This document shows positions 1 through 64,000 of a DNA stretch of 64,000 nucleotides, piece by piece. Numbering within the stretch: position 1 is the first letter of the stretch; each line of letters opens with the position of its first letter. The position numbers and the translations under genes are program-made. The stretch spans positions 1 through 64,000 of the forward strand of contig JANXBS010000018.1 in NCBI GenBank assembly GCA_025060615.1. Direction: 5' to 3'. A model generated the notes under the pieces. That model was not told the origin of the DNA. It was given only the letters and a program-made list of their open reading frames with translations, and searched no databases. Source of the DNA: Anaerolineae bacterium. Its GTDB lineage: Bacteria; Chloroflexota; Anaerolineae; DUEN01.

Positions 1-462
1 AACGGCGCGGTATGGGGGGTCCTGAGCGGCGAGGGGACGCAAACCGCCGGCGGGGGCGGCCGGCCCTCGGCGACCATCGTCCTGGAGGCGGCCATGCTGG
101 CCAGCAGTCTGACGACCATGATGGGCCTGGGCGGGTTCAGCTTTGCGGGTGGGGTGTGGCTGACCTTCGCCAACGTGATGCACAAAAAGCTGGAAGCGGT
201 CACGGCGCTGCTGGCGCAACTGCCCACCTCCGCCGACGATCCGGCGCCGGACACTCGCGAGGCGGGGAAGATCGCCGACTTCTCGGATCTACGGTGCAAC
301 CTGGCCCAGGCCGTGGCCTTCGAGGCCATCGGCCGAGTCGGCGGCCTACTGCTCCAGAACCGGGAGCGGCTAGCCCGGAGCTTCGAGGCCGTGCTGGCCG
401 GGGCGTCGGCCTTAGATACTGTGCGCAGCATGGTCCGGGGAAGCGGGTTCTTCTGCCGTTGA
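1..462 (+). CDS. Hypothetical protein, C-terminal part (5' end outside window)
   Basis: The reading frame is open from the first base and ends with TGA at 460-462, so the N-terminus lies outside the window; 153 residues are visible. The middle has a Gly/Ala-rich hydrophobic stretch (MMGLGGFSFAGGVWLTF) that could be one membrane or amphipathic segment, followed by a polar helical region ending in GSGFFCR. I recognise no family. An internal ATG at 94 has no clear ribosome binding site, so the gene probably starts upstream. A second open frame (12-467) on the same strand looks like a GC-driven shadow. Identity is unknown. Confidence 0.45.
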   Translation, partial: NGAVWGVLSGEGTQTAGGGGRPSATIVLEAAMLASSLTTMMGLGGFSFAGGVWLTFANVMHKKLEAVTALLAQLPTSADDPAPDTREAGKIADFSDLRCNLAQAVAFEAIGRVGGLLLQNRERLARSFEAVLAGASALDTVRSMVRGSGFFCR

Positions 463-497
463 GGTAGCCTCCCCTGCGGATACGAAGGAGTTGACCC

Positions 498-1524
498 ATG
501 GCTTCTGCAAGCTTCCTTCCGCTTCGGCAGTTTGGAGGACCGGTTATAGTCCTGGCGCTCCTCGCCGCCGCGAGTGGGGCCATCCCGGTCCGCGCGGCGA
601 GCATCACGGTCACCACCACCGCGGATGAGTTGAACGCCGATGGGGATTGCTCGCTGCGCGAAGCGATCCAGGCCGTCAACACGCGATCCCCGATGGACGC
701 CTGTCCGGCCGGAACGGGGGACGACCTGATCGTCCTCTCAGGAAGGCGCGGGCATCCTGAGCTGGGGGGCGCTGGAGCTGCGCCGCGTCGTCCTCGAAGA
801 TTCAGCGGAACGAGCGCCAGCGCTGTCGGCGGCGGACTGTGCATCGGCTGCGGGCCGGGCACCGGCCGCGGGGTTCTGGAGCAGGCGATCCTTCGGCGCA
901 ATGCGGCCGATCGGGGCGGCGGGATCTTCAGCAACCGGCCGCTGACCTCACGGCCACCAGCGTCGTCAGCAACACCGCGCGGGCGGGCGGGGCGATTCTG
1001 AGCTATGGCGACCTGACCCTGGTGAACAGCACCATCAGCGGGAACGAGGCCACGTTCACGGGCGGGATCGATCAAAACTCTTATTTTCTCTTTCCATCCT
1101 CAACAGCACGATCGCCTACAACCGGTTCAGGGGTATATGGGTCGCATCGCACGCTCAGGCGACCCTGAAGAACACCCTCATCGCCCACAACGTGGGCGAC
1201 GGGCGAGGGAACTGTGGGGGGAAGGGGACAGTGACCTCCCAGGGCCACAACCTGAGCGATGACGCCACGTGCGCGGCCTGGCTGACGGCGAGCGGCGACC
1301 TCAACCACACCGATCCAAGGCTCGGTCCCCTGCAGGACAACGGCGGCCCGACCCCGACGCATGCGCTGTTGCCCGGCTCGCCGGCCATCAATGCCGGGAC
1401 GAACGTGGGGTGCCCGCCCACGGATCAGCGCGGGGTGCCTCGCCCCCAGGGGCCGCGTTGCGATATCGGGGCCTTCGAGCGCGGGTTTACAGTGTATTTG
1501 CCCCTAGTGATGCGATCGCCCTAA
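498..1524 (+). pseudogene. CSLREA-domain / choice-of-anchor surface protein, frameshifted
   Basis: A secreted-protein gene broken by several frameshifts. The ATG at 498 follows AAGGAG and opens a signal peptide (hydrophobic core VLALLAAASGA), then the CSLREAIQAVN signature of CSLREA domains near residue 55. Recognisable repeat sequence then moves between frames: frame 3 to about 740, frame 1 around 745-800, frame 3 again to about 945 (GGGIFSN), frame 2 to about 1070 (LTLVNSTISGN), and frame 1 to the stop (LNSTIAYN, DIGAFE). DIGAFE near the C-terminus is typical of this class of beta-helical surface proteins. The protein ends YLPLVMRSP, which resembles the tail of the protease at 10940-16351. 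At least four shifts make it a pseudogene unless sequencing errors are responsible. Confidence 0.8.
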
Positions 1525-1534
1525 CAGACCATCA

Positions 1535-3757
1535 TCATCTACGACCAATCGGGCGAAACCGTACTAAGATATGAGCCACCAGCGGCAGGGCAACAAAGCC
1601 CCCAGGCACAACCTGGACGATTTCATCGTTCACCGTCATCTCGCCGACGTCTATACCAGTCGGCAGATACAGGCGAACAGCGCTGGGCTGCAGCGTCCAG
1701 GACATATCTCTCTCCACTATGATCTGGGCCTGCCCCTGCGCATCCCACTGTAGCTCCAGCGTGACCGGGCCAAATCGCGTGGGCGTACGTTCCACGTAGA
1801 TGCGCCGGCCCGGAACCAGCCATTCCGGCGGCAGGCCACGCAGCAGCTCCAGATCTTCGCCGCGCTCAAACACCAACAAGTGACGCACCAGCCGGATAAA
1901 CTCGGCTGAGGCCCAGTTGTGAGGCATGTCCCCCACGATCTGGCCATGATGGCTATCCCGAAAGCTCTGCTCCTCTCGCCAAACCCGCGTGGGAGCTGCG
2001 TGGTTGGCGAAGGCATACAAGTAGTCCACGGCTTTGTCAGGCCGGCCTGCATAGAGCCAGGCATGCGCCGCAAAGGAGGCCGCATAGTTCCACACCGCCT
2101 TGTAGGGCAACCACCCCGTCTCTGCCGGGATGCCCTCCTCGTCGTCAATCTGGTCGAACAGGCGCAACAGGTTCTGGACCAGCGGGTCGTCCGGCGAGAA
2201 GACCTCGCCGGGATAGATGGCGTGACAGAGCGCCCAGGTGGCGCTCCCCGGGTTCAGCCGATGCCACGGCGGCAACGGGCCCTTGTAGTTAGGGATGTGG
2301 TGATGGTCGCCGCTGTCAGGCATCCACATCGGCAGATAGGGCGTGCCATCGGGCAAGGTGCGCATATCCCGTCGGGCATGCGTCTGGAAGTCAGCCATCA
2401 AACCCTCAAAATCGGACTGAAACGCTATGGCATCGGCCTCGTATCCGAGGATACGAGCGGCCCGTGCCGCCTCCTTCAGCCCCACCAGCGTCCACAACGT
2501 GGTCGTATACTCTGGGCGCTGACCTCCCAAGCCGCCGTCGCCAAAGCTGGCCGGCATTAGCCCGTGCTCCGGCGCTGAGGGATCCAGCTCATAAGCCTCG
2601 CGACGCAGTTGTCGGATGTATTGGACGGCGTTCCGGACCACTGGCCACAGCTCGCGCAGCCGTTCCCACCGCCCGCTTAGCTCCGTCTGACGCACCAGCG
2701 TCGTCAGGGCGATGCCGGTCTCCTTGGTGTGAAATGGCATTTGTGCGATGGAGCCATCAGGGCGCACGCGCCGCAACAGCGCGTCAATCCCCCGGTCGGC
2801 GTCTTCTACATAGCCCAGATAACGGGCCGCCTCCAACAGGAAATGGCCATCTACAACCCACAGCCCTCGATAGCAAGTAGGCCCGACTTGAAACTCCGGA
2901 AGCCCATCCTTGATCTCGCGGGCTTGAAGGATGTTGCGCGCGCAGGCCCGGACCATGTCCATCACATCAGGATCGGGGACCTCCAACGCGATCCGCTGAA
3001 GCCTGAACCCCTGCCAGAAGCGGCGCTCGGCCGCCAGCGCCTCCTGTGCCCATGCCAGATCCATATCGCTCACCTGCTCGTGGTTTTGCGGCACCAGGAT
3101 CGCGCCCTCAAAGCGCTGTCCTTCACTTAGCAGCGCATACTCTGTTGCCAGAGCCGACATCGGCGCGAAGCCGGGGGCCCGGTGTAAAGCCAGCGCGTGG
3201 GGGACCGAGGCGAAGGCCAGCCGTCCGCCTGGCAGGGTCGACTTCTCTCCCTCGCCCAGAAAGGTCGCCAGGTCACTGAACTCTGGGCGCTCCGTCAGAG
3301 GCGCGATGAAGATCTCCTGGCTGGGCTGAGGCGCCGAGCGCGGCGCAAAGTAGTAGCCCGGCTCGTAGACTGTGATCCATAGGCCGGTCATGAAGTCCCG
3401 GACGCCAGACGCGGCCTCGATCGTCCACAGCACCACATCGGTCCGCCGAGCTCCGTCATGTTGATGTCCAAAGGCGCGCAGGGTAAGCGTGGCCTTGGGA
3501 TAGCGCAGGGTGGTGACAACCACCGGAATGGACGCCGTTTCGGTCACCTGATGGACTTGGATCGGCTTCTGGTCTGTCAGCAGCGCGAACTCTAAGACCC
3601 GGTTAAACCGCCACGCTGCCGCCCCCCAACGGTTGTCGAAGCCATATAGGAGCGCCCCATCCTCCCGTACGAGCGTCTTATACGAATCATCGGGACGGCC
3701 GATGCACGTCCAGCGCGACACAGGCGCATAGCGGAAGTCTATGACTCGCTCAGCCAT
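1535..3757 (-). CDS. Six-hairpin (alpha/alpha)6-barrel glycoside hydrolase
   Basis: A 740-residue protein, probably a cytoplasmic glycosidase since no signal peptide is seen. The N-terminal ~270 residues look beta-rich. From about residue 280 (CARNILQAREI) there is a helical region with the GLWVVDGHFLLEA, NPGSATWALCHAIYP and SFRDSHHGQIVGDMPHNW blocks expected of six-hairpin glycosidases such as the GH65/GH78/GH95-like superfamily. The exact GH family and the catalytic acid cannot be fixed by eye. The ATG at 3757 is chosen because AAAGGAGAG lies just upstream; an in-frame ATG 36 bases earlier lacks such a site. It is the last gene of the minus-strand sugar operon, 69 bases after the GH2 gene. 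Confidence 0.7.
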   Translation of the reverse strand: MAERVIDFRYAPVSRWTCIGRPDDSYKTLVREDGALLYGFDNRWGAAAWRFNRVLEFALLTDQKPIQVHQVTETASIPVVVTTLRYPKATLTLRAFGHQHDGARRTDVVLWTIEAASGVRDFMTGLWITVYEPGYYFAPRSAPQPSQEIFIAPLTERPEFSDLATFLGEGEKSTLPGGRLAFASVPHALALHRAPGFAPMSALATEYALLSEGQRFEGAILVPQNHEQVSDMDLAWAQEALAAERRFWQGFRLQRIALEVPDPDVMDMVRACARNILQAREIKDGLPEFQVGPTCYRGLWVVDGHFLLEAARYLGYVEDADRGIDALLRRVRPDGSIAQMPFHTKETGIALTTLVRQTELSGRWERLRELWPVVRNAVQYIRQLRREAYELDPSAPEHGLMPASFGDGGLGGQRPEYTTTLWTLVGLKEAARAARILGYEADAIAFQSDFEGLMADFQTHARRDMRTLPDGTPYLPMWMPDSGDHHHIPNYKGPLPPWHRLNPGSATWALCHAIYPGEVFSPDDPLVQNLLRLFDQIDDEEGIPAETGWLPYKAVWNYAASFAAHAWLYAGRPDKAVDYLYAFANHAAPTRVWREEQSFRDSHHGQIVGDMPHNWASAEFIRLVRHLLVFERGEDLELLRGLPPEWLVPGRRIYVERTPTRFGPVTLELQWDAQGQAQIIVERDMSWTLQPSAVRLYLPTGIDVGEMTVNDEIVQVVPGGFVALPLVAHILVRFRPIGRR

Positions 3758-3825
3758 GAAGGCTCTCCTTTTTATATTGACTTGACCGCTCATAGCCCGT
3801 CATTCGAGTCCATCATCTATCTCGT

Positions 3826-5970
3826 CTATCTGGGGATGCCCACCCACTCGATCTGATAAGAATTACGGCTGATGACTTCACCCTCTCGATATAAGGTTAG
3901 CTCTACACTGCACGGCCCGAGAGGCATGTTTTCTGGTACATTTATTCGGACTGGCGGCAATCGGATAAAGCCATCAGCCGGGATGGTATCCGCTAGGCCT
4001 GTCACCCGACAAACTTCCTGATTATCAGCAACGAGTCTCACCTCATATGTACATGCTTCCAAACATTCATGGCGGTCGTTTACGATCCACAATGGCAGCC
4101 ACAGGGGACGAGGATGAGCGCCCCGATCAGTGCCCACTAAGACCTTCTCACGCTGGATATCTGCTCCAATCAATATTGGTTGATAAGCTTTTTGAAGAGC
4201 ATAGTACCCTTTCTTGGGCACACGATAGTACGACACAACGGACCAGGTAATAGAAGGCCAACAATCCATGAACATGAATTGAAATATGCCGCCGACTCGC
4301 TCGTATTTATGTTGGCGATACTGCTCGATGGCGAACTTAAGTAGCTCCGCTTGGTATTGCTGAGAATGGCCCACAAACGCTTCTAGTGAATCACCCATCT
4401 GGATCCCCGCAACATGAAACGTCTGATCGTATTGGAAGTCATGATAAGCTAGCCCATCCCAATTGGGAGGCCACTGATCCCCGCCTTCCATCTCGCGCAC
4501 TTCAGTTGCGGCTGGGAGGGCTTGCGCGCCAAACTCTGTTACAATAGGAGCACCCGGCAGTGTCAGATAATCGCGCAAATGCCCATAATACCATCCCGGA
4601 TACGCGTGCTCTTCGAACTCCGAAGTAGCCCTTACATACCGGGAAGCATCCTCGGCCTGTGCGACTAGGGCTAAGACGGGGTTAAGAATCATTTTATTGT
4701 GAAAGGAGGATTCGTTTTGGAGACACCAGACGGCGATACATGGATGATTGTATAAATGTCGGATCATATCTCGCACTTGGCGGACCGCTTCGTCCATAAA
4801 ACGCGGGTCTTCCGTATATCCCCACTGAAGGGGAAAGTCCTGCCAGACAATAATCCCCTCTCGATCGCAAGCATCGTAGAACTCTTCTCTATTGATGTGA
4901 ACACAGACGCGAACGCCATTAACGTGTGCAGCTTTTAATAGCGCAATGTCCCGGGCGATTCTTTCCGGCGTGTACTCACTCAGCCAGAGGGTAGGCACTA
5001 CATTTGTGCCTCGCACGAAGAAGCGCTTCCCATTGACACGCCACTCTCCTGTGTGATGATCCAATGCTAGCTCTCTGAGACCATATGGACGTTGCCATTC
5101 GGATAAGATCCGATCCTGCTCCATCAGTCGCACCGTAAGGGTATAGAGATACGGAGTACCTAAATCCCAAGGCCACCATAAACTTGGATCAGGGACAGAG
5201 AGGGTCGTTGTCACTTGAGAGCGACCGCTCGGGAGGTCGACCATCGACGTTTTCGCTATATTGCCTAGCTCGACATGCAAGGCAAAGGTCCCACCTTGCC
5301 AACTATCTACCTCAATATCCAGGCGCACGATGGCCTGAACACCTTCCGCACGAGAGCTCATAACAAACATATCAGTGCTAGCCTTTTGAGGCACTAAGGC
5401 TGTGGTGGCTTTCACATGTCGTACAAAGGTGTGAGAACGAATGTCCAGATAGACATCACCCCAAATTCCCCCTGAATTCTTTTCTTGCCCTCGCTGAAGA
5501 TCCCAAGAACCAGGGCGAGCATCCCAATGAGAGAGGATGCCCTTGATCAACCATTTGTGATCAGGCCAAACCGTTCCTGGCTCCTCCGCTGGGCAATCGA
5601 CATCAACTTGTAGCTGATTTTCACCCTCTCTCAAGACATGCGTGACCTCGAATTCAAAAGGCTGGAAATATCCCTCATGTCTGCCAATGAACCGCCCATT
5701 CAGCGTCACTTCCGCGAAATAGTCCACTCCCCGAAACACCAGGAAAGCGCGCTGGCCAAGAGGCAAAGGATCACAAACGAACGAACGGCTGAATCGCACG
5801 CGCCCATTGAAGGATTCCAAACCCTGAAGTTGCCAATTAGATGGGATCGGCATTTGACCGCCGCTGGGAATATCTTTCACAAAGCTTCGAACACTCCCAT
5901 CGGCCTGAACCACAGTTCGCGCAATCGGTTGAAATGTCCAAATCCCGTTGAGATCTATCCTACGGTTCAT
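3826..5970 (-). CDS. Glycoside hydrolase family 2, beta-mannosidase-like
   Basis: A 714-residue GH2 enzyme with the usual order: N-terminal jelly-roll sugar-binding domain (SLNGxW-like start DLNGIWTF), immunoglobulin-like domain (about 180-300), TIM barrel from about 310 (FFVRGTN) and a C-terminal beta domain. The acid/base glutamate is probably E420 in WCLQNES and the nucleophile E479 in VTEFGAQ. It has no signal peptide. Its start overlaps the end of the mannose-6-phosphate isomerase gene by 11 bases, with AGAGGAG upstream, so it is translated within the same operon. Base composition is visibly more AT-rich than in the flanking genes, which suggests later acquisition. Substrate preference (beta-mannoside versus beta-galactoside or glucuronide) is inferred from the neighbours only. 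Confidence 0.85.
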
Positions 5971-7780
5971 ACCGCCTTTCTCTCCTCTGAACCTCTGGGA
6001 TATGGCTATTTTTCACAAACGCCTTTACGACCCGAGCCATCCCTGGCCCCTCGTTGATCAAGCGATAACGCCCGGCCGCGGCCGGCACCACGAAAGTCTC
6101 GGCGTAGTTGAACCGCTGACGCATCCCATTCGCCGTCTCCAGGATCACTGAGGTGCCCTCTACCAGGTTCATGACGTGACAGGAGCCATCCGTAGAGGCC
6201 TCCACTTGTCGCCAGAAGTCGAACCGGTGCACATCGTAGAACTGCTCGGGATGGGTGGGCAAATGAATCAATTGCCACCCTTCGCCAGCCTTTATCACCC
6301 GCGGCCGGGCGATCAGCTCCTGACACACCCGCTCACCACGCCGGTCGAAATACAGATTCTCAAAGGCGCGCTCGATGTTGAGCGGTCGCGGCCGCCCGTC
6401 CAGGTCCAGGCGCATCCAATCATACATCTTAAATGTGAAGATATAGGGCGTGGCGCTGATCTCTAGCACCAGGTTGTCTTTTCCTGAGCCGTGGATCGTG
6501 CCATGGGGGATCAACAGCAGGTCATGCTTGCGGGCGGGCACACTGTTCACGAAGGCATCCACGTCCACTGCCACCACCTCACGCAGGCTGCGCTCCAGCT
6601 CCGCCCGGAACGCTGCCGGATCCACCCCCTCCCGAAAGCCCAGGTACACCCGAGCGCCCGGCTTACAGTCGAGGATGTAGTAGGTCTCATCCTGGGTGAA
6701 ACTTTCGCCGAAATGAGCTCGAATATACTCGGGCCGAGGATGGCATTGGATGGAGAGGTTGCCTCCGTCAAATGTATCTAAGAAGTCAAAACGAATCGGA
6801 AACTCGTGCCCGAAGCGGTCGGCGCACTCGCCTAAGACAGCCGCGTGATCGTAAAACATGAGGAAATCGAAGGAGACCTCCAGCAGCCTTCCGTCGCTCT
6901 CCAGCATTAAGCCGTTCTCGGGCGAGATCAGCTCAAACGACCAGGCGTAGTTGGGCGCATCCTGCGGCACCTGGGGGATATGCTGCTTGATCCACTGCCC
7001 TCCCCATGGCCCAGGCTCGAACCAGGGACGGGCACGGAAGACATTGCGGGCCATCTGCCCTAAAGCCATCCGAAGATCCACGCCGTCTATGAAGGCCGGC
7101 TCATCAGGCCGTTGCTCATCCACGACGACGTCCATACGGGACAACAATTGAGCTTTATGCCGGTTCAGGGCGACCCAATCTACAAAGTAAAAGCGCTTGT
7201 ACATCGCCTTGGGATCACATGGCCGGCTAGCCCCCAGGTTGGCGATGCTCCCCGCCCGAGCGCGAAACTGAATCTCATTCTTGGGCACATCCACATAAAC
7301 GAGGAGGCCATCCCACCCTACCAGCGCCGCGCCGCAGCCATAGACGATGGTCATCTCAGCATCCGGGTCTGGCTGCAGGGCGCGCAGCTTTGCCTCATCG
7401 AAGAAATCGCGCAACTGGCCCGCAAACCGCGTGCCGAAGAGAGGGTCATCACCACCTAGGAACGGGGCGATCAACCGATCTATCTCCGGCTCCGACCGCA
7501 GCGCGTCCTCCACATTTAGCCACCTGGGCTGGATGCCGATTCGCCGCAGCGCGGCGTCAAGCTGCGCCCGAAAGTTCTCCCAGAAGACGCCGCCATAACC
7601 GTCAATGATCACTCGCCGATGGCCGGCCAGCCGCGTCGCCAGCGCGTCATACCCTAGCCCGATCTTCCCGGGGCCGATGGGAAAAGCAGGATAAATGTCA
7701 TACTGGCCCGGAGGGGTTGGAAGGTGGAAGGCCGGGGCCAGCTTCTGCGTCGTCTTACGCCAAGGCTTTGAGGCATCCAT
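5960..7780 (-). CDS. Class I mannose-6-phosphate isomerase with extra N-terminal domain
   Basis: A 606-residue protein. The C-terminal part, from about residue 250, carries cupin-type phosphomannose isomerase features: [10 protein letters not shown] with a following DETYYIL (Gln/His/Glu metal ligands), [10 protein letters not shown], and a final beta domain. This enzyme class interconverts mannose-6-phosphate and fructose-6-phosphate using zinc. Residues about 45-190 ([23 protein letters not shown]) form an additional domain resembling a nucleoside-kinase fold without an obvious P-loop; its role is unknown. The protein is about 200 residues longer than ordinary type I PMI. It starts 2 bases after the stop of the small cupin gene, behind AGGGGGA. 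In context it would channel mannose into glycolysis. Confidence 0.75.
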
Positions 7781-7782
7781 GG

Positions 7783-8172
7783 CTATTCCCCCTGCGCTGG
7801 CCGATGGAAATCGTCCTCATAGCGAGAGATGTCCTCCTGTCGCCAGTCGCCGAACGCCACTTCCAACACCCGCACCGCTGGCCCCAGGCTGCCCAGGCGA
7901 TGCGGAGTCCCCACCGGGATCCAGATCTCGTCGCCCGGCTTTGGATAAAATACCCTGTCACCCACCTGGACCACCGCCCCTTCATCCAGGACGATCCACA
8001 GCTCGGATCGTCCCGTGTGCGATTGCAGGCTGAGGCGCTGGCCTGGGTTCACCCACATCAGGCTCACCGTGACCGCCTCGTTGTGCGCGTATTGCCGGAA
8101 CATCCCCCAGGGCCGCTCCACGTGCCTGACAGCCGGCCTCTGGTGCGGGTCAGCGCTTGCGATGTCATCCAT
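7783..8172 (-). CDS. Single-cupin protein, type II mannose-6-phosphate isomerase-like
   Basis: A 129-residue single-domain cupin. It matches the C-terminal cupin of type II phosphomannose isomerases: ERPWGMFRQY at the start, then WVNPGQRLSLQSHTGRSELW with two histidine/glutamate metal positions, and PVGTPHRLGS closing the second cupin motif. It is probably a stand-alone mannose-6-phosphate isomerase or a sugar-phosphate mutarotase-like partner. It starts inside the last codons of the phosphoglucose isomerase gene (8-base overlap), so the two are probably translationally coupled. A second PMI-like protein beside a full class I enzyme is redundant on paper, and its exact reaction is uncertain. 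Confidence 0.7.
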   Translation of the reverse strand: MDDIASADPHQRPAVRHVERPWGMFRQYAHNEAVTVSLMWVNPGQRLSLQSHTGRSELWIVLDEGAVVQVGDRVFYPKPGDEIWIPVGTPHRLGSLGPAVRVLEVAFGDWRQEDISRYEDDFHRPAQGE

Positions 8173-8797
8173 GGTCTGCTTCCGTGTTTGGCGAATTGAG
8201 GGAGCCCTTGCCTCTCAGGGCAGCCAGAAATTCCGCCCGATCTAGCAGCGTCGGTTTCCCGTCCACAGCGACCACTACTCGGCGGAAATTACGCCTGGCC
8301 ACGGCTTCATAATCATGCCCGGCCTCGGCGGGGTAGATGCCCAGGTAGATCAGCGGCTCGTCGCCGATGTTGATGGTGCGGTGGGCGGTACCACCGGGCA
8401 CGTAGACGATGCCTCGGGGGAGCAGGGGGACCATTCCCCCCTCGCCGGTATCCTCATCTTCTAGCAGCATCACCCCCTGGCCGCGCAGGCCGATGTACAC
8501 CTCCGCGGCCGGCCTCCAGGCGTGCAGATGCCCTCTCGTTAGGTAATACTCAGCCCCAATCCGTCCGGGCCAGATGAGCCCCAGTGCACCATGCAATTGC
8601 CCTTCTCCCTGAGCCGGCTGGATGGTAGAAACCGTATAGATCACCGGGTCGCCTTGCACCAGCGCTGCAGCGTACGCTGCCTCATCGGCGAAACACCCTT
8701 GAAGATCGCTCAAACGGCGCTCCACGGTAGCGCCCCCCTCGATCACACCCCGTTCCAAGTCCAATTGCCAAAACAACGAGGAAAGGCTTTCGATCAC
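8165..8797 (-). CDS. Cupin-type glucose-6-phosphate isomerase
   Basis: A 210-residue protein of the small cupin phosphoglucose isomerase family known from archaea and some bacteria, which converts glucose-6-phosphate to fructose-6-phosphate. The diagnostic block is YYLTRGHLHAWRPAAEVY, which carries the His-x-His and Glu metal ligands; the fourth ligand is probably the histidine in GGTAHRTIN. It starts with an ATGA overlap on the kinase stop and has AAGGAGG upstream. Together with the kinase it would take phosphorylated glucose to fructose-6-phosphate, while the two following genes do the same for mannose. The pair fits breakdown of a mixed glucose/mannose oligosaccharide. Confidence 0.85.
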   Translation of the reverse strand: MIESLSSLFWQLDLERGVIEGGATVERRLSDLQGCFADEAAYAAALVQGDPVIYTVSTIQPAQGEGQLHGALGLIWPGRIGAEYYLTRGHLHAWRPAAEVYIGLRGQGVMLLEDEDTGEGGMVPLLPRGIVYVPGGTAHRTINIGDEPLIYLGIYPAEAGHDYEAVARRNFRRVVVAVDGKPTLLDRAEFLAALRGKGSLNSPNTEADHG

Positions 8798-9780
8798 AAC
8801 ACCTCCTTAGCAGCTTGCGCGCGCAGCCGGGCGATCAACTCCGGCGAGAGGCCTATACCGAGCGCCTCCAAAGCCAGCAATGCCGCGCCCAATACCGGTG
8901 GCAGGATCGGCTCTACCACTTGACTGGTGGGGATGCGCCGCCGGATGGCCGCGCAGAGAGGATCCCAGTAAGCCGGCCCAGAACGGGCTAGCCCGCCGGT
9001 CACCGTCACCGACACGGGCCCTGGCAGGAAATCGAGCTGCCGAGCAACCGTCTCCACCATAAGCGCCAGCTCATCCACGCCCCGCTCGATGATCTGCCGG
9101 GCGATAAGGTCCCCGCTTGCAGCGGCGTCCAGCACCAGTGGTGCCAGGGCAGCGATCTCGGCCCGGGTCAAGCCCTGATGGTATAGCCGACGCATGATAC
9201 CCTGGATATCCTCCAGCTTCAACGCGCCCATCACAGCTGGGAGCAAGGCCGTCTCCGGGCCTCGACCATCGGCCGCGCGCACCGCCGCGACCATCGCCTG
9301 TACACCCAGATAATACCCGCTGCCCAGGTCATCTAGGAGATGTCCCCAGCCTCCCGCCCGCCAGCTCCGGCCGTCCGCGCGACGGCCATAACAAGAAGAG
9401 CCGGTCCCCACGATGAGGGCGATGCCAGGCTGTCCAGCGAGCCCACCAGCAAGAGCGATGCGGATGTCATGGTCCACGTGAACCTGCCCGGCCGGGGCCA
9501 GAGCTAGTTCGAGGGCTATCTGGCGGATCGTGGCGCGATCGGCCTCAGAGACGACGCCGGCCATGCCCAGGAACACGGCGTCGCCTAGGCACGGCGAGAG
9601 GCCGGCCTGTTGCCAGGCGCGCTGCACCGCCAGGCCGATGTTATCTCGTGTCACGGCGATCCCCACGTCATCATAATTGGATGGTCCGGCCGTGCCCAGG
9701 CCGAGCACCCGACCATGCTCATCCACCAGGGCGACACGGGTACGGGTCCCGCCCCCATCTACGCCGATGACCAGTGGCAT
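8794..9780 (-). CDS. BadF/BadG-family sugar kinase (N-acetylglucosamine kinase-like)
   Basis: A 328-residue ASKHA-fold kinase. The phosphate-binding loop is DGGGTRTR at residues 8-15, a second phosphate motif is IVGTGSSCYG (about 125), and GGWGHLLDDLGSGYYLG is the region that in this family follows N-acetylglucosamine kinases. The family phosphorylates amino sugars or hexoses with ATP in the cytoplasm. Because two mannose-6-phosphate isomerase-like genes and a glucose-6-phosphate isomerase follow, the in vivo substrate is as likely mannose or glucose as N-acetylglucosamine. It is the first gene of the minus-strand operon, 44 bases downstream of a good -10 box (9824-9829), and diverges from the DeoR gene. 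Confidence 0.8.
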   Translation of the reverse strand: MPLVIGVDGGGTRTRVALVDEHGRVLGLGTAGPSNYDDVGIAVTRDNIGLAVQRAWQQAGLSPCLGDAVFLGMAGVVSEADRATIRQIALELALAPAGQVHVDHDIRIALAGGLAGQPGIALIVGTGSSCYGRRADGRSWRAGGWGHLLDDLGSGYYLGVQAMVAAVRAADGRGPETALLPAVMGALKLEDIQGIMRRLYHQGLTRAEIAALAPLVLDAAASGDLIARQIIERGVDELALMVETVARQLDFLPGPVSVTVTGGLARSGPAYWDPLCAAIRRRIPTSQVVEPILPPVLGAALLALEALGIGLSPELIARLRAQAAKEVL

Positions 9781-9823
9781 CCTCTTTTTCCATCCAATCT
9801 GTCACTAATCAACACTTTCTATC

Positions 9824-9852
9824 AATATACAACGAAATTGAAATCACGTCAA
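9824..9852 (-). promoter_or_regulatory. Promoter of the kinase-isomerase-glycosidase operon
   Basis: On the minus strand TTGACG (9852-9847) is separated by exactly 17 bases from TATATT (9829-9824). Transcription would start near 9817, giving a leader of about 37 bases. The region is markedly AT-rich for this genome. Confidence 0.65.
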
Positions 9853-9870
9853 GGGCTTTTCATATCAATT

Positions 9871-9930
9871 TATAACAACCACGACGCAAAATTTGACGAT
9901 TTCCAGGTCCATATGTTACAATTTGTTATA
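9871..9930. promoter_or_regulatory. Inverted repeat and weak promoter before DeoR gene (probable operator)
   Basis: TATAACAA at 9871-9878 and its exact complement TTGTTATA at 9923-9930 flank a plus-strand TTGACG (9893-9898), 17-base spacer, TTACAA (9916-9921) promoter candidate. The right half-site covers the expected start point of the DeoR gene. This is a plausible binding site for DeoR itself, controlling both directions. The spacing of the half-sites is wide, so looping or separate dimers would be needed. Confidence 0.4.
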
Positions 9931-9961
9931 TCTGGCGCCGGGTGAACTGCGAGGAAAAACG

Positions 9962-10732
9962 ATGCTGATCGAGGAGCGACGTCGGCGGATCGTCGAGTGG
10001 GTGGAGAGCGATGGCAGCGTCTCTGTAGACGCGCTGAGCCGGCGGCTTTCAGTGTCCACCATGACCATCTGGCGAGATCTTAAGGCGCTGGAGAGCCAGG
10101 GGCTCGTCCGACGGGTACGCGGTGGGGCGGTCAAAGGCCGCTCCAACGTGGCCATGGAGCCTCAGTTTGACATCAAACAGCAAGTCTATAGCCAGGAGAA
10201 GGCCCGCATCGCCGCGTACGCGGCCGCCCATTTCGTGAGGGACAACGATATCATCATCCTGGAAGGTGGCACCACTGTCGCCAGTATGGTGCCCTACCTC
10301 ACCCAATCCAACCTAACGATCCTGACAAACGGCTTGAACACCATCGTCCGAGCTGCCGCCCGCGTGCCACACCTGACGGTCATGTGCTGCGGCGGCATCC
10401 TGCGCGATGTCTCCCTGACCTTCGTCGGGCCCCAGGCGGAGGCGTTCTTTGCCAGCTTTCGAGCTCATAAGTTCTTCCTCAGCGCCACCGGGCTCACGCT
10501 GGCCGACGGGCTCACCGATCCCAATCCGCTGGAGATCCAGGTGAAGCGCGCTATGAACGCCAGCGCTGAGCAGACCATCCTGTTGTTGGACTCCAGCAAG
10601 TTCGGCGTGCGATCCCTATCGCCCATCATCCCGCTACAAGAAGTGGACATCCTGGTTACCGACGCGGGAGCCTCGGTGGATGTCTTGAACGCCCTGCGCG
10701 AGATGGGCATCGAAGTCCACATCGCCCCATAG
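9962..10732 (+). CDS. DeoR/GlpR-family transcriptional regulator
   Basis: A 256-residue regulator. The N-terminal DeoR helix-turn-helix spans about residues 1-57 (EERRRRIVEW, then SVSVDALSRRLSVSTMTIWR). The C-terminal sugar-phosphate-sensing domain has the expected EGGTTVASM and LTNGLNT motifs and a KFGVRSL segment near the end. The ATG at 9962 follows GAGGAAAAAC; the longer open frame to 9893 would overlap the promoter. Such proteins usually repress sugar operons and release DNA when a phosphorylated sugar accumulates. Its divergent position makes the kinase-isomerase-glycosidase operon the obvious target. A bidirectional terminator follows. Confidence 0.88.
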   Translation: MLIEERRRRIVEWVESDGSVSVDALSRRLSVSTMTIWRDLKALESQGLVRRVRGGAVKGRSNVAMEPQFDIKQQVYSQEKARIAAYAAAHFVRDNDIIILEGGTTVASMVPYLTQSNLTILTNGLNTIVRAAARVPHLTVMCCGGILRDVSLTFVGPQAEAFFASFRAHKFFLSATGLTLADGLTDPNPLEIQVKRAMNASAEQTILLLDSSKFGVRSLSPIIPLQEVDILVTDAGASVDVLNALREMGIEVHIAP

Positions 10733-10866
10733 AGGCGTATCGCGCCCAAGCGCCTTAGAAGAGGCAGGGAAGTCCGAAGAGACCTATCCCTCAGCCCTTT
10801 ACCCGCCTTCCCTAGTCCACTGGCGAGGCCAGCCGAGCCAAAGGAAAGGCAGATGATAGCTAAAAG

Positions 10867-10906
10867 AAAACGAGGGGCCCGTGGTTAGCCAAGGTCCCCT
10901 CGTTTT
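10867..10906. terminator. Bidirectional rho-independent terminator
   Basis: A perfect 11-base stem (10867-10877 with 10896-10906, AAAACGAGGGG/CCCCTCGTTTT) with an 18-base loop lies between the convergent DeoR and S8 protease genes. T-runs are present in both orientations, so it can end both transcripts. Confidence 0.8.
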
Positions 10907-10939
10907 GCTAGTGACCGATAGATAGCCAACCAGATCGAA

Positions 10940-13900
10940 CTACCGTCTGAAGATCGGCAACAGGTACATCTTCCAACATGGCCCGCCGATGGTGGCGGAG
11001 ACTTCATAGATGCCACCCTGACCGTCGCCAAGACGAGCGATGTTCGTGATGGTCTGGCACAGCGACAATGGGCCAACCTGGGCTGCGAAACGGACCATCG
11101 CTTGATTATTGTATTCCGCATCTAACGTGCCGGTCCAGGTGATCACATTGCCAGCGGAGATGACCGAGCCGCGGCCGCTGATCACTTGAGGCACGCCCAC
11201 CAATGTCAAGCCGGCTGGCAGTGCATCCACCATAGTGGCCTCCGTCGAGACCACGCCGGTGTTGCGGATTGTGACGGTGAAGGTCACCACCTCGCCGCTT
11301 CTGACTACCCTAGAGCTGGCCACCTTTTCCGACCGGCTTAGGTCTGCAGCGTTGATCCTCGTGGTCACCACGTTGGTACGCCATGTGGTGCCAAGGCCAT
11401 CGCCCACCTCCGCCGTGTTGGTGATGAGCGTGCCCGTGCTCAGCCCGCCCGCTACCCGCACCCGGTACTTGACCGTATGCTCACCGGAAGCGCCGATAGA
11501 GCCGGACCAGCGGATGGCATTACTACCATGGTCGTAGATTGCACCGCCTGTCGCGCTGCCATCCACAAAGGACGTGTGCTCCGGCAGCACATCATGCAGC
11601 ACGGCCTTGGTGGCGGCGACTGGACCGGTGTTGCGTAGGGTGATGGTGTATAACAGCGTCGCGCCAGGCACTGCCGCAACCTGGTCAACCTCCTTGGTCG
11701 AAGCGCTCAGGTCCACCGACTCGATCTCCGTCCTCGCCGGTCCGATAGTGATGACATGCCCTAGGCCGTTGTTCACCTCGGCTGTATTGGTGATGAAGGT
11801 GCCATCCGGCAGGTCGGCGTTGACTGTCACCATGTAAACAATGGTGTGTGTGGACGCTGGCGGGATGTCGCCACTCCAGCGTACTGCGTTAAGCCCAGCG
11901 TCGTAGCTTGCGCCGCCGGACACAATGCTCCCGAAAGCCACCTCTGCTGGCAGCGTGTCAGTCAACACGGCGCCGGCGGCGGTATGGATTGAGGATGAAT
12001 TGACCAGGTGGATCGTGTAAGTCAACGGATCACCTGGCAGAGCTGTATTGGCGCTTACTACCTTGGTTGAGCTGGACAGATCGGCGGCGACATACTCCAC
12101 TGTGACCGGGATACTGAACAGCCGCGGCGCGTCGGCGAAGCCGACATAAAGGACGCCGTCGTTACAATCGGCCCTCACATCGTCGCAGGCGCCTGGCACG
12201 TTGGATAGATCAAAGGTGGCGTCCTTGTACGGCCCGATCGCAAGGTCCTCGTTGCTGATCACCAGCGAGTTGTCCAGGTCCGTGCGGATCCAGTACCAGC
12301 TGAACGGAGATGGGCTGGGGGACACCGACCACCCCTGGATCACAACCATGTAATCGCCTCCCGCTGGGAAGTGCACGGTGACCTCGTCGTCGGTGCCGAC
12401 GGGGTTGATCGAGAATGCGATCTGATCATCCGGGCAGTCGAAGCCATCCCGATCGGCATCGTACAGCAGATAGAGATCCAGATCGTTGCTCCCGACGGTG
12501 ACGTGAGCCGTGAAGCGGGCGACGTTGGAAGCTAGCGTGGTAGTGTAGGTGTAGATGCCGCCGGCCCTCCAGTCGCAGTAGTTATCATTGGTGGGATCTT
12601 GCTCAATGGAGCCGGTCAGGTCTGTCCGCGTGTCGCGCAAGCCATATGCCTCGACCACCAGCCCGCCTTCGTGGGTGATGTTGGAGCTGAAGGAGATCGT
12701 ATCTGAGAAGTAGTTCGTGTAGGCCAGCGCCGTGGGACCGACGAGCGTGCTCAGCGTCTTGGTGAAGGGCACCTCGAACTGGTCGCCCTCGTAGCGGACG
12801 GTGTGTTGGAGCACCTCGTACAGGCCACTGGCCAACGGGGTGACCACGTACTCGACATTGCCGCCGGTGGCCGTCTGGAAGTTCCAGATGCCGCTGCCTA
12901 AGTAGGCGTTCACGCTGCTGGCGACCATCTCCAGCCGGTAAGGCCCGAAAGTGAGAGGATCCAACGTGGAGAAATCGCCGAAGCTGAACAGGAAGGGCGG
13001 CTGGGCGCGCTGATAGGGCCCCGAAGTCGGGCCCAGGATCAGCGTATCCAGGTCCGTCTCGGGCGCGGCATCGCCCCACTCATCCCGCACCACCAAGCGA
13101 GTTCCCGCAGCTGGCGTGCTGGTCTGGTCGAGGAAGTAGAAACGCCAGTCGCCGGACTCGGCGCGCCAGGTCCAGTCCTGAGGGCCAGTCACGTAGCTGT
13201 TGTCGTAGCGGGTGTCGGCCCTGGGCTGGCCACCCAGCGTGATGGGCGCCGCCGTTAGATCGCCGGAAAAGGCGACGTTGATCACCACTGGGATGATGGT
13301 GGTGTAGCCACTGTGCGGGCCATGGGTCGGGATGCTCACCTCGATAGCACCCTCATAGAGGCCATACGGGGTGCCCGATGGGATCGCCACCGTCGCCATG
13401 AAGGTGGCCGCGCTGTTCGGACTGACCGTCACCGAGGGCACGTTGAAGGCGATCCAGGTCCACGGCGCTTTCCTATAGAAAGTCACGCGGATGCGCAGAT
13501 GGCTGACTGGCACCGAAGCCTGGCGGAGGCGATGTTGCAGGCCCAGGTAGATGCCATCCTTCCAACGGGCTCGCGGGTCCTTCACCGAGACCTGCCGATA
13601 GGTGTGGGCACCGTACCCATCGGCGAAACGGGTGTACTCGCCATGATCGATCTCGCCCACGTTGACCGCTCCGTTGCCGTTGGCATCCGTCCACAGGTTG
13701 CCGTCGCCGTTCACGTCCTTCCAGCTATACCAGAGGATACGCCACAGGTTGTTATTGAAGACGTTGTTATCCCCTTGTGGCTCGAACTCCTCGAACGGAT
13801 GGATGATCTCGGCCACCATGAGGGCTGTATCGGAAGGGATCCCTCCCGGCGCGTATTGAGTTACGTCGAACAGATAGTCCGGCCGGTTGAAGCTGTATGG

Positions 13901-16351
13901 GCTCTCATGGGCGATAGCGGCGGTCACGTTGAACTCATAGGACGAGATTTTGGCTAGATAGGTGGCGCTCAACCCTGCGGTAATCGGGAACGGGCTATGG
14001 TTCATAGCGGTGAAGACCTGGCTGTCGCTGCTTCCCGGAGCGATGATCTGAGCGAAGGCCGGGAACTCCGCCCCTCGGTAATCACCGGGATACCAGGCCT
14101 CTGGCGAGATGTGGAGGCCATACAGACCGCCGGCGATGTCGGTGGATTTGTCAGCGTTGACAGCGCCCGCACCCTGGACCAGCACGTCGTATTTCTGATC
14201 GGTAGCGCCGTTCATGAGCAGCTCGCGCGCCTGTCTCCAAGTGGGCCACTGGCCGGTGCGCTGCTTCCAAGCATCGTAGATCAGCGCCAGATTGCCAGCG
14301 GCTACCGGAGTCGAGCGACTGGTGCCGCCCCAAGCCATCCAGGCCGACCAGCCGTCACCCCAGCCATTGGAGGCAATAGCGCCCGCCGCGAAGGCGCCGT
14401 CGGCCGTCACATGGGGCGCCAGATGGCCCACCGCGGTAGGGCCGCGATTGGACCAGGGGATCACATCGCCCCAGACGACCTGGTCCGGCCCGCTGATGGA
14501 GTCCCAGCCGACGGAGCCAAACTGCGTCGAAGCGCCGACAGCGATGATCGTGCTACCGGAGGGGGGCGCGTTGGTGCCGTAGCCGGGCGCGCCGTTGCCG
14601 GTGGAGAAGAGATGCGCCACGCGCTGGCCATAAGTGTTGGGAAAACCGCGCCAGGAGGATCGAGTGTTCAGGCGGGTGATCAGCCGCGAGCGGTTGTCCC
14701 ACTCGTCGTTATCGGTTTCGGACTCGCCATACGAGTTGGAAGTGATATGCGCGCCGTCATCGGTATCGCCGAATCCATCCACGCCGAAGCTGGCGAAATA
14801 CCAGGCTTCTTCAGTGGAGGCGGTATAGTTGATGTAAATGTCGCCGATGGCGATCAGCTTGGCACCCTTGCCGCCGCCCTGCACCATGCCGCCGACACCG
14901 GCTGGCTTCCAGGAGGGGCGCGTGTCGCCACCAAAGACGGAGGGATCGCCATCAATGCGGCCCTGGCCGACGATGTTGCTCGCAGTCAAGGTGCCGTGAG
15001 CCGCCGCGGGGCCCCACGGGTCGTCGAACATGAAAGCCACTAGCTCACCGGGGCCAGGCGGGGTCATACCGAAGCCGGCGGGATCCCACCACCAGTCCAT
15101 CATTTGCGGCCAGTGTTTGCCATCAGAGATAAAGTAGACCAGACCACCGGAGAGATCGTAATAGCCGTCGCCGTCGGCATCCCAACAGGCGGTCGGATCA
15201 GCCTTGTTTGCCGGCTTGTCATCGCGAAAGTTTCGGTTATTGTTCAGGTCTACATAGACGGTCTCATAGACACCGTCGCCGTCCTCGTCTACCACCAGAA
15301 CACCGATGCGCTCATGCCACCACTGCTTCTCGAGCGAGGTGTCCGGATGATAGCCGATGTGGTAGACCGGGTTAAAGATGCTGGCAGTGCCGGTGGTGAT
15401 GTAGGGCTTGCCGTCAAACCAGATGGTGTTACCTACGCCGCTTGCCCGGGTGTCAGCGAACTTGCTGAAGCCGTAGGCGAAGGCGTTCAGAGGGGTCGGC
15501 GCGCCGTTGTACCAGAGGTCGAAGAAGAGAGCGTAGTTGGAGAAGGGGCTGAGCGCGATGGGCCAACCATCGAAGTAGTCCAGATAATTGGGCACGCCGC
15601 CGTAGCTGTAGTTGCGGGCGGCGGCCACATCAAACGTGGCCCATGTACCGTAGAGGTCTGGATGGCAGAAATCCACGCCGGAGTCAATATTGGCCACGCG
15701 CACGCCGTCGCCGGTGTACCCCTTGTTCCAGGCCTTTTTGGACTCATGGCCCGGCCCGACATCCCACCAGCCGGCAATGCCCTGTACGCCGGCGGCAGAG
15801 ACGGGCGGGCGATCGCGCAGGGTCCGCAGACGCTCGCGCATGGCGTCGGTTACCTGAGGCACGGGCAGGTCGGGATCGCGGAAGCGGGGCACTGGGCCGA
15901 GCCTCTCGATGAGGCTGGCCTGCACGACGAAGTCCAGGCCGGCCAACTTGGCCAGATGGGCCGCTTTCACCCGGCCATACCAGACGGGCAGCCCGGTCGC
16001 CTCATCGGAGACGGCGCGAGGGACAGCTTGCACCCATTCAGGCCAATGCACTCCCTGGTCGGCGACGATGACGCGGACATCCACGAGCTCGTCACCGCCC
16101 GCACGGGCCTTCTCCTGCAAGTCCGTATCGAATTTGTAGAAATTGGCTTCACTGGCCGTGGCGATCTGAGGGCTAGCGCCGACGGGAGGCCGACGGGGCT
16201 GTGCAGGAGGAGCTAACCAGGCGGATTCGGCTGAGACGGCCAGAGCAGAAGCGGCAGAGGCCCCTTGGACGCCGACGAGAGGTGAGGCCATCATCACGAG
16301 GCCGCTGACAAGGACGACGATCGCCAGCAAATGAAGCGCTCTGTGGTTCAT
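10940..16351 (-). CDS. Secreted S8 (subtilisin-like) protease with DUF11 repeats
   Basis: A 1803-residue extracellular protease. The ATG at 16351 is chosen because GGAGGAG lies 6 bases upstream and a signal peptide follows directly (LLAIVVLVSGLVMM); the frame extends 123 bases further without such a site. The catalytic triad is D223 (ANIDSGVD), H452 (AAHGTLTAS) and S678 (GTSRSTP). The ~229 residues between Asp and His are far more than in subtilisin and contain acidic calcium-binding-like stretches (DEDGDGVYE, DADGDGYYD). A long beta-rich region follows, then three DUF11 repeats in the last ~350 residues (each with an ITNTAEV-like motif), and the tail YLLPIFRR. It probably degrades protein or processes surface proteins. 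It stands alone, with its own promoter and terminator. Confidence 0.9.
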   Translation of the reverse strand: MNHRALHLLAIVVLVSGLVMMASPLVGVQGASAASALAVSAESAWLAPPAQPRRPPVGASPQIATASEANFYKFDTDLQEKARAGGDELVDVRVIVADQGVHWPEWVQAVPRAVSDEATGLPVWYGRVKAAHLAKLAGLDFVVQASLIERLGPVPRFRDPDLPVPQVTDAMRERLRTLRDRPPVSAAGVQGIAGWWDVGPGHESKKAWNKGYTGDGVRVANIDSGVDFCHPDLYGTWATFDVAAARNYSYGGVPNYLDYFDGWPIALSPFSNYALFFDLWYNGAPTPLNAFAYGFSKFADTRASGVGNTIWFDGKPYITTGTASIFNPVYHIGYHPDTSLEKQWWHERIGVLVVDEDGDGVYETVYVDLNNNRNFRDDKPANKADPTACWDADGDGYYDLSGGLVYFISDGKHWPQMMDWWWDPAGFGMTPPGPGELVAFMFDDPWGPAAAHGTLTASNIVGQGRIDGDPSVFGGDTRPSWKPAGVGGMVQGGGKGAKLIAIGDIYINYTASTEEAWYFASFGVDGFGDTDDGAHITSNSYGESETDNDEWDNRSRLITRLNTRSSWRGFPNTYGQRVAHLFSTGNGAPGYGTNAPPSGSTIIAVGASTQFGSVGWDSISGPDQVVWGDVIPWSNRGPTAVGHLAPHVTADGAFAAGAIASNGWGDGWSAWMAWGGTSRSTPVAAGNLALIYDAWKQRTGQWPTWRQARELLMNGATDQKYDVLVQGAGAVNADKSTDIAGGLYGLHISPEAWYPGDYRGAEFPAFAQIIAPGSSDSQVFTAMNHSPFPITAGLSATYLAKISSYEFNVTAAIAHESPYSFNRPDYLFDVTQYAPGGIPSDTALMVAEIIHPFEEFEPQGDNNVFNNNLWRILWYSWKDVNGDGNLWTDANGNGAVNVGEIDHGEYTRFADGYGAHTYRQVSVKDPRARWKDGIYLGLQHRLRQASVPVSHLRIRVTFYRKAPWTWIAFNVPSVTVSPNSAATFMATVAIPSGTPYGLYEGAIEVSIPTHGPHSGYTTIIPVVINVAFSGDLTAAPITLGGQPRADTRYDNSYVTGPQDWTWRAESGDWRFYFLDQTSTPAAGTRLVVRDEWGDAAPETDLDTLILGPTSGPYQRAQPPFLFSFGDFSTLDPLTFGPYRLEMVASSVNAYLGSGIWNFQTATGGNVEYVVTPLASGLYEVLQHTVRYEGDQFEVPFTKTLSTLVGPTALAYTNYFSDTISFSSNITHEGGLVVEAYGLRDTRTDLTGSIEQDPTNDNYCDWRAGGIYTYTTTLASNVARFTAHVTVGSNDLDLYLLYDADRDGFDCPDDQIAFSINPVGTDDEVTVHFPAGGDYMVVIQGWSVSPSPSPFSWYWIRTDLDNSLVISNEDLAIGPYKDATFDLSNVPGACDDVRADCNDGVLYVGFADAPRLFSIPVTVEYVAADLSSSTKVVSANTALPGDPLTYTIHLVNSSSIHTAAGAVLTDTLPAEVAFGSIVSGGASYDAGLNAVRWSGDIPPASTHTIVYMVTVNADLPDGTFITNTAEVNNGLGHVITIGPARTEIESVDLSASTKEVDQVAAVPGATLLYTITLRNTGPVAATKAVLHDVLPEHTSFVDGSATGGAIYDHGSNAIRWSGSIGASGEHTVKYRVRVAGGLSTGTLITNTAEVGDGLGTTWRTNVVTTRINAADLSRSEKVASSRVVRSGEVVTFTVTIRNTGVVSTEATMVDALPAGLTLVGVPQVISGRGSVISAGNVITWTGTLDAEYNNQAMVRFAAQVGPLSLCQTITNIARLGDGQGGIYEVSATIGGPCWKMYLLPIFRR

Positions 16352-16491
16352 GACGTCTCCTCCTGAAGATCGAAGCACACAGTCCAGGATCAAAGAGGCA
16401 TGTGGGGCGATTCCGCAGCAGCGGCTCCTCCTGTCTTCGCAATAGGGGGGAAAAGACCGGGAGCGAAACGACATAGCCGGTCATTGCCGCC

Positions 16492-16520
16492 ATTATAGCC
16501 ACTCTGAAAATAGGCGTCAA
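16492..16520 (-). promoter_or_regulatory. Promoter of the S8 protease gene
   Basis: Minus-strand TTGACG (16520-16515), 17-base spacer, perfect TATAAT (16497-16492). Transcription from about 16485 leaves a leader of roughly 130 bases before the ATG at 16351, in which I see no clear riboswitch. Confidence 0.75.
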
Positions 16521-16526
16521 GGGTGT

Positions 16527-16556
16527 TTGATCGGAATCAACCCTCTGTGATAAAAT
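16527..16556 (+). promoter_or_regulatory. Possible promoter of the surface-protein gene at 16664
   Basis: TTGATC (16527-16532), 18-base spacer, TAAAAT (16551-16556). It is divergent from and immediately adjacent to the protease promoter. The -35 region also forms a short inverted repeat (TTGAT/ATCAA). Confidence 0.4.
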
Positions 16557-16663
16557 GGATTAGCTCATGTGTGGCCGACCCGCCTTTCCTATGGCCTCAT
16601 GTAGCATATATGGGCTTTTCACCTCATAAGCTACCATGAGCCTCTTCCCAGGAGATCACGAAC

Positions 16664-18322
16664 GTGGGCCTAAGATCGCCGCTCATCTTCAACGTGCTGC
16701 TCTCTGCTGTGTTATTCCTCGCCGCTTTCTCCACCAACCAGATCGCTGAAGCTGCTGCTCCTGGCTGTTTCAATCTTATCGTCAATGGCGATTTCGAAAG
16801 CATCGGTGGCTGGCAGATTAACGTCAGCCCGGCCACTCCTGACTATGTCCCGGCACCCAACCGCAGTGGCGTTGCCATGCGTTTGGGTATCACTGAAGTC
16901 CCCAATCGGTTCGCCTATTCCTCGATCATGCAGACGGTCACAATTCCCCCTGACGCGGTGAGCGCCAAACTGCACTGGGATTTCTTCGCCATCGCCGAAG
17001 GGCCGATGGATCACGACCGGCAGGAGGTCATCGTCCTAGACTCGGTCACGCGTCAGACGAGGGAGATCATCTGGCGAGTCCGCCGCGATGATCGCACCTG
17101 GCTCACCGCCGTGGCCGATATGCTAGACTACCGTGGGCAGACGATCACTCTCTACTTCAACGTCCTCAACGATGGCGCTGGAGCTGCGGATCAGACGACC
17201 GCAATGTACTTGGACAACGTCCGGCTGGACGTATGCACAAGCGTTACTCCCACGCCGACTGCCACCCCTTCGCCAACGCCCACCCCTCTGGTCACCTTTA
17301 CGCCCTCGCCCACCTTCACGCCGTTTCCGCCAACGACCCTAACGCCAACACCAACATCTACGCCACCTCCGTTGGTAACGTTAACGCCCACGCCGACCGC
17401 CACCCCCTCGCCAACGCCCACCTTTACGCCGTTTCCGCCGGCAACCCTGACACCAACACCGACATCCACCCCACCTCCGCCGGTGACGTTAACGCCCACG
17501 CCCACCTTCACCTCAATCCCCGGCGACTGTTATGAACTGCTAGACAACGGCGGCTTCGAGACCGATGCCACCTGGCAACTCCTGCCCACCCGGCTCTGGC
17601 CTACGTACGCCGGCTCCCCTAACCCGGTGCATTCTGGCCTTCGCTCAGTTATGTTGGGGAACCGACCACTGCCCGATGCCGTCTCTTACTCCTCCATCCG
17701 CCAGGAGACCGTCATCCCGCTCGACGCTCAGACAGCGTTCATTCGGTTCTGGTACTGGGCGCAATCTGATGATACCGACGGAGGAGATCGCCAGCAGCTA
17801 TCCTTGCTTGACCCGGTCACTTATGTCCGCATCCGAGATCTTTGGCGTCCATCGCCACTGCGCAATGAGCAAAGTTGGCGGCTAGAGGAAATCGATCTTA
17901 CCCCTTATCGCGGTCAGGATATTCTCGTCTACTTCAACGTCTACAATGATGGCGACGGGAAGCGCACAGTCCTGTTCCTGGACGATGTGACCCTCCAAGC
18001 CTGCTATACCCTCCCGACGGACACACCGGCTCCCACCGTGACGGGAGCCTCCTTCTCCCCTCCCCTTCCCACCGAGACACCGACGCCCCCCTTGCATAAT
18101 CCGATGGCGCCTGCTTCAGAGGAGGAGGAAACTAATGCAGCTTTCACAGAGGCCGTTCCGTCAATGGCCACGCCCGTCATCGCCCTAGCCAACGATGCCA
18201 GCAACTCTACAAGCCGCCCATATCTCCTGGTCGGCACTGGGGTGCTTCTGGCGTTCGGCATCGTCATGCTCATAGCCTTTATCGCCTGGTGGCTCCGTGC
18301 ACGTAACGCAGTACACCTATGA
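16664..18322 (+). CDS. Membrane-anchored surface protein, two similar beta domains and Thr/Pro linker
   Basis: A 552-residue protein from a GTG start preceded by GGAG; no in-frame ATG is available upstream. It has a signal peptide ([13 protein letters not shown]), a first domain at about 33-190 (LIVNGDFE to [10 protein letters not shown]), a Thr/Pro-rich linker (about 190-285), a second copy of the domain (about 287-445, ELLDNGGFE to [10 protein letters not shown]), another Pro/Thr stretch, and a C-terminal membrane segment ([21 protein letters not shown]) followed by Arg, which anchors it to the cell. The NGGFE...LDDV pattern resembles jelly-roll carbohydrate-binding domains, so glycan binding is a reasonable guess. 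No catalytic motif was seen. Confidence 0.75.
17252..17492 (+). repeat. Imperfect tandem repeat encoding the Thr/Pro linker
   Basis: Two copies (17252-17383 and 17390-17492) of a segment encoding [17 protein letters not shown] and [12 protein letters not shown] blocks. The second copy lacks about 30 bases. It lies inside the surface-protein gene and is a likely site of length variation. Confidence 0.7.
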
Positions 18323-18416
18323 GGCTGTCTTACCCTCTGCGCTCACAGGCTGATAAGCAAGATGATGGCGTCGCCTAAACGCCTTTCACGCGTTGATTGA
18401 CCGTCTTGAAGATCGG

Positions 18417-18446
18417 TTGACACCCCTGTCTTAAGTGAACGATAAT
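18417..18446 (+). promoter_or_regulatory. Promoter of the lytic transglycosylase gene
   Basis: TTGACA (18417-18422), 18-base spacer, GATAAT (18441-18446). The predicted start of transcription falls at about 18453, on the ATG at 18454, which implies a leaderless or nearly leaderless mRNA. Confidence 0.55.
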
Positions 18447-18453
18447 GGCACCG

Positions 18454-20970
18454 ATGAGTAAACTACGTTTCACCCTTGTGTTTTGCGTCTTTTCGCTATT
18501 GGCGCTCGGCTCGCTGGTTGGTTGTGGGCGCACTCGGTCTGAGCAGGTGAGTGTAGTGACGACATCCCCTGCTTCTGAGTTCCTTGATGCCCCTACCTCG
18601 ACTTCAACGCCTACCATCCCATTTCTATCATCGCCTACTGCCAGCCCTACCGCTACCCCGACCCCTTCGCCGACGAGTACACCTACCCCGACTGACACGC
18701 CCACTGCAACGCCTACTCAGCCATCGTCACAACGGTTATCCCTCGCCCTTCAGCTTCAGATCGAGGGACAGCACGACCGCGCTCGACGCCTCTTCGCCGA
18801 GCTGATGGCTGCGCCCGAGGATGCCTCCATCGTGGACCAGGCGCGCTTCGGACTGGCGCGGTCCTATCTGGCCGATGGGTATTACCAGGAGGCTGCTGAG
18901 CTCCTGGCCCAGGTAGCTGCGCTCGATTCAGATCCCATCCGTCGGCGTCGAGCACAGTTCCTGCTGGGTGAGGCCCTGGCCAAACAGGGGGCCTGGGAGC
19001 CAGCGATCGCCGCGTATCAGGCCTATCTACAAGCAGATGGGTCAGCTCAGTCGGAAGCGTGGGAGCGCATTGGACGAGCGTATCAAGGGTTGCAGGCCTG
19101 GGACCAGGCGGAGGAAGCCTATCTCCACGCCGTCGAAACCGCGCCGGATATCCCAACCGTGGCACGCCTGCGCGAGGAGATCGCCCAGATGTGGTTGGGG
19201 CAGGGACAGCCGGAGAAAGCGCTGGCCCAGTATGAGGCGATCCTGGAGGTAGCGCGCAATCCTGGCTACCGCGCCGAGATCCTCTTCCGAGCCGGCGAGG
19301 CGCTTCGCGCGCTGGGTCGGACGGGCGAGGCGATTGAGCGCTATCAAGCTGCCGCTGATACAGCCCCCACCAGCGGTTATGCTCACCAAGCGCTGGTGGC
19401 GTTGCTCGACCTGGGTGCTCCGGTGGATGAATATCAGCGAGGTGTCATCAACTTCTACAATGGCGTATACCAACTCGCAGTGGCTGCGCTGGAGCGCTAT
19501 GTGGGCGCCGATCCGGACGCGCGCGGCGGCCAGGCTTATGATTTCATGGCCCGCGCCTACCACGCGTTGGGCCTCTATCACGAGGCCATCGCCACCTGGG
19601 ATCGCGTCATCGAGCAGTTTCCACAGTGCCCATGCTGGGGACAGGCCTGGCTGCGCCGTGCGGCTGCCCAGGCCCGCTTGGGTGACATCGCCGGGGCGCG
19701 TGCGGGATTGCAAACGTTCGCTGCCACGTATCCACAGCACGAGTTGGCGGCTGAGGCGTTGGCGCAAGCCGCCCGGCTGCTCGAGGATGCAGGTGACTGC
19801 GACGGCGCCGCCAAGGAATACCGCGAGCTCCAGGCCCGGTATCCCACTTCGAAGCAAGGCGCCGAGAGCCTGTTCTCGGCCGGGCTGTGCATGTATCGCT
19901 TGAAGCGTTACGCCGACGCAGAGGCGGATTGGCGACACCTGCTTAACGCCTATCCAGCCGGCGGCATAGAGCTGATGGCCAAAACCCGGTTGTGGCTGGG
20001 CAAGGCGCTCCTAGCCGCAGGCAAACCTGAACGTGCTGTGGACCTCTGGCGAGCGCTCGCCAGGCAGCCGGAGACGTACTACGGCCAGCGCGCGCTGGCA
20101 TTGGCCCAGACGGCAGGCCTCGACTTGGGCATAGCTCTGCCTCCTGCCTCACCACCTACTCCCTCCGATCAGGAAGCCGCCGAGGCATGGCTGCGAACCT
20201 GGATTGCGAACCCGCCAGCCGAGCCCCTTGCCGTGCTGCCCCCTTCTCTGGCCCAGGATCCTTTGCTCGCGCGTGGCCAGGAGTTGTTGGACCTGGGATT
20301 GACCCAAGAGGGACTGAACGCGCTGAACCAGCTACGCCTGCGCTACCAAGACGACCCCTTAGCCATGTATCGGCTCTCCCTCCTCTTCCGCGAGTTGCAT
20401 GCCTACAAACTATCCATTCAGTGCGCCGAGCGACTGATCGCGCTCTCGCCCAATCGTCTGAGTGAGGTCCCTGTCTTCATTCAGCGCCTAGCTTACCCGA
20501 CGTATTTCGCCGATCTAATCGAGGCGGAGGCGTCTGCGCGCGGCTTAGATCCGCTGCTGTTGTACGCGATGATCCGCCAAGAGAGCCTGTTCGAGACGAG
20601 CGCTACCTCCAGCGCGGCCGCGCACGGGCTAATGCAGATCATCCCGTCCACGGGCGAATGGATCGCTAGCCGTCTGGGATGGCCAGGCTATCGGAGAGAG
20701 CTACTTTACCGCCCCTACGTATCCGTGAAATTCGGAGCCTATTACCTGTGGTCGGCTCTGCAGATGCTGGAGGGGAACCTAATGGCGGCGCTGGCAGGAT
20801 ATAACGCCGGGCCGGGCAATGCCGCGTGGTGGCTGGAGAAAGCCGACGGCGATGACGATCTATTCTTTCTCGAGATCACCCTTTCGGAGCCGCGGGTATA
20901 CCTTCAGCGCATCCTAGCCTACTACGCCACCTATCGTCGGCTCTATAGCACAGCCAAGTCAGCTCCTTGA
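18454..20970 (+). CDS. TPR-containing lytic transglycosylase lipoprotein (Slt-like)
   Basis: An 838-residue lipoprotein. The signal peptide ends in the lipobox LVGC, with C24 as the lipidated residue. A Thr/Pro/Ser linker (about 35-90) follows, then a long run of TPR-like helical repeats (about 95-600; for example QARFGLARSYLADGYYQEA), and a C-terminal SLT domain with the catalytic glutamate in MIRQESLFE, then HGLMQI and AGYNAGPGN. This cleaves peptidoglycan with 1,6-anhydro ends at the cell surface and is built like Slt70. An in-frame ATG at 18445 lies within the -10 box, so 18454 is preferred. It is a single-gene unit upstream of the methionine gene. Confidence 0.88.
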   Translation: MSKLRFTLVFCVFSLLALGSLVGCGRTRSEQVSVVTTSPASEFLDAPTSTSTPTIPFLSSPTASPTATPTPSPTSTPTPTDTPTATPTQPSSQRLSLALQLQIEGQHDRARRLFAELMAAPEDASIVDQARFGLARSYLADGYYQEAAELLAQVAALDSDPIRRRRAQFLLGEALAKQGAWEPAIAAYQAYLQADGSAQSEAWERIGRAYQGLQAWDQAEEAYLHAVETAPDIPTVARLREEIAQMWLGQGQPEKALAQYEAILEVARNPGYRAEILFRAGEALRALGRTGEAIERYQAAADTAPTSGYAHQALVALLDLGAPVDEYQRGVINFYNGVYQLAVAALERYVGADPDARGGQAYDFMARAYHALGLYHEAIATWDRVIEQFPQCPCWGQAWLRRAAAQARLGDIAGARAGLQTFAATYPQHELAAEALAQAARLLEDAGDCDGAAKEYRELQARYPTSKQGAESLFSAGLCMYRLKRYADAEADWRHLLNAYPAGGIELMAKTRLWLGKALLAAGKPERAVDLWRALARQPETYYGQRALALAQTAGLDLGIALPPASPPTPSDQEAAEAWLRTWIANPPAEPLAVLPPSLAQDPLLARGQELLDLGLTQEGLNALNQLRLRYQDDPLAMYRLSLLFRELHAYKLSIQCAERLIALSPNRLSEVPVFIQRLAYPTYFADLIEAEASARGLDPLLLYAMIRQESLFETSATSSAAAHGLMQIIPSTGEWIASRLGWPGYRRELLYRPYVSVKFGAYYLWSALQMLEGNLMAALAGYNAGPGNAAWWLEKADGDDDLFFLEITLSEPRVYLQRILAYYATYRRLYSTAKSAP

Positions 20971-21062
20971 TCATGAAAGGTCAGGTCCTCGCCTAGAGGT
21001 GGTATGGAGAGCTTCTCCATGCCATAATTGCACCTGGCAACAGCCCGAGGCTCGTAAGCTTG

Positions 21063-21071
21063 TGGTATAAT
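21063..21071 (+). promoter_or_regulatory. Extended -10 promoter of the homocysteine methyltransferase gene
   Basis: TGgTATAAT (21063-21071) with a poor -35 region. The start of transcription would be near 21079, giving a leader of about 36 bases, too short for a SAM riboswitch. A 7-base hairpin (21004-21010 with 21014-21020) without a T-run lies upstream. Confidence 0.55.
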
Positions 21072-21114
21072 CGCGGCGATCCCCCTATCCTTGAAGAGGA
21101 GCGCATATAACGAG

Positions 21115-22968
21115 ATGGCGCTTTCGTTTCTAGAGCGACTAGCGCGCGGGCCCATCCTCTGCGATGGAGCGATGGGCACAATGCTGTACGCGCGTGGCAT
21201 ATCCTTCCATCACTGCTTCGATGAGCTGAACCTATCCAGGCCTGAGATCGTCCTGGACATCCATCGCGCTTACGTGGAAGCCGGCGCCGAGATCTTGGAG
21301 ACCAACACCTTCGGCGCGAACCGCATCAAGCTGGCCGAACATCAACTGGCCGATCGGGTGAGCGAGATCAACACTGCTGGTGTTGCGTTAGCACAACAGG
21401 CGCGCCGGGAATCAGGACGCTCGGTCTACATCGCGGCATCGGTGGGCCCCTTAGGACAGCACCTAGCCCCCCTAGGCAAATTGACCCCTACCGACGCGAA
21501 TGCCATCTTCCGAGAACAGATCGCCGCGCTGGCGGAAGCAGGCGCTGATCTCATCATCCTAGAGACGTTTAGCGCGCTCGACGAGCTGCGCGAGGCGGTG
21601 TTGGCGGCCCGCGCCGTATGCCACCTGCCCATCGTCGCCTCGGCTACGTTCGCCCAGGACGGACGCACCCTTCTCGGACATAACCCGGTGGAAGTGGCTA
21701 CGGCCCTACGAGAGCTCAAAGTGGACGTCATCGGCGTCAATTGCAGCACCGGGCCGTCAGGCGTGCTCTCTGTGATCGAGCAGATGCAGCCAGTAGTGGA
21801 CGGCATCCCCTTGCTGGCGCAGCCCAACGCGGGATGGCCCCAGCACTATCAGCAACGTCTGATCTATCCCGCCGCGCCGGGATATTTCGCCGATTACGCG
21901 CGCCGCTTCCTCCAGAAGGGGGTGGCCATCGTCGGAGGCTGCTGCGGCACGACGCCTGAGCACATCCGCGCGATGCGCCGAGCAGTAGACGCTGTCCTAG
22001 CCGGCAGCGTTCCCATCGAGCCAACGAGCTGGCCCGGAGTTGCCATGCAGGAGCCGGAGCCGCCGGCCCCCTCCCTTCCTATCAGGCCTACCCAGCTCGC
22101 CCAGAAGCTGCACAAAGGGAAATTCGTCGTCGCGGTAGAAGTAGACCCGCCCAAAGGCTTTAACCCGGAACGCATTCTGGCAGGCGCTCGTCTCCTGCGA
22201 GAAGCTGGAGCGGACGTCATCAACGTCGCCGACAGCCCCATGGCGCGCATGCGCATGAGTCCATGGGCGATCGCTCACCTCATTCAGTCGGAGACGGGTG
22301 TAGAGACCGTGTTGCACTTCCCAACCCGCGGCCGCAATCTGCTGCGGGTGCAGGGCGATCTGCTGGCTGCCCACGCGCTGGGAGTACGCAACGTGTTCGT
22401 CGTCATGGGTGACCCCCCCAGCATCGGCGACTACCCACAGGCTACAGACGCCTACGACTTAGCCCCTTCCGGGCTGGTCCAGTTGATCAAGGAGCGCTTC
22501 AACCAAGGGATAGACCAAGCCGGTAACTCCATCGGCCAGCCCACCGCGTTTTTCGTCGGCGTGGCGCTGAGCATGGACGCCCCGGATCCCCAACGGGAAA
22601 TTAAGGTATTCCAACGCAAGATCAAGGCAGGTGCAGACTTCGCGCTGACCCAACCGATCTACGACGCCAATATCCTCCGCCGCTTTTACGAGCAATTCGG
22701 CCCTTCGCCGATCCCGATTCTAGTGGGCATTCTGCCGCTGTACAACATCCGCCACGCCGAGTTCTTGCAAAACGAGGTACCTGGCATTCACATCCCGGAG
22801 CCAGTGCTGGAGCGCATACGGCGGGCAACGGACCCGGCTGCCGAAGGGATCCGCATCGCCCAAGAGATCGTGCGAGCTGTGCGTGAGATCGCCCAAGGCA
22901 TCTATATCATGCCGCCCTTTGGCCGTTTTGATGTAGCAGTGGAGGTAATGGCAGCGCTAGAGAGATAA
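21115..22968 (+). CDS. Bifunctional homocysteine S-methyltransferase / 5,10-methylenetetrahydrofolate reductase
   Basis: A 617-residue fusion. The N-terminal ~290 residues are a Pfam S-methyl_trans domain, with zinc ligands in GVNCSTGP and GGCCGTTPEH. The C-terminal ~300 residues are a MTHFR-type TIM barrel (VAVEVDPPKGF, VFVVMGDPP, ADFALTQPIYD). The same fusion (YitJ-type) is known in Bacilli and elsewhere: MTHFR makes methyl-THF and the N-terminal domain methylates homocysteine to methionine using a suitable donor. It acts in the cytoplasm in one-carbon and methionine metabolism. The ATG at 21115 follows GAGGAG at a long spacing; a TTG at 21091 is an alternative. No regulatory RNA is apparent. 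Confidence 0.92.
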   Translation: MALSFLERLARGPILCDGAMGTMLYARGISFHHCFDELNLSRPEIVLDIHRAYVEAGAEILETNTFGANRIKLAEHQLADRVSEINTAGVALAQQARRESGRSVYIAASVGPLGQHLAPLGKLTPTDANAIFREQIAALAEAGADLIILETFSALDELREAVLAARAVCHLPIVASATFAQDGRTLLGHNPVEVATALRELKVDVIGVNCSTGPSGVLSVIEQMQPVVDGIPLLAQPNAGWPQHYQQRLIYPAAPGYFADYARRFLQKGVAIVGGCCGTTPEHIRAMRRAVDAVLAGSVPIEPTSWPGVAMQEPEPPAPSLPIRPTQLAQKLHKGKFVVAVEVDPPKGFNPERILAGARLLREAGADVINVADSPMARMRMSPWAIAHLIQSETGVETVLHFPTRGRNLLRVQGDLLAAHALGVRNVFVVMGDPPSIGDYPQATDAYDLAPSGLVQLIKERFNQGIDQAGNSIGQPTAFFVGVALSMDAPDPQREIKVFQRKIKAGADFALTQPIYDANILRRFYEQFGPSPIPILVGILPLYNIRHAEFLQNEVPGIHIPEPVLERIRRATDPAAEGIRIAQEIVRAVREIAQGIYIMPPFGRFDVAVEVMAALER

Positions 22969-23128
22969 AGGCCGGCTTCAGCACCAACAAGAGCTGCAGA
23001 CACGATACAGATGCGGTTGCTCGCAATGAACGCCGCGAAGCTAGGCCAGGAAATGGTAAAAGCATCTGCCCGTTGAGGGGCTGAACGCCACATGAGAGGC
23101 CTCTGATGCGCACGAAAGCGAGGAGTTG

Positions 23129-23767
23129 ATGGCCGTCGTGACCATTTCACGTGAGCTGGGATCAGAAGGCACGCGCATCGCCGAGGAGGTCGCGCGCGCA
23201 TTGGGCGCGGAATGCGTGGACAAAGAAGTGTTGGCAGAGATGGCCCGCCAGGCAGGGCTTCCGGTGGAGGTGATCGCCCAGGCGGAGGAGCGGCTGTTGT
23301 CACGGCCGACGCTAGTGAGCCAAGACATGCGCTCGCTTTTCTCCAAGGGTCAAGCGGCGCGCTCGGGGCCGATGGACGAGGCTACTTACATAGAGCAGAT
23401 GTCTCAGGCGATCCGAGCGCTGGCCGAGCGTGGCAACATTGTGTTTCTAGGTCGAGGTGCACAGCTGATCTTACAGGATCGGCCAGACGCGCTTCACGTG
23501 CATCTATATGCTCCCATCGAGGCGCGCGCCCGCCGCATTCAACAGCGGCGAGGATTGCCCGACCTAGAGACAGCCATACATGTCGTCCAACAGGCCGATG
23601 AACAACGCCGGAGCTGGTTTCGCCGCTTCTTCTCAGGCGCTGACTGGAAGAATCCCCGTTACTATCACCTGATGATAGACACTAGCCGCATCCCACCAGA
23701 TCTGGCAGCCTCCTTGATCGTTCAAGCCGCCCGGGCCATCTCCGCCGCTGGGACGACGGGCCAATGA
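23129..23767 (+). CDS. Cytidylate kinase-like family protein
   Basis: A 212-residue cytoplasmic protein of the cytidylate-kinase-like family (AAK6-type). It begins VVTISRELGSEGTRIAEEVARAL, where ordinary CMP kinases carry the P-loop, followed by VDKEVL. Later come FLGRGAQLIL and VHLYAPIEARARRI, with a basic lid region QQRRGLPDLE; these match the family layout. The true substrate of this family is not established. The ATG at 23129 is close behind AGGAG (23121-23125); a TTG at 23126 touches it and is less likely. It converges with the enoyl-reductase-like gene with a gap of only 26 bases. Confidence 0.8.
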   Translation: MAVVTISRELGSEGTRIAEEVARALGAECVDKEVLAEMARQAGLPVEVIAQAEERLLSRPTLVSQDMRSLFSKGQAARSGPMDEATYIEQMSQAIRALAERGNIVFLGRGAQLILQDRPDALHVHLYAPIEARARRIQQRRGLPDLETAIHVVQQADEQRRSWFRRFFSGADWKNPRYYHLMIDTSRIPPDLAASLIVQAARAISAAGTTGQ

Positions 23768-23793
23768 CCCCGTCCCTCATCTCCTTTTCGCCG

Positions 23794-24600
23794 TTACGCC
23801 ACGATGGACTCACCGCCATCCACGCGGATGACGGCCCCTGTGATCCACGCAACGGACGGATCGGCCAGAGCGCGAATGGTGTTGGCGATGTCCTGCGGTG
23901 TGGTCATACGCCCCATCGGGTTACGTCGCATCGCCTCCGCGATCATTTCTTCATGCCCAGGGATCTTGCGCAGGGCTGGGGTGTCGGTGACGCCAGCCTC
24001 GATGCAATTGACCAGAATCCCGTAAGGCCCCAGCTCCAGCGCAAGCTGGCGGGTATGCGCCTCCAGCGCCGCCTTGGCAGCGGATACCGCCCCATATGTC
24101 TTGAAGGCGCGATAGGAGCCAGCGCTGGTCATGGAGAAGACGCGGCTGCCGCGCGCCAACATCCCCCGCCAGAACAGGTCCTGTACCCAGTAGACCAAGC
24201 TGTGTGCCATCACATCCAGCGTCATCTCCATCTGCTTTTGGCTGATCACCTCCTTGGGCGAGTCGGCGATGAAGGGCAGCAGGCTGCCAAAGGCCAGCGA
24301 GTGCATCATCAGGTGGATCGGCTGCGGCGGGTTCGTCTCATTGAGCACAGCCTGCATCCGATCCAATGCTTGAGCACGGGCCTCGGGATCGGCTGCGTTC
24401 TGGTTGAAGAACACAGCCCGCCGGCCCATGCTCTCGATCTCCCCGACGATGCGCTCCACGTTTGGCATGGTTGCCTTGCGATCCAAATGCACGCCGAAGA
24501 TGTTCATCCCGGCTCGCGCCAGCTCTAGCGCGGTGGCCGCGCCAAAGCCGCTGGAAGCCCCCAGAATGAGCGCCCACTTTCCCTCTAGTCCATTTGCCAT
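23794..24600 (-). CDS. Enoyl-ACP reductase-like short-chain dehydrogenase
   Basis: A 268-residue Rossmann-fold SDR. The cofactor loop is GASSGFGAATALELA near residue 12, and the catalytic Tyr and Lys occur as YGAVSAAK, a Tyr-x6-Lys spacing typical of enoyl-ACP reductases (FabI/FabL) rather than the Tyr-x3-Lys of classical SDRs. The C-terminus (ITGAVIRVDGG) is standard. A role in the last step of fatty acid elongation is therefore likely, though other reductases share the fold. The ATG at 24600 follows GGGAGGAG; an in-frame extension to 24696 would run into the inverted repeat before uvrA. It is divergent from uvrA. Confidence 0.78.
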   Translation of the reverse strand: MANGLEGKWALILGASSGFGAATALELARAGMNIFGVHLDRKATMPNVERIVGEIESMGRRAVFFNQNAADPEARAQALDRMQAVLNETNPPQPIHLMMHSLAFGSLLPFIADSPKEVISQKQMEMTLDVMAHSLVYWVQDLFWRGMLARGSRVFSMTSAGSYRAFKTYGAVSAAKAALEAHTRQLALELGPYGILVNCIEAGVTDTPALRKIPGHEEMIAEAMRRNPMGRMTTPQDIANTIRALADPSVAWITGAVIRVDGGESIVA

Positions 24601-24686
24601 GTCGTGAAACTCCTCCCTTCGAGCTTTTCGTAGCGATTGCTTCGCTAGTGTGTAACCCCATAACGGCTTAGAAGACACGGTAGGCA

Positions 24687-24730
24687 TTTCCCACATTTTC
24701 CCACATGCGCTTGTGGGAAAATGTGGGAAA
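24687..24730. repeat. Perfect 19-bp inverted repeat between fabI-like gene and uvrA
   Basis: Arms 24687-24705 and 24712-24730 are exact complements with a 6-base loop. Each arm holds two copies of TTTCCCACA (or its complement), so the nonamer occurs four times in 44 bases. The repeat ends 6 bases before the -35 box of uvrA, a typical operator position. Confidence 0.85.
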
Positions 24731-24736
24731 GCGTTT

Positions 24737-24766
24737 TTGCCTTTCCCATCGCAAGCGTGTTACAAT
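24737..24766 (+). promoter_or_regulatory. Promoter of uvrA
   Basis: TTGCCT (24737-24742), 18-base spacer, TACAAT (24761-24766). It predicts a start near 24773 and an 80-base leader, which supports the GTG at 24854 as the start codon rather than the ATG at 24770. Confidence 0.5.
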
Positions 24767-24853
24767 GGTATGCTCACATACGAAGCAGGACAGCCTGTGC
24801 ATAGCTCTTCCCTCAATCGCGGCAAACAGGGGATTTTACAGGAGGCAAAACAA

Positions 24854-27820
24854 GTGGCACAGGGCAAGCTGATCATCCGCGGGGCACGCGAGCACAACCT
24901 CAAGAACATCGACTTGGAGCTCCCTCGTGACAAACTGATCGTGATTACCGGGTTGTCTGGCTCTGGCAAATCCAGCTTGGCCTTTGACACCATCTATGCT
25001 GAAGGGCAGCGGCGCTACGTCGAATCCCTCTCCGCCTACGCCCGCCAGTTCCTAGGACTAATGGAAAAGCCAGATGTGGACCAGATTGAGGGCTTAAGCC
25101 CCGCCATTTCGATTGATCAGAAGGGTACTTCGCACAACCCGCGCTCAACGGTGGGCACGGTGACGGAGATTTACGACTATCTGCGTCTGCTCTATGCGCG
25201 GATTGGCATCCCCCATTGTCCACAGTGCGGCCGCGAGATCTCCGCTCAGACTGTGCAGCAAATAGTGGATGCCATTCTCGATTACCCTGAGGGCAGCCGC
25301 CTCCTCATCCTAGCTCCGTTGGTGAAAGGACGCAAGGGCGAACATAAAAACGTCTTTGAGGATGTCCGCAAGGCCGGCTTTGTCCGCGTGCGTGTGAATG
25401 GCGAGATCCGCGAGGTAGACGAGGAGATCGAGCTTGACCGGTACAAGATCCACCATATCGAGGCCGTGGTAGACCGCATCATCGTGCGGAAGCCCAGTCC
25501 CTCCGATAACGGGAACGAGGCTACAGGGCTCGATCGCTCGCGGCTAGCCGATTCGGTGGAGACGGCGCTGCGCTTAGGCGATGGCGTCATGATCGTCAGC
25601 GACGTTACCGGTGAAACTCCGCAGGATCGCCTCTTCTCCGAGCATTATGCCTGCGCCTACTGTGGCATCAGCCTGCCCGAGATCGAGCCGCGCACCTTCT
25701 CGTTTAACAGCCCCCATGGCGCCTGCCCCACCTGCACTGGCCTGGGTAGCCAGATGGAGTTCGACCCGGAGCTGATTGTGCCGGACCCATCGCTATCCCT
25801 GGCCGAGGGGGCGATCCAGGCCCCAGGGTGGTCGTTACGTCAGAGCCAGGGGGACACATACTACGGACAGCTCCTGCGCGCAGTCTGCGAGCATTATGGC
25901 ATCCCGATGGACGTGCCCTACCAGGAGCTCAGCGCCCGACAAAAAGAGATCCTCATGTACGGCGGACGCCGGACCGAGACCATTACCGTCCGCTATCGCA
26001 ACGCGCAGGGCCAGATTCGCAGCTATGAGACCACCTTCGAAGGCGTGATTCCGCAACTACAACGGCGCTATCGAGAGGCCACGTCCGACTATATGCGATT
26101 TGAGCTTGAGCGCTTTATGTCGGGACGGCCTTGCCCCTCCTGTGGGGGCAAGCGGCTCCGCCCCGAGGCATTGGCTGTGACCATCGCCGGCAAAAACATA
26201 GACGAGGTCACGCGCATGTCCGTCGTGGATGCGCTCCAGTTCATCGAGTGGTTGCAAGGGACACCCGACGAAAACGATCCAACGCGCACTCCACCCGATT
26301 CGCCCCTGACGCAACGAGAATATACTATCGCCCGTCAGATCTTAAAAGAGATCCACGCCCGATTAGGGTTTATGGTGGACGTTGGCCTTGACTACCTAAC
26401 GTTGGACCGGCCGGCGAACACCCTTAGCGGCGGCGAAGCACAGCGCATCCGGCTCGCCACGCAGATCGGCTCCCAGCTCATGGGGGTGCTCTACATCCTA
26501 GACGAGCCTTCCATTGGCCTCCACCAGCGCGATAACGCCCGTCTGATCCGCACCCTAGAGGGGATGCGCGATCTCGGCAATACGGTGCTAGTGGTGGAAC
26601 ACGATGAGGAGATGATGCGCGCAGCCGATTGGATCGTGGACTTAGGACCGGGCGCCGGAGAGCGCGGCGGCTATGTCGTCTGCTCTGCCCCGCGCGACGA
26701 ATTCTTGAAGTGCCAGGAGTCGCTCACGGCTGCCTACCTGCGGGGCGACAAGAAAATCCCTGTGCCCTCCACACGGCGGCCGGGCAACGGCGAGTACCTA
26801 ATCATCAAAGGGGCTAGCGAGAACAACCTGAAGCACGTGGACGTGCGCATCCCACTGGGCAAGTTCGTGGCGATCACCGGGGTGTCCGGCTCTGGCAAGT
26901 CCAGCCTTATCGTGGAAGTCCTGTACAAACGGCTGGCGCAGATCTTCTACCGCGCCAAGGACAAGCCAGGCCGCCACGAGGCCATCCTGGGCGTCGAGCA
27001 CCTGGACAAGGTGATCAATATTGACCAGTCACCTATCGGGCGCACGCCGCGGTCGAACCCGGCCACCTATACCAATGTGTTCACCTACATCCGAGAACTG
27101 TTCGCCAGCCTGCCTGAAGCTAGAGCTCGCGGTTATACCGCCGGGCGCTTCTCCTTTAACGTCAAAGGCGGTCGCTGTGAAGCCTGCGAGGGCGATGGGA
27201 TCATCAAGATCGAGATGCAGTTCCTGCCCGACGTCTACGTCCCATGCGAGGTGTGCCACGGTCGGCGCTACAACCGGGAGGCGTTGGAGATCAAGTATCG
27301 AGGCAAATCCATCGCCGATGTGCTAGATATGACTGTAGAGGAGGCGTTGGAATTCTTCAAGAATATCCCTCGCATCCGCAGCAAGCTGGAGACGCTGTAC
27401 GACGTCGGCCTGGGCTACATCAAGCTGGGCCAGCCGGCGACGACCCTCTCCGGTGGCGAGGCGCAGCGCGTCAAGCTGAGCAAGGAGTTGAGCCGCAAGG
27501 CCACCGGCCGCACCCTCTACATCCTAGACGAGCCGACTACTGGCTTGCATTTTGCCGACATCGCCCGGCTGTTGGCGGTGCTCGACCGCCTAGTGGACCA
27601 GGGGAACACAGTCCTGGTGATTGAGCACAACATGGACGTGATCAAACACGCCGATTGGATCATCGACCTGGGGCCGGAAGGCGGCGATAAGGGTGGATGG
27701 ATCGTGGCCGAGGGAACGCCGGAGCAAGTGGCCCGGGTGGAGAAATCATACACCGGCCAATTCCTGAAGCGCGTGCTGGAGGATCACCGCGCCCGCGAAT
27801 TAGCTTTAGAGAGCGCCTAA
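24854..27820 (+). CDS. uvrA: UvrABC excinuclease subunit A
   Basis: A 988-residue nucleotide excision repair protein that finds bulky DNA lesions with UvrB. It has two ABC ATPase modules: Walker [10 protein letters not shown] at 33-41, with signature [14 protein letters not shown] in the first half, and a second Walker [10 protein letters not shown] with [14 protein letters not shown] in the second half. Zinc-binding Cys pairs are seen as CPQC, CAYC...CPTC, CPSC and CEAC...CEVC. The length fits UvrA. The GTG is preferred because CAGGAGGC precedes it at good spacing and because the predicted transcript starts downstream of the in-frame ATG at 24770. A palindromic repeat lies upstream. It converges with dnaE. 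Confidence 0.97.
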
Positions 27821-27886
27821 AAGCCTCGAGCCCAGCCCTAGATCTCCTCCGATGCGACGGCATCAGCTTGGTCGTAAGGTCAAAAT

Positions 27887-30800
27887 CTATCCTGGTAAGC
27901 GTTGCTTGCCCTTAAACGCCGATGACGTTGACTCCACGCGGATGTTTGCCCTCCCCACCAATTGTTCTAACTTCTCCGCCAACTCTGGACAGTACCCCGT
28001 GGTGTTGTCAGGGAAGGTCAACCGATAGCGCCCGCTGCTGCCGCTGATATCCACCCAGAACCGATCCACCCCTGGATAGCTCCGCAGACACTCTAATACC
28101 TGTCGTAGCCGCTCTCTATCACGGCTCAAGTCCTCGCTGCGCTCTAAGTTGATGTAAAGTTCTCTCGACGCTGACGGGGACAGATCGGATGGCGGAATTT
28201 CAGGCTCCGATGCGCGCTTGAGTTCGTCGGCGCGCCATGTCAGCGGTTCACTGGACCAGGACGGCTCCTCCGCTTCCAGTTCAGGGTCGTCAAGGAATCC
28301 GTCGGGCAGGGATGCCAGGAGCTCGCCGTCGCCAGCTATCTCCGCATCGCGTCCCGGCCCTATCCTCTCGAAGGGAAGCTGGGGCGCATAGAGGGATGGC
28401 CCGGCCTCTCCCACCAACCGCACGCGCTCAACATAGTCGGTAATTTCGTCCGCCACCACGCTGGCCTTGCCATTGCGCACGTCCACCTTGCCCTTGACCA
28501 GGACCAGCTTATCCTGCGTAAGCAGCTCTCCTGCCAGCTCAAACACGCGCGGGAACACGACCACCTCGCAGGTCCCATGCAGATCCTCAAGCTGTACGAA
28601 CGCCATCGGCTCGCCTCGCTTAGTGAGGATCTGGCGCACGTCAGCGCACATGCCGGCTAATACCACGCGCTGGCCTGCCATCTCCTCACCGATCTGGCCG
28701 CAAAAGGCTGTCACGACATCCGTCAAATCCACGGCCAACTGTTGCAGCGGATGGGCGGAGACGTAGACGCCTACCAGCTCCTTTTCCCAGTGGAGGATGT
28801 CACGCCGGCTGACCTCCTCTGCCTCAGGCAACGGATAGAGCACCGAAGCGCTGCTCATGCCGAAGGCCCCTAGATCGAACAGAGTCATTTGCCCTACGTC
28901 GCGCGCCTCATGGGCCTGGATGCTCACCCCCATCATGCGATCCATTACAGCCAAAAGCTGAGAGCGCTTGCCGAAGGCGTTGAGCGCACCCACCTTAATC
29001 AGACATTCCAGGGCGCGTCGATTGACCTGGCGCAGGTCTACTCGCTGGCAAAAGTCTTCGAGGGAGGTAAATGGACCACCTGAGCGGCGAGCAGCCAGGA
29101 TCACCTCTACTGCGCCTTCGCCCACGTTCTTGACTGCGCCTAGCCCAAATCGGATGGCCGCCGTGTGTTGACCTTTTTCGTCCGTATACTCCTCAATGAC
29201 GAAGTTCAGCTCGCTGCGGTTGATATCCGGCGGCAGCACCTCGATGCCCATGCGCCGACATTCCGCTACCAGAAAGCCGATTTTCTCCGTATTATGTCGC
29301 TCGACGGTGAGCAACGCAGTCATATACTCCACTGGGTAGTGGGCCTTCAAATACGCCGTCTGGCAGGTGATCATGGCGTAGTCAGCTGCATGACTTTTAT
29401 TGAAGCCATATCGGGCGAAATATTCGATGTCGCTCCAAATGGCTTCTGCTGTCTCCTGTGGGATGCCGTTCTTCACCGCGCCGGCGATGAAGAGAGAACG
29501 GTGCTCATCAATTTTCTCCCGGATCTTCTTGCCGACAGCCTTGCGGATCTGGTCCGCGTCGCCTGGCGCGTAGCCGGCTAGGTCGGTCGCGATCCGGATG
29601 ATCTGCTCCTGGTACACGATGATCCCATACGTCTCAGCTAGGATCGGCTCTAGCCGTGGATGGCGGTAGGTGACGGGCTCTTCGCCATGCATGCGCCGGA
29701 TGTAGGTGTCAATGTATTCCATCGGCCCCGGCCGATACAGCGAGATCGCGGCCACGATGTGGTCAAAACGCTTGGGCTGCATGGCCATGAGCACACGGCG
29801 CATGCCGGCACCTTCCACTTGGAAGATGCCGGCCACATCCCCTCGCGATAGCAGCTCGAACGCCTTCTCGTCCTCTATGGGGATATTGTATAGGCTCAGC
29901 TCGACACCATGACGCTGCTGGATCAGCTCGCACGCCTTACGCATAATCGTGAGCGTGGATAGCCCCAGGAAGTCCACCTTGAGCAGCCCCATCGCCTCGC
30001 AGGTGCCCATATCCCACTGCGTTACAATGCCAATCCCGTTCTCATCATCCCCCTTGGTGGGGCGATGGAGCGGCAGATACTCCACCAAGGGCCTATCTGA
30101 GATGATAACGCCGGCCGCATGCGTCGAGGCATGACGGGCCACTCCCTCAAGCTGCATAGCCATATCGAGCAGCTCTCGCAGGTAATCAGTGCTCTCGTAG
30201 ATGGCCCGCAGCTCTGGGACCTGCTCCAGCGCCTCCCGAATGGTCACGGGCTTGCCGGGAATCGCTGGGATCAGCTTAGCCACCCGATCCACCTCAGAGA
30301 GCGGGATATCCAGCGCGCGGCCGACATCTCGCACGGCCGCGCGCGCGCCCATTGTCCCAAAGGTGATGATTTGAGCCACGTTCTGCTGGCCGTATTTTTG
30401 GATAGCGTACTCGATCATCTCCATCCGCCGATCGTCGGGGAAGTCCAGGTCAATGTCGGGCATGGAGATACGGCCCGGGTTGAGAAAGCGCTCGAAGATC
30501 AGGTTATGCTGGAGCGGATCCAGGTTGGTGATCCCCGCGGCATAGGCGACGATAGAGCCGGCCCCTGAGCCGCGCACGTTCCACCAGATACCTCGCTCTC
30601 GCGCGGCCCGACACAGGTCCCACACGATCAGGAAGTACGTGTCAAAGCCCATCTGATGAATGATGGCCAGCTCGTGCTCCTTGCGGGCTTGAACCACCGG
30701 ATCGCTTGCGCGCTCGCCGTATCGGCGTTGGATCCCCTCCTCGACTAGATGGCGCAGATACGTCTCAGGCGTGAATCCTTCAGGCACCTGGAAAGTGGGC

Positions 30801-31651
30801 AGGTGATACCCTTTGGGCTCCAGGTCTACCTCGCACATCTCGGCGATGAGGCAAGTATTCTTGAGGGCCTCAGGCACCAGGCTGAAGAGCTGAGCCATCT
30901 CCTCAGGGGAGCGCAGATAGTAGCTGCCATCGCTCATGCGTAGGCGATCCGGCTGGCTCACCAGCGAGCCTGTCTGGATGCAGAGCAGGATATCGTGGGC
31001 GCGCGCTTGTTCTGGATAGACGTAATGCACGTCATTGGTAGCAATCAGCTTCAGGCCAAACTTTCGGCTGAACTCCTCCAACTTGCCGTTAAGTTGACGT
31101 AGCCACGGGATGTCGTGCTCCTGTAGCTCCAGAAAGAAGCGCTCAGGGCCGAACACCTCGCGATACCAGCTTAGCCGGCGGAGCGCCTCTTCCTCCCGCC
31201 CTTGCTCCAGTAGCCGCGGGATCTCCGAAGCCACGCAGCCTGAGGTGCAGATCAGCCCCTCGGAGTGCGCCGCGAGGAACTCGCGGTCAATGCGCGGCCG
31301 GTAGTAGAAGCCTTCAATCTGAGCGGCCGTACAGATTTTGAGCAGGTTCTGGTAGCCGATTTGGTTCTGAGCCAACAGGAGCAAGTGGTACCGCCTGCTA
31401 TCAATCTGCGGATCGCGGTCGGTCATGCGTCGCTCGGCCAGATAGGCCTCGACGCCGATGATGGGTTTAATCCCCGCTTTCTTGCAAGTCTGGTAAAAGT
31501 CAATCGTGGCATACATCGCGCCATGGTCGGTGAGCGCCAGAGCGGACATGCCCAACTCCTTGGTGCGATGGACGAGCTCGGGGATGCGGCTCAGCCCGTC
31601 GAGCAGGGAGAACTCGCTGTGCACGTGAAGATGGACGAAATCAGGCGACAT
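27887..31651 (-). CDS. dnaE: DNA polymerase III subunit alpha
   Basis: A 1254-residue replicative polymerase. The PHP domain starts at HLHVHSEFSLLDG, then come the Pol3 palm with RGSGAGSIVAYA (about 360-371) and catalytic aspartates at 399, 401 and 403 (PDIDLDFPD), the thumb/fingers, a helix-hairpin-helix region (residues about 840-900), and an OB-fold domain at about 1000-1080 (VVLAGMCADVRQI). The last ~170 residues, after a Glu/Pro/Ser-rich linker, have a short beta-rich tail (REYLNLERSED-like). The ATG at 31651 follows GGAG. A TATAAT box at 31789-31784 with a poor -35 may drive it. This is DnaE1-type; no proofreading exonuclease domain is inserted. Confidence 0.97.
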   Translation of the reverse strand: MSPDFVHLHVHSEFSLLDGLSRIPELVHRTKELGMSALALTDHGAMYATIDFYQTCKKAGIKPIIGVEAYLAERRMTDRDPQIDSRRYHLLLLAQNQIGYQNLLKICTAAQIEGFYYRPRIDREFLAAHSEGLICTSGCVASEIPRLLEQGREEEALRRLSWYREVFGPERFFLELQEHDIPWLRQLNGKLEEFSRKFGLKLIATNDVHYVYPEQARAHDILLCIQTGSLVSQPDRLRMSDGSYYLRSPEEMAQLFSLVPEALKNTCLIAEMCEVDLEPKGYHLPTFQVPEGFTPETYLRHLVEEGIQRRYGERASDPVVQARKEHELAIIHQMGFDTYFLIVWDLCRAARERGIWWNVRGSGAGSIVAYAAGITNLDPLQHNLIFERFLNPGRISMPDIDLDFPDDRRMEMIEYAIQKYGQQNVAQIITFGTMGARAAVRDVGRALDIPLSEVDRVAKLIPAIPGKPVTIREALEQVPELRAIYESTDYLRELLDMAMQLEGVARHASTHAAGVIISDRPLVEYLPLHRPTKGDDENGIGIVTQWDMGTCEAMGLLKVDFLGLSTLTIMRKACELIQQRHGVELSLYNIPIEDEKAFELLSRGDVAGIFQVEGAGMRRVLMAMQPKRFDHIVAAISLYRPGPMEYIDTYIRRMHGEEPVTYRHPRLEPILAETYGIIVYQEQIIRIATDLAGYAPGDADQIRKAVGKKIREKIDEHRSLFIAGAVKNGIPQETAEAIWSDIEYFARYGFNKSHAADYAMITCQTAYLKAHYPVEYMTALLTVERHNTEKIGFLVAECRRMGIEVLPPDINRSELNFVIEEYTDEKGQHTAAIRFGLGAVKNVGEGAVEVILAARRSGGPFTSLEDFCQRVDLRQVNRRALECLIKVGALNAFGKRSQLLAVMDRMMGVSIQAHEARDVGQMTLFDLGAFGMSSASVLYPLPEAEEVSRRDILHWEKELVGVYVSAHPLQQLAVDLTDVVTAFCGQIGEEMAGQRVVLAGMCADVRQILTKRGEPMAFVQLEDLHGTCEVVVFPRVFELAGELLTQDKLVLVKGKVDVRNGKASVVADEITDYVERVRLVGEAGPSLYAPQLPFERIGPGRDAEIAGDGELLASLPDGFLDDPELEAEEPSWSSEPLTWRADELKRASEPEIPPSDLSPSASRELYINLERSEDLSRDRERLRQVLECLRSYPGVDRFWVDISGSSGRYRLTFPDNTTGYCPELAEKLEQLVGRANIRVESTSSAFKGKQRLPG

Positions 31652-31783
31652 CGGCGACTCCGTAACGATTTCGTCGGATCAAAAGGCATTGGACCACCTC
31701 AAGATGAAGAAAAGCCCCCGATTACTTGACATCACCAGGCATAAATGCGCAGATCAGAACAGACGTTCGCTTACCTGCATCTG

Positions 31784-31789
31784 ATTATA
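31784..31789 (-). promoter_or_regulatory. Candidate -10 box of dnaE
   Basis: Perfect TATAAT on the minus strand, about 133 bases before the dnaE start. No good -35 hexamer stands 16-18 bases upstream, so the assignment is tentative. Confidence 0.3.
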
Positions 31790-31899
31790 CCACAGCGTTC
31801 CATGAGCTCCGGGGTGAGCAGGACAGAATGCGGCAGGATTTTAAGGTGAGAGGACGAACAGGGATAAGGACTGAGAGGAACACCAACGGTTGGTCGCTG

Positions 31900-32313
31900 T
31901 CAGGAGAGGTTCTCTATTTGCCGCCGCAGCCGATCAGCCGTCGCCAGGCCGTGGTTGATGGCTCGCGGCCGGCCGGCCGCATCCAAGATCACCGTGGTAG
32001 GCACTGTGAGAACTCCATATCGGCGCGCTAAGTCTTCACGCTCTAAGGCATCCACCTTGCGCAGCACGATCGCATGGTCCAGCTCCAACAACAATTGCTC
32101 TAGAATGGGCGTCTGTCGCAAACGGCACTGCGCACAATCCGGCGTGGTAAAGTATAGGATCGTGGGGAGCCTTTCTGCACCCGGAGCACCCGGCTCTGCG
32201 ATTCCTCTCCTGACCAGCGCGGCCAAATGCCGCCGCTGGGCCATTCGCCAAACGAGGGCGATCATCGTTATGACTAGCGCAAAAGCGGCCAGGATTAGGA
32301 GGCGCTCGATCAT
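31900..32313 (-). CDS. Membrane-anchored thioredoxin-fold protein
   Basis: A 137-residue protein with an N-terminal membrane segment (LLILAAFALVITMIALVW) and a thioredoxin domain. The redox motif is CAQC at residues 60-63 (FTTPDCAQC) and the cis-proline region is VPTTVIL. It probably reduces or relays disulfides or persulfides at the outer membrane face. The ATG at 32313 follows AAAGG; an in-frame ATG at 32343 would overlap the upstream gene by 16 bases. It directly follows the DUF4395 gene, a common pairing in sulfur-related clusters of this type, and is the last gene of the minus-strand run. Confidence 0.75.
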   Translation of the reverse strand: MIERLLILAAFALVITMIALVWRMAQRRHLAALVRRGIAEPGAPGAERLPTILYFTTPDCAQCRLRQTPILEQLLLELDHAIVLRKVDALEREDLARRYGVLTVPTTVILDAAGRPRAINHGLATADRLRRQIENLS

Positions 32314-32327
32314 CGGCTGGCCTTTCC

Positions 32328-32777
32328 CTAGGAGCCGCGCCACCAGGGTAGCTCTGCCCGCACGCCCAGACGAGCGAGCTGGTAGTAAAAGAAGCAGCCC
32401 AGGCAGAAGCCCCAGAAGAGGTTGATCGCGGCCAACACGACCACGACAGCAGCCAATACCCAGCCGAGGACGGCCGCGTTCAAAGCAAAGCCGATGGTAG
32501 CCGCTAGGAGAAACAAGCCGCCCACCCCTTGGGCAAAGAGATGTGGCTCTGGCTCGTCCGGCTGCATATCTGGCTTGAACAGCCCTGCGGGCCGCGCTAC
32601 ACGAGCATAGATCAACCTAAATAGCCCTGCGCCGGGCCAGATCGTGCCGACGAGCATGATCAGCCCGACCACTGTCACCAGCCAAGGCCAGTCAGCGAGG
32701 AAGCTTAGGACAAGCAACAGGATGATCGAAGCCTGATTAAACCGCAACGCGGTATGGTCTACCATCCGGGTCGTCAT
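32328..32777 (-). CDS. DUF4395 family membrane protein
   Basis: A 149-residue protein with about four membrane segments (IILLLVLSFLADW, VTVVGLIMLVG, FLLAATIGFALNAAV, LAAVVVVLAAINLFWGF). The family signature is FCLGCFFYY near residue 128, two cysteines at the end of the last helix, followed by a short cytoplasmic tail. Function is not established; genome neighbourhoods and the Cys pair suggest a redox or sulfur role. The next gene, a thioredoxin-like protein, starts just after it. The upstream 200 bases separate it from the CysM-like gene. Confidence 0.7.
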   Translation of the reverse strand: MTTRMVDHTALRFNQASIILLLVLSFLADWPWLVTVVGLIMLVGTIWPGAGLFRLIYARVARPAGLFKPDMQPDEPEPHLFAQGVGGLFLLAATIGFALNAAVLGWVLAAVVVVLAAINLFWGFCLGCFFYYQLARLGVRAELPWWRGS

Positions 32778-32866
32778 CGTCTACTCCTGACTCCATTCTG
32801 AAGAAGGCGATAAAAGGGAAACTGTCAACTGGTCATATCGCTTATCGCTTGTGTACGCTAAGTGAT

Positions 32867-32991
32867 CACGTTAGGCGAAACATTTCCGTCCCTTGTCAGC
32901 CCTCCATGGCGGCTGAGGATGACCTCTCAACATGGGTTCATTTAAATCCCGCTTTCTCTTTGGATTTCCCCAACGTGCTTCGCCTAACGTG
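32867..32991. repeat. 13-bp perfect inverted repeat pair flanking 99 bases
   Basis: CACGTTAGGCGAA at 32867-32879 is the exact complement of 32979-32991. The right copy covers the stop codon of the cysteine synthase gene. No transposase or coding sequence lies between, and no target duplication is evident. Confidence 0.6.
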
Positions 32992-34000
32992 TGGATGACC
33001 GGTCCAACCGGTCATCGAACAGCCCCAGGCTCAGATACTTCATGCCGCTATCGGGCAGCAACGCCACTACAACCCCCTCCTTCAGCTCGCGGGCGATCTG
33101 CAGGGCGGCATCCACTGCCGCTGCCGCTGATAAGCCAACGAACAGCCCCTCCTCCCTCGCCAGCCGTTGGGCCATCGCCAACGCTCGATTGGCCTCTGCA
33201 TAGATAGTGCGATCAGGCAGCGTGGGATCGTAGATGCCAGGGACAATGGACGTGGCCATATGCTTCAGCCCCTCGATCACCTGCAGCTCATCCGCTGGCT
33301 CCACAGCGATCAACTGCACCTGCGGGTTGTACTCTCGCAATCGCCGTCCTACCCCCATCAAAGTGCCAGAAGTCCCGATGCCAGCCACGAAGTGGGTGAT
33401 ACGTCCCTGCGTCTGCTCCCAAATCTCTGGCCCGGTGGTATCGTAGTGAGCGAGCCAGTTAGCCGGGTTATTGTACTGATCCGGATAGAAGTACTTCTCC
33501 GGCGACCCCGCTACGATCCTCCGGACCAACCGGATCGCTCCATCCGACCCCTCGAGCGGATCGCTCTCGATCACGCGCGCTCCGTAAGCCCGTGCCAGTT
33601 GCCGCCGTTCACGGCTGACATTGGCCGGCATCACCAACTCAACGCGATACCCTTTCACCGCGCCGATTAGGGCATAAGCGATCCCCGTGTTGCCGCTGGT
33701 GGCATCAATGATAATTTTGTCCGGCGTCAGCCGGCCGTCTCGCTCCGCTTCCTCGATCATGCGCAGCGCCGGCCGATCCTTCACCGATCCCCCAGGGTTA
33801 AACCACTCTGCCTTGACGTATAGCTCGACGTCGGCCGACAAGCCCTTTACGACGCGGGTGAGCCGAAACAGCGGCGTATGACCAATGCACCCTAAGACGC
33901 TCTGAGCCCGCGCCTCAGCCACGGCGATTTGAGCTGTCCGATTGCGAACCGACCCTCCATTGCGAGAGGCCGCTTCATCTCTCTCTCGAACTTTCAACAT
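32984..34000 (-). CDS. cysM: CysM-like cysteine synthase (PLP enzyme)
   Basis: A 338-residue fold-type II PLP enzyme. The PLP lysine is K74 in NPGGSVKDRP, the substrate loop is TSGNTG just after residue 100, and the phosphate loop is GIGTSGT. The family replaces the acetyl or phospho group of an activated serine with sulfide, thiosulfate or a protein-bound thiocarboxylate. The ATG at 34000 follows GAGGAGG; the longer open frame to 34075 would overlap the stop of the fusion gene by 4 bases. With a GG-tailed carrier and an E1 enzyme in the same cluster, it resembles the CysO-dependent CysM of mycobacteria more than a CysE/CysK system. No Mec-type peptidase is present. Its last codons form a 10-bp hairpin. 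Confidence 0.85.
   Translation of the reverse strand: MLKVRERDEAASRNGGSVRNRTAQIAVAEARAQSVLGCIGHTPLFRLTRVVKGLSADVELYVKAEWFNPGGSVKDRPALRMIEEAERDGRLTPDKIIIDATSGNTGIAYALIGAVKGYRVELVMPANVSRERRQLARAYGARVIESDPLEGSDGAIRLVRRIVAGSPEKYFYPDQYNNPANWLAHYDTTGPEIWEQTQGRITHFVAGIGTSGTLMGVGRRLREYNPQVQLIAVEPADELQVIEGLKHMATSIVPGIYDPTLPDRTIYAEANRALAMAQRLAREEGLFVGLSAAAAVDAALQIARELKEGVVVALLPDSGMKYLSLGLFDDRLDRSSTR
32994..33016. repeat. 10-bp hairpin in the 3' end of the cysM-like gene
   Basis: GATGACCGGT (32994-33003) and ACCGGTCATC (33007-33016) form a perfect stem with a 3-base loop just before the stop codon. No T-run follows on the minus strand, so it is not a classical terminator; it may stabilise or end the transcript. 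Confidence 0.5.
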
Positions 34001-34071
34001 GTCGCATCCCTCCTCAGAGGCACAATCGCTGTACCTCATAACTGGCTTTCGAAGCCCCTTCGCTCCCCCTT

Positions 34072-36198
34072 TCAACGCGCCAGCTCTCCGACTTGATGCC
34101 CGTTTTCTCCCACGGTAGACTGCCGCGACGGAAGCCCGCAGAACTGCTCATAGTCAATCAGCGCAGTAACGGTGGGATGATCGCCACAGACGGGGCAGTT
34201 CCTATTGCGCTGGACCTTCAGGATACGGAACGTCATGTCCAGCGCGTCGAACAGGAGCAGCTGGCCTATCAGCGGTTCACCGATCTGCAAGATGTACTTG
34301 ATTGCCTCCAGGGCTTGGATAGACCCGATGATACCGGGCAAGACGCCCAAGACGCCCGCCTCCGCGCACGAGGGCACTTCGCCCGGTGGCGGCGGGTCGG
34401 GATACAGACAACGATAACAGGGCCCGCCCCGCGTCGGATCGTATACGGTCACCTGCCCTTCGAAGATGAAGATGCTAGCGTCCACCAACGGCTTCTTCAA
34501 CAAAACACAGGCATCGTTGACCAGGTAGCGCGTCGGAAAGTTGTCCGAGCCATTGAGCACGAGATCATACTGCCTGATGATGTCGAGCGCGTTGCTGGAA
34601 TCGAGCAACACCCGATGGGGCACCACTTTTACATCGGGGTTGATCTCCCGCAAACGGTCCACCGCTGACTCTACCTTGGGCCGGCCGATATCGCTGTGGC
34701 CGTGTAAGATCTGCCGCTGCAAGTTAGATAGATCTACCGCGTCGAAGTCTACGATGCCGATAGTTCCTACGCCAGCGGCCGCTAGGTAGAGTGCCGCCGG
34801 AGATCCCAGCCCTCCTGCGCCGATCAACAGCACCTTGGCCTCCAACAGCTTGAGCTGCCCTGCCTCACCCACCTCTGGGATGAGGATGTGCCGGCTATAG
34901 CGGGTTCGCTGCTCATCGCTGAGGACCCGAGGGACCACGAACGGCAGGCCGCTGTTCTTCCACTGGTTAAACCCGCCGCGCATCGAGAAGACGTTGGTGT
35001 AACCCATCGCCTTCAGATCACGCGCTCCCAGCAGCGAGCGCACACCGCCGGCACAGTAGACCACAATGGGCGCATCCCGATCGGGCTGGATCTCCTCGAT
35101 ACGCAGTTCTAGGAAGCCGCGCGGCACGAAGCGCGCTCCCGGCACATGTCCTTGGACCCACTCGTCGCGCTCCCGCACATCGAGAACAGTTAGCCGCTCA
35201 CCCGCGTCTAACCGTCGCTTGACTTCATGCACGTCCAACTCGGGAACGCGGGCGCGCGCCTGGGCCAGGAGCTGATCGCGGGTAATCCGCCCTATTGGTG
35301 CAGAAACTGGCTCACTCGCCGGCAGAGGCTCTGCCGTGGTAACGGGAAGCCCGCATGGCCCCACGGCCGTCTGAGCGGTGCCAGCGGCGGCCACCGGCTT
35401 TTGGAGAGCACGCCGACTCCACTCGGCCCAAGAGCCCTCATAGTTGCGCACTCGCTCATACCCAGCCAGCCGCAGGGCCCAGTAGGTGTGCGCCGAGCGA
35501 GCGCCGGTCTCACAGTAAACGACCACCTCTCTATCAGGAGAGATCCCTGCCTCGGCGAAGTGACGACGCAGAGCCATCGGCGGGCGATAATGCTGAGCAT
35601 CGCCAGGGACGACATTCTCCTCCCAAGACAGGTTAATGGCGCCGGGTAGGTGTCCCCGCTGATATTCCGCGGGGGTACGGGTGTCCACTATCACCACCGA
35701 TGGGTGACCAAGGTGGGCGCTAATCCATTCGATAGTGGCTACTTTGCTTTCGTCAGGTTGGGCTCGGTATTCCGTTGGCTGTATAGTTGGCTCCTCCGTA
35801 GAGATCGCGCCGCCAGCTTTCAGCCACGCCCGCCATCCTCCATCAAGTAGGGAGACGCGCGCTTGCCCCCAATAATCTAGCAGCCAGGCCAACAGAGCCG
35901 CCAGCGGTCCGCCCGACTCGTCATAGACGACGACGAAGTCTTCACGCGATAGCCCCAACTCGCCTAAGACAGCTTCACCTACGGCTTGTGGGACCAGCTT
36001 GCCCGGAATCCCGTCCACGACAGTGAATAGCCGTCGCATATCTAGGGAGACAGCCCCCGGGATATGTCCCCATGGGTAACCGGACTGGAACTGCTCTAGG
36101 GCCGGTCGGACATCTATTATACGCAGGCCGGGATCGCTCAGATGCTCCTGAAGCCACCCAGCGTCTACTAACAAAGTAGTGCTCTGCCTTTCGCTCAT
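34072..36198 (-). CDS. Triple-rhodanese / ThiF-MoeB E1-like fusion protein
   Basis: A 708-residue cytoplasmic fusion. Residues 10-260 are a tandem sulfurtransferase: the first rhodanese has Asp93 (VVYDESGG) where the catalytic Cys would be, the second has C229 (VVYCETGARS). A third rhodanese (about 315-415) has C382 (VVYCAGGVRS). Residues 425-680 are an E1-like adenylyltransferase with GAGGLGS (460-466), zinc ligands CYRC (594/597) and CPVC (668/671), and C611. It should adenylate the GG tail of a sulfur carrier and then thiocarboxylate it from a rhodanese persulfide. The start overlaps the tusA stop as ATGA. MoeZ proteins carry one rhodanese C-terminal to the E1; here three precede it. Confidence 0.88.
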   Translation of the reverse strand: MSERQSTTLLVDAGWLQEHLSDPGLRIIDVRPALEQFQSGYPWGHIPGAVSLDMRRLFTVVDGIPGKLVPQAVGEAVLGELGLSREDFVVVYDESGGPLAALLAWLLDYWGQARVSLLDGGWRAWLKAGGAISTEEPTIQPTEYRAQPDESKVATIEWISAHLGHPSVVIVDTRTPAEYQRGHLPGAINLSWEENVVPGDAQHYRPPMALRRHFAEAGISPDREVVVYCETGARSAHTYWALRLAGYERVRNYEGSWAEWSRRALQKPVAAAGTAQTAVGPCGLPVTTAEPLPASEPVSAPIGRITRDQLLAQARARVPELDVHEVKRRLDAGERLTVLDVRERDEWVQGHVPGARFVPRGFLELRIEEIQPDRDAPIVVYCAGGVRSLLGARDLKAMGYTNVFSMRGGFNQWKNSGLPFVVPRVLSDEQRTRYSRHILIPEVGEAGQLKLLEAKVLLIGAGGLGSPAALYLAAAGVGTIGIVDFDAVDLSNLQRQILHGHSDIGRPKVESAVDRLREINPDVKVVPHRVLLDSSNALDIIRQYDLVLNGSDNFPTRYLVNDACVLLKKPLVDASIFIFEGQVTVYDPTRGGPCYRCLYPDPPPPGEVPSCAEAGVLGVLPGIIGSIQALEAIKYILQIGEPLIGQLLLFDALDMTFRILKVQRNRNCPVCGDHPTVTALIDYEQFCGLPSRQSTVGENGHQVGELAR

Positions 36199-36428
36199 GA
36201 TCTCGCTCCTTCGCCCGGCCGACTGAGTGTGATCACCCACTCCGGGGAGCCGGTCTCCCGGATCTGCCACTGGAATCCCAAACGCTTTGCCTGCGCTGGG
36301 ATCGTCTCCAGGGCGGGCGCGTGATCGGTGATAACCTCTAGGATCTCGCCCTTGGGCAAACGTTTCATCGCTTCCACTGCTTTCAACATTGGGTATGGGC
36401 AGATTTCGCCCCGGACATCTAGCTTCAT
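36195..36428 (-). CDS. tusA: TusA-family sulfur carrier protein
   Basis: A 77-residue protein with the TusA fold and the CPYP motif (C10) that carries persulfide sulfur. The ATG at 36428 has GGAGG 7 bases upstream; a TTG at 36434 would be an alternative. TusA proteins pass sulfur between sulfurtransferases and acceptors in the cytoplasm. Position between a rhodanese lipoprotein and the rhodanese-E1 fusion (ATGA overlap with the latter) suggests it relays sulfur to the fusion protein. Confidence 0.9.
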   Translation of the reverse strand: MKLDVRGEICPYPMLKAVEAMKRLPKGEILEVITDHAPALETIPAQAKRLGFQWQIRETGSPEWVITLSRPGEGARS

Positions 36429-36483
36429 CGGCAAACCTCCACATCCCTGTAGGGGCGAGGCGATGCCCCGCCCCTACGATCGA

Positions 36484-37437
36484 TCACCGCTCGATAGGTA
36501 GGTCAGTGCGGTTACCCCATTCCTCCCAGGAGCCGTCGTAGTTGACCACATTCTCAAAGCCTAACAACTGCGTCAACACGAACCAGGAATGTGCGCCGCG
36601 CACGCCGGTTTGGCAGTACGTGAACACCTGTTGGTCCGGCTGGACGCCCACCTGCTCATATAGCTTTCGCAGCTCAGCCACGGGTTTAAAGGTGCCGTCC
36701 GGGTTCATCTGGCTCGTCCACTCCAAGTTGATTGCGCCGGGGATGTGTCCACCGCGGGCGGAGCGGACATCCTGCCCAGTGTACTCCTTGGGACTACGCG
36801 CGTCCAGAATCACCTTATCCGGTTGCTTCAAGCTCGCCAATACTTGTTCCCAGGTGGCGCGAATCGCCAAATTCGGCTCACCGGCCTTATAAGTGGTCGG
36901 CGTCACATTTGGCACTTCCTGGCTTAGCTCCCGCCCCTCGGCAACCCACTTCTTGCGGCCTCCGTCAAGGACGCGCACATCCTGATGGCCGTAATACTTC
37001 AGCACCCAAAAGGCTCGCGTGGCAAACAGGCTATTCGAGTCATCGTAGAAGACCACCGTCGTCTGGTTGTCAATACCCAGCCGGCCCAACAAGGCCTCGA
37101 GCTGCTGGGCGGTGAGGATTTGCCCTTTAACCGGATCATCGGGGTTGGTGAGATCAGTCTGCCAGTTGACGTACACAGCGCCAGGAATGTGTCCTTCAGC
37201 GTACACTTCGGGCTTACTGCTCACGTCCACCAACCGGATGCCCTCTTTGTGCAGGTTCTCCGCCACCCAGTTCGTATCTACCAACACCTCCGGCTGAGCA
37301 ATGTCCGTGGTGACGGAAGTTTTCTCAGCAACAGCCGGATTGGCAGGTGCCTGTTCAACAGCAGCTGGTGTGACCGGCACTGCGCAAGCGGTCAACAACA
37401 CGGCAACTATGAGTAACCAGATTCTACTAAACTTCAT
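36484..37437 (-). CDS. Secreted rhodanese-type thiosulfate sulfurtransferase lipoprotein
   Basis: A 317-residue lipoprotein with a signal peptide (IWLLIVAVLL) and lipobox LTAC, so C18 is lipidated. It holds two rhodanese domains (about 50-170 and 190-315). Only the second keeps the catalytic cysteine, in TYCQTGVRGAH; the first has FYDDSN at that position, as in 3-mercaptopyruvate/thiosulfate sulfurtransferases. It acts on the outer face of the membrane, probably transferring sulfur from thiosulfate or a related compound. It is the next gene after the thiosulfate importer, separated by 342 bases, and 56 bases before tusA. Confidence 0.88.
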   Translation of the reverse strand: MKFSRIWLLIVAVLLTACAVPVTPAAVEQAPANPAVAEKTSVTTDIAQPEVLVDTNWVAENLHKEGIRLVDVSSKPEVYAEGHIPGAVYVNWQTDLTNPDDPVKGQILTAQQLEALLGRLGIDNQTTVVFYDDSNSLFATRAFWVLKYYGHQDVRVLDGGRKKWVAEGRELSQEVPNVTPTTYKAGEPNLAIRATWEQVLASLKQPDKVILDARSPKEYTGQDVRSARGGHIPGAINLEWTSQMNPDGTFKPVAELRKLYEQVGVQPDQQVFTYCQTGVRGAHSWFVLTQLLGFENVVNYDGSWEEWGNRTDLPIER

Positions 37438-37779
37438 TTTGCGACCCTCCTCATGTTCTCCCGTTTTAGATTAAGACAGCCCCAAGATGGCCAGCCAGTT
37501 CCGCTCCCTGTCTGATAGAAGAGATTCAAGGGGAGCAAAGCCCTCTTTGTAAAGAGATTTTCCAGAGATTTTCCCGGCTAGATCAGCAAAAACTGGAAAG
37601 ACCAATTACGGCGGAGTAGGAGGGTGCCGCGCTTCTGCCTCAGCGCTCAAAGCTGCCAAACCGTACCCAGGCGGACACTCCTCCTCTCCGCCTGAGACAG
37701 ATGCAGCGCATGCTGATACACCATACCTGCCACATCACGATAGACCTCCCCGTGGCTCGCCATCACTCATATAATGCCG
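37438..37779. other. Non-coding gap between importer and rhodanese lipoprotein genes
   Basis: No gene is supported here. Next to each other lie a palindrome CTCTTTGTAAAGAG (37543-37556) and an 11-base tandem direct repeat AGAGATTTTCC (37553-37563, 37564-37574). Both are about 110 bases before the lipoprotein start and look like an operator. I could not define a convincing promoter. Confidence 0.45.
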
Positions 37780-39003
37780 CTACATCAGCCGTCGAATCAT
37801 CTGTACACCGAGAAAAGCGCCGATTGCCAGCGATCCCCCGAACACCCAACCGTTCAAGGCCAGGGATGGGATGGCTGAGAAAAACGCCCCAATGGTACAG
37901 CCAACTGCAATCCCTGCGCCGTATCCCATCAGAATACCGCCTCCTAGCGACTGGACATACCGCCGACGGTCAGCAGGTAGGCGGATTTTGAACTCGCCGG
38001 CCAGCACTGCCGCAAGCAAAGAACCTACAACCAGGCCCACGTCCAGCATCAAGCCGTGAGTCAGCAGGCCGCTCTCCATCGCTAGCGAGCATCCTGCGAT
38101 CTGGTCGACCCCTAGTAGAGGCCCGGCCGACAGCCCGACTAGACCTGCTAATGCATTCGCCCAGCGTGCCAACTCACCCGTCACGCCCCACGGATGGCGA
38201 TAGGCGTACTCGAACACGTTAAGCGCGCCCAGCCCCAACCCCGCCAGCGCCACCGGCCAAGCCCGGACGAAAATTACATGATAAAGAGCGTTCAGCCGTT
38301 CTCCGAATGTGAAACCAGCTGCCAGTGTCGGCGGCTCTGGAAACACGATACCGCTGCGAGCTTCCCACCACAATGCCAGCAAGTACAGTGCCCCTAGCAC
38401 CAACAGCGTCAGGCCAACTGCGCCGCCGTATCCCAAATAACGTGGTAGCCACACCACCGGCTGTCGCGAGATATGTACTTGCCACCACCAATTCCAAGTT
38501 TGGCTAGCCCCCCAGAGCCCGACTAGGATCCCACCCATCGCCACCCAGGAACCCACATACCCCTCGCCCATGCGATATAGAGAACCTGAGACACATCCGC
38601 CGGCTAATACCATCCCTAACCCAAAGAGCACACCCCCCACTACGAGGTGCCAGCCCAGCGGTACGACGTGCGCGTCAGGCGGCAGGAGGCCCAGAGCAGG
38701 GTTGGGGACCAGATTAGACATTACCAGAGTAAAGCCTAACGTCCCTACAGCCATGCCGGCCAGGATCGCTCGCATTACCCGCCCCTGCTGCAGTAAGAAC
38801 AGGTCACGGAAGGCCGACGCAAAGCAGAAGCGGCTGCGCTGCAAGATCATCCCGAATGCCAGGCCGAACAGCCAGAAAACCGCGAAGGCCCTATCTACAT
38901 AGCTAACCGCCGTAGCGACGAGTAGAGCCACGAACAAGATCGCAACGCCGGCGACTTGGCTTCGATTGAGCGATTTCGCCTCAACGCCCATAGACACAGC
39001 CAT
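37780..39003 (-). CDS. YeeE/YedE family thiosulfate transporter (TsuA-like)
   Basis: A 407-residue polytopic membrane protein with roughly 10 or more membrane segments. The family's conserved cysteines, which in TsuA relay thiosulfate through the pore, are present in the usual contexts: AGGCVSG (C137), IAGCSLA (C305) and AVGCTIG (C369); another Cys is C60. Thiosulfate import is therefore the best prediction, though some YeeE proteins are linked to other sulfur oxyanions or selenium. It starts 10 bases after the sulfur carrier gene, behind GAGGGGGG, so both are in one operon. Confidence 0.85.
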   Translation of the reverse strand: MAVSMGVEAKSLNRSQVAGVAILFVALLVATAVSYVDRAFAVFWLFGLAFGMILQRSRFCFASAFRDLFLLQQGRVMRAILAGMAVGTLGFTLVMSNLVPNPALGLLPPDAHVVPLGWHLVVGGVLFGLGMVLAGGCVSGSLYRMGEGYVGSWVAMGGILVGLWGASQTWNWWWQVHISRQPVVWLPRYLGYGGAVGLTLLVLGALYLLALWWEARSGIVFPEPPTLAAGFTFGERLNALYHVIFVRAWPVALAGLGLGALNVFEYAYRHPWGVTGELARWANALAGLVGLSAGPLLGVDQIAGCSLAMESGLLTHGLMLDVGLVVGSLLAAVLAGEFKIRLPADRRRYVQSLGGGILMGYGAGIAVGCTIGAFFSAIPSLALNGWVFGGSLAIGAFLGVQMIRRLM

Positions 39004-39013
39004 GGCACCCCCC

Positions 39014-39286
39014 TCATCCTCCTGCCATCGCAGGCACGATAGAGATGCGATCTCCCTCCGCTACCGGCGTCTCTTTGCCCTGTAATGTGCGGATCTCATC
39101 CTCGTTCACATAGATGTTGATGAAACGTTTGAGCTCGCCGTTTTCGTCTAACAACCGATCCCGGATGCCCGGAAACCTGGCCTCTAAGTCTTCGATCACG
39201 CTCAAGACCGTTGTACCTGAAGCCTGCACTTTCGATTGGCCACCGGTGAGCCGGCGGAGAGGAGTTGGAATGTTTACTGTTACCAT
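39014..39286 (-). CDS. MoaD/ThiS/CysO-like sulfur carrier protein
   Basis: A 90-residue ubiquitin-like beta-grasp protein ending in the diglycine tail MAGG, which is adenylated by an E1 enzyme and then thiocarboxylated. [10 protein letters not shown] and [13 protein letters not shown] fit the MoaD family. CysO (cysteine), MoaD (molybdopterin) and ThiS (thiazole) share this fold. Adjacent thiosulfate transport, a rhodanese-E1 fusion and a CysM-like enzyme favour a CysO role. It is the first gene of the sulfur cluster, preceded by GGAGGG and a structured leader. Confidence 0.88.
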
Positions 39287-39320
39287 GGCTACCCTCCTAG
39301 TTAGGCACTTGAATGACTCT

Positions 39321-39359
39321 AGCGATCCCCTTGCGATGCCCTAGCGTTAGCTGATCGCT
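39321..39359 (-). promoter_or_regulatory. Leader hairpin just before the sulfur carrier gene
   Basis: AGCGATC (39321-39327) and GATCGCT (39353-39359) form a perfect 7-bp stem in the leader RNA, between the terminator and the ribosome binding site. It may affect translation start of the carrier gene. Confidence 0.4.
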
Positions 39360-39371
39360 GATAGACTTGCC

Positions 39372-39416
39372 AAATAAAAGGGACTCACCGAGGCCACTGG
39401 CCATGCGATGAGTCCC
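39372..39416 (-). terminator. Terminator (possible attenuator) upstream of the sulfur operon
   Basis: On the minus strand an 8-bp outer stem (39416-39409 with 39387-39380) and a nested GGCC/GGCC stem (39402-39399 with 39395-39392) are followed by TTTTATTT (39379-39372). It lies 86 bases before the carrier start and 400 bases after the end of the upstream minus-strand gene. Confidence 0.7.
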
Positions 39417-39472
39417 GCACACGATCTAGTATACATCTCATGTGGCGCGATGAGATGATTTCACCTCATCGC
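39405..39472 (-). promoter_or_regulatory. Competing pairing element in the sulfur operon leader
   Basis: In the minus-strand RNA the 8-mer GCGAUGAG (39472-39465) can pair perfectly with CUCAUCGC at 39454-39447, forming an upstream hairpin. It can equally pair with an identical CUCAUCGC at 39412-39405, inside the 5' arm of the terminator, which would block termination. This is the layout of an attenuator or riboswitch expression platform. A TATACT at 39433-39428 could instead be a promoter that bypasses the upstream part. Confidence 0.45.
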
Positions 39473-39816
39473 CAGATAGGAAAGCAAATCAATGCCTGAT
39501 CCGAAAGACTTAACATGACGCAGAGATAAGTCGGCGTGACCCATCGCATCTGTCAAACGCGGGGGCACTCGAGACATCCCTAGACCCTTCTTAGGGACGC
39601 CCGACTGCTCCCGCTATAGACAGATGCACGTCAACGTAGTCAACAAACGCCGACCTCTTAGCCGCAAAGGACTTCCTCTTCCGTGAGCTTTGATAGAAGC
39701 GTTAATACTATACCTTAAATGCCGTATATTGTCAAATCTATCTGTGGAAATCACCGAAACAGCTCGCCAGCAACTCTTGGACAATAACCCCGCGCTTACT
39801 ATCCCTACGCTCAGCG

Positions 39817-40635
39817 CTAGGCCAAAGCCTGCTCTAGAGCTTGATCCCAAAATTCGACAGTCCCATCTTGTAACAAGACGACATGCTCTTCACTTGCCGC
39901 CTGAGCCCCGCCCTGTGTGGCATCCTCCCCTGCTACGACAGGCACGGCCAGATAACCTGCTTTGCGGAGCAAGGCAGCGCGCCGGCGGGCGCGTTCTACA
40001 TCCCCCCGATCAACAGTAGCTGAGACTTCGATGGTCAACCATACCTCAGGCAACTCCGGCTTCTCTCGCAAGTGCCCTCGCACCAGCAGATCCAGCAATC
40101 GCAGCTCATCCAATTCAGCTTCTGCCAACCTCTTTTCGACCTGCTCTTCGATCTCATAAAAAGCCACAGCCCTAACGCGGCGTAAGAAACGCCCAAAGTA
40201 GCTATGAGCCTTCTCCCGATAACGACGCTCTAACTGATCCCCCACCAGTGAATCAAGCTTTCTTTCCATACGATCTTGCCTGGCTATAGAGGCACGTAGA
40301 GTTTCTTCGGTGCGCCGCTGCGCCTCCGCCAACTCCTCCACCCGCTGCTCCGTGCGCCGCTGCGCCTCCGCCAACTCAGCCAAGGCCACTTCCAGCCGAC
40401 TAACCCGCTCTTCGGTGCGCCGCTGCGCCTCCGCCAACTCCTCCACCCGCTGCTCCGTATTCCTCTGAGCGATCACCAAGTCACTTACCACGGCCCGCAG
40501 GTTATCGAAGTCCTCGCGGCGCACAGCCAGCTCAGCACGCATATGCTCTTCAATGGCTTCCACTATTTCTAGCATAGGAAGCCGTAACTCTTCTGGCAAC
40601 TTCTGTAGAGCAGAAGCATAACGCACAGCCGTCAT
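39817..40635 (-). CDS. Coiled-coil protein with C-terminal nuclease-like domain
   Basis: A 272-residue protein. Residues about 45-125 are a coiled coil made of near-identical repeats (EQRVEELAEAQRRTE). The C-terminal ~140 residues contain a helical part (EKAHSYFGRFLRRVRAV) and then LLDLLVRG and VWLTIEVSATV, spaced like the PD-(D/E)xK nuclease core, but with Ser in place of the usual Lys; KAGYLAVPVVAG follows. Such proteins are common in cyanobacteria and Chloroflexota and have no firm function; DNA binding is a guess. The ATG at 40635 is 50 bases after a good promoter (TTGGCA-17-TATAAT). Confidence 0.6.
   Translation of the reverse strand: MTAVRYASALQKLPEELRLPMLEIVEAIEEHMRAELAVRREDFDNLRAVVSDLVIAQRNTEQRVEELAEAQRRTEERVSRLEVALAELAEAQRRTEQRVEELAEAQRRTEETLRASIARQDRMERKLDSLVGDQLERRYREKAHSYFGRFLRRVRAVAFYEIEEQVEKRLAEAELDELRLLDLLVRGHLREKPELPEVWLTIEVSATVDRGDVERARRRAALLRKAGYLAVPVVAGEDATQGGAQAASEEHVVLLQDGTVEFWDQALEQALA
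40310..40440. repeat. Coding repeat units in the coiled-coil gene
   Basis: An identical 26-base core recurs at 40310-40335, 40352-40377 and 40415-40440. Spacings are 42 and 63 bases, both multiples of 21 (one heptad), so gain or loss of units would keep the frame and the coiled-coil register. Confidence 0.85.
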
Positions 40636-40691
40636 CTCCTCTCGCAGAGAACGCGCCCTGCGACTGGTCTGTGGCTTAAATAGCTCTCATA

Positions 40692-40720
40692 ATTATAACC
40701 GATCCCTACACCTATGCCAA
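40692..40720 (-). promoter_or_regulatory. Promoter of the coiled-coil protein gene
   Basis: Minus-strand TTGGCA (40720-40715), 17-base spacer, TATAAT (40697-40692). Confidence 0.6.
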
Positions 40721-40860
40721 GCAACAAGCTTACTGCAGTGCGCTGACTTGGACACTTCTCCTCCTTTCGCATCCATGAAGTCTAGCGCAAAAAAGCCAGT
40801 TAAGACCTTCCAGCCCCTTTCAGCCCCCATAAGAGGGCTTTGGTGGACAGAGCCTCCAAT

Positions 40861-40888
40861 TTGACAAGTCAATCATCTATGGTATTAT
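40861..40888 (+). promoter_or_regulatory. Promoter of the GH2 / GntR-LacI unit
   Basis: Perfect TTGACA (40861-40866), 16-base spacer, TATTAT (40883-40888). The start of transcription is expected near 40895. Confidence 0.65.
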
Positions 40889-40906
40889 TGATGCAGATCA
40901 ATGAAT

Positions 40907-40920
40907 GTATAAATTTATAC
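40907..40920. promoter_or_regulatory. Palindromic operator candidate before GH2
   Basis: A perfect 14-bp palindrome, GTATAAATTTATAC, lies about 20 bases downstream of the -10 box and 16 bases before the GH2 start. A bound regulator here would block transcription. The GntR-LacI protein encoded two genes downstream is the natural candidate. Confidence 0.5.
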
Positions 40921-40935
40921 CATTACTGATTGATA

Positions 40936-43647
40936 ATGTCCTACCCGATTTTGCGTAATGAGTTAGCTCCGGCTCTTTCTCTAAACGGCACTTGGAGCTT
41001 CTCCCTAGGCCAGAACACACCTAGGAATACGATTCAGGTCCCTGGTTGCTGGGAAGCCCAAGGCTATCCTAAACATCTTGATGGTCCTGCCTATTACTGC
41101 CGTGAGGTCTTGATTCCGTCTGAATGGTCTGGCCAGAGGATCTTCGCCGAGTTTGATGCAGTCAGTTACGCCTGTGTCTTCTCGTGCAACGGTGAAAAAG
41201 CAGGGGAACATCATGGACTGTGGACTCCTTTCGCATTCGATATTACATCTATTGCCCGCCCTGGTCATTCTAACATTCTTGAGCTCGAAGTCTACAAGCC
41301 CGGGAAACGCTTCCCGGTCCGCAGCTGCCTGGCCGGCTTCCTGCCTGACGTGGCTACCACCTTTGGCGGTATCTGGCAGCCAGCGCGATTGCGTGCCCTT
41401 ACAGTAGGGCTGCGCGATCTGTGGATCACCGCCGATCTCGATACAGCCACATTGCATGTGTGTGGCCAAGCGGTGTCCTTCGGGCTTGACTTGGTAGGCA
41501 GCCGTTGGGAAGTGGAGGTTTTTCAGGATGAACGTCAGGTGGCTGTCCAGCAGATGCCCATCGAGGCTAATGGCATTTTGGATTTGGCCCTGGTCATCCC
41601 AGAGGTTACCCCTTGGAGCCCACAAACCCCTGCGTTATACCGTGTGAAGATCCGGCTCCTCCAACGCAACCAAGTCCTGGCGGAGGTTTCTGAGCGAGTC
41701 GGCTTTCGTCACTTGACGCGGATAGATGATCAGCTCTTGTTCAACCACCAACCCGTGTTTTTGCGCGGCATTTTGAGTTGGGGATGGGACCCTGATCGGA
41801 TTGCCCCCGCCTTTGATGCTCAACAGGTTCGCGATGAGATTCATCGCGTACAAGCGCTTGGCTTTAATCTCATCAAGCTATGCCTGTTTGTACCGAATCA
41901 GACCTATTTTGACATCGCCGATGAGGAGGGGATCTTCCTATGGCAGGAATGGCCCCTCTGGCTGCCCCAGGTGACGCCAGAGGCACGGGCCCAGTGGCCG
42001 GCTGAGTATGCTGAGCTAATGCGGCTCACCCGTCATCACCCTTCCGTAGTGTTATACAGCCTGGGCTGTGAGCTGAACGCCAGCGTGGACGCCGAGCTGC
42101 TCAGCGCCCTCAGTGACACGGCGCGCAAGATGACCTCAAACGTGCTCTTCTGCGACAACAGCGGCTCGGGAGAGGCTTACGGCGGATTGCCCTTCGACTT
42201 CTCCGACTTTACCGACTATCACCCGTATGGTGATCTCCATCACTTCGAGCCGCTATTGGACCACTGGCGGCGCGACTGGCGCCCCCCGCGCCCATGGATC
42301 TTTGGCGAATTCTGCGACTCAGACAGCTTTCGGGATCTGGATGAGATTTTCGCAGCCCATAGCGGACAGAAGCCCTGGTGGCTGACTGAAGATCTACCTG
42401 TGCATACATGGCGGCCGGAGGCGCATGCCCTGCTGGAAGAGCAGGAGCGGCTCGCTCGGGCTGACCTCAACTTTACACCTCAAGAGCTGACCCGCATCTC
42501 CCGGCTTCAATCGCTGGCGATCCGCAAATACATCCTGGAGGCGGTCCGCCGCCGTGCCGGGATAGGAGGATATGTGATCACCGGCCTGCGCGATACCCCA
42601 ATCGCCACTTCAGGTATTTTCGACGATCTGGGCCGGCCCAAGTGGACCCCAGAGGAGTTTCGCCCCTTCAACGATGACTCGGTGCTGTGCTTGGACGGGG
42701 ACCGCCGCCGCCGTTGGCAGCACGGAGGCGACCGCGTAGATCGGATAGACCTATACAATGTATGGGCAGGAGAGACCGCGCGCTGGTTTGTGATCCTGAG
42801 CCATGTTGGAAAGCCAATCCCTAATGGCGGTGAGTTGACGTGGCAGCTCATTGATCAAACTGACCTCGTCCTCGCAGAGGGGCGGTCCGAGATCCGTCGG
42901 ACGCTTTTGCCCGGCCGACCACAGGAGCTCGCCAGGATCGAATGTGACTTGCCCATTCTCGAAAGGGCCAACGAGCTTTGTCTGCGGGTTCGCCTCACCA
43001 CCGAGGATATGGTACTCGTCAACCGATGGCCGATCTGGTGCTATCCACGGCCAGCCGCCTGGCCCAATGAGCTGGCGATCTGCGATCCATCTTACACGTT
43101 GGATGGCTGGGATGAGCTGCTCCAGCCCGCGCGCCGAATCTCGGCCGAGCCACCGTCATGGGAGCCCTCTATGGTTTTGGCGACGGTTCTCACCCCATGG
43201 CTATTAGGATACTTACGGGCGGGGGGCCGCGTACTGTTGCTACAGCAAGGAGATGGGCCACTCCCATCACGTCGCGGCCCTTTCTGGCGCGAGGCCATTC
43301 ACCTATTCCCGGATCATCCGCTATGGCAGACCTTTCCCCATCGTGGATACGCTGATCTCCAGTTCTTCGGTTTGGCCACCGATGTGATGCTGGATGCCTC
43401 TCGCCTTCATGAGACTGTACCAGAGATCGCCCAAATTCGGCCTGTGATGCGCCGGCTGGATGCGCGCGAGTTTTATGTCTGTGAGTATCTACTGGAGGCA
43501 GAGATAGGACGCGGTCGGCTGTTGGCTTGCACTTTGCGTTTGCAAGGCGGATCCGGGATGCAGCCGACTGGACTACGGAGAAATGTGGCCGGTTACTTTC
43601 TGCTATGGGCTATGCTCGCTTACCTAAATAAATCGTTGACCATCTAA
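40936..43647 (+). CDS. Glycoside hydrolase family 2 protein with C-terminal extension
   Basis: A 903-residue cytoplasmic GH2 enzyme: jelly-roll domain (about 1-155), immunoglobulin-like domain (160-260), TIM barrel (about 265-590) with probable acid/base E379 in SLGCELNAS and nucleophile E458 in IFGEFCDS. The last ~300 residues are extra and include WLLGYLRAGGRVLLLQQG, which resembles the trimerisation-type domain of GH42 enzymes. The ATG at 40936 lacks a clear ribosome binding site; TTG at 40930 is an alternative. The substrate is unknown; a regulator and sugar ABC genes follow. It is only distantly similar to the GH2 at 3826. Confidence 0.82.
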   Translation: MSYPILRNELAPALSLNGTWSFSLGQNTPRNTIQVPGCWEAQGYPKHLDGPAYYCREVLIPSEWSGQRIFAEFDAVSYACVFSCNGEKAGEHHGLWTPFAFDITSIARPGHSNILELEVYKPGKRFPVRSCLAGFLPDVATTFGGIWQPARLRALTVGLRDLWITADLDTATLHVCGQAVSFGLDLVGSRWEVEVFQDERQVAVQQMPIEANGILDLALVIPEVTPWSPQTPALYRVKIRLLQRNQVLAEVSERVGFRHLTRIDDQLLFNHQPVFLRGILSWGWDPDRIAPAFDAQQVRDEIHRVQALGFNLIKLCLFVPNQTYFDIADEEGIFLWQEWPLWLPQVTPEARAQWPAEYAELMRLTRHHPSVVLYSLGCELNASVDAELLSALSDTARKMTSNVLFCDNSGSGEAYGGLPFDFSDFTDYHPYGDLHHFEPLLDHWRRDWRPPRPWIFGEFCDSDSFRDLDEIFAAHSGQKPWWLTEDLPVHTWRPEAHALLEEQERLARADLNFTPQELTRISRLQSLAIRKYILEAVRRRAGIGGYVITGLRDTPIATSGIFDDLGRPKWTPEEFRPFNDDSVLCLDGDRRRRWQHGGDRVDRIDLYNVWAGETARWFVILSHVGKPIPNGGELTWQLIDQTDLVLAEGRSEIRRTLLPGRPQELARIECDLPILERANELCLRVRLTTEDMVLVNRWPIWCYPRPAAWPNELAICDPSYTLDGWDELLQPARRISAEPPSWEPSMVLATVLTPWLLGYLRAGGRVLLLQQGDGPLPSRRGPFWREAIHLFPDHPLWQTFPHRGYADLQFFGLATDVMLDASRLHETVPEIAQIRPVMRRLDAREFYVCEYLLEAEIGRGRLLACTLRLQGGSGMQPTGLRRNVAGYFLLWAMLAYLNKSLTI

Positions 43648-43659
43648 TTAGGTGAGGCC

Positions 43660-44838
43660 ATGGAGCTGCAGCGGTCAGGAGATCTTCCGTTATACCTTCA
43701 ACTGCGGATGTCCTTAGAGCAGCGTATCCTGAACGGCGAGTGGGGATATGGCGCCATGCTGCCGGCCGAACACGAGCTATGCGCTGAATACGGCGTCTCT
43801 CGAGGCACGTTACGTCAGGCGTTAGCGGAGCTGGAGCGAGAGGGCTTTGTACGCCGAGAACAAGGGAGAGGGACTTTCGTCGCCAAAGTGGTACAGCGCG
43901 AGCCGAGAACCGGGCTATCCGGTCATAGCATCTCCTTCATTGTCCCCTATGTCCGCGATTCGTTTGTGCCCACACTGCTCCTGGGCATAGAGAACGCTGC
44001 ACGCGCCCACGGATTTACCGTGCTTTTCCACCATGTGGAAAACAATCTTGAGAAACAGGCAGCTACGCTGCGTTCGGCAGTGCAGCAAGGAGTGGCCGGC
44101 GTTATCCTATTTCCGGTGAACTCGACCCACGTCAGCCCGATCATGTCAGAACTGATCGCTCAGGGGTACCCATTCGTGGTGATAGATCGCTATTTGCGCA
44201 ACCTGTATACCGACTATGTGACCAGCGATAATTTCGGTGGTGGGTTGCGGGCAACCCAGCACCTGCTGCGGCTAGGGCATCGTCGGATCGCTTTCGTGAG
44301 CTGGCGCGATCCCGCCATCACAATGGAGCATCGCCGAGCTGGTTACCGATGTGCGTTGGAGGAAGCCGGACTGCCCGTGGACCCCTCTCTGGAATGTGAA
44401 GTGGAGGGATACCCTACGATTGATCTGGATGCGCTGGCCACTTTCCTCAGCCAGGAGCCACGTCCTACCGCAGTATTCGCAGCCAATGATCAGTTGGCTC
44501 TAGCGGTACGCCGGGCAGCTTACTCTCTGGGCCTGACCGTGCCACAAGATCTGGCGCTAGTGGGGTTTGACGATCTGGATATCGCAGCGCACCTGGACGT
44601 GCCGCTCACCACCATCTCGCAGCCAATCCTCGAGATGGGAAAGACGGCCGCAGAGGTGATCATCCGCAAGATTCAAGGGCGATCTTTCGGGATTGAGCAA
44701 CATATCTTGCCCACAAGGCTGATCATCCGCCATTCCTGTGGGGCCTATCTGCGAGATCAGCCCCTCGTAAATATGGTAGAAAGGCACAATTGGAGCCGGG
44801 CCGGGCAAGTGCTCTCGGCTCCCTGGCCGTCTCGATAA
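43660..44838 (+). CDS. GntR-LacI hybrid transcriptional regulator (AraR-like)
   Basis: A 392-residue regulator. Residues about 8-75 are a GntR winged helix (LYLQLRMSLEQRIL, YGVSRGTLRQALAELEREGFV, GRGTFV); residues about 90-360 are a LacI-type periplasmic-binding fold (VTSDNFGGGLRATQHLL, FAANDQLALAVRRAA, VGFDDLDIA). AraR of Bacillus has the same build and binds operators until its sugar arrives. It starts 12 bases after GH2 behind TAGGTGAGG, so it is in the same transcript. Likely targets are the palindrome at 40907 and the ABC operon that follows. Confidence 0.9.
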   Translation: MELQRSGDLPLYLQLRMSLEQRILNGEWGYGAMLPAEHELCAEYGVSRGTLRQALAELEREGFVRREQGRGTFVAKVVQREPRTGLSGHSISFIVPYVRDSFVPTLLLGIENAARAHGFTVLFHHVENNLEKQAATLRSAVQQGVAGVILFPVNSTHVSPIMSELIAQGYPFVVIDRYLRNLYTDYVTSDNFGGGLRATQHLLRLGHRRIAFVSWRDPAITMEHRRAGYRCALEEAGLPVDPSLECEVEGYPTIDLDALATFLSQEPRPTAVFAANDQLALAVRRAAYSLGLTVPQDLALVGFDDLDIAAHLDVPLTTISQPILEMGKTAAEVIIRKIQGRSFGIEQHILPTRLIIRHSCGAYLRDQPLVNMVERHNWSRAGQVLSAPWPSR

Positions 44839-44911
44839 AGCGGAGGTCATGGGATAGGATTGCTATCCATATAGTCTGCTGCGAACCTTAAAAAGAAAGA
44901 AGGAGGGGGTT

Positions 44912-46213
44912 ATGTTTCGCCAAGAGAAGCTTTCACGCCGTGAGTTCCTGCGGATAGCCGGGGTGGCCACAGCCAGTGTAGCCCTGACCGCTTGTGTGCC
45001 GCCTGCTACGCCCGTCGTGCCAGCGCCTGCCAAGGAAGAGGCCAAACCTGCGCCGGCTGAGAAGAAGACGTTGGTGCTGGCGATCCAGGCCTTCGCCCAT
45101 GACGCTATGCGCCCTGTCTTGGACGCCTGGACCGCTAAGACAGGCCACAAGGTGGAACTAGAGAGTGGTCCCACCACCGGCCAGGAGATGGTCACCAAGT
45201 ATGCGCCCGCCTTCCAGGCTGGCACCAGCCCGGTGGATGTCTTCAGCGATGCTGATGACTCCGGGCCCTCCTTTTATCGGGCTGGCTGGATTGAGCCGCT
45301 AGACGATGTCATCCCTGCTGAGACGTGGGCAGACTTCCCCGAGATCTTCCAGAGCCAGATCGAGATCTGGCACAGCTACCAAGGTCGCCGATATCGCGTC
45401 CCCCACGAGTTCGCGATCGGCTACTTCTGGTACCGCAAGGACTGGTTTGACCAGAAGGGGATTCAGCCGCCTAAGAACTGGGATGAGTTCGTCGCCATCG
45501 GCAAGGAGTTTACCACCGAGAATACCTACGGCACCATTGAGGCCCTCATCAAGCCGGCGCTAATGTACGTCTATCTGGCTTACATCACGGCACAAGCTGG
45601 CGGCGAGATCTTCAAGTTCGATGAAAAGACGGCCCAGGCCTTCCAATTCGTCTATGACCTCATCTACACCCATAAGATCCTGCCTGAGAAGGCACTTAGT
45701 ATCGACTACACGCAGCAAAACGACGAGTACATGAAGGATCGCGTGGCGATGATGCGGCAATGGCCATACTTCTGGGGCGTCTCACGCGGCAATACCGCGT
45801 GGTACCAGGAAGGCAAGGCCGAGATCGCCTTGCCGCCGGCAGGGCCGGCCGGCGCCAAGAGCTGGTGGGGTGGATGGGGCTTCAGCGTGCCCAAGTTCGC
45901 CCCCAACAAACCAGAGGCGCTAGACCTCATCGCTTGGATCACCAACAATGAGAACGCGCCGATTCTGGCGAGAGGGCAAAGCTGGTTCATTATGCCGCGC
46001 AAGTCCATTTTAGACGCGATGGGCAACGAAGGGCTCGTGCCGTACATGAAGATGTACATTGACAACAATGTGCCCGCGCCTCGCCCCTTCCATGAGAAGG
46101 TGCCTGAGGCCCAAAGCGTGGTAGATGACGTAGGCTCGCTGTTCCTGACCAAGCAGATCTCGCTCGAAGAGGCCATGAAGCAGGGCGCCGAGCGGATTAA
46201 AGCGCTTGGGTAA
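44912..46213 (+). CDS. ABC transporter sugar-binding lipoprotein
   Basis: A 433-residue extracellular solute-binding protein (family 1 type). The N-terminus has a Tat motif (SRREFLR) and a lipobox LTAC with C28 as the lipidated residue, then a Pro/Ala-rich linker and the bilobed binding domain (TLVLAIQAF onward). Many Trp and Tyr residues (AIGYFWYRKDWF, SWWGGWGFS) fit oligosaccharide binding. The ATG follows AAGGAGGGGG. Two permease genes follow; together they would import the glycoside handled by the GH2 and GH38 enzymes. Its composition and order are typical of CUT1 transporters. Confidence 0.92.
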   Translation: MFRQEKLSRREFLRIAGVATASVALTACVPPATPVVPAPAKEEAKPAPAEKKTLVLAIQAFAHDAMRPVLDAWTAKTGHKVELESGPTTGQEMVTKYAPAFQAGTSPVDVFSDADDSGPSFYRAGWIEPLDDVIPAETWADFPEIFQSQIEIWHSYQGRRYRVPHEFAIGYFWYRKDWFDQKGIQPPKNWDEFVAIGKEFTTENTYGTIEALIKPALMYVYLAYITAQAGGEIFKFDEKTAQAFQFVYDLIYTHKILPEKALSIDYTQQNDEYMKDRVAMMRQWPYFWGVSRGNTAWYQEGKAEIALPPAGPAGAKSWWGGWGFSVPKFAPNKPEALDLIAWITNNENAPILARGQSWFIMPRKSILDAMGNEGLVPYMKMYIDNNVPAPRPFHEKVPEAQSVVDDVGSLFLTKQISLEEAMKQGAERIKALG

Positions 46214-46227
46214 ATGACTCCACATAT

Positions 46228-46299
46228 CAGCGGTCAGCGATCAGCTATCGGCGATCGGCTCCTGAGGGAGCAAACGCCTAGGCTGAAAGCTGACCGCTG
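46228..46299. repeat. Heptameric repeats with 11-bp inverted ends
   Basis: Between the binding-protein and first permease genes, 7-base units (GTCAGCG, ATCAGCT, ATCGGCG and similar) occur in tandem. The outer copies CAGCGGTCAGC (46228-46238) and GCTGACCGCTG (46289-46299) are exact complements, so the RNA can fold into a large hairpin. Such a structure could trim the transcript and lower permease output relative to binding protein. Confidence 0.6.
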
Positions 46300-46322
46300 G
46301 CCACTTGTTGGAGAGAGCCCCA

Positions 46323-47264
46323 ATGGGTTTACAAACAAATACGACCCTATCAACAGCCAGCGTCCGAGCGCGACCGCGTAGTTTGGCCGGCTTGGTGGGA
46401 CGACGATACCTAGCGGCGGCATTGCTGTTACTGCCGGCGATCGGCCTGCGATTGTTCACAGCCGTCTATCCCTTCTTTCACACCATCTATCTGAGCTTCT
46501 TCGAGTACAATCCCGCCTTTCCTCCAAGCCGCTTCATCGGGCTCGGCAATTTCTGGAAGTTGAGCCAGGACATCGCGGTGCGCAGCAGCATCTCCTTCAC
46601 CATCCTGTTCGTAGTGGTCTCCACCGCTTTCCAATTGATCTTCGGGTTGCTGGTCGCCTCGCTGCTTAACAGTCAGTTTAGGCTGCGCGGGTTCGCCCGC
46701 ACCGTGAACCTGATCCCTTGGGCCATTCCTATGGTTGTGGCTGCCATCGGCTTCCGCTGGATGTATGACGTGGACTACGGGATCATCAATGATCTTCTGC
46801 ACCGTCTGACCGGTTTCCGCTTCCCTTGGTTGATCCACTTTTGGGGGGCTCGCATGGCGGTCATCATGACCAACATCTGGAAGAGCACCCCTTTTCTGGC
46901 TATCGTCTTTCTGGCGGCGCTGCAAGGGGTGCCGGCCGAGCTGTACGAAGCGGCACGAGTGGACGGGGCCAGCCGTCTGCAGACTTTTCGGTTCATCACT
47001 ATCCCGCTCGTCCTGCCCCAGGCGACCACCATGGGGCTATTTATGCTAGTCTGGCAACTGGCTGCTTTTGATCTGATCTACAGCATGACGGGCGGAGGGC
47101 CGGGATTTGCTACCCAAGTGCTGGCCTATAACATCTACCGTGAGGCGTTTGGCGGCCTCAACTTCGGCTATGCATCCGCCTTGAGCATGATCCTGTTCTT
47201 GACGGTGGGCGTCGTCGGCGGCATCGGCCTGCTGATCTACCGGCGCGTCGAAGTGCTGTATTGA
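46323..47264 (+). CDS. ABC sugar transporter permease (MalF-type)
   Basis: A 313-residue inner-membrane protein with six membrane helices. The coupling-loop motif is EAARVDGASRLQTFRFITIP, typical of binding-protein-dependent sugar permeases. The ATG at 46323 has GGAGAG upstream; the TTG at 46305 is unlikely. It pairs with the next gene. No ATPase gene is nearby, so a shared MsmX/UgpC-like ATPase elsewhere must energise uptake. Confidence 0.92.
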   Translation: MGLQTNTTLSTASVRARPRSLAGLVGRRYLAAALLLLPAIGLRLFTAVYPFFHTIYLSFFEYNPAFPPSRFIGLGNFWKLSQDIAVRSSISFTILFVVVSTAFQLIFGLLVASLLNSQFRLRGFARTVNLIPWAIPMVVAAIGFRWMYDVDYGIINDLLHRLTGFRFPWLIHFWGARMAVIMTNIWKSTPFLAIVFLAALQGVPAELYEAARVDGASRLQTFRFITIPLVLPQATTMGLFMLVWQLAAFDLIYSMTGGGPGFATQVLAYNIYREAFGGLNFGYASALSMILFLTVGVVGGIGLLIYRRVEVLY

Positions 47265-47327
47265 GGTATCACGCGTGGACACGTTCGCTCAACGACTCGC
47301 TGACCTGCCCCCTTGCGGAGGACACCT

Positions 47328-48200
47328 ATGCTGACCAAGAGCGCGAATCCTTTGATCCAGCGCGCACAGGTATGGGCTGATCGGGCCATCCTGTATCTGC
47401 TTGTGCTCTTGTTCCTGTTCGTGACCTTACTGCCGTTTTACTGGATCCTGATCTCCTCGGTTACGCCCAAATATCAGATGTTCTCGATCCCGCCAAGGTA
47501 CTGGCCTACGGAATTTACGCTGGAAAATTATGTCAATATGACGCGCAACATCCCATTTTTCCGTTATTTTCGCAACTCCTTGATCTTCGCTTTAGGGTCC
47601 AGCGTGGTCTCGGTCGCCCTTTCCTTCCTGGCTAGTTATGCCCTGGCCCGCATCCGCTTTCGCGGCAGCAACCTCGTCTTCATGGGCTTCATCCTCTCCA
47701 TCGCGCTGCCTCAGATTGGCACGCTGGTCCCTCTCTTCGAGGTGTTCAAAGCCCTAAATATGGTCAACAAGTATCACGGGCTGATCTTGCTCATGTCCAG
47801 CTTGATCACCCCTTTCACCGTCTGGATCCTGGTCTCTTTTATCCAGCAGATCCCAACGGAGATCGAGGAAGCGGCGATCATGGACGGGGCGAGCTTGCCA
47901 CAGGTGCTACTGAAAGTGGTAATCCCCATCGTCAAGCCGGCGCTGGCGACGATGATCATCATCAATTTCATCATCTCATGGAATGAGTTGCTGTACCCGT
48001 TGGTGTTTGCCACCAATCGCTTCACCAAGACATTGAGCGTGGGACTGGTGGAGATGCAGGTGGATCCAGCCATGGGCGCAGGTCGACCTTGGGACCTAAT
48101 GAGCGCGCTGAGCGTGACGATGATCCTCCCGGTGCTACTGCTGGTAGTGTTCTTCCAACGGCTGATCGTAGCGGGACTTACGCGGGGTGCCATTAGGTGA
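47328..48200 (+). CDS. ABC sugar transporter permease (MalG-type)
   Basis: A 290-residue permease with six membrane helices and the coupling motif EEAAIMDGASLPQVL. It starts at an ATG behind GGAGGA, 63 bases after the MalF-type permease, and completes the CUT1 pair. A 205-base gap follows; this contains a short inverted repeat (CTAGAC at 48259, GTCTAG at 48271) but no clear terminator. Confidence 0.92.
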   Translation: MLTKSANPLIQRAQVWADRAILYLLVLLFLFVTLLPFYWILISSVTPKYQMFSIPPRYWPTEFTLENYVNMTRNIPFFRYFRNSLIFALGSSVVSVALSFLASYALARIRFRGSNLVFMGFILSIALPQIGTLVPLFEVFKALNMVNKYHGLILLMSSLITPFTVWILVSFIQQIPTEIEEAAIMDGASLPQVLLKVVIPIVKPALATMIIINFIISWNELLYPLVFATNRFTKTLSVGLVEMQVDPAMGAGRPWDLMSALSVTMILPVLLLVVFFQRLIVAGLTRGAIR

Positions 48201-48405
48201 TGGTGAACCACGGGCGAAACTGCAAAGCCAGGTCATTTTGCAGCTCGCCTTTCGTTCGCTAGACAGTAGCGTCTAGGCTAAGGGCTCACAAACACGAAGT
48301 GGCTCAATTGGACGATGACGTCCGAGGTTAAACGTGCAAAGTTCGGTTAGATAGAGCAACAGCTCGGCTCCAATCCAAAGAGCCTGCTCACCGGGATTGA
48401 GGAAT

Positions 48406-49557
48406 ATGGAAACCGTGATCGAGATCGCCGTGCCCATCGAGGAGATCGAGGCGCGAAAAGAGCGCGTGGCGAAGACCAAACGCTTCGAGCCCACCGACCG
48501 GGTGGCGGTCATCCCGGCCATCAACTATCGCTACCTGTTGCCGGCTATTGGAGTTCGCTTCGCTGACTACTACAACGATCCGGAGGTGATGCTTCGTTCC
48601 CAGATCCTGGGCCAGAAATGGCTGATGGAGCACGTCAAGACCGACCAATACTCCATTACCGGCGCCTGGGTGGGCGCCTGGATCGACTTTCAGAATACTA
48701 GTGAACAGTCAGCGCTGGGCTGCGAGGTGATCTTTCCACCCGATGATATCCCTTGGGTAGGCCCTGGCTGGGTGAAGAGCGATCGGGACCTGCGCAGGCT
48801 GGAGAAGATCGACGTCATTCACAACGGCCTGCATGGCAAGGCGATTGAATACCGCCAGCGGATGATGGCTGTGGCGGAAAAATATCCGGTCCGCTTTCAG
48901 GGAGGACCGATCTTCTACCCAGGCGCCAACCCGGTCTTCACCCATACGTCACATGGCCCTTTCACGGTGGCTGCTGACCTGATGGGACAGACCGAGATGT
49001 TTCTGGCGATCAAGGAGCGCCCGGAGTTCGTGCGCGAGCTATTGAGCATTGTCACCGATAAGATCATCGAATACCTGGACTTCTGCTGGCAAGAGCTGAA
49101 ACTCCCCCATGGCGATTTCGCCTGGACCGACGATCTGGCCGCATACTTGTCAGCTGAGACGTACCGCGATCTGGTGCTCCCGTTTGAGCAGAAGCTGCGC
49201 TTCCACTTTGACGGCTGGATCACCTTCCACATGTGCGGCCATACCGATCACCTGCTGTCCATCTTCGCCGATGAGCTGAAGATCCATGAATATCAGGGGT
49301 TCGGCTGGGAGGTGGACCTGGACCGGATCGGCGAGGTGATGGGAGGCCGTATTGTCCTAGATGGCAACGTAAGCCCGTTGCTGATCCGTTACGGCACCCC
49401 TGAGGAGGTGAAGGCCGCTACACGGCGGGTGATCGAAAAGCTAGGACGTTATCGGGGGCTGATCATCCAGGATGGGAACAACATCGCCCCTGGCTCGCCC
49501 GTGGAGAACATCAACGCGATGTACGAGGCAGCTGTAGAGTACGGACCCGTCGGATAA
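48406..49557 (+). CDS. Uroporphyrinogen decarboxylase-family methyltransferase (MtaA/MtbA-like)
   Basis: A 383-residue TIM-barrel protein of the UroD family. The sequence ITFHMCGHTDHLL has the His-x-Cys zinc-site pattern of methylcobamide:coenzyme M methyltransferases (MtaA/MtbA/CmuA) and lacks the N-terminal motif of true HemE. Family members move methyl groups between a corrinoid and a thiol. No corrinoid protein or hem gene is nearby, so a haem role is unlikely. The ATG at 48406 is close behind GAGGA. It sits between a sugar transporter and an alpha-mannosidase with a ferritin-like partner, which suggests work on a methylated sugar or other glycoside; this is inference. Confidence 0.75.
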   Translation: METVIEIAVPIEEIEARKERVAKTKRFEPTDRVAVIPAINYRYLLPAIGVRFADYYNDPEVMLRSQILGQKWLMEHVKTDQYSITGAWVGAWIDFQNTSEQSALGCEVIFPPDDIPWVGPGWVKSDRDLRRLEKIDVIHNGLHGKAIEYRQRMMAVAEKYPVRFQGGPIFYPGANPVFTHTSHGPFTVAADLMGQTEMFLAIKERPEFVRELLSIVTDKIIEYLDFCWQELKLPHGDFAWTDDLAAYLSAETYRDLVLPFEQKLRFHFDGWITFHMCGHTDHLLSIFADELKIHEYQGFGWEVDLDRIGEVMGGRIVLDGNVSPLLIRYGTPEEVKAATRRVIEKLGRYRGLIIQDGNNIAPGSPVENINAMYEAAVEYGPVG

Positions 49558-49586
49558 GGCAGAAAGAAAAATTGGAGAGGGATGAG

Positions 49587-50798
49587 ATGATGACATCACG
49601 AATCGGTTTCGTGCGGAATCAGGGGTTGTTGCGGCGTTACGCCTTTCTGGAGCAGGCGTGCATGCGCACGCTGGCTGGCTGGCTGCCAGGCGTGCCCGAG
49701 TGGGACGCCAAAAACGAGATCGGCCTACATATCTGGGAATCAGCCGAAGCAGTTCATAGGCTGCGTGGCCGGCTTCAGGAGCTGCGAGTGGCCACGCCAG
49801 AACGAGGCATCTCAGACGCTCTTCGCCACCTGGCCAAAGAGCTTGACTGCGCCCAGAACACGGCGGAGCTATTGGCCACTGTGTACCTGGTGATCAAGCA
49901 GAGCCTGTTAGACGCTTACCGACAACACCAGGCACTGACGTATCCCGAGTTTGACCGGCCCACCGTACGCATCACGGACGATTTAGCCGACGTCACGGCT
50001 CGGCAGGTGGCCTGGGCTCAACAGACGCTGAACGCGCTCACCCGCTATCCGGACTGGCGACCCTGGCAGATGTACATCGCTGGGCTTCTAGCCGCTGCTG
50101 GCGGCGTCTCAGGGCAAGAGCCCAGCGCGTCGCCCCCGGAACGACCAGCGGGACATGCCCTGTTACTACCTTGGTACGAATGCCAGCGCGAGCCAGGGTG
50201 GCCTATCTTCGATCCCAGCACCGACATCGAGCCGGATCGCGAGAAGTACCCCGAGGCCCACCGCGAATGGCGATTCCGGCACTACCTGAACGAAATGACC
50301 GCTGCGGAGACCCTGGGCTCGATCCTCTGGATGACCCCTGAGATGCCCTGGGAATTCCAATACAACACTGCCCGGCACCTGTGGGACGAGGTACGCCATA
50401 GCCAGTTGGGCCAAACCCGCTTGCGCCAGTTAGGCTTCGAGCCAAAGGATATTTGGCAGGTGGTACAGATCTACAACGTGATGATGAAACTGCCGGCCGT
50501 CGAGCAATACGCCCTTTTAACCACCGTCATCGAGCCCAACGGAATGCCGGAGAAGGTGCGCAACCGAGAGCACTGGGAGCGTATCGGCGATGAGATCTCG
50601 GCCGCAGCCGTCGCCTATGATTGGAGCGATGAGGGGAATCACATCTACTGGGGCAAGAAATGGACCCCAGTGCTTTTGGAGACCTACGGCTATCGTGAGA
50701 CGCCTGAGGAGATCAAAGCGCGCATGGAGGCCTGGCTCCTAGAGAATACGCCGGTGAAAATGCAGGTACGCATGGCTGAGGAGGCGCACAAAAAATAA
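49587..50798 (+). CDS. Ferritin-like fold protein of unknown function
   Basis: A 403-residue, nearly all-helical protein. It has two Glu-x-x-His motifs in long helices: ESAEAVHRL near residue 50 and LWDEVRHSQLG near residue 270, the pattern of a di-iron four-helix bundle. A Pro-rich loop (about 170-200) separates the halves. No signal peptide is seen. Ferritin-like di-iron proteins include hydroxylases and oxidases, but no specific family can be named. It starts 29 bases after the UroD-type gene, behind GGAGAGG, so the two are co-transcribed and may act together. Confidence 0.6.
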   Translation: MMTSRIGFVRNQGLLRRYAFLEQACMRTLAGWLPGVPEWDAKNEIGLHIWESAEAVHRLRGRLQELRVATPERGISDALRHLAKELDCAQNTAELLATVYLVIKQSLLDAYRQHQALTYPEFDRPTVRITDDLADVTARQVAWAQQTLNALTRYPDWRPWQMYIAGLLAAAGGVSGQEPSASPPERPAGHALLLPWYECQREPGWPIFDPSTDIEPDREKYPEAHREWRFRHYLNEMTAAETLGSILWMTPEMPWEFQYNTARHLWDEVRHSQLGQTRLRQLGFEPKDIWQVVQIYNVMMKLPAVEQYALLTTVIEPNGMPEKVRNREHWERIGDEISAAAVAYDWSDEGNHIYWGKKWTPVLLETYGYRETPEEIKARMEAWLLENTPVKMQVRMAEEAHKK

Positions 50799-50918
50799 CT
50801 GCTCCTCTCACGCTTTCGCCACTTCGGGACAGGGAAAGCCTGGTTGGACTTCTCACTTATACCTAATCTTAAGCTAAGGAAAATGAGATCACATGCCGAT
50901 TGGAGAAAGCAAAGGAAG

Positions 50919-53666
50919 ATGAACAAACGGTATCATGCTACCCTCGTCAGCCATACCCATTGGGATCGAGCCTGGTACGTGCCTTTCCAGGAGTATCGAG
51001 TCCGCCTGGTGCGCTTGGTAGATCGCCTGCTCGACCTGTTACAGTCCAATCCTGAATATCGCGTTTATATGCTAGACGGCCAAATGTCCGTGATCGAAGA
51101 CTATCTGGAGGTGCGGCCGCAGCGCGCGAGGGAGTTGCAAGAGCTTTCTCGCGCCGGCCGCATCCAGGTAGGCCCCTGGTACGTGCTCGCCGATGAGTTC
51201 CTGGTGAGCCCGGAGTCGCTCATCCGCAACCTGATGTTGGGCCATCGCCTGGCCGAGCCTTATGGCGGGGTGATGAAGATCGGCTACGTCCCCGACGGCT
51301 TCGGCCATATCGCCCAACTGCCGCAGATCCTGCGCGGCTTCGGGATTGACTCCGCCTTCTTCTGGCGCGGCATGGGCGCCGAAGGGGATCGGCTGGGCAC
51401 CGAGTTCGAGTGGGTGGCCCCTGATGGCTCCAGCGTGACTGCCATCCTAATGCCGTTCGGCTATCACAACGTCTCTAATCTCGGCTATGCCATCCACTGG
51501 GGCGACACCTCGCAAATGGCGTTCGACGAAGACCTGGCTTTGGAACAGATCCGCAAGGCAGTGGACCAGCTCAAGCCCTTCGCCCACACCTCAGCGCTGT
51601 TGCTGATGAACGGCATTGACCACGCCGAGCCGGAGCCACGCGTCCCCCAGGTGATCGCTCGTGCTAACCGAGAATTGCCCGACGTCGAGCTCCACCACGG
51701 TACACTGGCAGAGCACCTTGCCCGCGTGCGGGCCGAGGCTGCCTCCCTGCCCTGCTTCTCCGGGGAGTTCCGCTGGGGACGCTACTCGGAGATCCTCCAG
51801 GGGGTCTACTCCACTCGCATCTACCTGAAGCAGGCCAATCACCGGGTGGAAACACTGTTGGAACGATATGTGGAGCCGTTGACCGCCTTCGCCTGGCTCG
51901 CCGGGGCGGATGTCCCTGCGGGGGCAGATGACCTGATCTGGACCGCCTGGCGCTATCTCCTGCAGAGCCACCCCCATGACGACATATATGGGGCTGGGGT
52001 AGATGAAGTCCATCGGGAGACGATGTTCCGCTTCCGACAAGCCGAGCAGATCGGAGAGGCGCTAACCCGCAACGCGGTACGCTACCTAGCCCGCCAGGCC
52101 GATTGCACGCGCCAGCCGGGGACGCCGATCCTGGTCTATAACCCCCTCAACTGGGATCGGCGAGAGATTGCCATCGGCGATGTAGATTTCGACTTCGACG
52201 ACCCCACCGCGGACCACTTCCAGATTGTGGACGGGGAGGGTCACATCGTGCCGCACCAGGTGTTGGATGGCCGCGAGCTGGTCTGGATGGAGGTGCTCAA
52301 GCCCAATCGCAAACGAAGGGTGCGTGTGGCGTTCCCTGCCGAGGTGCCGCCCTGCGGCTATCGCATGTACTATGCCCAGCCCAATGACCCAGCGCGGCCG
52401 CTCGAGGTGATAGTGCAAACCGATTGGCATGTCCACGAGCGTGGGGCGGAGAACCGATATTTGGCCTTTACCATCGCTCCGGATGGCGGTCTGGACATCT
52501 TGGACAAGGCCACCGGACAGCGATACTCAGGATTGCATCATTTCTACGATGTGGAAGACGCCGGCGACGAGTACAGCTATGCCCCTTGTGCCCACAGCCA
52601 GGCCATTACGACAGTAGGGCGGCCCGCCCGCGTGGCGCTTGTGCGAGAGGGGCCGTGCCTCGTCACCTTCCGCGTGGAACGCATTCTGCCGCTGCCTGTT
52701 GGCCTCACTGCAGATCGACGACGGCGCAGCGCCGAACAGGTGGACATCTTCATCGTCTCGGAAATCACCCTCTATCGCGACCAGCCAGGACTGTATATCA
52801 CGACGGAAATAGACAACCGGGCGCGCGATCATAAGCTATCGGTTGTGTTCCCCACCGATCTGTGCCCCGACCGAGTATATGTGGACGAATCCTTTGCCGT
52901 CATTGCTCGGGACATCGAATTGCCCCCCTCAGAGGGATGGGTAGAGGATCCAACGCCGTTGATGCATCAACGCTCGTTCACGGACCTAAGCCAGGGAGGG
53001 CGGGGACTTGCTGTCCTTAATCGCGGGCTGCCCTCTGTCGAGGTGAGCCGTATTGAGCAGGGAACCCAGATCGCGCTCACGCTGTTGCGCTGTGTGGGCT
53101 GGCTCTCACGGGATGACCTGGCAACCCGGCGGGTGGCCGCTGGCCCGCTGGTAGAGACGCCGGAGGCACAGTGTCTGGGAATATATCGGTTTGAATATGC
53201 CATCCTGCCTCATATCGGCGATTGGCGCCAGGTCTATCCCATCGCATACAGCTACGTGGCGCCGCTGCTAGTCGCCCGCGGCGATACCCATGAAGGGCTC
53301 GAGTTGAAGGAGATGAACATCACGCGTGACGATCCCTCGCGTGTGCGGGCTATCCCGTGGCCGCGGGAGGGACCTAATCCAGATCAGCTTAGCTTCCTAC
53401 GGGTGGAACCAAACACGCTCATAGTGAGCGCGATCCGGCGCAGCCAGGACGGGGAGGGGTTGACCGTTCGTTTCTATAACCCCACTTCAGAAGGAGTTAC
53501 AGCTCGCGTGACCACCTGGCGTCCGATACGGGAGGCCTGGCTTACTAACCTGAACGAGGAAAGGCTGAAGCCATTGCTAGTGTCGGACGAGTATACAGTA
53601 GAAGTACCGACGCGCGGCGGCCAGGTGATCACGGTAGAGCTAAGGCTCCCAAGCTTTGCACAGTAG
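50919..53666 (+). CDS. Glycoside hydrolase family 38 alpha-mannosidase
   Basis: A 915-residue enzyme. The N-terminal zinc-binding signature is SHTHWDRAW (residue 11 on), the nucleophile region is GYVPDGFGH, and a further zinc/His block is SHPHDDIYG; the C-terminal half (from about 420, ILVYNPLNW) is the GH38 beta-sandwich. It cleaves alpha-mannosides, probably in the cytoplasm after uptake, since no signal peptide is seen. The ATG at 50919 is placed just before the signature; in-frame ATG at 50883 and TTG at 50844 are alternatives. It is the last intact gene of the locus. A broken GH38 copy converges on its 3' end. Confidence 0.93.
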   Translation: MNKRYHATLVSHTHWDRAWYVPFQEYRVRLVRLVDRLLDLLQSNPEYRVYMLDGQMSVIEDYLEVRPQRARELQELSRAGRIQVGPWYVLADEFLVSPESLIRNLMLGHRLAEPYGGVMKIGYVPDGFGHIAQLPQILRGFGIDSAFFWRGMGAEGDRLGTEFEWVAPDGSSVTAILMPFGYHNVSNLGYAIHWGDTSQMAFDEDLALEQIRKAVDQLKPFAHTSALLLMNGIDHAEPEPRVPQVIARANRELPDVELHHGTLAEHLARVRAEAASLPCFSGEFRWGRYSEILQGVYSTRIYLKQANHRVETLLERYVEPLTAFAWLAGADVPAGADDLIWTAWRYLLQSHPHDDIYGAGVDEVHRETMFRFRQAEQIGEALTRNAVRYLARQADCTRQPGTPILVYNPLNWDRREIAIGDVDFDFDDPTADHFQIVDGEGHIVPHQVLDGRELVWMEVLKPNRKRRVRVAFPAEVPPCGYRMYYAQPNDPARPLEVIVQTDWHVHERGAENRYLAFTIAPDGGLDILDKATGQRYSGLHHFYDVEDAGDEYSYAPCAHSQAITTVGRPARVALVREGPCLVTFRVERILPLPVGLTADRRRRSAEQVDIFIVSEITLYRDQPGLYITTEIDNRARDHKLSVVFPTDLCPDRVYVDESFAVIARDIELPPSEGWVEDPTPLMHQRSFTDLSQGGRGLAVLNRGLPSVEVSRIEQGTQIALTLLRCVGWLSRDDLATRRVAAGPLVETPEAQCLGIYRFEYAILPHIGDWRQVYPIAYSYVAPLLVARGDTHEGLELKEMNITRDDPSRVRAIPWPREGPNPDQLSFLRVEPNTLIVSAIRRSQDGEGLTVRFYNPTSEGVTARVTTWRPIREAWLTNLNEERLKPLLVSDEYTVEVPTRGGQVITVELRLPSFAQ

Positions 53667-54685
53667 AGAATCGGAAGAGCGACCCGCCCTCTCTAAGGAC
53701 AGGACCTTGTCCATATGGTAATGAGTGACTCAAAATCACCGGGTGAAGCATCTCCTGAGCAAATTTCCATCGCTCAGCATTCGACAGCCGAACGTGAGGC
53801 AAGAATCGAAACCGTGCCTCAAGATGGAGATAGAAGTGTTCCTCGTCCCAGGGATCGTACATGCTCAGAACTTGGCGAATCGCACCGTTCGACACGAAAA
53901 GCTGCTGACTGCCGTCATGGATTACGAGTAAGCCACGGTCGCCACCGTCAAGATCATAGAATCGTGCTTAAGGCGGCGTTCATCCCGCCATCTGGTCTAG
54001 GTAGGTTGCGAGCCTCGTATTTGACATCCAATGCATCTACTTCTGGTGCAAGCTCAAGATAAATGCATACTTCAGCCCCCTCACGTCCGCGGCGTTTTAC
54101 AAGCAATGTGTCTCCAACGCGAGATACCTCAGCATGCTCGAAGTTGTCGAGCGTGCCATTGCGGACCATTTGTAATTCCAAAATAGCATCTTTTCCAAGA
54201 AGGCCTTCTGGGAATTCTCTGCTTTTGATTTGGACAACTTTACCTTGTACTCGATCGAGGATAACGGAGAAGTCACCACGTCTCATTATGATGTACTGAC
54301 CTTCCTCAAGGAATTCCGTGCAAGGTGCTTCAGTGAACTGCCCCTCAATTACCGCACAGCATCCAAAGGGAGGCAAGCGTTGCACGAGTAATTTTCGCCC
54401 GCTCTCAGGGTCACTTATTACCCCGTCTTGCTCCCATCCTAGGGGGTTGTATAAAATCGGAGCGTTGAGTGCCTTTTCGATCGTGTGTAACGTGCGATAA
54501 AGGATGTCTGTGGCTAAGCCTATGCTTCGCTGATAGGAACGAACTCCTATCGAACCACACAGTCCCTCGCATTCATCGTTGTCGTGATGTTGCGCAGTGA
54601 TCAGCTCGCGCCAAGCCTCTTCTAGTTCCCATATAGGATAGACATCATTCGGCGGTCCTGCAGCATCTGAATACTCGCAAAAACA
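53629..54685 (-). pseudogene. GH38 alpha-mannosidase remnant, truncated and frameshifted
   Basis: On the minus strand an AT-rich stretch encodes only the second half of a GH38 protein. The frame opens after a TAG at 54688-54686 with no start codon and reads YSDAAGPPNDVYPIWEL, then AQHHDNDECEGLCGSIG, then ILYNPLGWEQDG, matching SHPHDDIYG and ILVYNPLNW of the intact neighbour. The frame stops at 53954, and the homologous sequence resumes in a shifted frame (YDLDGGDRGLL, then VSNGAIRQVLSMYD) to 53629. The catalytic N-terminal half is missing. Its lower GC and separate orientation suggest a decayed, foreign or duplicated gene. Its tail overlaps the intact GH38 by 38 bases. Confidence 0.75.
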
Positions 54686-54691
54686 CTATGA

Positions 54692-54721
54692 TTGACAGGT
54701 GCAATCGCTTGCGGGTATACT
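54692..54721 (+). promoter_or_regulatory. Promoter of smc
   Basis: Perfect TTGACA (54692-54697), 18-base spacer, TATACT (54716-54721). A start near 54728 gives a 30-base leader. It lies directly beside the broken end of the GH38 remnant. Confidence 0.65.
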
Positions 54722-54757
54722 GCTCGCCGGCAATCCCAACTAAGCGGCAGTGCCGAA

Positions 54758-57700
54758 ATGCGGCTGAAACGTCTAGAATTGCAGGGCTTTAAAACTTTTG
54801 CCTCTCGCACTGAGCTGGTTTTCGATTCTGGGATCACTGCCATCGTTGGCCCCAACGGTAGCGGCAAGTCGAACTTGGCCGATGCCGTCCGCTGGGTGCT
54901 AGGCGAGCAATCTTACCATCTGCTGCGGGCGCGACGGACAGAAGATATGATCTTCTCAGGCAGTCAGCAACGCGCTCGCCAGGGCATGGCTCAAGTTACT
55001 CTGATCCTGGACAACTCGAGCGGGCACCTGCCGTTGGATTTCACCGAGGTGTCCATCACGCGCCGTGCCTATCGCTCGGGTGAGAATGAGTACCTGCTGA
55101 ATGGCCAGCGCATGCGCCTGCGCGATGTCCAGGATCTGCTGGCCAGCTCGGGGTTGGCACGACGATCCTACACGGTCATCGGCCAGGGATTGATTGACCA
55201 GGCGCTCTCACTGCGGCCCGAGGAGCGGCGGCTGCTGTTCGAGGAGGCGGCAGGCATTGTCGCGCACCAGGCCAAGCGCGATGAGGCTCTGCGCCGTTTG
55301 GACGAAACCCAGGCCAACCTGGTGCGCGTGCAGGACCTGCTCAGAGAGATGGAGCCGCGCCTGCGAGCGCTAGAACGGCAAGCGCAGCGCGCCGAGGAGC
55401 GCAGGCAGGTGGCCGCCGATCTGGAGGCTGCCCTGCGCCTCTGGTACAGCTACCAGTGGCAACAAGCGTTGCAGCAGCTCGAGCGGGCACAGGTTGCGGC
55501 TACTACTGTGGCTGCCGCAGTAACCCATCAACAGGAGGAGTTGACAGCTATCGAAGCGCAAATCAGCCGTTTGCGCGAGCGACAGGCTGTGTTACGGGCG
55601 CAATTGAGCGAGTGGCACCGCCAGAACAGCGAGATGCATCGCCAAGCAGAGGAAGTGCAGCGCCAACTGGCGGTGGTGAGCGAGCGGCAGCGCCTACTGG
55701 GGATACAGGCGGAAGAGTTGACCCAGGAGGTTTCCTCATTACGGCGGCGTGCCGAGGCTCAGGCCCAGCAACTGGCCGTGGCACAACAGGCGCTGGAGGA
55801 AGCCCGGACGCGAGCGGAGATGGCTGCCCAGGCAGCACGAGAGGCTCAACAGGCCGCCGCGGCAGAGGAGGCGGCGCATCGCTCCCAGCAGCAAGCATAT
55901 GAGCGAGCTCAGGCCGCCTGGGTGCGGGCGAGCATAGCTGTGGACGAACTCTGCCGCCGCATCGCTGAGGCTGAAGCCCGCGCTCAGGCCAGCACCCAGG
56001 AGCGCGCGGATCACCTGGCGCAACTGGCCCAGGCCGAGGCAGAGATCGTTCGCCTGGAGGAGGCGATGCAGAAGGTGCAGGCGATGCTGCTCGAGTGCGA
56101 TCAGCGGGCCAAGGCGATCCGGGATGCCCTGGCGGCCAGCCGCGCGACAGCAGAGCAAGCGCGCCAGGCAGAGCGAGTGGCTGCCGCAGAGCTGACAACC
56201 GCTCAGCGACGATTGGATCAGTTGCAAACGAAATGGGATTTACTGGAGCGTCTGCGCGAAGAAGGAGCTGGCCTACAGGCTGGCGTGCGCGCCGTCGTTC
56301 AGGCAGCGCGGAGTGAGCCATGCCGCCTATCGGGCATCCTGGGCACCGTAGGTGAGCTGCTGCGCGTGCCCCCGGAGCTGGAGCGAGCCATCGAGATAGC
56401 TCTGGGCGGGCGGCTGCAGGACCTCGTGGTCGAGCGCTGGCAAGACGCTGAGGCGGCGATCGCTTACCTTAAGCAGACACAGGGCGGCCGGGCCACGTTC
56501 CTGCCACTCGATCACCTGCGACCACCGCGGCCGTTATCTGCCCCACGCATTGCTGGGGTACGCGGGATGGCGTCAGATCTCGTTCAAGCCGACCCTCGGT
56601 TGAGAGAGGTCATTCAATTATTATTAGGACGCACGGTCATCGTCGAGGATCTGCCGACGGCCCGTCGCGTGTTCGCTCAGATGAGGGCAGGCGTCCAGGT
56701 AGTCACCTTGGAAGGAGACATTGTGCGGCCAGGCGGCAGTGTGACCGGTGGCAGTGAGGACGGTCGGCGCAGCGGGGTGCTGACCCGTGAGCGGGAACGG
56801 CGCGAATTGCCGCGACAGATCCAAGCTGCTGCAGAAGCGGTCGCCAAGGCGCAGCAACAGGTGGCGCATTGGCAGGAAGCGCAACGCCGGGCGGTCGCGG
56901 AGATGACCGCTCATGAGCGGGTTTGGCAGGAGATCGTCGCCCAGCAAGCTACCCTACAAAGGCAACTCCAGGATTATCAACGGGCGTTAGACCGGGCGCG
57001 GCAAACGGCGGAGTGGCGGCGATCGCTGGCAGAGCAAGCCGGACGACAGGCGGAGGAGGCAGCGCAGCGGGTCACACATCTGCAGGCGGAGCTAGCAGAC
57101 CTGGAAAGGGAATGTGCAGCTCGAGCTGAGGAGCTGTCTCGGGCTGAAGCCGCTCTCGCTGCATCGGCTACCAGGGAAAGCTCAACGCGGGCGGCGGAGG
57201 CCCAGGCACTTGCGGCCGCTGCAGAAGTGGAACAGCGCTCGCAGGAAAGGCTGGTCCAACAAGCGGAGGAAACCTTACGCCGGATAGAAGCCGAACGGCA
57301 CGAGCGAGAACGCCGTCTGGCCGAACTGATGGCTGAACAGGAGCGGTTGGGAAGTGAGCTGGCAGAGCTGAAAACGGCCGCTGAAACTTTACAAGCTCAG
57401 ATAGACCAGTTGACAGGATGGATCACCTCTGCTGAGGCAGAGGCGGATCACCTAGCAAGCGAACAAGCGGCCGCGGAATCGCATGAGGCGTTGATTCGGC
57501 AGAAGTTGCGCCTTGAGGAAGCTCGACACCAGCAGATGCTGCTCGCCCTACAACGAGCGCAGGATGAACTGAACCGGCTACGGCGCGAGATAGACCACGA
57601 ACTAGGGCCAGTGATGATGGAACTAGGGACAGAGAAGGTCGATCAGCCGCCATTGCCATTGCCCGAGCTAGTAGAGTCCCTGCCAGTGGTGACAAGCCTA

Positions 57701-58363
57701 CCAGAAGGCTTAGAGCAAGAGATCCGCCGGCTGCGCGCCCATCTGGCCCGACTGGGCAATGTGAACCCTAACGCGCCCGCGGAATATGCGGAAACCTTGG
57801 AGCGATACACTTTTCTGTCCAAGCAATTGGCTGATCTCCATGAGGCGGTGGCGAGATTGCAACGGGTGATCGCTGATCTAAACGCCCTGATGGAACGAGA
57901 TTTTCAGCGCACGTTCGATCAGGTAGCCGAGCGGTTCCGGGAGTATTTCACACGCTTGTTTGGTGGGGGTTCGGCTCGGCTGGTGCTCACCGATCCCGAT
58001 CACTTGAGCGCAACAGGGGTTGAGATCGTCGCTCATCTGCCGGGGAAGCGCGCGCAATCGCTGGCTCTGCTCTCCGGCGGCGAGCGATCGCTGACAGCGG
58101 CCGCGCTGATCTTCGCTCTGCTCGAGGTGAACCCGCCGCCGTTTTGCGTCCTGGACGAGGTGGACGCAGCCCTGGACGAAGCCAACGTGGGACGGTTTCG
58201 CGAGGCGCTCCGCGCGCTGGCCGAGCGGATCCAGTTCATCCTGATCACCCACAACCGAGGCACCATAGAGGTCGCCGACACAATCTATGGCATCTCCATG
58301 GGGGCTGACGGCGTCTCCCAGGTGCTATCCATCAGCATGAAGGCGATGGCTGAAGTCACCTGA
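54758..58363 (+). CDS. smc: Chromosome segregation protein SMC
   Basis: A 1201-residue condensin subunit that dimerises and organises DNA during segregation. The N-terminal ATPase lobe has GPNGSGKSN (Walker A); two long Gln/Glu/Arg-rich coiled coils flank a hinge at about 500-670 (GILGTVGELLRVP, DIVRPGGSVTGGS); the C-terminal lobe has LSGGERSLTAAALIFA and the Walker B VLDEVDAALDEANV. The length fits bacterial SMC. The ATG at 54758 is supported by the promoter position and the family start MRLKRLELQGFKTFA, though the ribosome binding site is weak. scpA and scpB are not in the window. Confidence 0.97.
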   Translation: MRLKRLELQGFKTFASRTELVFDSGITAIVGPNGSGKSNLADAVRWVLGEQSYHLLRARRTEDMIFSGSQQRARQGMAQVTLILDNSSGHLPLDFTEVSITRRAYRSGENEYLLNGQRMRLRDVQDLLASSGLARRSYTVIGQGLIDQALSLRPEERRLLFEEAAGIVAHQAKRDEALRRLDETQANLVRVQDLLREMEPRLRALERQAQRAEERRQVAADLEAALRLWYSYQWQQALQQLERAQVAATTVAAAVTHQQEELTAIEAQISRLRERQAVLRAQLSEWHRQNSEMHRQAEEVQRQLAVVSERQRLLGIQAEELTQEVSSLRRRAEAQAQQLAVAQQALEEARTRAEMAAQAAREAQQAAAAEEAAHRSQQQAYERAQAAWVRASIAVDELCRRIAEAEARAQASTQERADHLAQLAQAEAEIVRLEEAMQKVQAMLLECDQRAKAIRDALAASRATAEQARQAERVAAAELTTAQRRLDQLQTKWDLLERLREEGAGLQAGVRAVVQAARSEPCRLSGILGTVGELLRVPPELERAIEIALGGRLQDLVVERWQDAEAAIAYLKQTQGGRATFLPLDHLRPPRPLSAPRIAGVRGMASDLVQADPRLREVIQLLLGRTVIVEDLPTARRVFAQMRAGVQVVTLEGDIVRPGGSVTGGSEDGRRSGVLTRERERRELPRQIQAAAEAVAKAQQQVAHWQEAQRRAVAEMTAHERVWQEIVAQQATLQRQLQDYQRALDRARQTAEWRRSLAEQAGRQAEEAAQRVTHLQAELADLERECAARAEELSRAEAALAASATRESSTRAAEAQALAAAAEVEQRSQERLVQQAEETLRRIEAERHERERRLAELMAEQERLGSELAELKTAAETLQAQIDQLTGWITSAEAEADHLASEQAAAESHEALIRQKLRLEEARHQQMLLALQRAQDELNRLRREIDHELGPVMMELGTEKVDQPPLPLPELVESLPVVTSLPEGLEQEIRRLRAHLARLGNVNPNAPAEYAETLERYTFLSKQLADLHEAVARLQRVIADLNALMERDFQRTFDQVAERFREYFTRLFGGGSARLVLTDPDHLSATGVEIVAHLPGKRAQSLALLSGGERSLTAAALIFALLEVNPPPFCVLDEVDAALDEANVGRFREALRALAERIQFILITHNRGTIEVADTIYGISMGADGVSQVLSISMKAMAEVT

Positions 58364-58599
58364 TAATTTAATATATGGGGATAAGAGACGGCTAGGAGTT
58401 CCCCATAGGCATCAAGCGAACAGCTGCCTTGCCTGAAAGGGGTGGTATGGAAGGAACTCTCTTCGCACGACGAATTTTTCAGCTCCCTACCTGCTTTCTC
58501 TCGGCTTCATTCCGTGGACCTAGGAGCCAAGCTCGGCAGGAAAAAGGTGCTTCGAAGGGGCGAAACGCCTCTCCAGACCTCTCCTGCGAGGGATGAGCG

Positions 58600-59496
58600 G
58601 TGCGGGTAGCCCAAGAGCACGACTGGGTCTTGTTGATAGATCGAGAGCGCCGACGCTATCTGATCCAGCTACGGGTGGGGGAGAAGTGGCACAGCCACCA
58701 CGGGCTGATTCTGCACGACGATCTCATCGGCCAGCCCTTAGGGCGGACGGTTCACACTCAGACTGGCCACTCATTTCTAGTGTTGGAACCATCTACATAT
58801 GACCTGATCCTACAGATGAAGCGGGCGACGCAGATCGTCTACCCCAAGGATGCCGCGTACATCGTCATGCGGTTGAACCTGTTCTCCGGCCGGCGCGTCG
58901 TCGAGGCGGGGACGGGCAGCGGGGGGTTCACGCTGGCCTTGGCACGCGCGGTGATGCCGGAGGGCCACGTCTATTCCTACGAGGTGCGGCCGGAGATGCT
59001 CGAGCTGGCGCGGCGTAACCTAGAGCACCTGGGGCTTCTCTCGCATGTCACCCTTAAACTGCGTGACATCGCCCAGGGGTTCGATGAAAGCGAGGTAGAC
59101 GCTTGCTTTCTGGATCTGCGTACCCCCTGGGAGTACCTGGCCCAGGTATATGCGGCCTTACGACAGGGGGGGTTCTTCGGCAGTCTGGTGCCGACTGTGA
59201 ATCAAGTGATGGAGCTGCTGGCGGGTCTGGAAGCGCACGGAGGATTCGCTGAGATCGAGGTGGAGGAGCTGCTGGTGCGGTCGTACAAGCCGGTGGCCGC
59301 CCGATTACGACCAGAAGATCGGATGATCGCGCACACAGCATATCTGATCTTCGCGCGAAAGGTAGCACCAGGAGATGAGTCGCTATCTTGGCGGCCGGCG
59401 ATCCGTCGACTGCATCTGGCGAAGCTGGCTGCCAAACAGGACATGGCGAAAGAGGAATCAGATTGCTCATCGAGCGAGGAAGATCATGTCTACTGA
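58600..59496 (+). CDS. trmI: tRNA (adenine-58-N1)-methyltransferase
   Basis: A 298-residue class I SAM methyltransferase. The SAM loop is VEAGTGSGGF (101-110), with YSYEVRPEML and DLRTPWEY later. The N-terminal ~65 residues form the small beta domain of TrmI enzymes, which methylate A58 in the T-loop of tRNA and aid heat stability. The GTG at 58600 follows GAGGGATGA and gives the expected length; no in-frame ATG exists near it. The last codons overlap the sufE start by 11 bases, so the two are translationally coupled. The C-terminal acidic tail is variable. Confidence 0.9.
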   Translation: MRVAQEHDWVLLIDRERRRYLIQLRVGEKWHSHHGLILHDDLIGQPLGRTVHTQTGHSFLVLEPSTYDLILQMKRATQIVYPKDAAYIVMRLNLFSGRRVVEAGTGSGGFTLALARAVMPEGHVYSYEVRPEMLELARRNLEHLGLLSHVTLKLRDIAQGFDESEVDACFLDLRTPWEYLAQVYAALRQGGFFGSLVPTVNQVMELLAGLEAHGGFAEIEVEELLVRSYKPVAARLRPEDRMIAHTAYLIFARKVAPGDESLSWRPAIRRLHLAKLAAKQDMAKEESDCSSSEEDHVY

Positions 59497-59938
59497 GATG
59501 ACTCCTGAAGCGTTCGAGTTGTATCCTGCCCGCCTACGGGAGATCGTGCAGGAGTTCCGAGCAGCCAGCCCACAGGAGCGGGTAGACTATTTGCTTGATT
59601 TCGCAGAGGGTTTACCCGATCTGCCGGAGCATCTGCTGTCCCGGCGCGATCAGATGGAACAGGTACACGAATGCCAGACCCCCGTCTTCCTACATGTGGA
59701 GCTTGCCGATGGCCATCTCCAGCTCTATTTCGACGTGCCACGGGAATCTCCGACGGTGCGAGGCTACGCCGCCATCGTGACCGAGGGGCTTAATGGCGCC
59801 ACACCAGAACAGGTATGGGCCGTTCCCGATGACCTATACCGGGTGCTGGGCCTGCATGAGGCCATTTCGCCCCTGCGGCTGCGCGGTCTGCACGCGCTGA
59901 TGAGGTATGTCAAACGACAGGTAACCCATCTGGCTTAG
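59486..59938 (+). CDS. sufE: SufE-family sulfur acceptor protein
   Basis: A 150-residue SufE protein. The sulfur-accepting Cys is C63 in VHECQTPVFL, matching the GC-x-S-x-V region of the family. SufE takes persulfide from a SufS cysteine desulfurase and passes it to the SufBCD Fe-S scaffold. The ATG at 59486 follows GAGGAAG. No suf genes are adjacent; the neighbour upstream is trmI (11-base overlap), an unusual partner. A deacetylase gene starts 8 bases after its stop. Confidence 0.88.
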   Translation: MSTEMTPEAFELYPARLREIVQEFRAASPQERVDYLLDFAEGLPDLPEHLLSRRDQMEQVHECQTPVFLHVELADGHLQLYFDVPRESPTVRGYAAIVTEGLNGATPEQVWAVPDDLYRVLGLHEAISPLRLRGLHALMRYVKRQVTHLA

Positions 59939-59946
59939 GGGGTGCC

Positions 59947-60702
59947 ATGTCATCGTCCAGTTCACCATGGCCTGGTGATTGCCAGGGAGCTATTTCGTTG
60001 ACCTTTGACGACGGCTTGGCCTCACAGTTGGCTCTCGCGGTGCCTTTGCTGAACCGGTTCGATCTGCGAGGGACGTTCTACCTCAACCCCAGGGATGGCT
60101 TCGAACAGGCCCTGGCCCCCTGGCGAGAAGTGGCGGCATTCGGCCATGAGTTGGGCAACCACACGGTGAGCCATCCCTGCTCGTACAACTTCGCGTTCAT
60201 GGTGGAATCGGGACGCCGTCCGCTGGAAGAGATGACCCTGGATGAGATGGAGGCCGAGATCGTAGAGGCGTCGCGCCGCATCCGAATTCTGGCCCTTCAA
60301 CAGGCGGATATCTCATTCGCTTATCCATGCTATCAGACTTTCGTGGGAAGAGGGCTAACGCAACAGAGCTACGTTCCCCTTGTCGCCCGTCATTGCATCG
60401 CCGGGCGTGGCCGCGGCGAGACAGCAAACGATCCCCTGCGATGCGACCTGGCGCATGTCTGGTCATGGCCATGCGAGCGGATGTCAGGAGCGGAGCTGGT
60501 GGGGTTGGCGGAGCAGGCGGCCTCTCAAGGACGATGGGGGATCCTCACCTTCCACGGTGTACACGAGGGGCACCTCCCCATCGGCGAACGCGATCTTGCC
60601 GAGCTATGCGCTTTTCTAGCCCGCGCGCGCGAGCGCATCTGGACGGCGCCTGTGGCCACTGTGGCTCGCCGGATCGCCCAATGGCGGTTACAGTTCGATT
60701 GA
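59947..60702 (+). CDS. NodB-type polysaccharide deacetylase
   Basis: A 251-residue carbohydrate esterase 4 protein. Key motifs: LTFDDG (D21 as catalytic base, D22 metal ligand) and [11 protein letters not shown] (metal histidines), with FAYPCYQTF and LTFHGVHEG later. These enzymes remove N- or O-acetyl groups from glycans. No signal peptide is visible, so it may act on cytoplasmic or lipid-linked substrate, or the start is misread. It lies 8 bases after sufE and just upstream of a separate promoter for the next gene. Confidence 0.85.
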
Positions 60703-60727
60703 CCGTTCTCTGTGGGCATTGTATAAT
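60699..60727 (+). promoter_or_regulatory. Promoter of the GT2 gene
   Basis: TTGACC (60699-60704), 17-base spacer, perfect TATAAT (60722-60727). The -35 box overlaps the stop of the deacetylase gene. Transcription should begin near 60734, three bases before the ATG at 60737, so the mRNA would be leaderless. Confidence 0.75.
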
Positions 60728-60736
60728 CCCGCCGCC

Positions 60737-61594
60737 ATGAGCTCAACGAGCCTTCCCATCCCGGCTTGCCTCCCCGGGATGACAATGGTGGTAATCCCCA
60801 CTTATAACGAGGCCGACAACCTTCCCGCGCTGACCCGGGAACTGTTCGGCCTAGGCCTGCCTGACCTCCAGATATTGATCGTGGACGATGCCTCCCCCGA
60901 CGGCACAGGCGAGCTCGCGGAGGGATTGCGAGCTGCCTATCCCGGCCGGTTCCACGTGATCCATCGGCCAGGGAAGCTAGGCTTGGGCACCGCCTACATC
61001 ACCGGCTTTCGTTACGCGTTAGATCGCGGCGCGGTCGCCATCGTCCAAATGGACGCCGATTTCTCGCATTCTCCGACATACGTGCCGATCTTGCTCTCCC
61101 ACCTGGATCAGTATGACGTGGTGGTAGGCTCGCGATATGTGCCGGGGGGCCGGTTGGATGAGCGATGGGGCTGGTGGCGTTATCTGCTAAGCTGGTGGGC
61201 CAACTCAGTCTACACGCGGCTGATCCTAGGCATTCAAGTGCGCGACGCTACAGCTGGCTTCAAAGCCTGGCGCCGGCAAGCGCTGGAAGGGATTGACCTC
61301 AACCGCGTGCGCTCTAATGGATACGTCTTCCAGGTTGAGATGGCCTATGTGGCAGAAAAGCTGGGCTATCGCGTGTTGGAGGTGCCCATCTACTTCGAGG
61401 ATCGGCGCATCGGCAAGTCCAAGATGTCCGTCCCGATCAAGCTAGAGGCCGCCTGGCGTGTCTGGGAATTGCGTCGACGTTATCGTCACCTATCGCGTCC
61501 TAGCAGTGACGAAAAGCCTCAGGCCGCGAGCGAGCGGACAGAGATGATGCCTGTCTTGGTCGGGTCGGAGGACGAAAGGCAAAGGGTGCGATGA
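60737..61594 (+). CDS. Family 2 glycosyltransferase, dolichol/polyprenol-phosphate mannose synthase-like
   Basis: A 285-residue GT2 protein with no C-terminal membrane helices, like the catalytic domain of DPM1/Ppm1 (polyprenol monophosphomannose synthase). Motifs: [35 protein letters not shown] (DxD metal site) and [11 protein letters not shown]. It would transfer mannose or a similar sugar from a nucleotide sugar to polyprenyl phosphate at the inner membrane face. The ATG at 60737 is tied to the promoter; ATG at 60779 is a possible alternative start. It overlaps the next gene by ATGA. The lipid-linked sugar could feed a YfhO-type transferase. Confidence 0.88.
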
Positions 61595-64000
61595 TCCGGC
61601 GGGCACGTCGGGACGCGCTGTCCGCATTGCTCTTGCTGATCATCCCATTTCTGTGGTTTGCCTCCGTGCTGACCGGTCAGCGCACACTGTTGCCGGCCGA
61701 TAATCTCTACGCCTGGGAGCCGTGGCGCAGCTTCGCCACCCAAATGGGTGTGGACATTCCCCACAACGAACTCCTGAGCGATCTTATCCTGGAAAACTAT
61801 CCCTGGAAACGATTTATCCTGGAGAGCTTGCAGGCCCGCCAGATCCCGCTCTGGAACCCCTACCTGTTCTCCGGGATGCCATTCCTGGCCGATGCCCAGC
61901 ATTCCGCTCTATATCCGTTCAGCTTGCTCTTCTGGATTCTACCCCTGGAGATGGCGTATGGCTGGTTCACTGCACTGCAAATCGGCCTAGCTGGGGTGAG
62001 CCTATACGCGCTAGCCCGCGCGCTGCGGCTGTCGCGGCCGGCCGCGTTGATCGGCGGCGTGGCGTACATGCTGAGCGGCTTCTTCATGGTCAGCGTGGTC
62101 TTCACCATGATGATCGCGGCGGCGGCCTGGCTTCCTGCCCTGTTGGCCTGTATCGAGGTCGTTATCCGCAAACAGGAGGAGAAGGGCGATGTCCCTTACT
62201 CGCCAGTGCCGTATGTGGCGTTAGGGAGCCTAATCCTGGGAATACAGGTGCTGGCCGGCCACATAGAGATCACTTACTACGTGCTGGTGGTAAGCGGCTT
62301 CTACGCGGCCTGGCGGCTGGTGGGGCTGCGGCGACGGCTGGGACGATGGCGTCCGGCCGTGCGCCTAGGGCTATGGCTGTTGACAATGGCCGTGGTGGGG
62401 CTGGCGCTGGCAGGTGTCCAGCTTCTGCCGCTGGTTGAGCTGGCGCAGCGCAACTTCCGCCAGGGCTCTGTAGGATACCGTGACGTGATCGGCTGGGCCT
62501 GGCCTGCGCGGCAGGTGCTCACCTTTCTGCTCCCCGATGTGTTCGGCAATCCAAGCCACCACGCCTACTGGGACATCTGGGCTCGCCGATGGGTGCCCGT
62601 GACGGTCAACGCCTTAGGTGAGCCAATACGCACTATCTTCTGGGGGATCAAAAACTACGTCGAGGGCGGCAACTACCTGGGGCTGCTGACGCTAGGGCTC
62701 GTCGGCGTCGCCTTTGCGCGCGCAGCGCTCGTCTGGAGCCAACGGACCGCCCGTTGGTGGGACCAAACGGCCTTCTTCGCCGCGCTCGGCCTGATCTCGC
62801 TGGCGAACGCCTTCGGCACGCCCGTATTCGCGCTGTTTTACTACGGCCTTCCCTGGTATCAGCAGGTCCATTCCCCGTTCCGCTGGGTATTCCCGTTAAC
62901 ATTGGCAGCAGCGGTATTGGCATCGCTGGGGGCTGACGCGTTGATCCGTTCAGGGCGATCGCCAGGGGGGTCATTATCTGAGATCGCCCTCGACGAGAGG
63001 ACGATGCAGGACCTCGGAAGAACGCGTCGGATAGCACGCGGGATCGCGCTGGCGATGATCATGGCCGGCCTGGGCACATTAGCCCTGGTAGGGATCAGCC
63101 TGGTCGCGCCTGGGCCGTTCGTCGCCGTCAGCCAGCGCGTAGTAGACAGCTCAGATCTGGCGCGGATGGCTTTCGCCGATGGGCGTATGTTCTGGAGCTA
63201 TCAGGCGGTGAACCTGCTCAAGTTCGGAGCGATAGCGGTTCTCTCTGGCCTGGTACTGTGGCTGGCAGCGCGTCGGCTCGCGGCCAGCGCACAACGCCCG
63301 TTGTGGCGAGATTGGCCGGCGCTGGCGGTAGCCGTCTTGGCGTTCGACCTGTGGCTGGCCTTTGGAAGCTTCCATCCAGCTGCCGATCCTCGCTTGCTAC
63401 ATTTCATCCCGCCCAGCATCGCGTGGCTGCAAGCGCGTCTTGACGAGGACGAGGGACCATGGCGCTTTACCACCCTTAACGTTCCCGGTGAGAAAACGCT
63501 CAACGCCAACGCCGGCTGGCTATATGGGTTGCAGGACGTACGCGGGTACGACTCGATCATCCCCAAGCAGTACGCCGAGTACATGGATCGTATCCAACCT
63601 CAGGCAGGCGAGCTGCTCTACAATCGGATTGCGCCCATCTACACCGAGGGACGGGGGCAGCCGGGCTATCAGGCGCTGGATTCCCCGTGGCTACATCTGT
63701 TAGGCGTCCGCTATGTGGTGACCACACAGCACATCCCCAATCCCACGTATGAGCTGGTCTATGACGGCGAGGTGCGTATCTACCGCAACCGATCGGCCAT
63801 GCCTCGCGCCTTTGTGATGCGTTGCGCCTCAGCGCAGACAGAGATGGCGATAGATTGGGCTACCGTGGACCCGAAAACCGAGCTGGTGTTGGATGATCCA
63901 TCGTCCTTCGTCCCTCGTCCATCACCTTCCTTTACGCATCTCGCATCCTGTGCTCTGAACCCCGCCTCTATCACCCGCTATACCGGCAACGAAGTCGAGG
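61591..64000 (+). CDS. YfhO-like large membrane protein, N-terminal part
   Basis: At least 803 residues; the frame is still open at the window end. It starts with ATGA overlap on the GT2 stop. Many membrane helices are visible ([59 protein letters not shown]), with the motif [13 protein letters not shown] near residue 92 that is typical of YfhO/bacterial membrane proteins, and a large outer-face region after about residue 600. YfhO family proteins are linked to glycosylation of lipoteichoic acid or surface polymers using polyprenyl-phosphate sugars. Here the preceding GT2 could make that donor. No stop codon was met in the window. Confidence 0.8.

What the first reader, a model, noticed from the sequence alone, without database searches (positions are those of the whole stretch)
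39372..39472. Attenuator-like leader before the sulfur carrier and thiosulfate importer operon
A good terminator (nested stem, TTTTATTT) sits 86 bases before the carrier gene. Its 5' arm contains CTCATCGC, and an identical CTCATCGC lies upstream; a single GCGATGAG further upstream can pair with either. One choice forms a harmless hairpin and the other would break the terminator. A short frame starting at 39441 (18 codons, third codon UGU Cys) ends inside the terminator. An additional 7-bp hairpin follows. Which signal is sensed is unknown; I do not recognise a SAM, T-box or other named riboswitch. It could be a new cysteine- or sulfur-responsive element.
Basis: partly seen in the sequence, partly recalled or inferred. 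Interest (0 to 1): 0.72.

Follow-up and report, generated by a model that had tools for sequence, protein, structure and literature searches.

The report
Cysteine-codon attenuator before cysteine genes
The RNA in front of this cysteine-making operon encodes a tiny peptide that ends Cys-X-Cys, so ribosomes that stall there for lack of cysteine probably stop a downstream terminator from forming; the principle is a known one, found here as a conserved family in Chloroflexota bacteria.

Summary
The leader runs from a promoter at 39735-39707 (-), start site about 39700, to the cysO gene at 39286. It carries a 17-codon leader peptide (39667-39614, MRLRGRRLLTTLTCICL*), and the regulatory codons are the two Cys codons just before its UAG. 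Strand 1 (the Cys codons, 39628-39619) pairs with strand 2 (39550-39538). Strand 2 can pair instead with the 5' arm of the terminator (strand 3, 39416-39401). Thirty-six related leaders, all Chloroflexota, all precede cysO (27) or cysK (9). All have the in-frame Cys-X-Cys, 34 with UGY NNN UGU NNN UAG, and both alternative helices covary. More divergent cysO leaders keep Cys codons (CSCMGRA*, CCICCRRAP*, CCCTCSMRAR*) but lose other sequence, which argues against a riboswitch aptamer. No Rfam family matches. Best reading: ribosome-mediated, Cys-tRNA-sensing transcription attenuation of cysteine biosynthesis. This is a known kind of mechanism and a new family of it, not a new riboswitch. There is no expression evidence.

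The parts
39707..39735 (-). sigma-70-type promoter TTGACA-17-TATAGT; transcription start about 39700
   Evidence: 11 of 12 consensus positions; 33 of 36 homologous leaders have a match of at least 10/12 here, against 0.6% of shuffled sequences
39672..39679 (-). Shine-Dalgarno-like AGAGGAAG before the leader peptide
   Evidence: sequence; recognisable ribosome-binding sites are patchy across the family
39614..39667 (-). leader peptide ORF TTG...TAG, MRLRGRRLLTTLTCICL*, two Cys codons at 39628-39626 and 39622-39620
   Evidence: in-frame Cys-X-Cys in all 36 leaders, UAG two codons after the second Cys in 34; third-codon-position bias in the largest cluster
39619..39628 (-). strand 1: UGCAUCUGUC, the Cys-Ile-Cys codons, pairs with 39554-39546
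   Evidence: P1b covariation
39559..39614 (-). hairpin P2/P3 between strands 1 and 2 (GCGGG 39614-39610 with CCCGC 39563-39559, variable apical hairpin)
   Evidence: 100% of cells paired, one pair with changes on both sides
39538..39550 (-). strand 2: GAUGCGAUGGGUC, pairs with strand 1 or with strand 3
39417..39537 (-). unconserved spacer (121 nt here, 63-156 nt in the family), with a window-specific hairpin at 39473-39444
39401..39416 (-). strand 3: GGGACUCAUCGCAUGG, 5' arm of the terminator and antiterminator partner of strand 2
   Evidence: 2:3 duplex -19.4 kcal/mol; covariation
39372..39390 (-). strand 4 of the terminator (39390-39380) and U tract UUUUAUUU (39379-39372)
   Evidence: terminator hairpin -26.8 kcal/mol; family median -19.3
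39014..39286 (-). cysO-like sulfur carrier (90 aa, ends ...AGG)
   Evidence: ThiS family E 5.8e-17; best PDB match 3dwg_C, E 7e-25, which I identify from memory as M. tuberculosis CysO
37780..39003 (-). YeeE/TsuA-like sulfur (thiosulfate) transporter
   Evidence: Sulf_transp E 1e-62; TsuA models match below their cut-offs
36484..37437 (-). two-domain rhodanese (3-mercaptopyruvate/thiosulfate sulfurtransferase type)
36195..36434 (-). TusA-family sulfurtransferase
   Evidence: TusA E 8e-19
34072..36198 (-). rhodanese-ThiF/MoeZ-type activating enzyme (ORF opens at 36444; likely start near 36198)
   Evidence: ThiF E 3e-86, three rhodanese stretches; start inferred from reading frame
32984..34075 (-). 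cysteine synthase (CysM-like)
   Evidence: TIGR01138 cysM E 2e-115, 385 bits against a cut-off of 394

Best explanation
It is a ribosome-mediated transcription attenuator that senses charged tRNA-Cys. Transcription starts near 39700 and a ribosome translates the 17-codon leader peptide. When Cys-tRNA is scarce the ribosome stalls on one of the two Cys codons and covers strand 1. Strand 2 is then free, pairs with strand 3 when it emerges, and blocks the terminator, so the cysteine-biosynthesis genes are transcribed. When Cys-tRNA is plentiful the ribosome reaches the UAG and leaves. Strand 1 then pairs with strand 2, strand 3 pairs with strand 4, and transcription stops before cysO. The long spacer between strands 2 and 3 may give the ribosome time to finish before strand 3 is made. 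Shown here: the reading frame and its conservation, the alternative helices and their covariation, the terminator, the promoter, and the exclusive link to cysO/cysK. Inferred: translation of the frame, stalling, the direction of the response, and the role of the spacer.
For: All 36 leaders have an in-frame UGY NNN UGU, and 34 read UGY NNN UGU NNN UAG. All have an upstream ATG, GTG or TTG in that frame, at a position shared within each group. The first Cys codon varies only UGC/UGU. In the 12-leader Caldilineaceae cluster, differences fall mostly at third codon positions (70/157/263), and clusters share peptides, e.g. MREQRQATYLKTCSCP*. Divergent cysO leaders keep Cys-rich ends: TCSCMGRA*, CCICCRRAP*, CCCTCSMRAR*. 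18 of 30 cysO loci have such a frame, against 3.2 +/- 1.6 in shuffles, and the 11 of these outside the covariance-model set have the same strand 2/strand 3 complementarity. P1b covaries, 3 of 5 pairs with changes on both sides. The antiterminator helix covaries in 8 of 11 pairs over 40 distinct sequences, and own arms pair better than swapped arms in 20000 of 20000 trials. Masking strand 1 raises mean P(2:3) from 0.17 to 0.56; it rises by more than 0.1 in 23 leaders and falls by as much in none. Gene context is cysO 27, cysK 9, other 0.
Against: There is no expression, ribosome-profiling or mutational evidence. In the window's own leader equilibrium folding does not form 2:3 even with strand 1 masked when the full 5' part is included, because other structures compete, although the 2:3 duplex itself is -19.4 kcal/mol. 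The start codon here is TTG, and Shine-Dalgarno matches are weak in much of the family. Two leaders (L081, second L105) lack the immediate UAG. The third-position bias was not seen in the f1 cluster (51/37/41), and the open-frame control did not separate frame 0 (32/36) from frame 2 (26/36). The terminator arms in the covariation set were picked partly by their match to strand 2, which inflates the percentage of paired cells.
Confidence: 0.88

Rival explanations
1. A new metabolite riboswitch (cysteine, O-acetylserine or another sulfur metabolite) whose aptamer is P1/P2 and whose expression platform is the 2:3 versus 3:4 switch.
For: A structured, conserved, covarying domain upstream of cysteine genes with a strongly conserved, often unpaired UGUCNNUAGCGG and a classic expression platform. 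I held this view myself until.
Against: The conserved unpaired bases are exactly the codons UGU NNN UAG. Divergent leaders lose UAGCGG but keep or multiply Cys codons. The variable part of P1 is exactly the non-Cys codon between the two Cys codons.
Confidence: 0.05
2. One reading: the local GCGATGAG/CTCATCGC hairpin at 39473-39444 and the 39441 frame form the switch.
For: The complementarity exists; the local copy could pair with strand 3 at -14.8 kcal/mol.
Against: Both elements lie in the unconserved spacer. The local hairpin pairs with itself in every fold computed. Relatives lack it.
Confidence: 0.02
3. The nascent Cys-X-Cys peptide itself senses a metal or a sulfur species and arrests the ribosome (arrest peptide), rather than Cys-tRNA supply.
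For: CXC motifs can bind metals; PMC9973294 (listed, abstract only) reports translational control by a nascent protein in copper sensing.
Against: The X residues and upstream sequence vary freely between families, some leaders have four or five Cys codons in varied arrangements, and the regulated genes make cysteine.
Confidence: 0.04
4. The hairpin is a plain terminator of the upstream gene (39817-40635, same strand) with no regulatory role.
For: The upstream gene is on the same strand and the terminator is strong.
Against: A promoter lies between them, and the element precedes cysO or cysK in all 36 leaders.
Confidence: 0.01

Closest known systems
[quoted passage not shown]
   Same: short ORF with Cys codons near its stop, upstream of cysteine biosynthesis genes; inferred Cys-tRNA sensing
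   Different: no conserved terminator was found there (Rho was suggested); here there is an intrinsic terminator with covarying antiterminator, in another phylum, mostly with Cys-X-Cys-X-stop rather than runs of Cys
Polycysteine leaderless short ORFs of mycobacteria (Canestrari 2020, PMC8764745, not held; described in PMC9031893 and PMC13236596)
   Same: cysteine-responsive uORF control of cysteine genes
   Different: those are leaderless ORFs and are described as acting on translation; here the ORF has a 5' UTR and transcription termination is the likely output
uORFC-8-2 motif, cysS of Rhodobacterales (PMC8632094)
   Same: uORF with two Cys codons in the first stem, then an intrinsic terminator
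   Different: Cys codons are tandem, the gene is cysS, the group is Alphaproteobacteria; sequence and structure relatedness not tested
trp/his-type classical attenuators (general knowledge)
   Same: the 1:2, 2:3, 3:4 logic
   Different: strand 2 lies about 60 nt past the stop codon, beyond a separate hairpin, and strand 3 a further 63-156 nt away

Membership tests
Ribosome-mediated (leader-peptide) transcription attenuator | short ORF with codons for the pathway's end product near its end | tested here: met
   Cys-X-Cys in 36/36 leaders, UAG two codons later in 34
Ribosome-mediated (leader-peptide) transcription attenuator | regulatory codons lie in a strand that pairs with the antiterminator strand | tested here: met
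   P1b covariation
Ribosome-mediated (leader-peptide) transcription attenuator | mutually exclusive antiterminator and intrinsic terminator before the first gene | tested here: met
Ribosome-mediated (leader-peptide) transcription attenuator | stalling at the codons releases the antiterminator strand | tested here: inconclusive
   holds on average in silico, but not in the window's own leader; no experiment
Ribosome-mediated (leader-peptide) transcription attenuator | leader ORF is translated and responds to amino-acid starvation | not testable with these tools
   needs ribosome profiling or reporters
Any Rfam riboswitch | match to a covariance model at the gathering score | tested here: not met
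   no match for the window; nothing credible at E <= 10 for the leader or at E <= 1 for eight homologues
T-box | match to the T-box covariance model | tested here: not met
   the specifier loop and UGGN bulge were not examined separately
Metabolite-binding aptamer (new class) | ligand binding by the RNA | not testable with these tools
   conservation is explained by codons, so not assumed
uORFC-8-2 motif (cysS, Rhodobacterales) | tandem Cys codons and location upstream of cysS | tested here: not met
   Cys codons are separated by one codon in the 36 leaders; genes are cysO/cysK

The most novel reading that the evidence does not exclude
The leader is more than a codon counter: the conserved P1/P2 domain or the nascent Cys-X-Cys peptide directly senses a sulfur metabolite or metal, so that one element reads both Cys-tRNA and another signal before choosing between the two routes to cysteine (CysO and CysK).
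Probability: 0.07. Interest if true: 0.8.

Novelty: new member of a known kind. Interest (0 to 1): 0.43.

Why it matters
It gives a concrete, testable regulation model for cysteine biosynthesis and sulfur uptake in a largely uncultured phylum, linking the sulfur-carrier route (CysO, activating enzyme, CysM) and the CysK route to one signal. Earlier cysteine leader peptides in Actinobacteria lacked recognisable terminators; here the complete classical machinery is present and covaries. It is also a caution: a leader with strong covariation and conserved unpaired bases can pass for a riboswitch when the conserved bases are codons. I found no earlier report of leader-peptide attenuation in Chloroflexota, but one relevant survey (Lopatovskaya 2010) was not held, so priority is not established.

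Tried and rejected
1) Riboswitch hypothesis, held through, dropped when the conserved UGCAUCUGUCNNUAG was seen to be Cys-Ile-Cys-X-stop and this held in all relatives. 2) Pattern search with two mismatches: too loose, control counts as high as real ones. 3) Phylum-wide search with model R2: only class members; the one outside hit (G398, L110) reads as coding DNA and was taken as chance. 4) Non-Chloroflexota matches of the pattern scan: all below 26 bits, while the true ones are at 42 or more; taken as chance. 5) Rfam at permissive thresholds: only implausible microRNA/snoRNA matches plus one genuine tRNA gene in a neighbouring locus. 7) Equilibrium folding of the window's leader alone: inconclusive for the stalled state. 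8) An outer helix P0 enclosing the domain was seen by eye in several leaders but not tested. 9) Open-frame control: frame 2 was nearly as often open as frame 0, so that count was not used as evidence.

Full report
Observation. The region lies on the minus strand, upstream of a 90-aa sulfur carrier (39286-39014). The terminator, the repeated CTCATCGC, the 18-codon frame at 39441 and the extra hairpin are all present, and the leader folds much better than shuffled sequence.

What is conserved. A DNA search of 40 relatives found two blocks in the same order in two close genomes: 39642-39533 and the terminator, about 39421-39376. A covariance model of the first block found further members across several families of the class. 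A pattern scan of about 85,000 named genomes, scored with a second model, gave 23 loci at 42 bits or more, all Chloroflexota (Caldilineaceae, Caldilineae, Litorilinea and unplaced Chloroflexota). The other loci, from other groups plus one Anaerolineales record, scored below 26 bits or not at all. A phylum-wide search found nothing credible outside the class. Rfam has no match.

Gene context. I assembled 36 distinct leaders. Every one is followed by cysO (27) or cysK (9). In the window the operon is cysO, a YeeE/TsuA-like transporter, a rhodanese, a TusA protein, a rhodanese-ThiF activating enzyme and a CysM-like cysteine synthase. The best PDB match of the carrier is 3dwg_C, which I identify from memory as CysO of M. 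tuberculosis, the protein-bound sulfide donor for CysM. So all members sit before genes of cysteine synthesis.

The turning point. The first block has strongly conserved, often unpaired bases, UGUCNNUAGCGG, and I first took it for an aptamer. Read in frame it is UGC AUC UGU CNN UAG: Cys-Ile-Cys-X-stop. In-frame peptides in all 36 leaders bear this out, for example MRTGSAIQPRGWQSLTSLTCICP*, MRIGIACQRKSWSALTSLTCICL*, MREQRQATYLKTCSCP*, MTQPLVCICL*, and in the window MRLRGRRLLTTLTCICL* (39667-39614, TTG start behind AGAGGAAG). The Cys codons are fixed (UGC/UGU at the first, UGU at the second) while the codon between them is Ile, Ser, Leu or Asn. In the largest cluster differences concentrate at third codon positions (70/157/263); the smaller f1 cluster does not show this, and a count of open frames did not separate the real frame from frame 2. 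The decisive test was independent: cysO loci outside the model's reach. Eighteen of 30 cysO loci have a Cys-X-Cys or Cys-Cys leader ORF, against 3.2 +/- 1.6 (maximum 8) in shuffles. Several are very different...TCSCMGRV*...CCCTCSMRAR*...CCICCRRAP*. They keep Cys codons but not UAGCGG, as expected if codons and not an aptamer are under selection. Many of the loci without one have cysO close behind another gene. Upstream of cysK, 10 of 27 loci gave a hit; six to eight of these look real by eye.

The RNA switch. Strand 1 (the Cys codons, 39628-39619) pairs with GACAGAUGC (39554-39546). The 3' part of that segment and its continuation, strand 2 (39550-39538), can pair over about 12 bp with strand 3, the terminator's 5' arm (39416-39401; -19.4 kcal/mol). 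Across the family P1b is paired in 88% of cells, with three of five pairs changed on both sides. The 2:3 helix is paired in 89% of cells, six of eleven pairs changed on both sides. With divergent leaders added (40 distinct sequences) eight of eleven pairs are changed on both sides, and the counts of changed cells and pair types exceed all 500 shuffles and every slid register. Arms swapped between leaders never pair as well as own arms in 20000 trials. The arms were chosen partly by complementarity, which inflates the percentages; the swap test and the changes on both sides are less affected. Every leader has a T-tailed terminator (median -19.3 kcal/mol) and 33 of 36 a promoter of at least 10/12 upstream.

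Mechanism. Folding transcripts cut just after strand 3 gives mean P(1:2) 0.65 and P(2:3) 0.17 without a ribosome, and 0.02-0.06 and 0.56-0.57 with a ribosome footprint on the Cys codons; P(2:3) rises by more than 0.1 in 23 leaders and falls by as much in none. That is the classical attenuation logic: stall for lack of Cys-tRNA, free strand 2, antiterminate; otherwise 1:2 forms and transcription ends. In the window's own leader the fold does not show 2:3 even with strand 1 masked, because other pairings compete at equilibrium; only with the 5' part cut short does it appear (P 0.40 against 0.00). This is the main weak point and could be a limit of equilibrium folding. The long spacer (63-156 nt) may be a time window for the ribosome to finish; that is inference.

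Comparison. Leader peptides with Cys codons are known upstream of cys operons in Actinobacteria, without clear terminators (PMC1262725); as leaderless polycysteine ORFs in mycobacteria (described in PMC9031893 and PMC13236596); and in the uORFC-8-2 motif upstream of cysS in Rhodobacterales (PMC8632094). A 2022 riboswitch review contains no mention of cysteine (PMC10043782). My literature searches found no report in Chloroflexota; one survey (Lopatovskaya 2010) was not available. I therefore class this as a new member of a known kind.

Verdict. Confident (0.88) that this is a Cys-codon, ribosome-mediated transcription attenuator.

Noticed in passing
window 39473-39444 (-): A perfect 11-bp hairpin repeats the strand 2/strand 3 sequence (GCGATGAG...CTCATCGC) within the unconserved spacer; it is not seen in relatives and may be a decoy or a recent duplication.
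   Followed up: partly
L003 about 2109-2282: In genome G003 the transporter and rhodanese genes are missing between cysO and tusA, and a remnant of the rhodanese C-terminus (..NYDGAWEEWGDRLDLSIE) remains, as if a deletion had removed them.
   Followed up: no
window 34072-36444 (-): The open frame of the rhodanese-ThiF protein extends upstream through the whole tusA gene (36195-36434) in another frame; the likely start is the Met near 36198, which would overlap the end of tusA.
   Followed up: no
L162, L164, L169, L182 upstream of cysO: Families f45 and f41 have leader peptides with four or five Cys codons (CCCTC, CCCICC, CCICC), suggesting a stronger or more graded cysteine response.
   Followed up: partly
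L105 (G285:C82), positions about 4049-3969 and 1652-1575, minus strand: One contig carries two copies of the attenuator about 2.4 kb apart, one before cysK and one before cysO.
   Followed up: partly
G000:C17:15302-15553: The window's genome has a second, more distant sulfur-carrier gene (45% identity), and no close cysK was found.
   Followed up: no
L192, L202, L205 (cysK loci of f4, f31, f39): More distant cysK leaders also show Cys-X-Cys peptides (TCLCS*, NTCSCL*, ITCLCPRRRR*), so the regulon is wider than the covariance models detect.
   Followed up: partly
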